From: Chloroflexota bacterium
GTDB lineage: Bacteria > Chloroflexota > Dehalococcoidia > DSGV01
Length of the DNA: 45,556 nucleotides
Direction of reading: 5' to 3'
Assembly (NCBI GenBank): GCA_021787985.1
Contig: JAJYLG010000018.1
Span: 1 to 45,556 of the forward strand
Below are positions 1 through 45,556 of this stretch, piece by piece. Made by a program: the position numbers and the translations under genes. Below the pieces are notes generated by a model that was not told the DNA's origin, ran no database searches, and saw nothing but the letters and a program-made list of their open reading frames with translations. Every line of letters starts with the position of its first letter. Positions within the stretch are counted from its first letter, which is position 1.

Positions 1-413
1 GGAAACTCCGCCGCGAGGGCAACGACGCCGCTGACGAAGACGGGCGGCAGTACGAGCTCAAGACAGTATCGCGCATCAGCTCGGATGGCATTCCGAAACA
101 CAGTCTGGGTGTCACAACCGAGCACACCCTGACCTACGCGAATATCGAGCGCTATCGGCGAGCCTACTTGTGGATCATCGCTGTCTTCGCACAGAGCACA
201 CCCGAGCTGATCTACGAGATCACGCCCGCAGCGCTCGAGCCGTTGTTCCAGAAGTGGGAGCGGCAACTCCGGCAGCAAGATCCGACCGACACCCTCGAAC
301 GCAACCACATCAACAACCCGAAAATACCGCTGCTGTTCATTCAGCAGCACGGGTTGCTCGTGTGGTCCGAGGGGCGCGCGGCGCTATCCGACAGCCAGAC
401 GCATCTGACGTGA
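1..413 (+). CDS. PvuII-type restriction endonuclease, 5'-partial
   Basis: The open frame enters from the left edge (frame 3) and ends at TGA 411-413. It matches, from memory, the C-terminal two thirds of R.PvuII, which cuts CAGCTG. The catalytic core is visible as REGNDAADEDGRQYELK, giving the D...ExK triad (D58, E68, K70 in PvuII numbering) with exact spacing. The later INNPKIP block that carries two DNA-contacting asparagines in PvuII is also kept. The THHHMNP recognition loop of PvuII reads TEHTLTY here, so only the middle His survives. The gene converges on the methyltransferase and their 3' ends overlap by 30 nt. Roughly 50 N-terminal residues lie outside the window. Family assignment is firm; unchanged specificity is not. 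Confidence 0.88.
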   Translation, partial: KLRREGNDAADEDGRQYELKTVSRISSDGIPKHSLGVTTEHTLTYANIERYRRAYLWIIAVFAQSTPELIYEITPAALEPLFQKWERQLRQQDPTDTLERNHINNPKIPLLFIQQHGLLVWSEGRAALSDSQTHLT

Positions 414-1346
414 GGCGAGTGACACCGGCTCGCCGGTCATGATCGCTCGGTAGGCCCCCGGCGCCTCCTCATCACCTTCGATGAAGCGGAAGGCACTCGT
501 GGCGACGTACGATCGGTCGCAGTCGCAGGCCATCCACCGCCGCCCCAGTCGCTCTGCCGCCTCTCCAGTCGTGTTCGACCCGGCGAAGAAATCGACCACC
601 AGGTCGCCCGGGTCGGTGAGGAGCTTGATGAAGAACGAGGGGAGCCCAGCAGGAAACCGCGCAGGGTGCGGCGTCACGCTGGCGAGCTTGCACCGACGAA
701 GATACTCACCATTGCTCTCGGTGTTCGGGATCGTGAGCAGATGAGACGGTAGGCTCCCGCCATTGTCACGAAAGGTGTTGTCCACGTGGTGCTGGCTGGG
801 TCGCTCCTTCGGCGTGAAGTAGGCTGCCGGGTCCTTCAGCAGCTTCTTCATGCGCTCGCTGTACGGCTGGAGCACGCGCGTGGTGTCCGCCTTCGGCCAC
901 TCGGTCTTGGAGAGCCACCAGACCGTGTTCAACGGGTCCTTGAGACGAAGCTTGCGCTTGTTCACCCATTCGATCGGGGTCGGGAGCTTGCCCGGATTGT
1001 TCCAGTAGATCTCCTGAGCTAAGTAGTAGCCGAGTTCCTCGACCGCCCGGATCAGGAACTTCCACTGCACAAGCGTTCGCGTGGGGCTACCACGCCGGTA
1101 GGCGCCGCCCAGATCAATGACGAGCGAACCGTCGTCGCGCAGCTTCGTCCGCAGCTCGCGCACGAATCCAAGGAGCCACTCGAGGTACTCGTCCTCGATC
1201 TTGTTGCCGTACGCCTTCTGGCGGAGCAGGGCAAACGGCGGAGAGGTGATGCCAAGAGACACGGAGCCGTCCTCGAGCGTCGGCAGCCAGACCATGCTGT
1301 CTGCGCAGTAGGCCGCCCCAAGCTCGGTCGTGTAGGCGGCAATCAT
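384..1346 (-). CDS. PvuII-type cytosine-N4 DNA methyltransferase
   Basis: 320 aa. Modification enzyme that should transfer a methyl group from AdoMet to the N4 of cytosine and protect sites from the neighbouring endonuclease. Motif IV is TSPPF (residues 34-38), typical of N4-cytosine enzymes; the AdoMet motif FAGSNTTGEAAE lies near the C-terminus, giving the beta-class order (IV before I). Further blocks typical of M.PvuII are visible: PIEWVNKRK, NTVWW, PYSERMKKL, NTESNG and HPARFPA. The ATG overlaps the TGA of the upstream RusA-like gene (ATGA), so translation is probably coupled. No C-protein gene separates it from the nuclease, unlike the classical PvuII layout. Confidence 0.93.
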   Translation of the reverse strand: MIAAYTTELGAAYCADSMVWLPTLEDGSVSLGITSPPFALLRQKAYGNKIEDEYLEWLLGFVRELRTKLRDDGSLVIDLGGAYRRGSPTRTLVQWKFLIRAVEELGYYLAQEIYWNNPGKLPTPIEWVNKRKLRLKDPLNTVWWLSKTEWPKADTTRVLQPYSERMKKLLKDPAAYFTPKERPSQHHVDNTFRDNGGSLPSHLLTIPNTESNGEYLRRCKLASVTPHPARFPAGLPSFFIKLLTDPGDLVVDFFAGSNTTGEAAERLGRRWMACDCDRSYVATSAFRFIEGDEEAPGAYRAIMTGEPVSLASRQMRLAVG

Positions 1347-1906
1347 GGTCGCCGCACGCCCCTCATCATCACATCTAGCATAGAAGCGGTTTCCACATCA
1401 GGGAACGGACCGCCTGTTCTACGCGCCGCGCCGGTACAAGTGCCGGTCTTACCTGCGCTCCAGCGGAGCGGGGCCGGGCCGCTCGGGACCAGATCCAGCC
1501 GCACGTCCACCTCGAAGCGTCGTTCCGTCACCCGGCGCACGTCCCGCAGCTCGTGCTGGCCGTATTCGATCGACCGGTCCCGGCTGGCCGCCGCCACCGG
1601 GGCGAACAGGATGTCCGCGATGCCATCGCGCACCGGCTTGAGTACCCCGCCCTCCAAGTTGTCCCGGTCGGTGCGCGGTGCGCCTGGGTAGGCGGCCCGA
1701 ACCGACGGCACCGCCCGCCGCACGGCGCCGTCGCCCACTGCCCGCAGCAGCTCCGGCCACTCCTCCACGAGCGCCGCCCACGCGGCCTCCCGCGCCGCCG
1801 CCCGCACCCGCTTGCGCGCCCGCTCGACCGGCCGCCAATCGCGGTGGCTGCGGTTGGGCGACAGCGTGGCCCGCAGCCGCCCATCCAGGAGCAGCGGCAG
1901 TCGCAC
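1343..1906 (-). CDS. RusA-like Holliday-junction resolvase family protein
   Basis: About 187 aa. The block PRTDRDNLEGGVLKPVRDGI resembles the RusA-family core, where acidic residues in a DxDN...K...D arrangement bind Mg2+ and cleave four-way junctions. The N-terminal strand (RLPLLLDGRLRATLSPNRSH) also fits a RusA fold. The second acidic pair of RusA is not obvious, so activity is uncertain. The start is unclear: GTG 1906 gives the frame used here, but an ATG at 1944 with a good AAGGACGAG ribosome site lies in another frame and stops after 11 codons, which suggests a 1-nt indel near 1910-1930. It sits between a Cys-rich gene and the methyltransferase. Confidence 0.6.
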   Translation of the reverse strand: MRLPLLLDGRLRATLSPNRSHRDWRPVERARKRVRAAAREAAWAALVEEWPELLRAVGDGAVRRAVPSVRAAYPGAPRTDRDNLEGGVLKPVRDGIADILFAPVAAASRDRSIEYGQHELRDVRRVTERRFEVDVRLDLVPSGPAPLRWSAGKTGTCTGAARRTGGPFPDVETASMLDVMMRGVRRP

Positions 1907-1962
1907 GATCAGCGACGGCGCAGTGCCGCGGCCTCCCTGGGCATCTCGTCCTTCTTGTCGGG

Positions 1963-2481
1963 TTACCGCTTCGCCCACTCTTCCCCCATCAGTGCCCGCA
2001 CCAGCCACTCGTTGAGCAAGGCCCCGCTCAGCCACCGCTCGGCCTCCGACGATGCTCCGACTAGCTCCTCCCGGCAGAAGCGCCGCGCGAACCGCACTCC
2101 CAGCTCCAGGTTCCCCGACGCATCCGCGAGCGCCAGCCTGGCGACCCAGGTCGCCACGCGCGGCCATGCCAAAGCTTCGGGCAGCTCCGGCCACGCCTTG
2201 GCGCTCACGCAGCGCGGCGTTCGATGAGCAAGGCCGTCCTCATCGTAGGACTCCAGCCACGCGCGCAGGCCGTGCGCGCCGTCCTCGGCTCGCGGCCGCA
2301 AGCAGTACCAGCGCCTCCGGCAGCTGCCGTGCACCAGCAGCACCGGCCGGAGCGCCTCCGCCAGCTCCCCCACGGGCACGTCGGCCAGATCCAGCTCGGG
2401 CAGCCGCGCCCCGCAGCCATGGCACCAACCGGGCCTCGCCGATGCTATGGCCGTCTCAGCAGCACGGGCCTCTTCGCTCAT
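1963..2481 (-). CDS. Cys-rich protein of unknown function
   Basis: 172 aa, soluble, acidic N-terminal half. I do not recognise the family. Residues 19-24 read WCHGCG, a CxxC knuckle, with further cysteines at about 54, 60, 91 and 136 (HGSCRRRWYC and RFCREE), so a metal site is possible. Several Trp residues and amphipathic helices fill the C-terminal half. The ATG overlaps the stop of the CAP-domain gene upstream (ATGA), so it is translated as part of the same operon. It has no signal peptide, unlike the CAP and lamin-tail products before it. It ends 57 nt before the RusA-like frame. Confidence 0.7.
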   Translation of the reverse strand: MSEEARAAETAIASARPGWCHGCGARLPELDLADVPVGELAEALRPVLLVHGSCRRRWYCLRPRAEDGAHGLRAWLESYDEDGLAHRTPRCVSAKAWPELPEALAWPRVATWVARLALADASGNLELGVRFARRFCREELVGASSEAERWLSGALLNEWLVRALMGEEWAKR

Positions 2482-3641
2482 TGCCCGCCGCTCACCGGCG
2501 CCCAGCCCAGCGTGCCGTCGCCAGCGAGATACAGCGCCACCACCTGTCCCGGCCGCACGCCGCTCACCGTGCGGCTGAGGCCCTGCGGGAAGAGGTACTG
2601 CCACTCGAGCGGCGTCGTGCCGTCCACCGGCTCGTACAGGCTCTGCCAGACGCCCGCCAGTCCGTCGGCGTTCAGGTAGGCGACCACCTGGTCGGCAGAA
2701 GCGAGCGCCGGCCCCTGCCACGCCAGCAGGTAGAAGCCCGCGCCGTGGCTGAACGAGGCCGTTGTCGGCGCTGGCGTGGGCGTCGACGACGCCGCCGGTG
2801 ATGCCGTGGGCGTGGGCGTGGCCGAAGGCGACGCCGTGGGCGTCGGCGTCGGCGAAGGAATTGCCGTCGGCGACGCAGTCGCCGTAGGTGTCGGCGAAAG
2901 CGTGGGCGAAGGCGTCGCCGTCGGCGCCGCATGGCTGCAGAAATCCACGCGCAGGGCGGGGTTGTCCGTCCCACCCACCGCGCCGAACTCCTCGCTGTAG
3001 TACGAGCCCCAGGGCGACAAACGACCCGCCACGTCGGTTGTGATGCGCACCAGCGCCACGCCCGTCTCGGTGAAGTTGCCGTCCATGATGTTGGTCTCGT
3101 GCTCGCACGAGCTCAGCCAGCCAGCCATCACCGCCTGGACGCCCGCGTAGCCCGCGGCGATGTTCTCGCCCATCTCCACGTAGCCGGACGGGTAGCCACA
3201 GTCCAGCTCCCGCTGATACCAGCGGCGCAGGAAGACCCAGCCGTTCGTCGCCGCCTGCCACCGGTAGTCGTCGTGCGGCGAGGACCCGCTCGGCCACGTC
3301 ACCGCCGGCGCCCAGTAGTCGTCCACGGCCAGGTTGGTCGCCTTCCACAGCGACGAGGCCGCCAGCGCCCCATTCACCGTCAGCGCCGGCCGCGGGATGC
3401 CGTCCTGGGCCGTCTGCTGCGCCCGCGCCTGGTTGACGGCCGCCACGATCTGCTGCGCGGCCGCCGAGTCCGCCGTCCCGCCCGGCGGGCTGCCGCCCGT
3501 TTCGGGCGTGCAGCTGGTGTACGCCGCCCGGGCCACGGGGCCGGCGCCGGAGGCCGTCCCGAGCGCCAGGAACGCAGCCAGCAACAGCCCCACCGCCGCC
3601 AGGGCCGTCACCGCCAGGCCTGCGCCACGTCGCGTGCTCAT
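2478..3641 (-). CDS. Secreted CAP/SCP-domain protein with Pro-Thr linker
   Basis: 387 aa. Start ATG 3641 is chosen because it overlaps the upstream stop (ATGA) and is followed at once by a signal peptide or anchor (RR then a hydrophobic stretch, residues about 8-30). Residues about 50-210 form a CAP-superfamily domain: IVAAVNQARAQ helix, MGENIAAGY and CEHETNIMDGNFTETGVALV, the last corresponding to the conserved HxxxxL...GxG region. A 60-residue linker of PTATPSPT-type repeats follows. The C-terminal 85 residues (GAGFYLLAWQGP onward) are a separate beta-rich module that I cannot name. Bacterial CAP proteins are extracellular; their role is mostly unknown. Being encoded in an operon with a restriction-modification system is odd. 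Confidence 0.85.
   Translation of the reverse strand: MSTRRGAGLAVTALAAVGLLLAAFLALGTASGAGPVARAAYTSCTPETGGSPPGGTADSAAAQQIVAAVNQARAQQTAQDGIPRPALTVNGALAASSLWKATNLAVDDYWAPAVTWPSGSSPHDDYRWQAATNGWVFLRRWYQRELDCGYPSGYVEMGENIAAGYAGVQAVMAGWLSSCEHETNIMDGNFTETGVALVRITTDVAGRLSPWGSYYSEEFGAVGGTDNPALRVDFCSHAAPTATPSPTLSPTPTATASPTAIPSPTPTPTASPSATPTPTASPAASSTPTPAPTTASFSHGAGFYLLAWQGPALASADQVVAYLNADGLAGVWQSLYEPVDGTTPLEWQYLFPQGLSRTVSGVRPGQVVALYLAGDGTLGWAPVSGGQ
2783..2930 (-). repeat. Low-complexity Pro/Thr/Ser-coding repeat
   Basis: Imperfect 12-18 bp units (GGCGTGGGC / GGCGAAGGC variants on the plus strand) encode the SPTPTPT-type linker of the CAP protein. This is a flexible extracellular spacer and a likely slippage tract. 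Similar tracts occur in the deacetylase at 14305. Confidence 0.8.
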
Positions 3642-3919
3642 CGCTTCCCTCCCTCCCCATCGCCGTGCGACACGCCACCTCTCGCTGGAGTCGCCCTGCT
3701 CCGCCCAGTCCTGCCGCCAAGCGCCGCCAGCTCCCGCCGCGTCGCGAGATACTCGTAACCGCACCAGCCGCACGACAGCGCCCGCAGCGCGAAACGCGCC
3801 ATGCTCACCGCTTCCTGCGATAGCCGGTGATCGCAGCGCGGACACCACGGCTGGCCCCCACGCAGCGCCGGGACGGCGATGCGCCCGCCCCCAGCGCCCT
3901 GCTCGAGGCGCACGGTCAC
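3638..3919 (-). CDS. Small double-CxxC zinc-ribbon protein
   Basis: 93 aa. Start GTG 3919 overlaps the upstream stop (GTGA). Residues about 26-58 contain PWCPRCDHRL and then SCGWCGYEYL, two CxxC knuckles about 25 residues apart, the pattern of a treble-clef or ribbon zinc site. The basic tail is rich in Gly and Arg. The gene lies between two secreted-protein genes and its own stop overlaps the CAP start. No signal peptide is present, so it is probably cytoplasmic. Function unknown; similar stubs are often nucleic-acid or chaperone-type zinc proteins. Confidence 0.75.
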   Translation of the reverse strand: MTVRLEQGAGGGRIAVPALRGGQPWCPRCDHRLSQEAVSMARFALRALSCGWCGYEYLATRRELAALGGRTGRSRATPARGGVSHGDGEGGKR

Positions 3920-4656
3920 GGCCCGCCCGCCCCGGGCGTCCAGTAGCGCCACAGATCGGCCAAGCCGGCCCCCAGCGACGGGTACGACAGCACCGCCACG
4001 CACGTCCGGTAGGGCCAGAAGTACCTGGTCACCGGCTGCTGCCACCGGCCCGCGCAGCCGTCCGCCTGGCCGGCGGGAACGCTGTACACGCGGCAGGACT
4101 GCCCGGGCGCCAGGCCCTCGTGGCCGAACACGAACCAGTCCGGCCGCAGCCCCGGCTCCGAGCCGTGCGTCAGCTCCAGGCCCGCGAGCTCGGCCCGAGC
4201 ACCGCCGATGTTGCTGACCTCCGCGTACTCGGCCCCGAGCGTCGCGCTCAGCCCCACCGCCGTGACCCGCACCGCCGGCCAGCCCAGCGCCTGCGTGAGC
4301 TGCTGGATGACTTTGAGGTCACCCGCCTGCACGTGGATGCGGATGTAGGCCGCCAGCACGTCCTGCTCCGTCGGGTTGGCGATGCCGAAGAACCGCAGTA
4401 GGCCGGCCAGGGCGTTGCCGCTGTTGTTCCAGAACGCCAGCCGCACGGGGCTGCAGGAGACCTGCCTGTCCCGGTCGGCCGGGATGCACTGCCCGCTCCA
4501 GTCGCGTTCCACACGCGTGACATCGGTACTCGGGCTCGGCGTGGGCGAAGGCTGCCCGCCAGCCGCTCGCGTCCCGGCCCCCGCTCCCAGCGCCCGCGCC
4601 CCCACCAACAGCCCCACCGCTGCCAGCGCCCCCACCACACCGCGACCGACGTTCAT
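3916..4656 (-). CDS. Secreted lamin-tail-domain-like protein
   Basis: 246 aa. Signal peptide or anchor at residues 1-27, then a short PSPTPSPST linker. Residues about 57-135 form a helical block with DVLAAYIRIHVQAGDL and TQALGWPAVR; residues about 138-235 look like a lamin-tail (LTD) beta fold, with EYAEVSNIGG, LAPGQSCRVYS and a C-terminal LWRYWTPG strand. LTD domains occur in many bacterial surface proteins and nucleases. The same two-part module recurs in the large protein at 21786-24725 (see findings). Start ATG 4656 lies 28 nt after the RDD/NERD-like gene. Extracellular or membrane-tethered by inference. Confidence 0.75.
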   Translation of the reverse strand: MNVGRGVVGALAAVGLLVGARALGAGAGTRAAGGQPSPTPSPSTDVTRVERDWSGQCIPADRDRQVSCSPVRLAFWNNSGNALAGLLRFFGIANPTEQDVLAAYIRIHVQAGDLKVIQQLTQALGWPAVRVTAVGLSATLGAEYAEVSNIGGARAELAGLELTHGSEPGLRPDWFVFGHEGLAPGQSCRVYSVPAGQADGCAGRWQQPVTRYFWPYRTCVAVLSYPSLGAGLADLWRYWTPGAGGP

Positions 4657-4684
4657 CAGAGCTCCCTCCCGCTCCGCGAATCCG

Positions 4685-5584
4685 TTACGACGCCAGGCTC
4701 GGGCTCCGCATCCACGCCAGCAGCGCCTCCCTCGTCTCGGCATGCAGCGCCCCGCAGCGGTCCAGCGCCCGCAGCGCGTCCTCCAGCTCGTCGGCCGCAA
4801 CCACCGTGACCGGCGCCTCGCGCGCGGCCACCGTCTCCTGCTCCTCCCGCCCGGCGCACACCACCAGCCCCGCCAGCGGCAGCGGCCCCAGCTCGCGGCC
4901 GGTCTCCCGCTCGACCCGCTCCCGCACCGACGCGCTCCATTCCGGCAGCGCGACCCGCAGCGGCTCCGTCCAGGGGGGCACGGCGCGCACCACGATGGCG
5001 GCCCGTCGGCCCACGACCAGCCACTGGCGCGCCGGCTTGCCACGGTGGATGATCTGCATCTCCCCCGAGCGCTCGAGGACCCCCAGCGCGTCGCACAGCC
5101 GCCGCCGCAGCTCCGCGGCTTCCTCCTCCGCGGGCGGCCCTGGCTCCGGCTCCAGGAGCGCGTCCTCGGGGTCGCTGACCGCGGCGAACAGCCCACGCGG
5201 CTGCAGGGGCAGCGTGGCCCAGGTCGCCAGCAGCGTCAGGCCGCGCACCTGCTGCCGCTCCGCGAGGTCCACCACGCGCAAACCGAGCAGCCCCATCACC
5301 GGCGTCCAGCCGCGCGCCGACGTGACGGCGTTCACCGCCATCCACGTCGCAAACCAGAACCACACGCGCCAGGAGAGCAGCTCGGACCACGGCGCGCGCT
5401 TGCTCAGGTACGACAGCGGGTCGACCAGCACCAGCCACACGAACGCGTCCACCAGCCAGGCCGGCGCCACGCGACCGAGACCGGCACGCACCACGTGCCG
5501 CCAGGAGCGCGAACGGACGCGCGGCCGCACCAGCGCGGCGCCCATCCGCCACGGCAGACTGACCAGCCACCAGACCAACAGCAT
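4685..5584 (-). CDS. Membrane protein: RDD-like domain plus degenerate NERD-like domain
   Basis: 299 aa, first gene of the minus operon. Residues about 40-125 are hydrophobic and carry RGWTPVMGLLGLRVVDL, close to the RDD-family signature. After an acidic coiled stretch (residues 140-165) comes a C-terminal half (QWLVVGRRAAIVVRAV ... VVAADELEDALRAL) laid out like a NERD nuclease-related domain. The expected D and ExK catalytic residues of NERD are replaced (ARQW, VVRA), so nuclease activity is unlikely. A ribosome site AAGGAG sits 8 nt before the ATG, just behind a TATACT box at 5612-5607. Confidence 0.6.
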   Translation of the reverse strand: MLLVWWLVSLPWRMGAALVRPRVRSRSWRHVVRAGLGRVAPAWLVDAFVWLVLVDPLSYLSKRAPWSELLSWRVWFWFATWMAVNAVTSARGWTPVMGLLGLRVVDLAERQQVRGLTLLATWATLPLQPRGLFAAVSDPEDALLEPEPGPPAEEEAAELRRRLCDALGVLERSGEMQIIHRGKPARQWLVVGRRAAIVVRAVPPWTEPLRVALPEWSASVRERVERETGRELGPLPLAGLVVCAGREEQETVAAREAPVTVVAADELEDALRALDRCGALHAETREALLAWMRSPSLAS

Positions 5585-5606
5585 GTACCGTTCTCCTTAC
5601 CATTGA

Positions 5607-5612
5607 GTATAC
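5607..5612 (-). promoter_or_regulatory. -10 box (TATACT) for the minus-strand operon
   Basis: TATACT reads on the minus strand 23 nt before the ATG of the RDD/NERD-like gene, leaving room for a short leader with an AAGGAG ribosome site. No clear -35 hexamer. The box is part of an 8-bp self-palindrome AGTATACT (5607-5614). Confidence 0.5.
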
Positions 5613-5657
5613 TTCATCGTCCTATCGGGTCCTCGGCACGTCTGCTGCCCAGGTAGC

Positions 5658-5663
5658 TATACT
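5658..5663 (+). promoter_or_regulatory. -10 box (TATACT) giving a probably leaderless Prim-Pol mRNA
   Basis: TATACT ends 7 nt before the ATG at 5671, so transcription should start at or next to the A of the start codon. No ribosome binding site precedes that ATG. It faces the minus-strand -10 box 46 nt away, making a compact divergent promoter region. Confidence 0.5.
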
Positions 5664-5670
5664 ACATCTG

Positions 5671-6606
5671 ATGAGGTCCTCTCTGGCGCCGCCTGCCAAG
5701 CACCCCGGCGCAGCGCGACCGGGCATGCTCGCGCCGGCGCTCGGCTATGCCCGCCGCGGCCTCGCCGTCCTGCCCGTCTGGTGGCCGCTGCCAGACGGCC
5801 GCTGTGCCTGTGCCATCGGCACCGGCCGCCAGGACTGCCCCTCGCCCGCCAAGCACCCCATCGCCGCGCTGGCCCGCTCGGGCGTCCGTGACGCCTCCCG
5901 CGATGCGCGCGTCATCGTCGCCTGGTGGAGCTTCGCCCCCCTGGCCAACGTCGCCGTGGCCACCGGCCCCGTCTCCGGCCTGGTGGTGCTCGACTTGGAC
6001 CGGGGCGGCGACGCTTCACTGCGCCGGCTCGAAGCCGAACACGGGGCGCTGCCGCGCACCGTCTGCTGCATCACCGGCAGCGGCGGCAGCCACCTCTGGT
6101 TCCACTCACGGGAGCCCGGCCTGCGCAACCGGGTCCGCATCGCCCCAGGCCTGGACGTGCGCGCCGAGCACGGCTACGTCCTCGCCCCGCCCTCGCTTCA
6201 CGCCTCGGGCCGCCGCTACCGCTGGTCAAAGCAGGCCGGCCTCGGCCGCACCCCCATCGCCGCCCTGCCCGCCTGGCTCGCCGCCCTGCTGCGGCCACCG
6301 CCCCCAGCCGAGCCCGCACGCGGCCAGCGAGCGCCCTGCGACGCACGCGGCGCCGCGCGCCTGCTGGCGCGTCTCGCTGACCGCGTCCAGCAGGCGCCTC
6401 CCGGCACCCGCAACGACACCCTCAACCGCTGCGCCTTCACCGCCGGCCGCCTCCTCGCCGCCGGCCTGCTCCGGGAAGCAGAGGTCCGCGACGAGCTCAG
6501 CCTCGCCGCCCGCGCCGCCGGCCTCACCACTTTCGAGACGGAGCGCACCATCGCCTCCGGGCTCGCCGCCGGCAAGCAACAGCCGTGGCAGGCAGACGCC
6601 CACTGA
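5671..6606 (+). CDS. Bifunctional DNA primase/polymerase (Prim-Pol) replication protein
   Basis: 311 aa. Archaeo-eukaryotic primase-type domain of plasmids, phages and integrative elements. Visible signature: ALGYARRGLAVLPV at the N-terminus, AKHPIAAL, WWSFAPLANVAVATG, GLVVLDLDRGG (metal-binding DxD), TGSGGSHLWF, GLDVRAEHGYVLAPPS and the RRYRW strand, ending near residue 200. The remaining 110 residues are helical (GTRNDTLNRCAFTAGRLLAAG), like the accessory helical region that follows Prim-Pol in many element proteins. No helicase domain is fused. An alternative start at ATG 5725 would still keep the whole domain. It suggests that the region to the left is or was a self-replicating element. 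Confidence 0.9.
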   Translation: MRSSLAPPAKHPGAARPGMLAPALGYARRGLAVLPVWWPLPDGRCACAIGTGRQDCPSPAKHPIAALARSGVRDASRDARVIVAWWSFAPLANVAVATGPVSGLVVLDLDRGGDASLRRLEAEHGALPRTVCCITGSGGSHLWFHSREPGLRNRVRIAPGLDVRAEHGYVLAPPSLHASGRRYRWSKQAGLGRTPIAALPAWLAALLRPPPPAEPARGQRAPCDARGAARLLARLADRVQQAPPGTRNDTLNRCAFTAGRLLAAGLLREAEVRDELSLAARAAGLTTFETERTIASGLAAGKQQPWQADAH

Positions 6607-6648
6607 GCGGCAAGCGAGCCGGGCATCACCCCGGCGTTTGACACGAGC

Positions 6649-6677
6649 TTGATCAGGCCAGCCGGTCTGCATAGGAT
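6649..6677 (+). promoter_or_regulatory. Putative sigma-70 promoter of the toxin-antitoxin pair
   Basis: TTGATC (6649-6654), a 17-nt spacer and TAGGAT (6672-6677). The start site would fall near 6684, about 23 nt before the antitoxin ATG, with GAGAGG as ribosome site. Confidence 0.45.
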
Positions 6678-6706
6678 TCTAGGTAGAAAAGACCGAGAGG
6701 TTGCCA

Positions 6707-7009
6707 ATGGCCATCATCGATACGGCCGATCTGCTCTCGATCTCCGACGCGAGCAGGCTCGGCGTCTCGCGCCTCGTTCATGAAGCGGAGGCAGGCCACG
6801 AGCAGGTTCTCCTGCGCAACAACAAGCCCATCGCAGCCGTCATAGGCATGAAGCGGCTGGAGGAGCTTCAGCAGATGCAGGAGGAGTTGCTCGATCTCTC
6901 ACTGACGGCGGCGCGCATGCTGACGGCCGGGCCCCGTCGGCACGGGCTCGACGAAGTGCTTGCGCAGTTCGGCTACACCCGCGAGCAGCTCCGCGACGTG
7001 CCGGAGTAG
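6707..7009 (+). CDS. Phd/YefM-type antitoxin
   Basis: 100 aa. The N-terminal 50 residues (TADLLSISDASRLGVSRLVHE, then LLRNNKPIAAVIGMKRLEEL) fit the Phd/YefM DNA-binding dimer fold that represses its own promoter. The C-terminal half is helical and would wrap the toxin. The ATG at 6707 is preferred to TTG 6701 because GAGAGG lies 7 nt upstream. The stop TAG is followed without a gap by the toxin ATG, the normal antitoxin-first order. Antitoxin role is inferred from the family and layout. Confidence 0.8.
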   Translation: MAIIDTADLLSISDASRLGVSRLVHEAEAGHEQVLLRNNKPIAAVIGMKRLEELQQMQEELLDLSLTAARMLTAGPRRHGLDEVLAQFGYTREQLRDVPE

Positions 7010-7405
7010 ATGCCGCTTCGTGTCGAGCTGATCGACGAGGCCGTCGCGGATCTCATCCGCTACGCCGCAAGCGGCAATCTACCGCTCTTCCTCAGGAAGC
7101 TGATCCGGTTGGAGGAGGCAGGACAGGAGGCAGGTCTGCCGCTTGGGAAGGGCCTGACCGACTGGCGCAAGATCGTCGTCGGTGACCGCAATTGGCGCAT
7201 CATTTTCACCACCGACTCCGAGGAGACCGTCGCAACCGTTTGGGCCATCGGTGACCGCGACGATGCAGCCTGCTATGAGGAGGCCGAGCGCCGCGTGCGG
7301 GCGCTCGCCAAGACCCAGCCGGCCGCGACCAGCCTTGCGGCTGTTATGTTCCACCTCAGCCAGATGCGGAAGGCAGCCGGCAAGAGCAAGCGGCGCCGGC
7401 GATAG
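7010..7405 (+). CDS. RelE/ParE-superfamily toxin
   Basis: 131 aa. Starts directly after the antitoxin stop. Residues 1-95 fit the RelE/ParE fold: an N-terminal strand (RVELIDEAVADL), two helices, LTDWRKIVVGDRNWRIIF strands and TVATVWAIGDRDDAACYEEAERR at the end. ParE targets gyrase and RelE cleaves mRNA on the ribosome; the sequence alone does not decide which. A basic tail (KSKRRRR) extends about 30 residues beyond the usual length. Likely stabilises the Prim-Pol element. Confidence 0.8.
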   Translation: MPLRVELIDEAVADLIRYAASGNLPLFLRKLIRLEEAGQEAGLPLGKGLTDWRKIVVGDRNWRIIFTTDSEETVATVWAIGDRDDAACYEEAERRVRALAKTQPAATSLAAVMFHLSQMRKAAGKSKRRRR

Positions 7406-7783
7406 TCCCCCCGCGGCGCTACCGCGCTTCGCACGAGCGTGTCGAGTTTGGCCGTCCGCTGGATCGCGAACGTGAAACAGTCGCCCAGTTCGAACGACTG
7501 TACCGGACTGAAGTCCGCAATCGGCGCCTCTTCGTCGTCACGGCGACCAAATGGCGACCAAGGTCCAGATCCCTGGTCGTGCGGAAGTGGGGGCCCCGGG
7601 CTGAATCGCCAGGTGACCACGATCGAACTGCCCGCGCATCGAACGGTCTGACAGGACGACGCCTCCCGGGAGTCTCTGCGCGCTACGGGCTCATCGGCCT
7701 CCCAGGGCCACTCGGGCGCAGAGCCGCCAGCGCCAACGGCCGCCGACTACCTGTATACCTCGTGGCACTGCGAAGGCCTACAC
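7406..7783. other. Intergenic, no supported gene
   Basis: Short overlapping frames on both strands with no family resemblance. No tRNA, clear attachment site or long inverted repeat seen. It separates the Prim-Pol/toxin-antitoxin region from chromosomal-type genes and could hold an element boundary, but no direct repeat supports that. Confidence 0.4.
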
Positions 7784-8245
7784 TTATGTCTCCCGAGTCG
7801 TGACGCCAGCCAGGATCTTCTCGATCACGGCGTCTTGCGCCTCCAGGTGCGCCTGGATCTGCTTGGCTTCCTCCAGGACGGCGGCAGCGTCGTCGTAGGT
7901 GGCCTGCGCGCGGGCATCGGCGGCCACGGCTTGCACGTTCTGACCGACGATGATGATCGGTAGAAGCACCAACTGGAGGAACGTCTGCGCGATCCAGGCG
8001 ACGATGATGATCGAATCGCCGGTCTTGAACGCCGACGGGGCGCTGACCAAGGCGAGGAGCGTGAAGAGATAGGCGCACCACATGGTGCCGACGATCACCG
8101 TGACCTTCAGTCCGACCTTGGCGTTGACGCGCCCGACCAGACCCGGCCCATGGATCTGGGCGACGGCCGCTGCCACCTTGGGCGGGCCCGTCTCTTTGCG
8201 CTTTTCCGCGTGCGGATGCGGGATGTAATCGAAGATCTGCGACAT
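7784..8245 (-). CDS. Small membrane protein, DUF1003-like
   Basis: 153 aa. Start ATG 8245 is chosen over upstream codons because it opens the conserved MSQIFDY part. Two membrane segments: VIVGTMWCAYLFTLLALVSA (about 60-80) and IIVAWIAQTFLQLVLLPIII (about 90-112), followed by GQNVQAVAADARAQATYDDA and a coiled tail to the end. The layout, two membrane helices then a helical cytoplasmic tail with QN-x-Q, resembles the DUF1003 family of unknown function. Monocistronic as far as visible. Confidence 0.7.
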   Translation of the reverse strand: MSQIFDYIPHPHAEKRKETGPPKVAAAVAQIHGPGLVGRVNAKVGLKVTVIVGTMWCAYLFTLLALVSAPSAFKTGDSIIIVAWIAQTFLQLVLLPIIIVGQNVQAVAADARAQATYDDAAAVLEEAKQIQAHLEAQDAVIEKILAGVTTRET

Positions 8246-8588
8246 CGGCCCTAAGATAGCATGGTCCCGGTGGCAGCTCCCCCATGCGTGACAGCCTCCC
8301 CGGCAACGCCCATCATTGTAGGGCGTCGGCCGAATGTGCCGATCTTTCATGACACGATGACTTCGCGTGTGTTGTTGCCAATAGCATTACATCGACACAA
8401 GTGGTGGCAGCAACCGGGCTGAGCCCAGATTCAGCGAAAGGCTGGACCTGAGAGGCGCGGCAACAAACGATCAGGGGCTCCTCTGCCGCGCCTGCTGTTG
8501 GCTCATTTCCCTCAGCTCCCAGTTCACCGGGGTGCCCGTCTGTCTGCCCCGACCGCCGAATCGGGCCCCGTCTTCGCTGCAGCCGGGC
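8246..8588. other. Intergenic, nothing identified
   Basis: No coding frame with family features on either strand. It contains the 5' leader of the gene ending at 7784 and the 3' side of the MprF-like gene. No strong terminator hairpin seen. Confidence 0.4.
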
Positions 8589-11015
8589 TCAGGCACCGGC
8601 GCGACCGGGCCTCGTCGCGTCGGTGCTGCTCCTGGCATGCTCCGGGGACGCCCAGCGGCCTGCCAGCTCGTGGCCGATGATTCCCGCGACCACGCGCGGC
8701 CCCAGGTCGGGCAGATACGCGCGCAGGACGGCAAGCCCGATGCGTGGCAACTCGGTCTGGGTACGGAAGACCAGGTAGACGCCCTGCCAGCGCGGCTGGA
8801 ACTTCTTCTTGAACAGGAACAGCGACTGGAAGTGGTAGAAGCGATCGAAGTGCTGGTAGACGAACGTCAGAGCGCGTTCGAGCGTCGAGCCCGCCTCCTG
8901 CGCCTCGACGTTCGCCAGCGGCGCGCTCGCCAGGCTCGCCACGCGGTAGCCGCGATCCGCGAATGCCAGCAGCGAGGAACCGATCAGGAACTCCATGACG
9001 CCCTTGAAAGCGTCGGCACGGCGGCGCATGAGGTCCACCACCCAGCCCCTGGCCGCGTACATCGGCAGCCAATCGAGAAAGCCGTGCACCCGCCCGCTCG
9101 AGTCAGCCGCTACCGCGACGTAGACGTTCGGGTCGTCCACGTCTTCCACGGTACCGAGGGTGAAGCCCAACTCCGGCAAGCGCTTGCGCGCCAACCACTC
9201 GGCCGAGATTGCGCGGAGCTGGTCTCGCACCGGACCGGGCACATTCCCGCCCTCGTAGAGCTCGAACCGGATGCCTTCGCGTGTCGCGTGGTTGAGGGCG
9301 GTGCGCACGTCCTGCCACCCCTTGCCGCGGAACTCGAGCCCTTGCAGTGGGATGAGAGCTTCCTCGCCGATCTCGAGCGCGCGGTAGCCGAGCCTTGCAT
9401 AGAGCGCCAGCAGCTCGGGCGTCGCGCCGAGGAAGGCGTGCTCCCAGCCGTGCTCGCGGCAGAAGTGATCGAACGCCTCGATCGCCGACACCTGGCTGTC
9501 TTCGGCTCCCACCGGGTCACCGAGGACCAGCGCGACGCCGGCGGCCAGTCGATAGCTCAGGTAGCACTTTCCACCTGGGGCGAGAAAGACGCGATTCCCC
9601 GGCCACAGCGTCATGTAGGAAGTGCCGCTCTGCCCATAGCGTTCCAGCAACCGGCGGGCGCGCTCCCTCTCCGTCGGCCGCGGATGCGGCGCGAGCGCGC
9701 CGCGCAGCACCAAGAGCAGGGCGGCGCCGAGCCCGCTCCAGCCGAGCACCGTGATCGAGTCCAGGAACCAGGTCGCCCGGCGGCTGCCGGCGCTGAACTC
9801 GCCAGTGCTCGTGAAGAGGAGCCGCGCGCCCGTTTCCCGCAGTGCCGGGAGCGCCGAATAGCTCTCCTGGAAGTGACTGCGCAACACGTAGAAACCGGCG
9901 AGACCGTACAGCGGTACGACCAGCACCAGGGCGAAGAGCAGTAGCAAGCCCTGCCGCACCGACGGCGGGTCGGACCGCGCCACGAACTCGCCCCGCCAGG
10001 CGAGGAGCAACAGCAGCAGGCCGAGTGCCAGCAGCGCCTCAGGCAGGTCAGCGCCCTTGGTGAGGTGCAACACCGCGGAAGCGCACAACGCTGCGACGGT
10101 CAGCCGCCACGCCTGACGCCGTCCGTGCGCGAGCCCGAGGGCCAGCACGAGCAGCGCGAAGCCGAGCACAAGCACCAACTGGCGGCCGCCGTGGACGAGC
10201 GCGATCGGCAGGTTCTCCTCCAGCCACGTCAGGCCGCGGTGGCGCGGCGAGAGGAGAGCCGACAGAACGTTGATGATGCCCATGACGCCGACTGCCCAGG
10301 CCACCGCCGTCGGGCGCTGCCGACGGCTGAACCGAGGCCAGACGAGCAACGACGGCCACGGCTCGCCACGCCGCCGCACCATGACGGCGCCGATCCCCAG
10401 CCCGCTGGCGAACGCGATCAGGTGCTCCACGTCCCAGACCCGCCGGTCAAGTACCAGGAAGCTGAGGAGATACGTCGCCGCGGCGGCGAATGCCGCGCGA
10501 CGGCCGGCAGGCGGCAGGAAGGCGATGAGCGCCGCAAGCGCGCCGAACGACGCCGCGGATGAGCCGACATCGGTGTCGTGTGCCGCACTCACCGCCCAGC
10601 CCCAGCCGGCCGCCGACAGCGGCCAGAGCAGCAGGTACGCGCCGACGTACCCAATGACGTGGGTCGTCCAGAAGGCGACGAGTGTCCGGCGGGTGCCGAG
10701 CACGTATTCCGCCGCGCCCACGAAAAAGAGCAGCGAGCCCAGGATCGGCAGGATCATGTGCGGCTGGTAGGCCTGGAAGGGCGTGAGCACCAGCAACTGC
10801 CACAACCGGCCACTGCGCAAGTCGCCCAGGTTGAAACCCCAGCGGGCGAGCTGCGTCGCCGTCGCGGGTCGCGTCATCGTGTCGGTGACGGCCGTCACGG
10901 CGAGGATGCCCGCGGCCATGGCGATGGTGAACGGCACGCGCTGCACCATGGCGGCCGGGAGCCGCAGCAGTGCGTGCAATCGCCGGATCCGCTTCACCAT
11001 GGGCAGCTCCGCCAT
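8589..11015 (-). CDS. Rhomboid-like / MprF-type aminoacyl-phosphatidylglycerol synthase fusion
   Basis: 808 aa. Residues about 30-215 form a rhomboid-like membrane domain with GSSAASFGAL (Ser153 in the GxSx position) and VEHLIAFASGLGIG (His198), so the intramembrane-protease dyad could be intact. Residues about 230-440 hold more membrane helices. Residues about 480-790 are a DUF2156/LPG-synthase C domain (dual GNAT fold): YLSYRLAAGVALVLGDPVG, FLGATPELLALYARLGYRAL, then RVHGFLDWLPMY and VVDLMRRR. Such domains transfer Lys or Ala from tRNA to phosphatidylglycerol and lower surface negative charge. ATG 11000 is an alternative start with GGAG upstream. Function of the C-terminal part is by family; that of the rhomboid part is unknown. 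Confidence 0.82.
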   Translation of the reverse strand: MAELPMVKRIRRLHALLRLPAAMVQRVPFTIAMAAGILAVTAVTDTMTRPATATQLARWGFNLGDLRSGRLWQLLVLTPFQAYQPHMILPILGSLLFFVGAAEYVLGTRRTLVAFWTTHVIGYVGAYLLLWPLSAAGWGWAVSAAHDTDVGSSAASFGALAALIAFLPPAGRRAAFAAAATYLLSFLVLDRRVWDVEHLIAFASGLGIGAVMVRRRGEPWPSLLVWPRFSRRQRPTAVAWAVGVMGIINVLSALLSPRHRGLTWLEENLPIALVHGGRQLVLVLGFALLVLALGLAHGRRQAWRLTVAALCASAVLHLTKGADLPEALLALGLLLLLLAWRGEFVARSDPPSVRQGLLLLFALVLVVPLYGLAGFYVLRSHFQESYSALPALRETGARLLFTSTGEFSAGSRRATWFLDSITVLGWSGLGAALLLVLRGALAPHPRPTERERARRLLERYGQSGTSYMTLWPGNRVFLAPGGKCYLSYRLAAGVALVLGDPVGAEDSQVSAIEAFDHFCREHGWEHAFLGATPELLALYARLGYRALEIGEEALIPLQGLEFRGKGWQDVRTALNHATREGIRFELYEGGNVPGPVRDQLRAISAEWLARKRLPELGFTLGTVEDVDDPNVYVAVAADSSGRVHGFLDWLPMYAARGWVVDLMRRRADAFKGVMEFLIGSSLLAFADRGYRVASLASAPLANVEAQEAGSTLERALTFVYQHFDRFYHFQSLFLFKKKFQPRWQGVYLVFRTQTELPRIGLAVLRAYLPDLGPRVVAGIIGHELAGRWASPEHARSSTDATRPGRAGA

Positions 11016-11613
11016 CCCGCGGCGTTGCAGCGTCTGCCCGACTCGCCGGGTGCCTCGGGGGTCCCGTCCGGGCGCCCGCTCCGGAGCCTGTCAGCGCCGT
11101 GGGCACCGCCGAGCGGCACATTGACACCGATCGCTGACGCGCCACTCGGTCGGCGCCCGCGCATCCGTGGCCGCCCGCACCACTTCGCCGACGGACGGTG
11201 GCCAGCGTGATCATAGCAGCCGGCCGACGCTCCGGCGGGCAGACATGCCTGGCGCGGAGGAACGCGCTCATGGGCAAGCTGATACTCGCCGGCGCCTCTG
11301 ACACCCGTAACCCTCGGATGCACCGACGGCCCGGGCGCGGCCCGCCGCCCCCGGTCGCACTTGCGGTGGCCGTGGGCTTCGCAGTCGGCACGTCCGTGCC
11401 CCCTGCCGCGCTCGGCTCACGCCGTGGCCGACGGATGGAGAGCGAGCCGGTGTCCGGCGTGACGATCGGCCGGCCCGTACGTTACTGACTGTGGAGAGCA
11501 CCGGCGGCGCATGGCCTGTCGCCTGCGGGGGCGGGCCGAGCGAACCGGACGGCATCGATGGGCGAGACACCATCCACAGTATGCGAAGGGTTCTGTAAGC
11601 GGGAGCGCTGGCG
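11016..11613. other. Long intergenic region between divergent genes
   Basis: About 600 nt with only unsupported overlapping frames. It must hold divergent promoters for the MprF fusion (minus) and the DUF4232 protein (plus), but I see no convincing -35/-10 pair. No RNA gene or repeat recognised. Confidence 0.4.
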
Positions 11614-12651
11614 ATGGAAGGACGGGGAGTGGGCCAACGAGGCCCGCACTGGGTCTGGCCGCTAGCGGCCGCGGGGCTGCTGCTGCTCGCCGTGGGCGGA
11701 CTCACCTACCTGTCGCGGTCCGGCGCGCCATGGCGAGCCACCTCGCCGAGTACGGCGACACCCGCGGTGCAAACAGTCGAGGTCGCTCCCTGGGTCAACC
11801 GCCCGCTGCCCACTTACGTGCCCACCGTCTCGACTCCGCCCGCCTACCCGACCGTGGCTCCGCCCTGTCAGGCCAGTCAACTGCGTGTCAGCCAGGGCCA
11901 GACAGAGGCGGCCGCCGGGACCGCGTACGACTACGTGGTGTTCACCAATGTCGGCGCGGGTGCGTGCCTGTTGCGGGGATCGCCCGTGGTGACGGGAGTG
12001 GGCCCCGCGGGGGTGAGGGGGACGGTCCCACTGCGGCGCGGATACCCATACCCACTCGGCCTGGCGCCGGGAGACATGCGCCCCGGCGGCCAGACGCTGC
12101 TCGCCTTCGCCATCAGCCACGCTTGCGGCACGGCGGAGCAGCAGCGGCAGGTCACCGTCTACCGGCAGCTCGCCTTCCAGCTTCCCGCGGGCGGGCAGAT
12201 ATCGAGTGACGTCTCGCTCAGCGCTGGGAGCTGCGGACTGGCGATAAGCGACTTCGGGCGACCTCCGCGCCCGGTGCCGACGCCGAGCCCGGGCAGCCTG
12301 GGGGTCCTGCAGGCGAAGCTGGTGCTGCCGGCCGCGGCTCGGGCGGGAAGCACGCTGCGCTACGTGGTCACGCTCAGCAACGCGACCGACCAGGAAGTAC
12401 TGTTCGAGCCCTGTCCCGGTTATACGGAATCCCTGGGCACCTCGACGACCGCTGGCACGTGGCAGGTGGTCGAGGGCTCCTTCACCCTGAATTGTGACCA
12501 GGTGAGGAGCATCCCGGCCCGCGGCCGGGTCAGCTACGACATGCAGATGCAGGTACCCGCCGATTCGGGCAGCGGGCCGGCCAAGGTGGACTGGTACGTG
12601 AACACGCCAGACGGACCCTTTGCCGGGGGGATTGTCACGATCAGCCGCTGA
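11614..12651 (+). CDS. Membrane-anchored DUF4232-type protein
   Basis: 345 aa. A single membrane anchor at residues about 13-33 is followed by a Thr/Pro/Ser-rich stalk (35-82). From residue 84 a DUF4232-like domain begins: C at the domain start, YDYVVFTNVGAGACLLRG, and HACG later, the paired Cys pattern that forms disulfides in this family. After a PVPTPSPGS linker a second beta-sandwich (about 235-345) has LRYVVTLSNATDQEV and paired Cys (PCPGY, LNCDQV). Both halves look like immunoglobulin-type extracellular folds. The role of DUF4232 proteins is unknown. Some upstream GGAAGG-like sequence overlaps the ATG, so the start is likely but not proven. Confidence 0.75.
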   Translation: MEGRGVGQRGPHWVWPLAAAGLLLLAVGGLTYLSRSGAPWRATSPSTATPAVQTVEVAPWVNRPLPTYVPTVSTPPAYPTVAPPCQASQLRVSQGQTEAAAGTAYDYVVFTNVGAGACLLRGSPVVTGVGPAGVRGTVPLRRGYPYPLGLAPGDMRPGGQTLLAFAISHACGTAEQQRQVTVYRQLAFQLPAGGQISSDVSLSAGSCGLAISDFGRPPRPVPTPSPGSLGVLQAKLVLPAAARAGSTLRYVVTLSNATDQEVLFEPCPGYTESLGTSTTAGTWQVVEGSFTLNCDQVRSIPARGRVSYDMQMQVPADSGSGPAKVDWYVNTPDGPFAGGIVTISR

Positions 12652-12827
12652 GCGACGGTGGAACCAGGTGCGTCTCAGACGGACGATGGAGGAAGAGGGT
12701 ACGCCGCCCTCTTTCGGAGCTCTCGCATCCATAACTGCTGCTCATCGATCGAGGGTGCGAGGCGACCGGCGCCGGAAGAAGCAGCTCGTGCTGCACGAGG
12801 CGCCGGTCAGGAGGCCGGATACAGCGG

Positions 12828-14096
12828 ATGCGCGCCATGCTCGCGGCTGCGCTACTGACGAGCGTCTTGGCGCTGGCACCGGCGGGGTGCACAGCGAGGC
12901 GCCACACCTCCGTACCATCGCTGCGATTGGCCTCCGTGCCGGTCCCGCAGCCCGGGGCGCGCAGCGGCCTTGATGGCATCGCGTCCGTCGGTACGCACGG
13001 CGCGTGGGCCGTGGGCGCGTATCAGCCGTCCTCGAGCCCAAGCGATCTGACGGAGGCCCTGCACTGGGACGGGCAGCGGTGGCGCGTGGTTGCGACGCCG
13101 GACCCGTGCTGCGGCTGGTCGCATCTCTTCGCCGTCGCTGGCGAGGCGTCGGACGATGCGTGGGCGGTTGGAACGTACGCGCCCAGCAATGGCGGCTGGC
13201 CGAATCTGCCCTTCCGCACTCTGGCCGAACATTGGAACGGCTCCACCTGGAGCATCGTGCCGACGCCCACCGTCGGCGAGGGCGCCAGCACGCTTCTCGG
13301 GGTGACCGTGCTCTCGTCCACGGACGCCTGGGCGGTGGGCGGCTCCTACGACGGGCGCATCTCCTGGGACGACCTCCAGTGCGAGCACACCGCACACATC
13401 CTGATCCTGCACTGGGATGGCACGGCCTGGCACGCGGTGCCCAGCCCGGACCCGGGAAAGGTCGCCTCCTTCGTGCAGCCGTGCGGCCCGTCACACCCGC
13501 TCACCACCGTCAACGTCCTCTCCGCTGTCTCCGCCACCGGTCCGCGTGACGTCTGGGCGGTGGGGCACTTCTGGAACGGCTCCGCCAATCGCACCCTGGT
13601 GCTGCACTGGAACGGCGCGCGCTGGGCCGTGGTGCTATCGCCCAACGCCAGCGTACGGGAGAACGTGCTCTACGGCGTGGCAGCGGTGTCGTCCGGGGAC
13701 GTCTGGGCGGTGGGGACCTACGAGCAGGCAACCGGCGGCCACCGCACGCTGACCGAGAACTGGAACGGGCGCGCGTGGCATCGCGTCCCGAGCCCGAACG
13801 TAGGTGGCCAGGACAACCTCCTGTTCGCAGTCGCCGGCCGCTCGGCCGTGAGCGTGTGGGCCGTGGGCCGGCACGGCGGTGGGGACGGGGGTCCCCTGGC
13901 CGAGCACTGGAACGGCACGCGCTGGGAGATTGTCCCGAGCCAGGAGGTGAGTCCAGGGTGCCGCTGCAGCGACAGCTTCAACGGGGTCGCCACGAGCTCC
14001 CACGGCGTCTGGGTCGCCGGCGAGTACCTGGGCGGCAGCGTCCACGAAAGCCTCGTCGAGACATCGATGCTGAACGGGGGCGCCGGTCCGCGCTGA
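12828..14096 (+). CDS. Lipoprotein with seven propeller-type repeats
   Basis: 422 aa. Signal peptide with lipobox APAGC (lipid-modified Cys21). Seven repeats of about 50 residues carry the core (A/V)WAVG or VWVAG followed by (L/E)HWNGxxW; these are at roughly residues 58, 100, 163, 240, 288, 338 and 400. The count fits a seven-bladed beta-propeller. Proteins with DVWAVG...HWNGTxW repeats are abundant in Chloroflexota and Actinomycetota and have no known biochemical role; binding of protein or glycan at the cell surface is a guess. It follows the DUF4232 gene on the same strand after 176 nt, so co-transcription is possible. Confidence 0.82.
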   Translation: MRAMLAAALLTSVLALAPAGCTARRHTSVPSLRLASVPVPQPGARSGLDGIASVGTHGAWAVGAYQPSSSPSDLTEALHWDGQRWRVVATPDPCCGWSHLFAVAGEASDDAWAVGTYAPSNGGWPNLPFRTLAEHWNGSTWSIVPTPTVGEGASTLLGVTVLSSTDAWAVGGSYDGRISWDDLQCEHTAHILILHWDGTAWHAVPSPDPGKVASFVQPCGPSHPLTTVNVLSAVSATGPRDVWAVGHFWNGSANRTLVLHWNGARWAVVLSPNASVRENVLYGVAAVSSGDVWAVGTYEQATGGHRTLTENWNGRAWHRVPSPNVGGQDNLLFAVAGRSAVSVWAVGRHGGGDGGPLAEHWNGTRWEIVPSQEVSPGCRCSDSFNGVATSSHGVWVAGEYLGGSVHESLVETSMLNGGAGPR

Positions 14097-14304
14097 CCGC
14101 CAGCCCAGCGGTCGCGTGGACTCATGCCCGCGTGCCGTGGAGCGAACGGCGGACGCCCGCCGCTGCCACGGCAGTCGGGGTGCCCCGCCGGGGCAGGACC
14201 CGCGCGCCGACGACGGACCTTCCGCCATCCGGAGCGCGGGCCGAGCGCGCGCAGAGTCGGGGACGCCCAGGGTCGGGAGCAGCGCCCTCGGCCGACGCCA
14301 ACCC

Positions 14305-15378
14305 TCACGCCCGCCTTGGCGTTCCTGACGGCGTGGACGGGGGAGTGCGGGCGGGAGTGCTGGTCGGCGACGGCCGGGCTGGTGCCGTTGCCGTCGGCGA
14401 GAGGACCGGCGCCGGGGCAGTCGCCGTCGGGGAGGGGACCGGTGACAGTGTACCGCCGGGGCCCGGTTCAGGAGAGGCTGACGGGCGCACCGGCATCGGA
14501 GGAGTCGGCGTGGCCATCACTGCCGGAGCGGACGGCGCCGTCCCGACGTAGTGCAGCAGGTCGCCTACCGTCAGATGCTGGGCGGCAATAGCCGCCAGCA
14601 CCCGCAGCAGCTCATCGTAGAGCCCCGGCACCCAGTGCAGCAGGATGATCTCCCCCGGGACGAGCGGCCCGCCGTTGTACGTCTGCAGCCCCCAGCTCCC
14701 GGCCGTGGCCGACCACGTCACGACCGTGGGGAACCCCGCGGCGCGCGCCGCTTCCAGCACGGTCAGGTCGTAGGCGCCGTACGGCGGGCGGAAGAGGACC
14801 GGGCGGCGGCCGACGACTCGCTGGATCGCGTCGGCGTCCGCCCGGACCTGGGCCACTACTCCCGGGTAGCTCAGCTTGGTCAGGAAGGGGTGCGACTCGG
14901 TGTGGTCTTCCACCTCCCCGCCGGCGGCGGCAAACGCCCGCCAGAACGCGGGGTACAGCTCCAGCGCGCGCCCGATGACGAAGGCCGTCAGCGGCAAGTG
15001 GTGCGCCGCCATGTAGTCGAGCACGGCGTTGCTGGGATACCAGCCGTCGTCGATGGTAATGAACACCGCGTGCTGGGGATTGGGAGCGAACCACACGACC
15101 CGTGCAGCCGGCCCGCCTCCCACCGCGGTGCGCCGAGCAGGACTCAACGCCTCGGAGCCGCCCGGCGCGGGGCTGGGCTTCGGCCCGGGCGTCGCGGACG
15201 ACGTGGGCAGGCCGGACGCAGGCGCAGGTGTCGCGGTCGGCGTGGACGCCGACCGTGGCTCGATCGCGACGACCCCGGGGGCCGGATGCTCGGAGACGCC
15301 TGCCCGCCACGACGCGGCGCTCAACGCGGTGAACAGCGCTGCACCGCTGACCAGCGCCGCGAGCAGCCAACGCCACAT
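14305..15378 (-). CDS. Secreted polysaccharide deacetylase (NodB fold)
   Basis: 357 aa. Start ATG 15378 opens a membrane anchor or signal peptide (WRWLLAALVSGAALFTALS). A Pro/Thr linker covers about 40-85. The NodB domain spans about 100-285: FITIDDGW (motif 1, the two Asp), HTESHPFL (motif 2, metal His pair as HxxxH), RPPYGAYD (motif 3), TWSATAGSWG and ILLHW (motif 5). This family removes N-acetyl groups from peptidoglycan or other extracellular glycans with a divalent metal. A Pro/Thr/Ser-rich tail of 60 residues follows, unusual in being C-terminal. Convergent with the propeller lipoprotein. Confidence 0.9.
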   Translation of the reverse strand: MWRWLLAALVSGAALFTALSAASWRAGVSEHPAPGVVAIEPRSASTPTATPAPASGLPTSSATPGPKPSPAPGGSEALSPARRTAVGGGPAARVVWFAPNPQHAVFITIDDGWYPSNAVLDYMAAHHLPLTAFVIGRALELYPAFWRAFAAAGGEVEDHTESHPFLTKLSYPGVVAQVRADADAIQRVVGRRPVLFRPPYGAYDLTVLEAARAAGFPTVVTWSATAGSWGLQTYNGGPLVPGEIILLHWVPGLYDELLRVLAAIAAQHLTVGDLLHYVGTAPSAPAVMATPTPPMPVRPSASPEPGPGGTLSPVPSPTATAPAPVLSPTATAPARPSPTSTPARTPPSTPSGTPRRA

Positions 15379-15757
15379 GGCAGTCTTACCGGTCCCGACG
15401 GACGCGGCCGGTCCCGTCCCTCGTTTCCGATCCGAGCGCGACCAACTGCACGGACCGCTCCTACGTTGCACGCAGCCCTTACCGAGCCCAGCAGGCTTTG
15501 GGTTCTACGTCGATAAGTGGGGAGCGAGCACCGGGAAGGTCTTCGCTAGCAAGCCCACGCCCATTCTACGCCGGTAGACCTGAGGCTTGGGGAGTCGCAG
15601 CCGAGACGCTGGAAGAGCTCGGTCGTGGTGGGGCAGGCGCCCGGGTTGCCTCAGGGTTGGTGGCGCGCTCCTGGCGCGCGCACGGACCGAGCGAGCAGTG
15701 ATCCCTGACCGGATGGCGAGCGCAAGCCCCTGGCTTCAGCCATGGGGAGGATGTCAA
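15379..15757. other. Intergenic, no supported gene
   Basis: Holds the upstream region of the deacetylase and the sequence before the PIN remnant. Frames here lack any family feature. No convincing promoter or hairpin seen. Confidence 0.4.
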
Positions 15758-16053
15758 TGTGAGGAGACTGTTGCGGCCAGCGAGGTCGTCCGCTTCGAAC
15801 TCCTTGCGGAGTGCGAGAGGACGAGAGCGAGACGCTGGACCGGTTCTTCGCGGCTCTCTCCTGGGTCCCGGTTGACGACGGTGTCGCGCGAGTTGCCGGG
15901 TCGCTGGCGCGCAGGCGGCGAAAGGCGTACAGCGGGATCGACGGCGTCGACTACCTCAGTGCCGCGATCGCTCTGATCCTCGACGCCAAGCTGCTGACGA
16001 CCAACGTGCGCCACTTCCCGATGACCGCTGGCCTCCGTCCCTGCTGCTGCACC
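15758..16053 (+). pseudogene. Frameshifted, 5'-truncated PIN-domain (VapC-type) toxin
   Basis: Two overlapping frames together spell the middle and end of a PIN ribonuclease. Frame 2 gives TVAASEVVRFELLAEC, with the second acidic residue; from about 15811, frame 1 continues EDESETLDRFFAALSWVPVD, then GIDGVDYLSAAIALIL and LLTTNVRHFPM, with the third and fourth active-site positions. One nucleotide shift near 15808-15815 is needed to join them. The first strand with the leading catalytic Asp (usually hLLDTxxLI) is missing, and no antitoxin gene precedes it. It is a decayed toxin-antitoxin locus. Confidence 0.7.
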
Positions 16054-16592
16054 GTTGCCGTGTCTGCGAGCAAGTGGCTCCGAGGGCGCTGTTGGACGGC
16101 TCCCCTCCTTATAGACTAGCGGCGCGGAGTGATGACGGCGTGAACCCCAGCTTGGGCGAGGATAGCGAGGTTAGCCTTGGAGGCATGCCCAGCATGTCGG
16201 TCGGGGCCTGCCAGGCCATGGTGACCCCGCTTCCAGCGTCTAAACGCCACCCGGACGGTGTAGCAGTGGTGGAAGGCGTCGAAGGCGCGCATAAGGCGGA
16301 AATGCCGGTCGGTGCAGTTGCTCCGCGCGCGGACGGCCCCGCTGGCTCTGGGACCCTGCCCGTGCCTCCTCCTCCCGGCCAACGTGGGCACCGGGCCGCC
16401 ATCGCGTGTAGGGGAATGCCCGACGATGATTGTGAATTGTGTCGCATGTTGCCCGACAGACGGGAGCGCCAGCCGGCGTGAGAGTAGGGCCGCAGGATGG
16501 ACTGCCAGTCCGCTGTCAGGCTCAGGCGGACGATGTGCCTCGGCGTCAAGGACGTCAGCGGCCTGGCAAGCACCATCGCAGGAGGTCGGGTG
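16054..16592. other. Intergenic, possible transposase scrap on the minus strand
   Basis: A minus-strand frame (16613-16116) ends in ASKANLAILAQAGVHAVITP, which resembles the DDE-transposase region after the second catalytic Asp, but the rest of the frame has no match I can see. No terminal repeats or target duplication found. Also contains the upstream region of the 12-TM gene. Treat the transposase idea as weak. Confidence 0.25.
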
Positions 16593-18065
16593 ATGACACG
16601 CAAACATGTCCAAACCTCCGGAGTTGACGAGGTGGTGCCGCCTGAGGAGATCCGGCCCTTCTCACGCGTGCCGTGGCTGACTCATCGACGGATTCTGTTC
16701 TTCGTGATCGGGTGGTTGGTGGCGTTCTCCCTCGGGAGCATCTTCGTCTCCAATCCGTTTCAGTCCGAGCCGAGCGCCTCCGCGGCGCTTGCTACCTGGC
16801 ACGTGATGTATCTGCACGGGCTGCTGATCGGGGTCGCCGGACTGCTTGCGCTACTGGTCTGCGGCGTGCTTTGCCTGCGCTCAACGCACACCCGCGTGTG
16901 GATCGCCGGCGGGGTGATCGTGGCGACGCTCGCCGCCGGGATCGGCGGGGTCTTCGACCGCCGTATCCCCGGCACCGAGGTCGCCATGTGGACCCAGATC
17001 ATCGGGTTCTTCGCCCTGGACGAGATCCTGATCGTCTTGCTGGTCGGCATGTGGAGCGAGTGGCGACTCCGCTCGGCGCTGAGCCGAACGCTGCCCTTCC
17101 TGGCGGCCGCGCTCGGGGTCGCCTCGATGCTGGTCGCCGCAGTCATGGGCCACCTCGCCGGATGGATCCTGGAGTTCGGCGACCGGCCGGGGATCATCGG
17201 GTCCTACGCGCGGGCGCGCGGGCTCAAGCTGGACGACTTCACCGCCAACCTGACCGGGTCGCACTCGCACGACATGGTGGTCGCGGTCATGGCCGTGGCC
17301 GCGGGGCTGGCGGTTCAGCAGTTCGGCTACTCGGCCCTCTCCGGTGGCCCCAAGGCCCTCGCCCGGATGGGCCTGTCGCTGGTCGCCGTCGGCGTGGTGG
17401 TGATGACCGTCATGTACGTGCGTATGGGGTTCACGGCGTGGAGCCCGCCCACCTTGTTCCAGTCTGCGGGCGGCACCAACGGGGTCGCCGGGGATGACAT
17501 CGTGACCGGCGTGTTCGTGATGTTCGGTGGGCTGCTCGCGCTGGCCGGCGCCATGGTGCGGAACGTCCGCCGGCCGGTGCGCCTGGCCGCCGCCTGGTCC
17601 TGGCTCATGAGCTTCGCGGTCGTGGTTGTCACCGGCTACTGGATCGAGCTCCATGAGACTTACTTTGGCGCGGGCGACAAGGCGCCGGGCGCGGCCCACG
17701 ACGCGGTGTTCACGTGGGCGCATCAGGACATCGGGCTGTTTCTCCTGCCCACGGTGGTCCTGCTGATGCTGGTGGTTGACCGGTTCCTGGCCGGGAGGCA
17801 GGTCCAGAAGGCTATCGGCTGGGCGGCGGTGGCCGGGAGCACGGTGCTGTTCCTCGGCGTGCTCGTCTACACCTTCGCGGACGCCGCGGTGCATGGACCC
17901 GCCTACGGCCTGTCTACGCTCGGCCTGCTGCTCGTCGGTGCGGCGGTGCTGGGCACCGTCTGGTGGGGTACCGCGGGAAGGCCGCCGCAAGGCGGACCGG
18001 CTGGACAGACGCCCGAGGCCCCCCGTCAGCCACGGCTGTTCCGGAGACGGCCGGCGCATCTGTAG
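16593..18065 (+). CDS. 12-TM His-rich membrane protein of unknown function
   Basis: 490 aa. Start ATG 16593 is set by AGGAGG 7 nt upstream. I count twelve membrane segments. Histidines lie in or near helices: WHVMYLHG (TM2), GHLAG (end of TM5), GSHSHDM (start of TM6), ELHETYFG (end of TM9), HDAVFTWAHQD (TM10) and VHGP (before TM12). Twelve helices with His in TM2, TM6 and TM10 recall heme-copper oxidase subunit I, but the HxH of TM10, the HH pair of TM7 and the cross-linked Tyr are not seen. A heme or metal role is possible, and a transporter cannot be excluded. The nearest neighbour is a histidine kinase 444 nt downstream. Not recognised with confidence. Confidence 0.7.
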   Translation: MTRKHVQTSGVDEVVPPEEIRPFSRVPWLTHRRILFFVIGWLVAFSLGSIFVSNPFQSEPSASAALATWHVMYLHGLLIGVAGLLALLVCGVLCLRSTHTRVWIAGGVIVATLAAGIGGVFDRRIPGTEVAMWTQIIGFFALDEILIVLLVGMWSEWRLRSALSRTLPFLAAALGVASMLVAAVMGHLAGWILEFGDRPGIIGSYARARGLKLDDFTANLTGSHSHDMVVAVMAVAAGLAVQQFGYSALSGGPKALARMGLSLVAVGVVVMTVMYVRMGFTAWSPPTLFQSAGGTNGVAGDDIVTGVFVMFGGLLALAGAMVRNVRRPVRLAAAWSWLMSFAVVVVTGYWIELHETYFGAGDKAPGAAHDAVFTWAHQDIGLFLLPTVVLLMLVVDRFLAGRQVQKAIGWAAVAGSTVLFLGVLVYTFADAAVHGPAYGLSTLGLLLVGAAVLGTVWWGTAGRPPQGGPAGQTPEAPRQPRLFRRRPAHL

Positions 18066-18509
18066 GCGGCCTCGCAGATGGGGCGAGACCTGCGCCCAGA
18101 TGAGCGCGGCGACGCAAGCCAACCCGCAGGCCGGGGCGCTGCGGGCGCAAGTGGAGCGGCGTTCCGGGGCACCGCGCTGGGCGGTCTGCCCCGAAATGCG
18201 TGCGCCCTCTGGATGCTCGGTCAAGCGGCCGAGGGTGCCGCCATCCTCTCGCGGGTCACGACGGGGGTCACCCTCTTCCCGATGGTGCTCGGGTTCGGCC
18301 ACTTCCGTGGGTTGGCCTCGTAGATTCGAGTCCCCATTCGCGCACGCGGTCGCTGAACCCGACGCTTCAGAGCGCCAGCGGAAGTGCTTGGGGGGATCCG
18401 GACTAAAGGGTCGTTCCCGGCCCGGTGCTGGGGACGGATGCGCGGTTTCCTTGCTATGATCCGCGCGGGCTTCTTCGACACCTAGTGGCCCCATGCTGCG
18501 TGGCGCGGA
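18066..18509. other. Intergenic with an extended -10 promoter candidate
   Basis: No supported gene. TGCTATGAT (TATGAT at 18455-18460, with the TG of an extended -10) lies 50 nt before the kinase start and is the best promoter candidate. A tRNA-like T-loop string near 18330 was checked and rejected. Confidence 0.4.
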
Positions 18510-20030
18510 GTGAAAGCTGTTCGGGATGCGGCAGGAACCCAGCGGCGGCGAGTTCAGACGGCCGCTGACGCCCGATTGTGGCGTCGTGCCACGGCAGCTT
18601 TGCGGCGTGTCGGGTTGTGGGCCCGGCCGCCGGTTCGAGATGCTCGCTTCTGGATGGTGCAGCTGCTGGTCGTGGCGATCGCCGGCTTTCATGATGGTGT
18701 CGAGGGGTTCGGCATCATCCGCAATTTCGGCATGCTCTATTTCGTGCCGATTTCCTTGTTTCTCGTACCTACGATCTATGCTGCCCTGAGCTTCGGCCTT
18801 CAAGGTTCGCTCGCTACAGCCGTCTGGTGCTCGCTGATTACCGTGCCCAACTGGGTGCTGTGGCATACGGGCCTCGAACGGTGGGGGGTCATCGTGCAGA
18901 TGGCAGCCATCGACGGGTTCGCGGTGTTCGCCGGCAGGCGGGTGGACCAAGAGAGGGAAGCCCGCGCCACGGCGCAGCTGGCGGAGCGCAAGTACCGAGC
19001 GTTGTTCGACTCCTCCGCCGAGGCCGTCCTTGTCGTCGAGAGGAACGGAAGAGTCATTGAGTGTAACGCGGTTGCTGCCTTGTTGCTCGGTGCCTCGCCC
19101 GAGCACCTCAGCGGACGCTCGATTGACGACGTCCTGCCCACCCCTCTGGCCGCAGCGATCCGGACTGAGATCTCCGGCCGGCATGACGCGGACGAGACCG
19201 CGTGCATCAATGGCCCCGGAGGCAGGCCGCTTTGGGTCAAACCGGTGAGCGCCGCGGTGGCGACAGGTGGCGACATCGTCGAGGTCGTGCTTCGCGACCT
19301 TACGCAAGAGAAACTGCGGGAGATGGGGCTTGAGGCTTACGTAGCAGAGAACGTCAGGTCCCAGGAGAAGGAACGGGCCGACGTTGCGCGCGAACTGCAC
19401 GACTTGGCCGTGCAGGCGTTGGTTGCCCTCGGCTGGGATCTGGATGCCATCAGGCACAGTGCTTCCACGCTCCCCGACCCCGCGAGCGACGAGGTGCAGC
19501 GAGCGCGCGGCCGGGCGGTGTCGATCGTCGAGAACCTGCGGCAAGTGATCCGCGGCCTGCGGCCGCCGGTGCTGGACGACCTTGGCTTGGCGGCGGCGGT
19601 GCGGGGGATCGTCGCCGACTTGGGCGAGCGCGCTTCCTTGCAGGCGGAAGTTCTCGTGCGTGGTGAGAAACGCCGCCTCGCCGCCGAAGAGGAGGTGGAG
19701 CTGTTTCGGATCGCCCAGGAGGCCCTCGCCAACGTGGAGCGTCATGCAGCAGCGCGCCGAGTGACGGTCAACCTTAACTATGGCTCCCAGGAAATCGAAC
19801 TGACCGTCGCCGATGATGGCCGAGGCTTTGTGATGCCGCATGCCCTGGCTGACTTCCAGAAGGACAACAAGTTCGGGCTGATCGGCATGCAAGAGAGGGC
19901 ACGGATGGTGGGTGGGAAGCTGACCGTGCGGACGCTGCCGCGTGCTGGCACCACGGTCGTCGTGACCGTTCCCGTCGCGCCGGAGCACCGTGCAAGAGAC
20001 GCTGCGGTGCAGACTCCGGCTGAAACGTGA
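18510..20030 (+). CDS. PAS-containing sensor histidine kinase (HisKA_3 type)
   Basis: 506 aa, GTG start. Residues about 45-145 hold a four-helix membrane sensor (RDARFWMVQLLVVAIAGFHD ... TVPNWVLWH). A short coiled segment leads to a PAS domain (about 165-275: YRALFDSSAEAVLVVERNGR, ECNAVAALLLG). The phosphoacceptor His297 is in RELHDLAVQAL, the HisKA_3 form that pairs with NarL/FixJ regulators. HATPase_c follows with EALANVERHA (N box), DDGRGF and [15 protein letters not shown]. No response regulator is adjacent. The membrane domain is paralogous to that of the kinase at 30321, so both may feed the NarL-type regulator at 29638. The start is supported by alignment of the two paralogues. Confidence 0.9.
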   Translation: MKAVRDAAGTQRRRVQTAADARLWRRATAALRRVGLWARPPVRDARFWMVQLLVVAIAGFHDGVEGFGIIRNFGMLYFVPISLFLVPTIYAALSFGLQGSLATAVWCSLITVPNWVLWHTGLERWGVIVQMAAIDGFAVFAGRRVDQEREARATAQLAERKYRALFDSSAEAVLVVERNGRVIECNAVAALLLGASPEHLSGRSIDDVLPTPLAAAIRTEISGRHDADETACINGPGGRPLWVKPVSAAVATGGDIVEVVLRDLTQEKLREMGLEAYVAENVRSQEKERADVARELHDLAVQALVALGWDLDAIRHSASTLPDPASDEVQRARGRAVSIVENLRQVIRGLRPPVLDDLGLAAAVRGIVADLGERASLQAEVLVRGEKRRLAAEEEVELFRIAQEALANVERHAAARRVTVNLNYGSQEIELTVADDGRGFVMPHALADFQKDNKFGLIGMQERARMVGGKLTVRTLPRAGTTVVVTVPVAPEHRARDAAVQTPAET

Positions 20031-20334
20031 CGCGGATGGATCGCGCGCACGGCTCGGCGCCCGCGCGGCCGCATCAGACATGACGGCCTCGCACGACTAT
20101 CGGGATTCCTACGTCGCGCCTCGTCTGAAGCCCGAGCCACCACTCCGCGGTGTGCCTTTTCCAGCGCGCCGGAGATGTGGACGCCGGCTACGGTTGCGAG
20201 GAAGCCGAACCCCCGCGGAACCACCCGCTCGCGGGCGGGCCAAAGGCCTCGTCGTCCCCGTCACGAGCGAGCACGCAGGGCTCGGTGTCGGACAAGGACG
20301 GCGCGTTCGTCACTCAAGGGTGATGCGCACCGCC
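20031..20334. other. Convergent intergenic, nothing identified
   Basis: Lies between the 3' ends of the kinase and of the lipoprotein gene. No clear terminator or coding frame. Confidence 0.4.
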
Positions 20335-21672
20335 TCAACCGGGGTAGCGGGCCATGGCGATCGCCAGTGCCAGGGCCGGGATCGCCCCGTGGTAGGCGCT
20401 CGCCATGTAGACGTCGTCGCCGCGCACCCAGGCGAGGCCGCTGTGCAGCCCGTCCCCGCCCATCTCGCACGAGAAGGAGCCGTGGGTCTCGGCCAGCAGG
20501 TGACGGTCGAGGTAGCTGACGATGTCGTGCGCGACGGCGGTCCAGGGCTCGCTGGCGTCCCCACCGAGCCCGCCGTTCAGGTCGCCCGCGAGCGTGAACG
20601 TCCACTCGCCCTCCTGCCAGACGACCAGGCAGTTGCCCCGCGGCGCGGGCCCGGAGTAGAGCGTTGCCTCGAGGCCGGGCGCAAGCTGCACGTGGCTGAT
20701 CGACGTGCAGCCCGCGGGTGGGTGCAGCTCCCCGGTCAGCCGCTGCGACAGCGCGGACAGGGCAGCGGTGGCGCTTGAATAGGCATGGCCGGCGAAGTCG
20801 CCGTACAGGGCCGCCATCGACCCGCAGGAACCCGCGCCGATGCCGGGATCGTTCAGCGGCAGCGGGGCTGGACAGTCATGGAGGCTGACGCCGTAGTCGG
20901 TTGGGCTTGCCGCGCGCACCAGGGCCGAGTTCGGCAGCCCGCCGGCTGCCGGCAGCACGCGCGGGGCCTCGAGCGGGACGCTCGTGCGGGGCGCGACATC
21001 GACCATCACCTCCGCGACGACGGCGGGCCAGGATGACGGCCGGCCTGATGGGGGACCGGAGGAGGTCGGTGAAGCGCTGGGGGCGCTGGCCGTGGGCGAG
21101 CTCATCGCTCGCCCGTTCGCTGAGGCTGTGCGGGAGGGGTAGCCGGGACAGTGAGCCCTCGCCCAAGCCCCGATGGCCTCGCCCGCCGGGCCGAACAAGA
21201 CCGACGTCGCTTTCTGCGCTTGGGCTGGGAAGGAGGCCGGCGGCGTCGATCCGGGCTGGCGGGCGCCGGCGAGCAGCGCAGAGAACACCGGTGACCAGAC
21301 GGTCGCGACCCGGTCGACGTCGGAGCGGATAGCGCCAGGCGCATCGGCGCGCATGGTGGCGAGCGCCCTTTGCGTCCTTTCGATGGCCGGCACCACGCTC
21401 GACGAGAGGGAGGAATGCGCATTGGTGGGGCTCACGATGCTGGTGGTGAAGGTCGTCACCGCGCCGCAGAACGCCGTGTCGCGGGTGGCCGTCACCGTGG
21501 CCGTCGCGGCCGATGGGCCTCCGTGAGACGAGCTGCCGCAGTCGGCGAGCACCAGCATGAGCGCCGCCAGGGCGCCGACCGCGGCGCGTGTCGGCGCGCC
21601 CTGTCGTGCGACACATCGCGCAGGGCGGGGCTTCCGACCCTGCCCCGAGACTGCCGCGTCTCGAGCTTCCAT
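20335..21672 (-). CDS. Putative lipoprotein of unknown function
   Basis: 445 aa. Start ATG 21672 has a GAGGAG ribosome site 9 nt upstream. A long basic leader precedes a hydrophobic stretch and LADC (Cys45), which looks like a lipobox. Residues about 60-155 are helical (AIERTQRALATMRADAPGAI), then a Ser/Pro/Thr-rich spacer (about 170-205). The C-terminal 220 residues contain SLHDCPAPLP, GAGSCGSMAALYGDFAG, AGCTSISHV and FSCEMGG, several Cys likely in disulfides. No family recognised. The last 70 residues (GLAWVRGDDVYMASAYHGAI) resemble beta strands. It lies after a strong hairpin that ends the TIG gene. Confidence 0.65.
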   Translation of the reverse strand: MEARDAAVSGQGRKPRPARCVARQGAPTRAAVGALAALMLVLADCGSSSHGGPSAATATVTATRDTAFCGAVTTFTTSIVSPTNAHSSLSSSVVPAIERTQRALATMRADAPGAIRSDVDRVATVWSPVFSALLAGARQPGSTPPASFPAQAQKATSVLFGPAGEAIGAWARAHCPGYPSRTASANGRAMSSPTASAPSASPTSSGPPSGRPSSWPAVVAEVMVDVAPRTSVPLEAPRVLPAAGGLPNSALVRAASPTDYGVSLHDCPAPLPLNDPGIGAGSCGSMAALYGDFAGHAYSSATAALSALSQRLTGELHPPAGCTSISHVQLAPGLEATLYSGPAPRGNCLVVWQEGEWTFTLAGDLNGGLGGDASEPWTAVAHDIVSYLDRHLLAETHGSFSCEMGGDGLHSGLAWVRGDDVYMASAYHGAIPALALAIAMARYPG

Positions 21673-21727
21673 GCCATCTCCTCGTCCATCAGTCGGCCCG
21701 GCGCGGGCGGTCGCGCTCGCTCTCCGT

Positions 21728-21764
21728 GCCGGTCCTCCCTGCCCGTCGGGCAGGGAGGACCGGC
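21728..21764 (-). terminator. Perfect 17-bp hairpin after the TIG-repeat gene
   Basis: Arms GCCGGTCCTCCCTGCCC (21728-21744) and its exact complement (21748-21764) flank a 3-nt GTC loop. It begins 21 nt after the TIG gene stop on the minus strand. There is no U tract, so it may be a Rho-assisted or stabilising 3' hairpin rather than a classical intrinsic terminator. Confidence 0.7.
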
Positions 21765-21785
21765 GCAGTCGCCTGCCGGCTGCCG

Positions 21786-24725
21786 CTAGGGAACTGAGAT
21801 GTCAACCGCGTTGCTCGACGATCCCAGGGAGCGGCTGTCGCCGCTCCAGCTTGCGCTGGCGACGAACTCGCCGGCGAACGGTGGCGTCCAGGTGACCCGC
21901 GCCACCCCGCCGGACGGCGTCGCGGTCAGCGTCGTTCGGTAGTAGCAACGGTAGCCGTGGCAGCCGCCTATCAGGAAGAAGGTGACCGTGCCGTCACTCA
22001 CGGCCGGCGAGATGGTGGCCGTGAGCGTGTACGGCCCCCACCCGGAGCCGCGCACGGCCAGGGTGGTGGTGGACGACGCGATGTACTGGAACACGTCGGG
22101 CGCATGCGCCGTGGATGTGCCGGTCGGCACGGTCACGGTGACGTCGACTTTCCCGGAGCCCGGCGGGCTCACCGCGATGATCTGTTGGTCGGAGTCCGCG
22201 GTGAAGCTCTGCGCGGGCGTTCCGCCGAAGGACACCGCGGTGGCACCGGCGAAGCCGTAGCCGCTGACCGCCACCGTCGTGCCGCCCGCGGGAGAGCCGT
22301 AGGCCGGATCCAGCCCGGTCACCACCGGCGCGGCCAGGTAGGTGAACTGGTCGTCCTTCGAGGTCCCCGAGGCCCCACCGACCGTGGTCACGGTCACATC
22401 CACCGTGCCGGCGGCGTGGGCCGGCGTCACGGCGCTGATCTCCGAGCCGGACTTGACCGTGAAGCGCTGGGCGGGCGTTCCGCCGAAGTCGACGGCGCTG
22501 GCGCCGGAGAAGCCCGAGCCGGTGATGTCCACTGTGGTCCCCCCAGCCACGGACCCCATCGACGGGTAGACGCTCCACACCGACGGGCCGGCGGCGAAGG
22601 TGTACCGGTCGGCCGCCGAGGTCGCCGAGGTCCCGCTGGCCGCGGTGATCGTGACGTCCACCGTGCCGGCGGCGTCGGCCGGCGTCACGGCGCTGATCTC
22701 CGAGTCGGACTTCACGATGAAGCTCTGCGCCGGCGTTCCGCCGAAGTCGACGGCGGTGGCGCCGCCGAAGCACATACCGGTGATCTGCACGGTGGCGCCG
22801 CCGGCGGCGGAGCCGGCGTTCGGCTGTACGCCGGTGACGACCGGCGCGCCTGGCAGGGTAAGCTGGACGTCCGACGCCGGTCCGGCTGGAAACGAGCCAC
22901 TGGTGAGCGTCAGCGAGGGGCTCGTCCACACGGTCTGGCCGCCGACGGCCACCGCCAGGTCGAAGCCGAAGCTGTCCGCGGGGCTGTAGCTGGGGCTGTC
23001 CAGCGCGACCACCACGGGACAGGCCTGCGGCGTACCGCTCACCTGGGTGGGCCCGTTCCCGCTCAGCGCCCGCTGGGTGTCGCCGTAGCCGGGGGCGCTC
23101 ACCTCGACCTGCAGCGGGCTTCCCGTCAGGCCGACGGCGCCGCAGACCTCCAGCGTCACGCCCAGGCTGGTGTCAGGGATGCCGAGCGTGATGCCCGGGC
23201 AGGCCACCGCGGGCACGTTCTGGGTCTGGCCCGCGGTCGGCGCCGGGTCGCTGGTCTGGTTGCTCTCCGCCAGAGTGGAGCTCGGCCCGCCAACCTGCCA
23301 GCCGCCCAGGCAGGTGCTCACCGCGAAGTTGAGCCCTACCGCCGTCCCCGCGCCGACAGAGAAGCTCTCCGACCCCATGGGCGCCTGCGGCGTCCACGCC
23401 AGCGACAGCGGGTCCGGCGTCCCCACGCTCGGCGGACTGCCCGCGCCGGCATCGAGGAGCATCGGCCAGTCCCAGGTCACCCCAAAGGTATCGATGGTCT
23501 GGACCTGGACGCTGACGCTGGTGTTGCATCCGAACACGTTCCACGACACGAGCTGAATGGAGGGACTGGTCCAGTTGATGCCGGGCACCCCCCAGCTCCC
23601 GCTGAACGTAGTCGTCTGCGGCGACGCCGAGACCGAAGCGGCCCGCAGCGAGCCCGGTGTGGCGTTGATGCCGGGGTCGCCCGCCAAGCCTGCCCCCGCG
23701 GAGGCAGGGGGCGCCGACGAGACCTCCGCGCCGGCGGCGCCGGGGCCCGCGGGCTGCACCGCGCTCGGCACTTGCTCCAGAAGCTGCGCCTCGAGCACGT
23801 CGCCGGATAGCGAGCCGGCAGCCAACGCCGGCGTCCCCGGCTGCAGCGCGGACAGCCCACCCTCCACCAGCACGTGGGTGCCGCTGCTGACCTCCACGGT
23901 CACGTCCGTTCCCGCTGTCCCGGCCGCCGGATGCTGCTCCACCAAGCGCGGCGTGGTCACGGCGCAGCCCGGCAGGCCGATGCCCGCGCAGCCCCCGCTG
24001 ACCGGGATGCCCGCTTGCTGCACCACCAGCCGGCCGCTGCTGGCGTCGACGGACACCACCGCGCCGAGCACGGCCACGTCGCTCGGGTGCTGCGTGGAGA
24101 CAGTCAACTGACCCGCCAGCCCTGCGAGCGTCCCGGGGGCGGTGGGGTCGAAGCGGTAGTACCAGCGGTCGGCCACGCCGCGGAACGGTATAGTGGGATA
24201 CCACAGCACCACCCAGCCGGACGGCGCCGGCCAGACGTCCCCCTCGTTGGGGTGCGCCCAACCGCCGCCGCAGGCGCCGGCTTGACCGGCCGGCTCGGTG
24301 TACACCCGGCACGACTGCCCGGGCGCCAGCGTTCCCTGCAGGACGAACCGGTTGGCGTTCTCGGGCGTCTGCACTTGCAGCGCGTCCAGCGTGGCCGCCG
24401 CTCCGCCCACGTTCCCGATCTCCACGTACTCCTGTTGCGGGTCGCCCGCCCCGGCCAGCACGCCCACGGCCACCGTGCGGACCGCCGGCCAGCCGAGCGT
24501 CTGGGTGAACTGGGCGATCACCGCCAGGTCACCGGCCCCCACGTGCATCCGGATGTAGGCGGCCAGCACGTCGAGGAAGGTGGGCTGCGGGTTGCCGAGC
24601 GCCTGGAGCAGCCCCCCCAGCTCCCCGTGGGTGTTGTCCCAGAAGCCTTGCCGGAGCGGGTCGCACTGGAGCTGGACGTCGAGATGCTCCGGGATGCAGC
24701 GGCGCGTGCGGTCCCGGTCGGGCAC
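21786..24725 (-). CDS. Large surface protein: lamin-tail module, TIG repeats, Ig-like end
   Basis: About 979 aa from GTG 24725; the true 5' end is uncertain. Residues about 9-90 repeat the helical block of the 3916 protein (DVLAAYIRMHVGAGDL, TQTLGWPAVR), then a lamin-tail domain (EYVEIGNVGG, LAPGQSCRVYTEPAGQAG). The middle 430 residues are beta-rich (VVQQAGIPVSGG, FSGSWGVPGINWTSPS). Three IPT/TIG domains follow (SAAGGATVQITG, SVAGGTTVDITG, SPAGGTTVAVSG with FGGTPAQ in each) and a final Ig-like domain (GEFVASASWSGDSRS). Such architecture is typical of secreted adhesion or cell-surface proteins. No signal peptide precedes the module in this frame; the frame is open upstream but encodes only the shadow of NrfD. 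It may therefore be a 5'-truncated gene. Confidence 0.7.
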   Translation of the reverse strand: MPDRDRTRRCIPEHLDVQLQCDPLRQGFWDNTHGELGGLLQALGNPQPTFLDVLAAYIRMHVGAGDLAVIAQFTQTLGWPAVRTVAVGVLAGAGDPQQEYVEIGNVGGAAATLDALQVQTPENANRFVLQGTLAPGQSCRVYTEPAGQAGACGGGWAHPNEGDVWPAPSGWVVLWYPTIPFRGVADRWYYRFDPTAPGTLAGLAGQLTVSTQHPSDVAVLGAVVSVDASSGRLVVQQAGIPVSGGCAGIGLPGCAVTTPRLVEQHPAAGTAGTDVTVEVSSGTHVLVEGGLSALQPGTPALAAGSLSGDVLEAQLLEQVPSAVQPAGPGAAGAEVSSAPPASAGAGLAGDPGINATPGSLRAASVSASPQTTTFSGSWGVPGINWTSPSIQLVSWNVFGCNTSVSVQVQTIDTFGVTWDWPMLLDAGAGSPPSVGTPDPLSLAWTPQAPMGSESFSVGAGTAVGLNFAVSTCLGGWQVGGPSSTLAESNQTSDPAPTAGQTQNVPAVACPGITLGIPDTSLGVTLEVCGAVGLTGSPLQVEVSAPGYGDTQRALSGNGPTQVSGTPQACPVVVALDSPSYSPADSFGFDLAVAVGGQTVWTSPSLTLTSGSFPAGPASDVQLTLPGAPVVTGVQPNAGSAAGGATVQITGMCFGGATAVDFGGTPAQSFIVKSDSEISAVTPADAAGTVDVTITAASGTSATSAADRYTFAAGPSVWSVYPSMGSVAGGTTVDITGSGFSGASAVDFGGTPAQRFTVKSGSEISAVTPAHAAGTVDVTVTTVGGASGTSKDDQFTYLAAPVVTGLDPAYGSPAGGTTVAVSGYGFAGATAVSFGGTPAQSFTADSDQQIIAVSPPGSGKVDVTVTVPTGTSTAHAPDVFQYIASSTTTLAVRGSGWGPYTLTATISPAVSDGTVTFFLIGGCHGYRCYYRTTLTATPSGGVARVTWTPPFAGEFVASASWSGDSRSLGSSSNAVDISVP
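22080..22842 (-). repeat. Three tandem IPT/TIG-coding repeats of about 250 bp
   Basis: Units at about 22583-22842, 22333-22583 and 22080-22333. The first two are nearly identical at DNA level around 22395-22500 and 22655-22760 (shared GGCGTCACGGCGCTGATCTC and GGCGTTCCGCCGAAGTCGAC). The third is more diverged. Recent duplication or homogenisation by recombination is likely. Confidence 0.8.
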
Positions 24726-25612
24726 AGCGCCCGGGCCGCCACACCGTCCGCGCACAGCGGCGGCGGCCACGGCGCACGCGGCATCGGGTACGGCGACGTC
24801 CCGTTCGGGCACAGGGCCGCCGCCGCCGCGGACACTCGCGAGAGCAGGGCCACGGCCACGGCCACCAGAGCGAGCGAGACCCAGAAGAACACGGACAGCG
24901 ACCCGCTCAGCAGGAAACGCACGGCCGCTGCCGCGCGGGTGTCCTCGGCACCGGTCCATAGGAACAGGCCGAGCACGACCCCTTCCGCGAGGACGCCCAC
25001 CAGGGTCGTCTGTCCCAGCCGCCGGACGGCAAGCGCCCGCTCCTGACCCTCGGCCGCGACATACCTGGCCAGGATCATCAGGAACGCCGCCCCCACCGCC
25101 CAACTCATCGTCAGAAAGAGCAGCGGCAGGTAGCCGTTCCACAAGGCGATGTTCGTGGCGTGGAACTCGAACCCCGAGTAGACCGTCGCCAGCAGGGCCA
25201 GGACCATGATGGGAACGGCGATGACCCTTCTCGTCGCTCGTCCTCGGGCGAGCGCGAGGTCGTACAGTCCGAGCGCGAGCAGCAGCACGATGAACAAGGC
25301 GCCCCATGGCATCCACGAGCTTCCCAGTCGGCTGGTCCATCCGGAGGTCATCGACAGGTAGAAGCGCAAGGGCTTGCCCAGGTCCCACACGAACGGGCCG
25401 AGAGCCACCGCCAGCCCGACCATCCCCGATATCAGCCCCGCACGGACCAGTGCTTGGCTCTGGCCACGCCAGTCTTCCTGAGCAGCGAAGAACATGGTCA
25501 TGGCGCCCGAGCCGGCGAAGAACAGGGCGATCGCAGCCTTCCAGCCCCAGACCACCCGCACATCAGCCGGTAGCCACGACGGCCCCCAATGCATGAGCCA
25601 CCATTCCGGCAT
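24518..25612 (-). pseudogene. NrfD/PsrC-type membrane subunit with lost C-terminus
   Basis: ATG 25612 follows a GGAGGAGGAG ribosome site. Residues 1-260 match the NrfD/PsrC quinone-reactive membrane subunit of multi-subunit oxidoreductases: seven membrane helices, FVWDLGKPLRFYLSM with the conserved GKPLRF, SSWMPWGALFI, and SGSLSVFFWVSLALV. After residue 260 (nt 24835) the frame turns into Ala/Arg/Ser-rich shadow of the lamin-tail gene until TAA-type stop at 24518, and the last NrfD helix is missing. No iron-sulfur or catalytic partner gene is adjacent. Either a recombination breakpoint near 24700-24835 fused two genes out of frame or the assembly is chimeric. A shortened product could still insert in the membrane. 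Confidence 0.72.
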
Positions 25613-25752
25613 GCGCTCCTCCTCCTCCAGGGACAACGAGTCCCCAGCCTTCCGTCTTCTCCCAGCGGCGAGCTCGTGACCTCCTGTTGGGCTGGAATGC
25701 TAGCAACGAGGTGCGCGGAAAACCCTGTGGAACCGGTGAACTCTGCCGGAAA

Positions 25753-26421
25753 TTAGACGGAAATTCCTCTCAAGAGCCGGTCAAGGACAGGCAGCAATCT
25801 GCCGGCCAGACGGTCCACGTAGCTCGAGACTTGCCGCGACGAGATGTCCAGCTCCTCCGCGATGGTCTCCAAGCTTTGCCCGGAGAGGAAGACCGCACCC
25901 ACGCCCCAGCTCAAGGACACGACCGCCAGGGGGACCCGTACCCGCCGGAAGGACACGTTCGTCGCGCTCAACCAGACGCCGACCGTCGCCACGCTGGCAA
26001 ACGCGCCGTAGAGGACCACGGCTTTGCGCAGCTCAAAGGGGTCGAGTGAGTTGGTGGAGAAAGTCCAGCGGCCTCCGAGCCAGAGCGCCGTGAGGACGAA
26101 CACCGCAGCGTACGAGCCGATCAAGATCGGTCGCCTCGGCCAGAGGCGCGGTCGAGCGAGGACGAGGCTCAGATGCAGCCAGCACCCGAAGAACGGCAGG
26201 ACGGCCCAGCCCAGCAAACGGCGCCAGAGGAAGCCGAACCCCACCGCCGGCACATTGAGGCACAGGACAGCGTGGAGGAAGTAGCCGGCCAGCGCGAACG
26301 TGCAGGCTACAGCCAGCAAGCTCTCCGTGCTCCTCACCCGGTGAGTCAACAGGTACGCGCCCGTCCACACGGCCGGCAAGAAGCCGAGGGCCGCAACCGG
26401 AGACGCGCTGTGTTCCGCCAT
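25753..26421 (-). CDS. Six-TM membrane protein with C-terminal helix-turn-helix
   Basis: 222 aa. Six membrane helices (about 10-27, 35-57, 68-88, 98-118, 132-156, 163-180) laid out like the N-terminal 7TM sensor of some histidine kinases, with FFGCWLHLSLVLARPR. The last 45 residues read SLETIAEELDISSRQVSSYV, a LuxR/sigma-region-4-like helix-turn-helix, then a basic amphipathic helix. No kinase domain is present. This could be a membrane-bound one-component regulator, or the fusion of a broken kinase with a regulator remnant. Family not recognised. It precedes NrfD on the same strand with 140 nt between. Confidence 0.6.
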   Translation of the reverse strand: MAEHSASPVAALGFLPAVWTGAYLLTHRVRSTESLLAVACTFALAGYFLHAVLCLNVPAVGFGFLWRRLLGWAVLPFFGCWLHLSLVLARPRLWPRRPILIGSYAAVFVLTALWLGGRWTFSTNSLDPFELRKAVVLYGAFASVATVGVWLSATNVSFRRVRVPLAVVSLSWGVGAVFLSGQSLETIAEELDISSRQVSSYVDRLAGRLLPVLDRLLRGISV

Positions 26422-26734
26422 CGACGGTGTCCGCCCCCCACCCGCGCAACGCCAACATTATGGGCCTTCCGGTACGGGTGTGAGTGCCTCGACGGATTCG
26501 GCGAGGAGAATCGACTGTCGTACGAGGCAAGGCACGGATGCACCCCCGTGTCTCGACCACTCTGATCCCCTCCGTGTCAACCTTCCGTGAGGCAGGATGA
26601 GTGCCCGAATCGATGAGCGCAGGGCTGGAAGCGAGACACGAACCGTGATCACGACGACGGCTGCGAGGCAGGCTGGTCTCGGGCACGCGCACGGGGAAGC
26701 CGCACCGGACCCCGAGGTGCCCGAGCGGGCAAAG

Positions 26735-27078
26735 CGTCCGAGGACGTACTCGGCCCAGCACAAGGGCGAGATCCTCACGGAATGCGAGCGGCTGGACCGG
26801 AAAGGGGAAGGGAGCGCTGCTCCGGCGGGAAGGCCCGTACTCGTCGCTCGTCTCCGAGTGGCGCAAGCAGCGGGACCGCGGGGCGCGCGAGGCCCTGGCC
26901 AAGGCGCCGAGCCGGCCGCCCGCCGATCCGCTCGAGCGAGAACCTGCGCCTGCGTCGCCGGGTCGGCCCGCTCGAGGGCGGGCTCGACCGGGCCCGCAAG
27001 GTGATCGAGGTCGAGGGGAAGCTCTCCGCGTTGTTGGACGAGCTCGTCACCAATAGCGCGACGGGCGAGCCGAGGTGA
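26735..27078 (+). pseudogene. IS3-family OrfA transposase remnant, frameshifted twice
   Basis: Three frames in series spell one OrfA: RPRTYSAQHKGEILTECERL (frame 2), then from about 26812 KGALLRREGPYSSLVSEWRK and PPADPLERE, then from about 26935 ENLRLRRRVGPLEG with ARKVIEVEGKLSALLDEL to a stop at 27076-27078. The HTH plus leucine-zipper layout is that of IS3/IS481-type OrfA. Two single-base shifts break it, and no OrfB or terminal repeats are seen nearby. It marks past insertion between the NrfD region and the cytochrome b operon. Confidence 0.75.
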
Positions 27079-27210
27079 CGGCCGTGACGCCGCGATCGAG
27101 GCAGCGGGCAGCAACGAGCGGCTTGCGGAGGGCGGCTCGGCGTGCCGGCCACCCCGCGCCCGCCGCTGAGTCACCTGATCCTCCCGGGGCGAAGCCGCGG
27201 CCAGGCCGCG

Positions 27211-27381
27211 CTACCGCATCGGGTTGAGCGTGGCCAGCAGCCAGGCGACCGAGCCGGCGAAGAGGCCCACTGCCGCCAGCGTCGAGCATGTGTCGCGGTG
27301 CGCCCGGCCGCGTAGCCTGGTGGCCCGGCGCTGCGGTTGCGCCGCGGGCGCCGCTTCCACCATCATCTCCTCACGTTGCAT
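27211..27381 (-). CDS. 56-aa single-TM protein, last gene of the cytochrome b operon
   Basis: Start ATG 27381 lies 2 nt after the upstream stop (TGACGATG) with GGAAAGGGG about 10 nt upstream. The N-terminal half is basic (QRRATRLRGRAHRD), then one membrane helix (STLAAVGLFAGSVAWLLATL) and a short end. Size and position suggest a small accessory subunit of the cytochrome complex. No family recognised. Confidence 0.65.
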   Translation of the reverse strand: MQREEMMVEAAPAAQPQRRATRLRGRAHRDTCSTLAAVGLFAGSVAWLLATLNPMR

Positions 27382-27383
27382 CG

Positions 27384-27692
27384 TCACGACCCCTTTCCGT
27401 CTTGCGACTGACCATCCCCGGCGCCTGGAAGGCGACGCGCACTTGCCGCGCCTCGCCGGGAGCGTGGTGCGCGACCGCCCGCTGCCCCGCGCCGCGGCCA
27501 GGTGTCGTGCACCCGGCCCATCTGGCCACACAAGACGATGAACGCAGCAGCCGCCAGCACCAGCCAGGCCACATTGATGCCGCCTCGGCCGGGCGTGAAG
27601 AAGCCTTCCAGGCCCCTGCCGAGGCCATAGACCCCGGCCGCCGAGGCGATGGCGAAGAGCGCCAGCTCGCCGATATCCTTCCGAGCACCCAT
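27384..27692 (-). CDS. 102-aa two-TM protein in the cytochrome b operon
   Basis: Start ATG 27692, 10 nt after the stop of the cytochrome b C-terminal subunit. Two membrane helices: IGELALFAIASAAGVYGLG (about 6-24) and NVAWLVLAAAAFIVLCGQMG (about 38-57), followed by a basic, Gly/Arg-rich cytoplasmic tail (PRRGAAGGRAPRSRRGAA). I do not recognise it. The close spacing and coupling to the next gene argue for a structural or assembly subunit of the same membrane complex. Confidence 0.7.
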   Translation of the reverse strand: MGARKDIGELALFAIASAAGVYGLGRGLEGFFTPGRGGINVAWLVLAAAAFIVLCGQMGRVHDTWPRRGAAGGRAPRSRRGAASARRLPGAGDGQSQDGKGS

Positions 27693-27702
27693 GACCGCCT
27701 GC

Positions 27703-28701
27703 TCAGATTCCGGCGCCGGGCATCGGCGCGCGCCCGTGATAGCCTTCCGCACGGGGCATGTTCTCTGGCTCGTCCAGCTCACCGCGGACCGGATAGCGAT
27801 AGATCAGGCGATAGAGCCGCAGGCGCCGCGGCAGGTCACGCAGGCCCGGCAGCAGCGGGACCGCGAAGAGCAGGAACGCGGCGATCAGCAAGTTGTCGAG
27901 GACGAAGCCACCTCCCGTCGCGCCGTTGGGCAGCTTCACGTGGACGACCGCCGGAAGGATCAGGTACCACGACCCCACGCCGAAGCCACGCTCCTTGACC
28001 ATGCCCCACTGGTCATCCGTCAATCCCTGGTCGACGGCGGCATTCAGCATCCTCGGGTGGTCGTAGAGCCAGATGTTTACCAGATGGAACAGGTGGCCCG
28101 GCTCCACCCCTTGCAGGTATTGCTCGAGGAAGCCGCTCTGCGCGAGCTTCAAGTCGGCCTGCACGAGCGTGGGGACCGGCCCGAAGTCGCCGGTGAGCGA
28201 GCTAGTCCGGGAGTAGTCTGGGCTGGCGGTTCCCATGTCGCCAGCCCCGCTCGACTCGGGGGTGATGGTCCCCAGGGCCTTCTCATACGCAGCAGCCCAG
28301 GCCTGCCGCTGGTCGGCGCCGGCAGCGTCGTACGTCTTGAGCGCGGACTGGATGTCGGCGCCGAGCAAAGGCGCGGCCTCTCGCAGCGGGTTGAGCACGA
28401 AGACATCGGCCGGTTTCGCCATGCCGCGCTCGCTCTCGTTCATGGTGGACGCCGATGTTCCGGCAAGCTCCTGCGTGAACGCGAGTATCGCGCCGCCAGG
28501 GTCTCTCGTGCTCGCGCCCGCGACCGTCTCGCGCGGCCAGTTGGGCGAACCGACGAATGCGGCCAGCAGAACTGCCACGACCAGCGCCGCCACCGCCAGC
28601 AGAGGGTACTTGTAGAAGGCGTGACGTACCGGCCGCGCCGATGGGTGGTCATCCGCGGGCACCACCGGAATCACGTGCTGAGAACCCTGCCCATGCGCCA
28701 T
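27703..28701 (-). CDS. Cytochrome b C-terminal (subunit IV-like) protein with large loop insertion
   Basis: 332 aa. Begins 2 nt after the stop of the cytochrome b6-like gene. TM1 (residues about 31-51, YKYPLLAVAALVVAVLLAAF) corresponds to helix E. Instead of the usual 30-residue loop, about 190 mostly hydrophilic residues follow, then GSWYLILPAVVHVKLPNG (243-260), which aligns with the Qo-site PEWYFLP...R.IPN segment, and a further helix (LLIAAFLLFAVPLLP). The PEWY glutamate position is Gly/Ser here (GSWY, 243-246). The cytoplasmic end is basic (RRLRLYRLIYRY). Role: quinol-reactive half of a split cytochrome b, by neighbour and partial alignment. Catalytic competence in a Q-cycle is doubtful. 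Confidence 0.75.
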   Translation of the reverse strand: MAHGQGSQHVIPVVPADDHPSARPVRHAFYKYPLLAVAALVVAVLLAAFVGSPNWPRETVAGASTRDPGGAILAFTQELAGTSASTMNESERGMAKPADVFVLNPLREAAPLLGADIQSALKTYDAAGADQRQAWAAAYEKALGTITPESSGAGDMGTASPDYSRTSSLTGDFGPVPTLVQADLKLAQSGFLEQYLQGVEPGHLFHLVNIWLYDHPRMLNAAVDQGLTDDQWGMVKERGFGVGSWYLILPAVVHVKLPNGATGGGFVLDNLLIAAFLLFAVPLLPGLRDLPRRLRLYRLIYRYPVRGELDEPENMPRAEGYHGRAPMPGAGI

Positions 28702-28703
28702 GT

Positions 28704-29384
28704 CTAGTACTCCTCTGCAGCGCCGTTCTTCGACGCGGGCTGCCCCAGCGGCTCTGAGACACCCTGCAGCCGGACCAGCAGTACGTGGGCGAAGATCAGC
28801 GCGCCCATGATCACCGGGATGACGGCCACGTGGATGAGCAAGTCGGCGGAGAAATCGGCCGGCGCGAAGAGGTGGAAGAAGAACGGCTCGACGAACAGCA
28901 TGTCGGTCGAGTGCATGGAGACGAACTGCGACTCCCAATCACCGCGGGCGAGCAGGCCAAAGAGGTTCTCCCCCATGGCCAGCATGAAGACGGTGAGGCC
29001 GATCCACCAGTTCAGGAGGCGCCGGCCGCGGAAAGAGCCCGTCGCCCACACGCGGAATGCGTGCAGGATCGCGAAGAAGAAGAACCCCTGGGCGCTCCAG
29101 TAGTGGAACGACTTGAGGAATCGGCCGAACGGCTGGGTGAGCCACCAGTACGGCCCCAGCCAAGCAAGGAGGATCCCGCTCAGCACCAGGAAGACGAACA
29201 ACAGGAACGTCAGGCCGCCCATGGCGTACCAGTAGGACTCGGCGTAGAACGGCACCGACTTGCCGAACATGCCACCGAACGGCGGCGCGTAGGCAAACGA
29301 CTCGAGCAACGCGCGTAGCCGGCCGTGCTCGGCGACGCGGTCTCTGAAGCTGTCCCGCCCGACGCCGATCGATCGCTGCGCCAT
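28704..29384 (-). CDS. Cytochrome b6-like di-heme subunit
   Basis: 226 aa; ATG 29384 has AGGAAGG 8 nt upstream. Four transmembrane helices carry the two heme b sites: His94 and His108 (FHYWSAQ...ILHAFRVWATGSF) and His185 and His200 (LLIHVAVIP...FAHVLLVRLQG), with the 14- and 15-residue spacings of cytochrome b6 rather than mitochondrial cytochrome b. PFYAESYWYAMGGL and the glycine-rich first helix also fit. The Qo-side surface loop reads RGDWESQFVSMHSTDM. The operon continues with a divergent subunit IV and two small membrane proteins; no Rieske or cytochrome c gene is in the window. Transcribed divergently from a NarL-type response regulator. Confidence 0.92.
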   Translation of the reverse strand: MAQRSIGVGRDSFRDRVAEHGRLRALLESFAYAPPFGGMFGKSVPFYAESYWYAMGGLTFLLFVFLVLSGILLAWLGPYWWLTQPFGRFLKSFHYWSAQGFFFFAILHAFRVWATGSFRGRRLLNWWIGLTVFMLAMGENLFGLLARGDWESQFVSMHSTDMLFVEPFFFHLFAPADFSADLLIHVAVIPVIMGALIFAHVLLVRLQGVSEPLGQPASKNGAAEEY

Positions 29385-29541
29385 CGGCTTATACCTTCCT
29401 CTCTCGGACCACGGCCGCTGCACGATCCTTCGCCACCCCAACGGCGCCGACCGCACGTGGCCCGCAGTCATATCGTGCGCGGCAGGCAGCGCTGCTCACA
29501 TCCGGCGGAGCCGCCGATCGCGTTGCTTGAATCGGCCGGGC

Positions 29542-29561
29542 CCTCCGCCATCTGGCGGAGG
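29542..29561. other. 8-bp inverted repeat in the cytochrome b / regulator intergenic region
   Basis: CCTCCGCC and GGCGGAGG flank ATCT. It lies 44 nt before the TATAAT box of the regulator gene, in the divergent promoter region, and could be a binding site or a hairpin. Confidence 0.4.
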
Positions 29562-29604
29562 CAGGCTCCGGTGAATGTCGCAACCGGAGACCACGGGGGT
29601 CACC

Positions 29605-29610
29605 TATAAT
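29605..29610 (+). promoter_or_regulatory. Consensus TATAAT box before the NarL-type regulator
   Basis: Perfect -10 hexamer with start expected near 29617 and a leader of about 20 nt. No matching -35 hexamer at 16-18 nt, which suggests an activator-dependent promoter. Confidence 0.55.
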
Positions 29611-29637
29611 CGCCGTGGAAGCGGGTCGGAAACACGC

Positions 29638-30324
29638 ATGACCACTGACCGCGACGCCCTTCCGGTCCGGGTGCTCATCGCCGACGACCACGCGGTGGTC
29701 AGGCAAGGCACCCGTGAGCTGCTCGCGCGCGAACGCGACATCCAAGTGGTCGGCGAGGCGGCCGATGGCGCGGAGGCGGTCCGCCGCGTTCGCGAGCTGC
29801 GGCCCGATGTGGTCATCCTCGACGTGGCGATGCCGGTCCTCAACGGCATCGAGGCGACCAGGGCGATCAAGCGGGAATGCCCCGACACGCGCGTGCTCGT
29901 GCTGACCGCCTACGACTACGAGCAGTACGTCGTCGCGCTCGTGGAAGCGGGCGCGGCCGGCTACATCCTCAAGACGGCCAACTACTCCGAGGTGATCAGC
30001 GCCATCCGGGCCGTCTACGCGGGCGAGAGCGTGCTGCACCCGGCCATAGCGCGCAAGGTCTGGGATCGGCTGTCCGGCGCCTCACGACAGGCGTCCGGAG
30101 GCAAAGTGAGCGGTGCCCAACTCTCCCAACGCGAGCGCGAGGTCCTCCTGCTGGCCGCTCGCGGGCTGAGCAACAAGGAGATCGCGGTACGGCTCAGCCT
30201 GAGCTCGCGGACGGTGCAGAGCCACCTGCAGAGCGTCTTCGGCAAGCTTGGCGTCGCCTCACGCACGGAGGCCGTCGCCCGCGGATTGCGAGAGGGCTGG
30301 TTGCACCTGGAAGAGCTGGCATGA
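29638..30324 (+). CDS. NarL/FixJ-family response regulator
   Basis: 228 aa. Receiver domain residues 9-130: acidic pocket ADDH, phosphoacceptor Asp62 in VVILDVAMP, LTAYDY switch region and YILKTANYSE with the conserved Lys. The C-terminal LuxR helix-turn-helix (about 163-225) has LSQREREVLLLAARGLSNKE and SSRTVQSHLQSVFGKLGV. The stop overlaps the kinase start (ATGA), so the pair is a two-component system. Divergent from the cytochrome b operon, which it may control, together with itself. The frame extends upstream to 29575, but ATG 29638 behind a TATAAT box is preferred. Confidence 0.93.
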   Translation: MTTDRDALPVRVLIADDHAVVRQGTRELLARERDIQVVGEAADGAEAVRRVRELRPDVVILDVAMPVLNGIEATRAIKRECPDTRVLVLTAYDYEQYVVALVEAGAAGYILKTANYSEVISAIRAVYAGESVLHPAIARKVWDRLSGASRQASGGKVSGAQLSQREREVLLLAARGLSNKEIAVRLSLSSRTVQSHLQSVFGKLGVASRTEAVARGLREGWLHLEELA

Positions 30325-31388
30325 CGGCGGCCGAGACCCTTCAGCCGAACGCACCCCAGCGCGAGCTCACCGGCTTTCTCCGCCGTCTTCCCAGCCGGCT
30401 GCGCGACCGCCGCTTCTGGATGACCCAGGCGATGGTGCTGGCCATCGCTACCGCGCACGGCTTGATCGAAGCGCACGGCCGGTCAGCGCTGCTCGTGGGC
30501 TTCCACCATGTGTCGGTGGTGCTGTACACGATCCCGGTCGTCTATGCCGGACTCAACTTCGGCTGGGAGGGCGGCATCCTCACCGGCGTGCTCGCCACCC
30601 TGTTGACCGTTCCCAACCTCGTGCTCTGGCATCGCGCCGACTTCGCCTGGGCGGGCGAGCTCGTGGAAACCGTCATGATCATGGTCGTCGGCAGCGCGCT
30701 GGGCTTGCGCGTCGAACAGGAACGAACGCTTCGGCGAAGGGTGCAGGACTACGCCGGCCGCCTCGTGCAGGCCCAGGAGGCGGAACGGACGCGGATCGCC
30801 CGCGACCTCCATGACGACTCCGTGCAGTCCCTCGTGCTCGTCTGCCGTGGCCTCGACCGCTTGCTCAACAACTCGGCGTGCCCAGCCGCCGCCGAGGGCC
30901 CGCTCCACGACCTGCGGCATCAGGTCCAGGACGTCGCGGATGGCCTGCGGCGCTTCAGCACTGACCTGCGCCCCGCCATCCTGGATGACCTCGGACTGGC
31001 CGCCGGTCTGCAGTGGCTGGCCTCAGACCTCGAGCAGCGCACCGGCATTCGGGCCTTGTTCGAGGTGCGCGGTCGCGTGCGACGCCTCGATCGCGACAAA
31101 GAGCTGGCCGTCTTCCGCATCGCGCAAGAGGCGCTACGCAACGTGGAGAAACACTCGCACGCGACGCGAGTGCGCGGCTGCCTCAGCTTCCGACGAGGCA
31201 GCATCTCAGCGTCGATCGACGATGACGGCGCCGGATTCGCCGCGTCCGGCGGCGGCGTGGCGGAGCACAGTGAGCACCTGGGCCTCATCGGCATGCAGGA
31301 ACGCGCCCGTCTGGCGGGCGGGCGGGTGACCATCCGCAGCGTTGCCGGCAGCGGCACCCGCGTGCAGCTCGATTTGCCCAACTCCTGA
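30321..31388 (+). CDS. Membrane sensor histidine kinase (HisKA_3), partner of the NarL-type regulator
   Basis: 355 aa. Four membrane helices at about 35-140 ([64 protein letters not shown]) form the input domain, paralogous to that of the kinase at 18510. His164 in [12 protein letters not shown] is the phosphoacceptor. HATPase_c has [12 protein letters not shown] (N box), DDDGAGF and [15 protein letters not shown]. There is no PAS domain, in contrast to the 18510 paralogue. The short sensor exposes few residues outside, so the signal is probably sensed in or near the membrane, for example the quinone pool; that is inference. Confidence 0.92.
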
Positions 31389-31561
31389 CATCGCCAACCT
31401 CGACCGCGCCGCGACCGCGTTCAGACCCCACTAAGCAAAGCCTGCGAGAATACGGTCCACGGCGACGGCGCGCGGCCGCCCGGCGGAGCGCTCCGGCTAT
31501 CGGGCGTAGTCTTGCCGGCACGACAAGGGCCGGACTTGCGCGGCCAGGACGGAGGGTGAAC

Positions 31562-32248
31562 GTGTCCCAGCGACTGCTGGTGGTGGACGACGACGCGGCC
31601 GTGACCAGCCTGTTGCGGCGGGGGTTCTCCTACGAAGGCTATCGCGTGACGGTGGCCGCCTCGGGCGAAGAGGCACTGCGCCTCGCGCGCGACCAGCCCA
31701 CCGACCTCGTCGTCCTGGACATCATGATGCCGGGCATCGACGGGATCGAGGTGTGTCGGCAACTGCGCGCGGCCGACCCAACCATCCCGATCCTGCTGCT
31801 CACGGCCAGGGACGCGCCTTCGGACCAGGTGGCCGGCCTCGACTCCGGCGCCGACGATTACGTTACCAAGCCGTTCAGCTTCGAGGTGCTGAACGCGCGG
31901 GTGCGCGCGCTGCTGCGCCGTCGCTTGGCGGCCGCGCCGGAGGTCCTTCGGTACGCCGACCTGGAGGTCGACACGGGAGCACGGATCGCCGACCGGCGCG
32001 GCCGCGCAATCGAGCTGACCACCACCGAGTTCAACCTGCTCTCCCTGTTCCTGCTTCACCCCCGGCAGGTGCTCAGCAAGGATCAGATCATGGAACGAGT
32101 CTGGGGCTACGACTTCGGCGGGGAGGCCAACATCGTCGAGGTATACGTGCACAGCCTGCGCCGAAAGCTCGAGGCGGGCGCCGAGCCGCGCCTCATCCAG
32201 ACGATACGTGGGGCCGGCTACACCCTGCGAGAGGAGCCAGGCTCCTGA
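31562..32248 (+). CDS. OmpR/PhoB-family response regulator
   Basis: 228 aa from GTG 31562, chosen because GGAGG (31551-31555) is 6 nt upstream; GTG 31556 would abut that site. Receiver: VVDDD acidic cluster, Asp53 in [17 protein letters not shown], and DYVTKPF with the conserved Lys. Winged-helix DNA-binding domain at about 130-225: [34 protein letters not shown] and [13 protein letters not shown]...IRGAGY. It is followed by its kinase with a 4-nt overlap. Target unknown; the position just before the metal-handling genes suggests, but does not show, a role there. Confidence 0.93.
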
Positions 32249-33771
32249 GCGTCCGGCTGCGGCTTGCCCTTTGGTCCAGCGGCCTGACGTCGCTGTTGGT
32301 GGTCGCGCTCTTGCTGGTCGCGTACGCCGTGCACGAGCGCGCGTCGTATGAGGACGTCGACCGTTCGCTGGTCGCCACCGCGCAGCACTTCCAGGCCGAG
32401 ACGTTCACAGGTGGAACGTCGGCGGCTGGCGGCGCGGCGCCGGTCCCCGGCGGAGACACAAGCACGTTCGTCAGACTGTACGGCCCAAGCGGCGAGTTGC
32501 TGGACACTTCGCCCGCGGCCCCGCCACCGCCGTTGACCGCGCTCCAGACCCTCTCGCAGCACGCAGCCCCAGCCTACGATGCCTGGTTGCGCTGGCTGCC
32601 CGGCGAGGAGCGGTTCTCCACGGGCGGCTTCGCCACGACGCGCGGTCCACGAACAGGCGACCGGGTGCGGTTGTATGGGCTGCCGGTCCGGAGCTCCGGC
32701 CATCTTGTCGGTTATGTCGAGACATGGACCTCGCTCGGTAGCCTGGATCGCTCGATGAGCGCCTTCCGCCTGCTGTTGCTGGGCCTTGGCGCTTCCGGTG
32801 TGCTGGCGGTCTCCGCCGGAAGCTTCCTGATCGCCCGCCGGGCGCTACGTCCGGTCGCCGCGATGACGCGCACCGCGCAAGCGATCGCGGCGACTCGCAG
32901 CTTCTCAAGCAGAGTGCGCCGGCCCCGTGGGCGTGACGAGCTGGCGCAGCTGGCCCGCACGTTCAACGCCATGCTGGCGAGTCTGGAAGACTCCTACCGC
33001 GCGCAGCAACGCTTCGTGGCGGACGCCTCACACGAGCTGCGCGCTCCGATCACCGCTATCCAGGGGAACATCGAGCTTCTCTCGCGGGTGGAGGGCATGC
33101 CGCCGGAAGAACGCGCGGAAGCACTGACCTACCTGGACCAGCAGGCCCGCCGCCTTGCCCGCCTCGTCGGCGAGCTCCTGACGCTAGCGCGAGCCGACGC
33201 CGGACAGTCCATCGAGCGACGCCCCCTCGCGCTCGACGAAGTGGTGCTGGAGGCGCTGGCCGAGCTTCGGCCCGTGACGGCCGAGCATCGGGTAGGCGTC
33301 GAGGTCGCCGAACCGGTCACGATCGAAGGCGACCGCGACCGGCTGAAGCAGCTCGTGGTTATCCTGATGGACAACGCGGTGAAGTACACCCCTCGAGGCG
33401 GCGCGGTCCGGCTCAGTCTCAGCACTCGGGGGACACGCGCGCTGGTCGAGGTCACTGACTCGGGCGTGGGAATCCCGCAGGAGGCGCTGCCGCACGTGTT
33501 CGACCGCTTCTTCCGCGCCGACCCCGCACGCGGTCGCGAGCCGGCCGGCACCGGCCTCGGGCTGTCCATCGCTCGCTGGATAGTGGAGCAGCACCGGGGA
33601 GAGATCTCCATCAGCAGCACGGCCGGCCGGGGCACCACCGCCTCGGTACTCCTGCCGCTGGTGGCGCCGGCTGCTCGTCGCGCCGCAGATGCCAGCTCGC
33701 CGCCACGGCCAGAAGCGACTCGCGAGCCGGGGGCGCCCGGAGAAGCCGCGCCCGACCGCCGCAACGAATGA
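32245..33771 (+). CDS. HAMP-containing sensor histidine kinase, probable CTG start
   Basis: About 508 aa. TM1 at residues about 8-29 and TM2 at about 175-198 flank an extracytoplasmic domain with Gly/Ala/Pro-rich segments. HAMP follows ([18 protein letters not shown]). His263 in [16 protein letters not shown] is the HisKA phosphoacceptor. HATPase_c shows [30 protein letters not shown] and [14 protein letters not shown]. No ATG, GTG or TTG precedes TM1 in frame at a sensible distance. CTG 32245 overlaps the regulator stop (CTGA) and sits 7 nt after GAGAGGAG, so a CTG start with translational coupling is likely. A hydrophilic tail of 30 residues ends the protein. Confidence 0.9.
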
Positions 33772-33784
33772 AGGGGAGCGACTC

Positions 33785-34420
33785 ATGGCGGAAGATCGAT
33801 TCGACGCAGCGGGCAGCCGAGCCACGCTTTGCCGCTGTGAACGGCGGGCGCGGCGATACGACGTCAGTGAGGCGCTGCTCGAACGCCTCACCCTGGGCCG
33901 CTGGCGTCGCCGGCTATGGAGCGCCGTCCCGCCTGGGCGAGTCCTCGAGATCGGCGTCGGCAAGAACCTGCCGTTCCACCCGCGTGGGGCCCGCGTCGTG
34001 GCGGCCGACGTCTCGCCCGCGATGCTGGCGCGTGCCCGCGAGCGCGCGGCCGCCCAGGGGCTGCCCGCCGTCCACCTCCTGCTGGCGGACGCGCAGCGCC
34101 TTCCGTTTCGAGACGGGTCCTTCGACACAGTGGTCACAAGCTTCGTGTTCTGCTCCGTCCTCGACCCGGTCCTCGGGCTCGAAGAGTGCCGCCGCGTGCT
34201 GGCCCCCGGCGGGAGCATCGGCATGCTGGAGCACGTCTTGACACGGATGCCCGTCCTGGGCCGGCTGATGCGTTGGCTGAACCCGCTCGTTGTGCGCTGG
34301 AGCGGCGCGAACATCGACCGCGACACCGTTGGCAACGTTCGAGCGGCGGGATTCACGTCGATCGACCAGCGGGACCTGCTTGGCGACGCGGTCAAGCTGA
34401 TCACCGCGGCCCGCTCGTAG
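33785..34420 (+). CDS. Class I SAM-dependent methyltransferase (UbiE/PmtA-like)
   Basis: 211 aa; ATG 33785 follows GAAGGGGAGC. AdoMet-binding Rossmann signature: VLEIGVGKNLPFHP (motif I, GxGxN), VVAADVSPAML (motif II), LLLADAQRLPFRDGSFDTVV (motifs III-IV) and LAPGGSIGMLEHVL. The GKNLPF form and the late RLMRWLNPLVVRWSGANIDR segment are found in phospholipid or small-molecule methyltransferases of this family that often sit near metal-resistance or two-component genes. Substrate not predictable. It begins 13 nt after the kinase stop, so it is probably cotranscribed with the OmpR-type system. Confidence 0.85.
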   Translation: MAEDRFDAAGSRATLCRCERRARRYDVSEALLERLTLGRWRRRLWSAVPPGRVLEIGVGKNLPFHPRGARVVAADVSPAMLARARERAAAQGLPAVHLLLADAQRLPFRDGSFDTVVTSFVFCSVLDPVLGLEECRRVLAPGGSIGMLEHVLTRMPVLGRLMRWLNPLVVRWSGANIDRDTVGNVRAAGFTSIDQRDLLGDAVKLITAARS

Positions 34421-34840
34421 AGCTTCGCTTCCACCCCGGCCAGTGCTCCTGGGCGCACGAGCAGAACGCGCAGAGGTCGCGATCTCCTTTCAGCCGCAAT
34501 TCAGTGCGGACTCAGGTCTGTTTCAGCCGGCCACTACATGCTCAGGGTGTGCACTTCGTGCGGCATCCGCCGCGCGTCGGGGACGTCGCCGAAGAGCGCA
34601 CGAGGAGACCGGCGCGGCCGCCGCTGGAGCCGAACGGTCTGCCGTTCGGAGCCGGGCGGCGCCCCGTTGGGCGATACGAGGGAGCCGGAGTCTCGCCGCC
34701 CGGTCCGGGAAATCACGAGCGTGAGGATCGCCCGCGCGGGATGCTCAGCATGTCCGGGCACGTGCGGCTGATGTCGACTCTGGCCGGACTGGCCGGTACC
34801 GAAGTCTCGCGTCGTGAGCGCCGTCGTAAGGAGGACACGA
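34421..34840. other. Intergenic before the metal island
   Basis: No supported gene. An 8-bp inverted repeat (CCGAACGG-TCTG-CCGTTCGG, 34630-34649) could form a small hairpin. A promoter for the downstream operon is expected here, but no clear -35/-10 pair was found. Confidence 0.4.
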
Positions 34841-35326
34841 GTGGCGGTTCTGAGCGGCGTCGGGCGGCGGCCGCGCGCCGCGGCCGCAGTCGCCGTGATC
34901 ATCGCGCTGCTGGTCGCGGGCTGTACCGGCCAGAGCAGCGCCTCGGAGCCGGCACCGACACCGTCCGCCGCGGCGCGCAACGGTACGCAGGTGAATGACG
35001 CGAACAACGTGACGATCAAGGCCACCTGGGACGGCGGGGTCGAGCCGCTCACCCTCGACGTGGCGATGGACACCCATTCGGTCAACCTGGACGGCTACGA
35101 CCTCACGCGGCTGGCGGTTCTCCGCAACGAACGTGGCGACGAAATCCGTCCGAGCGCCTGGGACGCGCCACAAGGAGGGCACCATCGTGAAGGACACTTG
35201 ACCTTCGCCGGCCTGCCGGCAGGATTCCTGCAAGATACGCGGTACATCGAGCTCCTGGTCCGCGACCTGGCCGGCGCGCCGCAGCGCACCTTCCGCTGGA
35301 CCATCGGCGGCGGAGCGGGCGGCTAG
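34841..35326 (+). CDS. Lipoprotein, first gene of the metal-handling cluster
   Basis: 161 aa. GTG 34841 is chosen because AAGGAGG lies 6 nt before it; GTG 34814 would lack a ribosome site. Signal peptide with lipobox VAGC (Cys28). After a short Pro/Ser/Thr spacer the domain (about 50-160) has VTIKATWDGG, LDVAMDTHSVNLDGYDLTRL, GGHHREGHLTF and RYIELLVRDL. Conserved His residues (DTHSVNL and GGHHREG) and all-beta appearance suggest a small metal-binding sandwich. I cannot assign a named family. It leads a run of copper- and mercury-related genes on the same strand. Confidence 0.8.
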   Translation: MAVLSGVGRRPRAAAAVAVIIALLVAGCTGQSSASEPAPTPSAAARNGTQVNDANNVTIKATWDGGVEPLTLDVAMDTHSVNLDGYDLTRLAVLRNERGDEIRPSAWDAPQGGHHREGHLTFAGLPAGFLQDTRYIELLVRDLAGAPQRTFRWTIGGGAGG

Positions 35327-35329
35327 CGA

Positions 35330-35827
35330 ATGACGGTCGCGGAGGAGCGGGCAGCCGGCGGGGCAACACTGCGCTGGGCGGGACCGCGGCCCTTTTCCGC
35401 GGCGGGCGCATCCGGGGTCGTGGGAGGCGGGCTGCTGCTAGCCCTCTACCTGGGGATCGTCACGCTCGCTCAGGGTGCCGACCACGCGCTCGCGCAGTTG
35501 CGAGAGGACCTCTGGTTCATCGCACCGGTCACGGCCGGGTTCGGTACGCAGATGGCGCTGTTCGTGCGGCTACGGCGGCTGCACGCCCGCCCTCCGGGCG
35601 GTGCGGCCGCCGCCGCGGGCAGCGGAGGCGTCGGCGCTGGCGCGATGCTGGCCTGTTGCGCCCACCACCTCTCGGACATCCTTCCAGTGGTCGGCGTCTC
35701 GGGCGCGGCCATGTTCCTGAGTGAGTTCAAGACACCGCTGGCCCTCTTGGGGCTGGCCGTGACGGCCGCGGGCGTCGCCTACTTGTCCTGGCGGCTGCGA
35801 AGCGTCCAACGCTTGGCCTGCCACTGA
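35330..35827 (+). CDS. Four-TM membrane protein with CCAHH motif
   Basis: 165 aa. Begins 3 nt after the lipoprotein stop. Four membrane helices at about 27-47, 62-80, 98-125 and 132-152. The third carries MLACCAHHLSDILPVVGVSG: a Cys-Cys and His-His cluster in a helix, reminiscent of Hg/Cu transport helices such as the CC pair of MerT. The second extracytoplasmic loop is short. A copper or mercury uptake or transfer role is suggested by the motif and by neighbours, not proven. Confidence 0.75.
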   Translation: MTVAEERAAGGATLRWAGPRPFSAAGASGVVGGGLLLALYLGIVTLAQGADHALAQLREDLWFIAPVTAGFGTQMALFVRLRRLHARPPGGAAAAAGSGGVGAGAMLACCAHHLSDILPVVGVSGAAMFLSEFKTPLALLGLAVTAAGVAYLSWRLRSVQRLACH

Positions 35828-35851
35828 GCAGACCGGAAGGGGTACATCACC

Positions 35852-36161
35852 ATGAGCGAGTTCCTTGGACTATTGCCGATCCTCTTGCTGGTCCTCGCCT
35901 GCCCGCTGGGGATGTTCCTCATGATGCGCGGCATGCACGGCGGGCACGCCACCCACGCCGAGCCGCGGAGGCGCCAGCGGCCACTGCGGTTCCGGCCACG
36001 TGCAGGCGACAGACGCCCCTCCTCCCGAGGAACGCCTGCGGGAGCTCGAGCGACAAGTGGAGACGCTGAAGCGAGAGATCAGCCTGACCACCGCGCAGCA
36101 GGATGCCGGTCGGCAGCCGTCGGCTGTCGGCGAGGGCGAGGCGCCCGCGACCAGCCGGTGA
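35852..36161 (+). pseudogene. Small His-rich membrane protein with one frameshift (DUF2933-like)
   Basis: ATG 35852 follows GGAAGGGG. Frame 1 gives a single membrane helix ending LACPLGMFLMMRGMHGGH, like small DUF2933-type proteins of metal-resistance loci, then ATHAEPRR. From about 35968 another frame continues naturally: ASGHCGSGHVQATDAPPPEE followed by a coiled coil (RLRELERQVETLKREIS) and a stop at 36159-36161. The original frame runs on as Arg-rich non-biological sequence to 36280. One base lost or gained near 35960-35970 (GC-rich GCGGAGGCGCC) explains it; a sequencing error is as likely as real decay. Confidence 0.7.
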
Positions 36162-36296
36162 CGAGCTGCCTGCATTCCGGGGAGCACGCACGAGTAGCTG
36201 CAGCCGCACGAGGCGACCCGGCCGGCCGACGGGGCAGCGGTCTGCGGAAGAACGGCGCGGCCCGCGCCACGATGGCATAGAAGAACGGAGGGCCAG

Positions 36297-36752
36297 ATGA
36301 AGAAGGCTCAGCGGGGGAGGACCGGGCGCAACACGAGGGGGCGTCGCGGGCTCTGGTTCCGAGCGGGGACCTTCGCCGTGGTCCTGGTGGCCCTGGCCGG
36401 AGTCATCTATGCGCTGTGGCCGAAGTCCCCCAAAGCGGCACAGCGGTACGACGAGAAAGTGACCGTCTCCATGGCGGGGTTCGACCCGAACGTCATCCAG
36501 CTACGGGTGGGCACGGCTCACGCTCTCTGGCTAGTGAATCCGGATAGCCCGTACCACAGCGACGGCGGCGGGGTGCACCAGTTCGCCGTTCCCGACCTCG
36601 GCATCGATCTGAGGGTCCAGCCCAGGAGCACGGCCATCGTGCAGATCCCTGCAGGCGTCGCGCCCGGCAAGTATCGCTTCTACTGCGACACCTGCTGCGG
36701 CGGCAAGGACAACCCGTCGATGAACGGCGTCCTGCAGGTGACCAGCGCATGA
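36297..36752 (+). CDS. Membrane-anchored cupredoxin with CuA-like loop
   Basis: 151 aa. Basic N-terminus, one membrane anchor (about 23-42), then a cupredoxin domain: VTVSMAGFDPNVIQLRVG, GGGVHQFAVPDLG with a candidate ligand His, and near the end FYCDTCCGGKDNPSMNGVLQV. That last loop resembles the CuA loop C-x3-C-x3-H-x2-M, but the His position is Asp and the Met is shifted by one, with an extra Cys. It likely binds copper outside the membrane. The ATG of the CcdA gene overlaps its stop (ATGA). Confidence 0.85.
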   Translation: MKKAQRGRTGRNTRGRRGLWFRAGTFAVVLVALAGVIYALWPKSPKAAQRYDEKVTVSMAGFDPNVIQLRVGTAHALWLVNPDSPYHSDGGGVHQFAVPDLGIDLRVQPRSTAIVQIPAGVAPGKYRFYCDTCCGGKDNPSMNGVLQVTSA

Positions 36753-37558
36753 CTCGGGCTGTCGGGCTGCGGCGTGGGCTCCTCGCCCTGTCCACCGCGA
36801 CCCTCCTGGCCGCGCTCGTGCTCCTGGCCGCCCGCGGGACGACCTCCGGCGTCGCCCTGCCGACGGTGCTGGGAGCGGGCTTCATCGACGGGCTGAACCC
36901 ATGCGCGGTCGCCGTGCTGCTCATCTTCGTGTCCTCATTGCTCGCCACCGTCGAACGAGGGGTGCGAGCGGGCGAGGCGGCGCGGCTTCCCATTCTGATC
37001 GGCGGTGGAGTCTATGTCGGCGGGCTGTACGTGACCTACCTCGCGATCGGCGTCGGGCTGCTGAGCGCCCTGGGCCTCCTCGGTTCGGTGGCGCTGCTGC
37101 AGCAGACGCACATCGTGGGTCGAGTTGCGGCCCTGCTCGCGGTCGGGCTCGGAGTGCTCACACTGCAGGAGGTCCTGATCCCCGAATGGGGGCAGCGCTT
37201 GGTGATGCCACCCGTTTTCCACGAGCGAGCGCGGCGCATGGCGCGCTGGGTGAGCCTGCCCGGGCTTTTCGTCGCGGGAGCCTTCATCGGCGTCTGCACC
37301 GTCCCCTGCTCCGGGAGCGTCTACCTTGCGACCGTGACGCTCCTCTCGCGTCAAACGACCTATCTGACGGGGCTGGCGTACCTGGCGCTGTACAACGTGA
37401 TGTTCGTCACGCCGCTGCTGGCGCTGCTGGCGTTCGCCACGGCCCGCCCCACCTATCGCCTGCTGGCGCGGGCGCAGCTCCGCAGCCGAGCCGTGATCAA
37501 GCTGGCGCTCGCAGCCACGACGATCGGAATCGGTCTGCTGACGCTCGCGGTGATGTGA
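36749..37558 (+). CDS. CcdA/DsbD-type transmembrane thiol-disulfide transporter
   Basis: 269 aa with about seven membrane helices. CcdA signature: GFIDGLNPCAVAVLLIFVS in helix 1 and GVCTVPCSGSVYLATVTLLS in helix 4, giving the paired intramembrane cysteines that carry electrons from cytoplasmic thioredoxin to the outside. The internal repeat of two three-helix units is recognisable. Usual roles are cytochrome c maturation or reduction of periplasmic copper-site cysteines; with a CuA-like cupredoxin directly upstream and overlapping, the second role is favoured. Confidence 0.9.
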   Translation: MTRAVGLRRGLLALSTATLLAALVLLAARGTTSGVALPTVLGAGFIDGLNPCAVAVLLIFVSSLLATVERGVRAGEAARLPILIGGGVYVGGLYVTYLAIGVGLLSALGLLGSVALLQQTHIVGRVAALLAVGLGVLTLQEVLIPEWGQRLVMPPVFHERARRMARWVSLPGLFVAGAFIGVCTVPCSGSVYLATVTLLSRQTTYLTGLAYLALYNVMFVTPLLALLAFATARPTYRLLARAQLRSRAVIKLALAATTIGIGLLTLAVM

Positions 37559-37629
37559 ACGGGTGATGTGCTGCCGGCCTCGAACGCGCGCTGCCGGCCG
37601 AACCAGCAGCGGAGCTGGAGGAACCACCG

Positions 37630-37782
37630 ATGGCAAACGTGAAGGATCCGGTCTGCGGGATGGAAGTGGACCCCGCCAAGGCTCCGGTCCACCGGGAGGA
37701 GTACGCCAGCAGGACGTACTACTTCTGCTCGGGCGCCTGCCAGAGGCAGTTCAGGTCGAGCCCCCAGAAATACGCGTCGTGA
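37630..37782 (+). CDS. YHS-domain mini-protein
   Basis: 50 aa, below usual ORF cut-offs. ATG 37630 has GGAGG 9 nt upstream. The whole protein is one YHS (TRASH-like) domain: KDPVCGMEVDPAKAP, then TYYFCSGACQRQFRSSPQKY. The three Cys (DPVCGM, FCSGAC) form the expected metal site. Such domains occur beside copper and mercury ATPases and may deliver or sense metal. Confidence 0.85.
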   Translation: MANVKDPVCGMEVDPAKAPVHREEYASRTYYFCSGACQRQFRSSPQKYAS

Positions 37783-38141
37783 TGCCGGGCACGCCGAGCA
37801 CGCCACCCTGCCGCCACGCTCTTCTTGACCGCCCGCTGGAGGGAGCGCCTCGAGCAGGGTGGTCCGTAACCGCGATCGACGCGAAACCGGAGGTGACCGG
37901 CGTCACGCGGCGCCGCTGGTGGCGAGCCGCCGGGCCGTTCCCGCATCGTGCGCGCGTCCCAGCCGGGCACGGCAGGATCTTCAGTAGCCACTCAGGCGCG
38001 GCTCAGGTCGCTCTCAACCCTGCGCCCGAACATGAGCCTGGCGGCCCCGGGGCGCCTGTTTCCGGGGCCGAGCAGCGGGCCGGTACTGCGCCCGACACCG
38101 CGCACGATCCGGCGAAACGGGCGCGGAGGCTGCACGGAAAG
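37783..38141. other. Intergenic, no supported gene
   Basis: Open frames cross it but show no family features, and the downstream YHS-HMA gene has its own start at 38142. No hairpin or promoter stood out. Confidence 0.4.
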
Positions 38142-38546
38142 ATGACGGCATGTGTTCCCCAGGCGATTGACCCGGTCTGCGGCGCGCCGCTCTGCGCGTG
38201 GGACCGTCGGTGGGATGTCAGCTCCGGGCCAGACGTCTATCACTTCTACTCGGAGGCTTGCTCTCGCAGGTTCTCGGCCGAGGAGCGGGCGGGCGGGCGC
38301 TCTTCTGCTGCCGCCTCGATTCCCCGGGCACGGGCCATGATCCCCATCTGGGGGCTGGCCTGCGGGGGTGGCAGAGCGCAATCTATCGAACGCGCCCTCG
38401 TGTGCAGGCCCGGCGTGCTTCGCGCGTACGTGAATCCGGCCACCGAGATGGCCTACGTCGAGTACCGGGCTGACATGGTCGCGGTCGACCGGATCGTGGC
38501 AGCCATCGAGGCGCTAGGATACCGGGTGGGCTCCGTCGAGCAGTAG
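38142..38546 (+). CDS. YHS-HMA two-domain protein
   Basis: 134 aa. YHS half: QAIDPVCGAPLCAWDRR and YHFYSEACSRRFSAEE, with the second metal motif FCSxxC changed to FYSEAC. Linker AAASIPRARA. HMA half: IPIWGLACGGGRAQSIERAL ... CRPGVLRAYVNPATEMAYVEY and IEALGYRVG, where the GMxCxxC motif is reduced to GLACGGG, a single Cys. It looks like a free-standing copy of the N-terminus of the ATPase that follows. Metal binding is probably weakened; a chaperone or regulatory role is possible. Confidence 0.8.
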   Translation: MTACVPQAIDPVCGAPLCAWDRRWDVSSGPDVYHFYSEACSRRFSAEERAGGRSSAAASIPRARAMIPIWGLACGGGRAQSIERALVCRPGVLRAYVNPATEMAYVEYRADMVAVDRIVAAIEALGYRVGSVEQ

Positions 38547-38639
38547 GCGGGGCGCCGCGGGTGACGATGCTGCTCGGGCTGACCAGCGAAGGAGACTGAG
38601 GACCTGGCGCGAGCACCAAGCAGCGTGCTGGAGGTGACA

Positions 38640-41318
38640 ATGCCGCTGGAACAAGCCGGAACGCCGGACGCAAGAGTCCGTGACGTTGTCTGCGGGATGG
38701 CGATCGCGGACGACCGCGCGGCGCATCGCGAGACTGTCCGCGGACACGTGTTCTTCTTCTGCTCTGAAGATTGCCGCGACCGGTTCCGGTCCCACCCGGA
38801 GCGGTACCTGCCGCGGTCCGTCTCGGCCACTACGGGCGTGTCCGACACGCCCGGCGAGCGCGTTATCGAGCTGCTGCTCGGCGGGCTGACCGCGGAGACC
38901 GCGGCGGCCGTGGAAGCACGGCTGCGGGCGATGCCGGGCGTGGAGCAGGCCGATGCGAACCCCGCCGCCAAGCGCGTGCAAGTCCTGTTCGACCCCGCCG
39001 TGGTGACCGCCGAGGACCTGGTCAAGGCGACCGAGTCGGCCAGTGGCGGACCGCTGGTGGCGACGGTGCGCCTGGGCATCGGCGGAATGTACTGCGCCAC
39101 CTGCGTGGTCGATCTGGAGCGAGCACTGGAGTGCGTGCCCGGCGTCGCGCTTGCCACCGTCAATCCGGCAACCGAAGAAGCGACGGTAACCTACCAGCCG
39201 CGGCACGTGGATATGCCCGCCATCGAGCGCGCCATCGAGAGCGCGGGGCTCGAAGTCCGAAGGGCGGCCGCACCGGCGGAGGACGCCATCTCGCGGCAGG
39301 AGCGCGAGCGCGACCGCGAGTATCGCACGCTGATGCGGAAGTTCTGGTTCGCGGCCGTCATCTCCGTCCCGGTAGTCGTGCTGTCCTATCCACAGCTATT
39401 CACGCTCGACCGATGGAGCGCATTCGCACGCGGGTCGGACTCCCTGTGGTGGATGTGGCGCGCGCTCGGACTCGCGACCTTGCCGGTCCTGGTGTGGTCC
39501 GGGAGCCAGTTCTACAGCGGAGCGTGGCAGGGACTCCGGCACCGCTCGGCCAACATGCACACGCTCATCGCGCTCGGGATCTCCGCCGCCTGGCTGTACT
39601 CGACCGTGGCCGTCCTCCGGCCGTCTCTCTTCCCCGCAAGCCGATTCGCGGAAGTTTACTACGACGTCAGCGCGGTTGTAGTGGCGCTCGTCACCCTGGG
39701 CCTGGCGCTCGAGGCGAAGGCGAAGGGCAAGTCCTCGGAGGCGATCCGGAAGCTTGTCGGGCTGCAGGCGAAAACCGCCCACGTGATACGCGGCGGCCAG
39801 GAGCGCGACCTCCCGGTCGAGGAAGTGGTGGTGGGTGATCTGCTGCTGGTGCGTCCGGGGGAGAAGGTCCCGGTCGACGGCATCGTCCTCGAGGGTGAGT
39901 CAGCCCTCGATGAGTCGATGGTGACCGGCGAGTCGCTCCCGGTGGACAAGCGACCGGGGGACGAGGTGATCGGGGCCACCGCCAACAAGACCGGCGCGTT
40001 CAAGTTCCGGGCCTCTCGCGTGGGCAAGGACACAGCGCTAGCCAGTATTGTGCGCATGGTCCAGGACGCACAGGCTACCAAGCTTCCCATCCAGCGGGTG
40101 GTCGACCGCGTGGCGGGGGTCTTCGTCCCGGCGGTCATGATCCTGGCGGTCGTCTCCTTCGTGACCTGGTACATCCTGGGCCCCACACCGGCGCTCGCGT
40201 ATGCGGTCATCGTGGCCGTGACCGTGCTCATCATCGCGTGTCCCTGCGCGCTCGGGTTGGCAACGCCGACCTCGCTCACAGTCGGGATGGGCAAGGCGGC
40301 CGAGCAAGGGATCCTCTTCCGTGGGGGTGACGCGCTGCAGGCGGCCCGCCGCTTGGGCACGGTCGTGCTCGACAAGACCGGCACGATCACTTGGGGGAAG
40401 CCGGCACTGACCGATGTCCTGGTCGGGCCGGGGTTCGATCAGAGCGAAGTGCTGCGCCTGGCGGCCGCGGTCGAGCGCGGATCGGAGCACCCAGTCGCCC
40501 AGGCAGTGGTGACGGGCGCTCGAGCGCGCGGGCTGGTGGCCCCGGAGCCGGCAACCTTCCAAGCGATTCCCGGCCGTGGCGCGGAAGCCGATGTCGAGGG
40601 ACGCCGTGTGCTGCTGGGCAACCGCGGGCTGATGGTGGACCGAGGGGTGACTACCGAGGAGCTGGAGCCGCGCGCCGAGGCGCTGGCCGGCGACGGCAAG
40701 ACGCCCATCTACATAGCGATCGATGGCCTCGTGGCCGGCGTGATCGCGGTCGCGGATACCATCAAGGACGACTCCCTGCCGGCCATCCGCCGCCTCAAGC
40801 AGCTCGGCATCGAGGTGGCGATGGTCACTGGCGACCACCGCCGTACGGCCGAAGCGATCGCGCGCCAGGTGGGAGTGGACCACGTGCTCGCCGAGGTCCT
40901 GCCCCGGGACAAGGCGCACGAGGTCCGCAAGCTGCAGCTCGAGGGGAAGCGGGTCGGCATGGTGGGCGACGGCATCAACGACGCCCCCGCCCTCACCCAG
41001 GCCGACGTCGGGATCGCCATCGGCACCGGGACCGACGTGGCCATTGAGGCATCGGACGTCACCTTAGTCGGCGGTAGCCTGCTGGGCGTCGTCACCGCGG
41101 TCGAGATCTCACGTGCCACCATGGGCAACGTCTACCAAAACCTGTTCGGCGCGTTCGTCTACAACACGGCAGGCCTGCCTATCGCGGCGGGTGTCTTCTA
41201 CCCGCTGGTCGGCCTACTGCTCTCGCCCCTACTGGCCGCCGCCGCGATGGCCTTCAGCTCGGTGACCGTGGTGAGCAACGCCAACCGGCTGCGGCGGTGG
41301 AGGCCGAAGGAGGCATGA
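38640..41318 (+). CDS. copA: Copper-exporting P1B-type ATPase with YHS and two HMA domains
   Basis: 892 aa. ATG 38640 has GGAGGTG 4-5 nt upstream (preferred to GTG 38625). Order: YHS domain ([13 protein letters not shown] ... [12 protein letters not shown]), HMA-1 that has lost its CxxC ([14 protein letters not shown]), HMA-2 with GMYCATC, then eight membrane helices and the P-type core: MVTGES, CPC at 534-536 in the transport helix, DKTGT with phosphorylated Asp578, [25 protein letters not shown] and [23 protein letters not shown] and [15 protein letters not shown] fit the P1B-1 Cu(I) subgroup. It pumps Cu(I) out of the cytoplasm. A cupredoxin gene overlaps its stop. Confidence 0.93.
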
Positions 41319-41698
41319 CCATGCCGGTCGACCAGGTCGCGGTGCTACTCGCCGGAACGGCCGCCATCGTTCTCATCGCCTGGTTCTCTTGGGGTCCGCG
41401 AGGCGCCGGAGTGAAGGCAAACCTGACCAGTTCGGGCTACCAGGAAGCGATGGTCTTGGTGAAGGGCGGCTACACACCCGACGTGATCGCGGTGGAGCAC
41501 GGCAAGCCGGTGCGGCTGAGCTTCCGCCGCGAGGAGACTGCCGCCTGCTCGGAGATGGTGGTGTTTCCCGATTTCAACCGGTCGGCGCGGCTGCCGGAGG
41601 GGGAGGTCGTGCCGGTCGAGTTCCTGCCGGAGCGGCCCGGCGAGTACGAGTTCTCGTGCCAGATGGGCATGTTCCGGGGCAAGCTCATCGTCGAGTAA
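41315..41698 (+). CDS. Membrane-anchored cupredoxin partner of the copper ATPase
   Basis: 127 aa; ATG 41315 overlaps the ATPase stop (ATGA) with AAGGAGG before it. One N-terminal anchor ([20 protein letters not shown]), then a cupredoxin_1-type domain: [32 protein letters not shown] and [19 protein letters not shown]. Candidate copper ligands are Cys in ACSEM, and Cys and Met in SCQMGM. Such proteins often follow CopA and may accept the exported Cu(I). Confidence 0.85.
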
Positions 41699-41752
41699 GG
41701 CAGCTCGAGGAACGGCCAACACCGGTTCCCCTCATGGTCGCGAAGCAGACGG

Positions 41753-41780
41753 TTGACAAGCATACGCGATCGCGTATGCT
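41753..41780 (+). promoter_or_regulatory. mer promoter: TTGACA - 16 nt - TATGCT, leaderless
   Basis: TTGACA at 41753-41758 and TATGCT at 41775-41780. The start codon GTG 41787 is 6 nt after the -10 box, so the transcript should begin at or near the codon itself. No ribosome site is present before it. Confidence 0.75.
41759..41780. promoter_or_regulatory. Perfect 22-bp palindromic operator between -35 and -10
   Basis: Two 11-nt arms, AGCATACGCGA and its exact complement, with no spacer. The palindrome fills the whole spacer plus the -10 box, an ideal place for an ArsR-family dimer to block RNA polymerase until metal is bound. It precedes the regulator and merA. Confidence 0.8.
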
Positions 41781-41786
41781 TTCCTC

Positions 41787-42203
41787 GTGATCAGCGAGCG
41801 CCGCTTGCCCCTCGCCCCCGTCCGCCAGGCACACCCGGGCGCGCTTACGGCCAAGTTCTTCCGCGGGCTGGGCGACGCCACGCGCGTACGCGTCCTTCGG
41901 CTGCTCGAGGACGGCGAGCGCACCGTCTCCGAGCTGCGGGCCGTAATCGGCATCGAGCAGGGCCGGCTGTCCAGCCACCTCGCCTGCCTCCGCTGGTGCG
42001 GCTTCGTCGCCACCCGCCGTGATGGGCGGCGCGTGTATTACTCCTTGCGCGACCCGCGCGTGCTGCGGCTGCTGACGCTCGCCGACGAGTTCTTGGACGA
42101 GCACGGCGACCACGTCGACGTCTGCCGCGTGGTCGCCCGCGAACTGGCACCCGCGCGAGGCGCACACCCCGAACAGGAGGACTGCGATGACCGAACAGAC
42201 TGA
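41787..42203 (+). CDS. ArsR/SmtB-family metal sensor, CmtR-like, controls merA
   Basis: 138 aa, GTG start. Winged helix: TAKFFRGLGDATRVRVLRLL, RTVSELRAVIGIEQGRLSSH and the wing RRDGRRVYYSL. Cys67 and Cys71 in HLACLRWCGFV and Cys113 in VDVCRVVA reproduce, as I recall, the thiolate site (C57, C61, C102) of mycobacterial CmtR, a Cd/Pb sensor. Related ArsR-type regulators control actinobacterial mer operons. A second Cys/His tail (GAHPEQEDCDD) is extra. Its stop lies inside merA (17-nt overlap), so both are translated together. Predicted repressor released by Hg(II). Confidence 0.9.
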   Translation: MISERRLPLAPVRQAHPGALTAKFFRGLGDATRVRVLRLLEDGERTVSELRAVIGIEQGRLSSHLACLRWCGFVATRRDGRRVYYSLRDPRVLRLLTLADEFLDEHGDHVDVCRVVARELAPARGAHPEQEDCDDRTD

Positions 42204-43863
42204 GCGGCACTTCAGGCTGCGTGTCTCGGGGATGACCTGCGACTCCTGCAACCTCCACGTCCAGCACGCCCTGGCCGGGATCGGCTTGCAGGACGTCCAT
42301 GCCGACTGGCGGCGCGGCGAAGCCGCCTTCACCATCCCGCCCGGCCGCGAGGCGCCGCCGCTCGCCCGTCTCGATGGGGCATTACGGGACGCCGGCTACG
42401 GCGCTGTGTCTGTAGAACCGGCTGGCAGCGTCTCGGCGCCGGCTGCGCCCGCGAGCGATCGTGCCGGCGGCGAGCACGACCTGCTCATCGTCGGGTCCGG
42501 ATCGGCCGCTTTTGCCGCCGCCATCCGCGCCCGCGAGCTCGGCGCGCGCGTGGCGATGGTCGAGCGCGGCACCCTGGGCGGTACCTGCGTGAACGTCGGC
42601 TGCGTCCCGAGCAAGGCGCTGCTCAAAGCAGCGGAGCTGCACTGGGAGGCCGGTCATCACGCCTTCGCCGGCATCCATACTCGCGCTCGCCGGCCGGACC
42701 TGGGCACGCTCGTCGAACAGAAGGACGGTCTCGTCGAGGAGCTCCGCCGCGATCGCTACGAGGCGGTGGCGGCGGCCTACGGCTGGGACGTGATTCGCGG
42801 CGAGGCGCGCTTCGTCGACGAGACGACCCTCGACGTCGGGGGGAGCCGGTTCCGACCCGGAAGCGTCCTCATCGCTACCGGAGCGCAGCCGTGGGCACCG
42901 CCCATCCCGGGTCTCCGTGACGCCGGCTACCTCACCAGCACTTCCGCGCTGGAGTTGCGACGCATTCCGCGCCGCCTGGCCGTCATCGGCGGCAACGCCA
43001 TCGGACTGGAGCTCGGCCAGCTCTTCCTCCACCTGGGGAGCGAGGTCACGGTACTGGAGGCGTTGCCGCGCATCGCCCCCTTCGACGAGCCGGAGGTCAG
43101 CGCCGCACTCGCCGACGCGCTGCGGCAGCGCGGTATGGCGCTGCGCGCGGGCCTGACGGTCGAGGCCGTGGGGCGCCGTGGACGCGAGCGCGTGGTCCGC
43201 ATTACGGAGCGCGGCGGACAATCCGAGCTCCTCGTGGACGCCGTCCTGGTCGCGACCGGCAGGCGGCCGGACGCCGGTCGGCTCGCGCCCGAGCGAGCCG
43301 GCGTCGCGCTCGACGAGCGCGGGTTCGTCCGCGTGGACGCTGCGCTCCGCAGCTCGAACCCGCGCGTTTGGGCGGCCGGTGACGTCACCGGTGCGCCGCA
43401 GTTCGTCTACTTCGCCGCTTACGAGGGCACGCTGGCCGCGGACAACGCCCTCGGCCGCTCCGGCCGAAGCGTCGACCTCACGGGACTGCCGCGCGTCACC
43501 TTCACATCGCCGCAGGCGGCCGCCGTCGGGCTGACCGAGGCGGAGGCGCGCGACCAGGGCTATGGCGTACGCACGACGGTCCTGCCGATGGCGCTCGTGC
43601 CGCGCGCGATCGTCAACCACCACCCGGAAGGGCTGGTCAAGCTGGTGGTGGAGGATGGCTCAGGGCGGCTGCTCGGGATGCACGCGGTGGCCGAGGCGGC
43701 CGGCGAGATGATCCAGGTGGGCGTGCTCGCCATCCGCCACGGAATCATCGTCGCGGAGCTAGCGACGGACTTCTTCCCCTACCTGACCGAGGTGGAAGCA
43801 GCGAAGCTGGCGGCGCAGTCCCTCGGCCGCGACGTCGCGCTGCTCTCCTGCTGCGCGGGCTGA
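42187..43863 (+). CDS. merA: Mercuric reductase
   Basis: 558 aa, full length. N-terminal HMA (NmerA) domain with GMTCDSC (Cys18, Cys21) that delivers Hg(II). FAD/NADPH disulfide oxidoreductase core: LLIVGSGSAAFAAAIRA (FAD), GTCVNVGCVPSKALLKAAEL with redox Cys134 and Cys139, LAVIGGNAIGLELGQ (NADPH), and VWAAGDVTG. Dimer-end thiols are the vicinal pair Cys555-Cys556 in LSCCAG. The product reduces Hg(II) to volatile Hg(0) in the cytoplasm. Start ATG 42187 lies within the regulator gene. A small gene starts at its stop (TGATG) but is broken by an IS element. Confidence 0.97.
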   Translation: MTEQTERHFRLRVSGMTCDSCNLHVQHALAGIGLQDVHADWRRGEAAFTIPPGREAPPLARLDGALRDAGYGAVSVEPAGSVSAPAAPASDRAGGEHDLLIVGSGSAAFAAAIRARELGARVAMVERGTLGGTCVNVGCVPSKALLKAAELHWEAGHHAFAGIHTRARRPDLGTLVEQKDGLVEELRRDRYEAVAAAYGWDVIRGEARFVDETTLDVGGSRFRPGSVLIATGAQPWAPPIPGLRDAGYLTSTSALELRRIPRRLAVIGGNAIGLELGQLFLHLGSEVTVLEALPRIAPFDEPEVSAALADALRQRGMALRAGLTVEAVGRRGRERVVRITERGGQSELLVDAVLVATGRRPDAGRLAPERAGVALDERGFVRVDAALRSSNPRVWAAGDVTGAPQFVYFAAYEGTLAADNALGRSGRSVDLTGLPRVTFTSPQAAAVGLTEAEARDQGYGVRTTVLPMALVPRAIVNHHPEGLVKLVVEDGSGRLLGMHAVAEAAGEMIQVGVLAIRHGIIVAELATDFFPYLTEVEAAKLAAQSLGRDVALLSCCAG

Positions 43864-43881
43864 TGACCGTGGACGAAGACT

Positions 43882-43885
43882 CTAA
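43882..43885. repeat. Target-site duplication CTAA (other copy 45238-45241)
   Basis: CTAA immediately precedes the left inverted repeat and immediately follows the right one. Fits the YTAR-type 4-bp target of the IS5 family. Confidence 0.9.
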
Positions 43886-45237
43886 CAGGGTGTTGAAGAT
43901 GGCCGGTTGTCTGAGGGGTTGGCGGTGGAGGGCAGGACAGCGAGGCTCGCGGGCGGGGTTGAAGGGTCTGGGGTGATGGCGGAGAGAGGGAGTATGGAGC
44001 GCTTCGGCACTCTCTGCTGTGCCTTCGCGCCCTCTTCGGGGCCAGAGGGCGCAATGCGGCCCGGTCAGGTAGCTTGTTGGGCCTCGATGTTGGCGATCCG
44101 CACGAGGTTCAGCGCGACGGCGGTGAGGGTGGCCCAGAGCTGGTTCTTGGCCTTGCCGATATAGCGCAGTTTGCGTCCGGCGCCCGTGGTCTTGATCCAG
44201 CCGAAGCATTCCTCGATGCGCTTGCGTACCCGCTGGCTCACGGCGTAGCCGGGATGCCGGGTTGTCCGCCCGTCGATTGCACTGCGCCAGTTGGAGGTGT
44301 TCTGGGTGACGTGCGGGGTCACCTCGCGTTGGCGCAACTCCTCGACAAAGGCCCGCGTGTCGTAGCCCTTGTCCGCGGCCAGTGTGACCCGCTTCCGCGG
44401 CAGGCGCCGCCGGTCGAGCATCACGAGCGCTGCCTCGCGCTCGGCGGTTCCCGTCGCCTGGGTGACCAGGAGGTCGAGGACCAGCCCATTGCGATTCTCC
44501 ATGAGGAGGTGGCCGGCGTACGCGAGGCGCGCCTCCTGGCCCCTTGCCTTCCGCGCCAACCGGGCCTCCGGGTCGGTCGTCGAAGCATGCGTCTCGTTGC
44601 TCCGCCGCTGGCCGTGGAAGTCGACCTCCCGGTTCTTGGCGCTGCCTCCGCCGGGTGGCGGTCCCTGCTCATCCCGAGGGCGCACGCTCTTCTGTGACGC
44701 CCAGGCCTGCAGCAGCGTGCCATCGACGCTGAAGTGGTCTTCGCTGATTCGCCGCCGCCGGCGCGCTTCACGCACCACCTCACCCAGGAGCGCTCCTGCC
44801 ACTCCGTGCTCCAGGAGCCGCTTGCGGTTCTTCGAGAAGGTCGAGTGGTCGAAGGCGTCGTCGGTGTTGTTCAGCCCACAGAACCACTTGAAGAGGAGGT
44901 CGTACTGGAGCCGCTCGCAGAACTGGCGCTCGGAGCGGATCGAGTAGAGGGCCATCAGGAGCGAAGCCTTGATCAGCTGCTCAGGAGGGACGGAGTACCG
45001 GCCATTCGCCGCGTACATGGCGGTGAGTCGCGGCGACAGGGCCACGAGTACCTCGTCCACCAGCGCCCGCACCCTGCGGATCGGGTGCTCAGACGGGATG
45101 AAGTCCTCCGTCGTCACCCCCATCAGCATCTTCGCCTGTCGCTCTACCGGTCCCCGCATGGCATCCTCCTTCGCTCACTCAGAGGATAACTGATCACCTG
45201 CTTGTGTCATATGCCAAGGGGGCTTTTCAACACCCTG
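43886..45237 (-). mobile_element. Complete IS5-family insertion sequence, 1352 bp
   Basis: Bounded by CAGGGTGTTGAA (43886-43897) and its exact complement TTCAACACCCTG (45226-45237), with partial matching further in (next bases AGC versus GAT, then CC). Flanked by CTAA on both sides. Contains one transposase gene on the minus strand and about 170 nt of non-coding sequence at the left end. Perfect ends, intact transposase and exact duplication point to a recent insertion. Confidence 0.95.
44065..45159 (-). CDS. IS5-family DDE transposase
   Basis: 364 aa, intact. N-terminal region with HPIRRVRALVDEVLVAL, LIKASLLMALYSIRSERQFC and FKWFCGLNNTDDAFDHSTFS, as in IS5-group enzymes. Catalytic residues: Asp in HFSVDGTLLQAWASQKS, Asp in VTLAADKGYDTRAF and Glu in RKRIEECFGWIKT, the DDE triad with the Y-(2)-R-(3)-E-like spacing of this family. 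The loop between them has HASTTDPEARLARK. Start ATG 45159 lies 67 nt inside the right end. Confidence 0.95.
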   Translation of the reverse strand: MRGPVERQAKMLMGVTTEDFIPSEHPIRRVRALVDEVLVALSPRLTAMYAANGRYSVPPEQLIKASLLMALYSIRSERQFCERLQYDLLFKWFCGLNNTDDAFDHSTFSKNRKRLLEHGVAGALLGEVVREARRRRRISEDHFSVDGTLLQAWASQKSVRPRDEQGPPPGGGSAKNREVDFHGQRRSNETHASTTDPEARLARKARGQEARLAYAGHLLMENRNGLVLDLLVTQATGTAEREAALVMLDRRRLPRKRVTLAADKGYDTRAFVEELRQREVTPHVTQNTSNWRSAIDGRTTRHPGYAVSQRVRKRIEECFGWIKTTGAGRKLRYIGKAKNQLWATLTAVALNLVRIANIEAQQAT

Positions 45238-45375
45238 CTAAGAGCGAAGGCAAGCACGAGCCGAGCACGTCGGCCTCGGCGTCGCGGCACTGGCGCTGAT
45301 TGTTTGCTGCGGTCTGCCCGCTGTCGGCGTCGCCCTGGCCGCGGCTACCGTAACGGCTATCGGCGGCGGGCGCTG

Positions 45376-45556
45376 GTGACGGCGGCGGGAATGATCCCCG
45401 ACTTGCTGGTGCCGCGGACGACCGGGGTCACCTATGAGCCCGCGGTCCTGGCCGCCTACCAGCGACGGGGGCGGGAGGTCGACCGGGCCATTCGCCAGAT
45501 GTACTTCGAGGGGCTGGCGACCCGGCGCATCGGGCCGATCCTGGAGCAGCTCCTCG
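45376..45556 (+). CDS. IS256/Mutator-type transposase, partial at window end
   Basis: GTG 45376 (or ATG 45391) opens a frame that runs off the window: MIPDLLVPRTTGVTYEPAVL then EVDRAIRQMYFEGLATRRIG and PILEQLL. The second block matches the Mutator motif around xxxMYxxGLSTRxVxxxLE. About 80-90 N-terminal residues usual in the family are absent, since the mer-linked membrane frame lies directly upstream, so it is probably 5'-truncated. Its completeness at the 3' side cannot be seen. Confidence 0.72.
   Translation, partial: MTAAGMIPDLLVPRTTGVTYEPAVLAAYQRRGREVDRAIRQMYFEGLATRRIGPILEQLL

Follow-up and report, generated by a model that had tools for sequence, protein, structure and literature searches.

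Can a membrane complex be built on the core of cytochrome b and dispense with the Rieske protein, and what would such a complex do? The question is raised by an operon in the window, by which we mean the whole stretch of DNA analysed, the 45,556 nucleotides of contig JAJYLG010000018.1 from a Chloroflexota bacterium (assembly GCA_021787985.1). In bc-type complexes, cytochrome b and the Rieske protein are, to our knowledge, viewed as an inseparable pair. Four minus-strand genes lie head to tail: a gene for a b6-like di-haem cytochrome b subunit of 226 aa (28704-29384) comes first, followed by those for a 332-aa partner resembling subunit IV (27703-28701) and for two small membrane proteins of 102 aa (27384-27692) and 56 aa (27211-27381). 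The successive gaps in the window gene calls are 2, 10 and 2 bp, in agreement with the near-zero spacing of the two small transmembrane genes reported in an earlier note made from the sequence alone. The four-gene cytochrome b operon without a linked Rieske gene is thus confirmed as a real observation. The source genome (3.5 Mb) carries the complex in three copies, the window copy being 61% identical to the second (C14) and 32% identical to the third (C13).

An HMM built from these three copies detected the partner in 60 of 400 sampled Chloroflexota genomes. With a larger profile, it was found in 11 of the 296 genomes of the phylum comprising an Arthrobacter genome (G464, locus L150) and in 3 of the 299 genomes of the phylum comprising an Alicyclobacillus genome (G465). 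A pattern scan of GTDB contigs yielded 493 tblastn-confirmed loci, the best 80 of which include Streptacidiphilus, Kitasatospora, Arthrobacter, Actinotalea, Alicyclobacillus and Dormibacterota; the carriers are hundreds of bacteria, soil-dwelling and acid-loving. The b6-like gene adjoins the partner gene in every partner-bearing locus of the first locus set examined. Among 94 non-redundant loci, a separate b6 gene lies in the main cluster in 75 and both genes are joined in one reading frame in 16, and short contigs and a simple gene caller may explain the few that remain. The core genes are therefore almost always adjacent or fused and, because the pair is conserved in this way, the partner and the b6-like protein very probably belong to one complex. 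In the tree, unfused rows stand between the fused forms from Chloroflexota and those from Actinomycetota, a placement that, as read, suggests two independent fusion events, a single origin followed by loss being the alternative. The tree comprises two clades, the commoner clade B and the rarer clade A, a deeply separated branch which includes the window copy. Two Alicyclobacillus-like clade A copies (L079 and L082) lie on contigs binned as Campylobacterota/Hippea, reflecting either mis-binning or transfer.

The b6-like subunit is recognised by PF13631 (1.3e-9) and by cytochrome b6 in the PDB (4.6e-10). Its histidines are at positions 20, 94, 108, 158, 171, 185 and 200. As the earlier note had proposed, the four haem ligands are kept: His94, His108, His185 and His200 (codons at 29103-29105, 29061-29063, 28830-28832 and 28785-28787, minus strand) are invariant in an alignment of 18 family members with two canonical b6 proteins that the source genome also encodes, so that the protein has the four conserved histidines, on helices B and D, of a di-haem cytochrome b. 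Residues Y53, G56, R122, W126, R205, G208 and P212, likewise common to the family and canonical rows, occupy inner-side positions by the standard topology. The cd1 motif of the Qo site, LPWDQ, is absent from all 18 family rows and present in the canonical b6 proteins of loci L018 and L020 of the same genome. At residue 54, which corresponds to the ligand that binds haem c(n) covalently in b6f (YCxGG), several b6-like proteins of clade A carry Cys, whereas the window copy and L053 carry Ala; no Cys was seen there in the aligned clade B rows.

The partner has no sequence match in Pfam, NCBIfam or the PDB. It exhibits two hydrophobic helices, at about residues 27-56 and 261-290, and its model (mean pLDDT 80.3) can be read as helix E, an outer helical insert, an altered Qo loop and helix F, with no helix G. 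The predicted extracytoplasmic insert, which comprises about 165 residues and precedes the Qo loop, is all-helical and forms a confident domain at residues 60-224 (28030-28524, minus strand; pLDDT mostly 86-98). Between the point where helix E ends (model residue 50) and W245 there are about 194 residues, and GSWY stands at residues 243-246, followed by LILPAVVHVKLPNG; the earlier description of helix E, then some 190 residues and GSWY in place of PEWY was accurate. In the segment standing where canonical proteins have PEWY (residues 237-246; 27964-27993, minus strand), Glu237 precedes the Trp by eight residues and is invariant in 76 of 76 sequences; the model has low confidence around it (residues 230-244, pLDDT below 50). 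Clade A proteins have GSWY or GPWY at the PEWY position and clade B proteins mostly PGQxWLW, so that neither PEWY nor a recognised variant is found in the family. The missing PEWY glutamate by itself proves little, because a Rieske-linked complex of the same genome (L020) has APWY instead. The earlier note took a normal Q-cycle to need the PEWY glutamate and a Rieske centre; on the glutamate a correction is called for, its loss not being diagnostic when taken alone. According to a review, the Qo motif varies systematically, its second residue correlating with cofactor potentials and quinone species (PMC9162462).

By analogy with the standard cytochrome b topology, the insert would lie outside the membrane, on the Qo face. 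The 76-sequence alignment contains no conserved Cys or His within it, and for this reason the insert itself is probably not a redox domain; nor does the alignment contain a conserved Cys, His or Met metal site there. The role of docking domain is a guess.

The relationship of the partner to cytochrome b, which the earlier note had put forward as a point to be checked, is supported by the natural fusions. A fold search with the whole 332-aa model as the only query gave no useful match, and the insert may yet have a known fold. We turn to the model of one natural fusion of b6 and partner (L068), to which the window partner is 26% identical in the alignment. This model (mean pLDDT 83.9, pTM 0.80) aligns with mycobacterial QcrB over 287 residues spanning model residues 11-505, with a Z score of 19.6, above the level given for chance helical matches, at 3.6 A. 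Compared with full-length cytochrome b, it receives low TM-scores from Foldseek (0.3-0.5), as expected because of the large insert. The modelled fusion thus places helices E and F in a cytochrome b fold, and on this predicted structure the 332-aa partner is the C-terminal half of cytochrome b.

Small membrane proteins accompany both clades. The 102-aa protein of the window (hydrophobic segment 35-62) is the conserved third gene of clade A, where a gene of about 100 aa lies downstream of the core genes, and shares 40-59% identity with its counterparts in eight other distinct clade A loci. The 56-aa protein, with one hydrophobic segment, becomes 59 aa long if translation starts at the GTG at 27390. 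It is conserved in part of clade A, with relatives in a Ktedonobacterales MAG (E 2e-6), in Lacisediminihabitans (E 1e-4) and, weakly, in the C14 paralogue (E 0.004). A one-helix gene of about 50 aa is located upstream of the core genes in 62 of 79 clade B loci, and the Alicyclobacillus paralogue L159 has small genes on both sides.

The absence of Rieske and cytochrome c genes from the window, claimed in the earlier note, was confirmed: no called gene contains CxxCH, and no Rieske gene lies on this contig, the six Rieske-domain hits of the genome all being elsewhere. Among 1,131 neighbour proteins of the family, a loose Rieske motif occurs in 3 and CxxCH in 2, none of them within two genes; the two CxxCH proteins are three and seven genes away. 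No linked bc-type Rieske gene was found across the 94 non-redundant loci and no cytochrome c1, cc or f subunit was found for the family, so that the survey of gene order which the earlier note had suggested shows the pair conserved without a linked bc-type Rieske. A Rieske gene (L159, 9343-10323, minus strand) stands directly upstream of one of the three copies of Alicyclobacillus sp. ALC3. It was rejected as a counter-example, being a VanA-type oxygenase.

A Rieske subunit could still be encoded in trans. The source genome has at least three bc-type Rieske genes, and three of its cytochrome b loci (L018, L019 and L020; two with PEWY and one with APWY) have Rieske genes of their own. All 70 carriers checked other than the source genome encode some Rieske-domain protein and, for that reason, the possibility was checked in carriers with few such hits. 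In the genus g132, represented by three Chloroflexota MAGs that are incomplete (88-92% complete; G270, G333 and G377), the only PF13631 cytochrome b is that of the present family. Each of the three encodes two Rieske-domain proteins, soluble and ferredoxin- or NirD-like, without CPCHG; the bc-type form (CxHxxC...CPCHG) was not found among them. COX1, the haem-copper oxidase, was not found in the three MAGs, and cytochrome bd oxidase is present in 2 of 3. The three incomplete MAGs all agree, and the complex of this genus apparently functions with no bc-type Rieske protein. In the source genome a Rieske subunit might be encoded away from the operon.

We specifically analyzed the gene neighbourhoods. 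Clade B operons often have as neighbours response regulators, pyridoxamine-phosphate-oxidase-like proteins (PF12900) and USP, CBS and GAF proteins, as raw counts taken without a genome-wide background. The palindrome GGGNC-N4-GNCCC precedes 18 of 88 operons, where shuffled controls lead one to expect about 2, and the other spacings of the dyad (N2-N8) do not rise above 6, at or near background. For clade B, the box precedes 17 of 74 operons and, elsewhere in the same loci, 42 of 678 other genes (p = 1.3e-5, an approximate value since the loci are related), and many of the 678 comparison genes are themselves USP, DevR/DevS-like or phosphoketolase genes. An exact match is wanting in most individual clade B operons. 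An open dyad scan of the same sequences had first given GGGCC-N4-GGCCC and GGGAC-N4-GTCCC, the degenerate form being tested afterwards; part of the enrichment is therefore due to selection. The likeness of the box to the published OsdR consensus AGGGCCGATCGGCCCT (PMC5069765) provides independent support for the enrichment. Judging by the boxes and the neighbours, the clade B operon is probably part of a DosR/DevR-like hypoxia regulon. A roughly 200-aa protein, hydrophobic in an N-terminal segment, recurs near Chloroflexota clade B operons (L061 10286-10921, L064 4992-5591, L069 12668-13297, L070 6483-7067 and L099 5685-6314). Its L099 copy has no significant Pfam match, and the L061 and L069 genes have a DevR-like box upstream.

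Near the window operon, which belongs to clade A, no OsdR/DevR-like box was matched (29385-29574). The operon is probably controlled by the adjacent two-component system, made of a divergent NarL/LuxR-type response regulator (29575-30324, plus strand), which also accompanies the C14 paralogue and the clade A locus L051, and of a histidine kinase with a HisKA_3 domain match (30321-31388, plus strand). A perfect inverted repeat, CCTCCGCCA-TC-TGGCGGAGG (29542-29561), is a candidate operator between the divergent operons. Scanning 78 clade A neighbours, we counted 5 YHS proteins, 4 P-type ATPases, 3 ArsR regulators and 2 DsbD_TM proteins; none of the metal-linked genes was seen in more than half of the clade A loci, and the family has no regularly linked gene for an electron acceptor or donor. 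Since clade A is deeply separated and the DosR-type evidence comes from clade B only, its role could be different.

Two further features of the window surroundings were recorded. A metal-handling island (36297-42203, plus strand) encodes a cupredoxin-like protein, a YHS-like protein, an 892-aa P-type ATPase with YHS and HMA domains and an ArsR-like regulator. An NrfD/PsrC-like membrane protein (PF03916, 1.1e-16) is encoded downstream of the operon at 24518-25636 on the minus strand, overlapping a long ORF (21786-24725) in a different frame. The C-terminal part of its frame resembles out-of-frame sequence and a frameshift near 24.7-24.8 kb is possible. We rejected it as an associated gene, as it is absent among the recurring neighbours of family loci.

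How does the family stand to known systems? With the b6f, bc and bcc complexes it shares a split b6 and subunit IV or a full-length fold, four histidines with the b6-type spacing of 14/15, helices E and F and small membrane subunits. It differs from them in having no Rieske protein, no cytochrome c1 or f, no PEWY or LPWDQ and no helix G, and in the helical insert before the Qo loop. By descent it is thus a cytochrome b, but one that lacks the Rieske and Qo features by which a bc complex is defined. The best NCBIfam match of the b6-like protein is ExtP (NF040969), a b-type cytochrome encoded in the selenite/tellurite ext cluster of Geobacter, an assignment that was rejected at 71.8 bits for a cut-off of 290. 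The ext cluster includes multiple putative c-type cytochromes (PMC5877670), which are absent at the window operon.

The closest precedent is a passage in which Justice et al. (2014) describe Sulfobacillus operons with petB-homologous di-haem cytochrome b and without cytochrome c or iron-sulfur protein as 'not canonical bc complexes', suggesting another function (PMC4378227). Compared by description, these operons plausibly belong to the same family as the window complex; that passage mentions neither the partner nor the insert, the small subunits or the regulation. We found no description of the family, its insert, distribution or regulation in the open-licence literature. As for the DosR/DevR (OsdR) dormancy regulon, the likeness lies in the enrichment of clade B for the OsdR-like palindrome and in its position beside USP, PF12900, CBS and DevR/DevS-like genes. 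The complex of clade B may be an addition to the known content of the OsdR regulon, because the word cytochrome is nowhere used in the main text of the paper on OsdR in S. coelicolor (PMC5069765).

Taken together, we consider it somewhat probable that the operon encodes a Rieske-independent, non-bifurcating membrane complex on a two-haem cytochrome b core, acting as a quinone-linked electron carrier. For this reading we draw, from sequences and predicted structures, on the fold, the four histidines, the inner-side residues, the loss of the Qo motifs, the insert and the association with small proteins. The quinol-handling complex of different design imagined in the earlier note finds support in the fold, in the lack of a linked bc-type Rieske and in the g132 genomes. 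Quinone would bind at an inner, Qi-like site and electrons would cross the membrane via bH and bL; in the absence of a Rieske protein there would be no quinol bifurcation. The insert would cap the outer side of the complex, and the remodelled outer pocket beneath it would exchange electrons with a second substrate, Glu237 being a likely proton carrier. The most likely direction would be from menaquinol to an extracytoplasmic acceptor or a docked partner, which would give electrons a way out during oxygen shortage or redox stress.

That second substrate might itself be a quinone. The complex would then be a quinol:quinone transhydrogenase with two quinone sites and no other substrate, in which the two haems would carry both electrons from one quinone to another, one on the inner and one on the outer side, so that membrane potential is either coupled or dissipated. 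We regard this as unlikely. In its favour are the retained inner-side residues, the persistence of an outer pocket that contains an invariant Glu, the lack of a linked partner protein, and the presence of the complex in genomes that encode bd oxidase and in which neither haem-copper oxidase nor another cytochrome b was found. However, the canonical Qo motifs are lost, and a capping insert of this size suggests a substrate other than a membrane quinone.

Direct oxidation or reduction of a small extracytoplasmic molecule at the outer pocket (superoxide, Fe(III), Cu(II) or another metal), in a role which would be analogous to that of the cytochrome b561 superoxide oxidase or of a membrane ferric reductase, appears improbable. 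The YHS, P-type ATPase, ArsR and DsbD_TM genes of clade A neighbourhoods speak for it, as do the cupredoxin and the YHS/HMA P-type ATPase of the window; Alicyclobacillus tolerans, a clade A carrier, is also listed in a review of ferric iron reduction by acidophiles (PMC8790237). Yet the insert has no conserved metal site, metal families are not among the commonest neighbours of clade B, and no single metal-linked gene reaches a majority of clade A loci. Finally, an ordinary bc complex with its Rieske protein encoded elsewhere in the genome is very improbable despite the Rieske-domain genes of all carriers checked and the bc-type genes of the source genome, since the latter in L018, L019 and L020 sit with their own cytochrome b genes, no bc-type form was found in g132, both the cd1 motif and PEWY have been lost and the insert would occupy the face where the Rieske head would dock.

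Returning to the Rieske-independent carrier, we tentatively propose that the family represents a widespread, unnamed class of energy complex, in which a cytochrome b core would have evolved away from the Rieske-dependent Q-cycle, gained an outer helical domain and small subunits, and come to work, in Actinomycetota, Chloroflexota and acidophilic Bacillota, as a quinone-linked conduit for electrons that is induced by hypoxia or stress. A conserved family without Rieske protein, including genomes with no other cytochrome b, would show what the cytochrome b core does alone. It would also add a quinone-linked membrane complex to the hypoxia regulons of cultured actinomycetes, and a previously unnamed respiratory complex may await characterisation.
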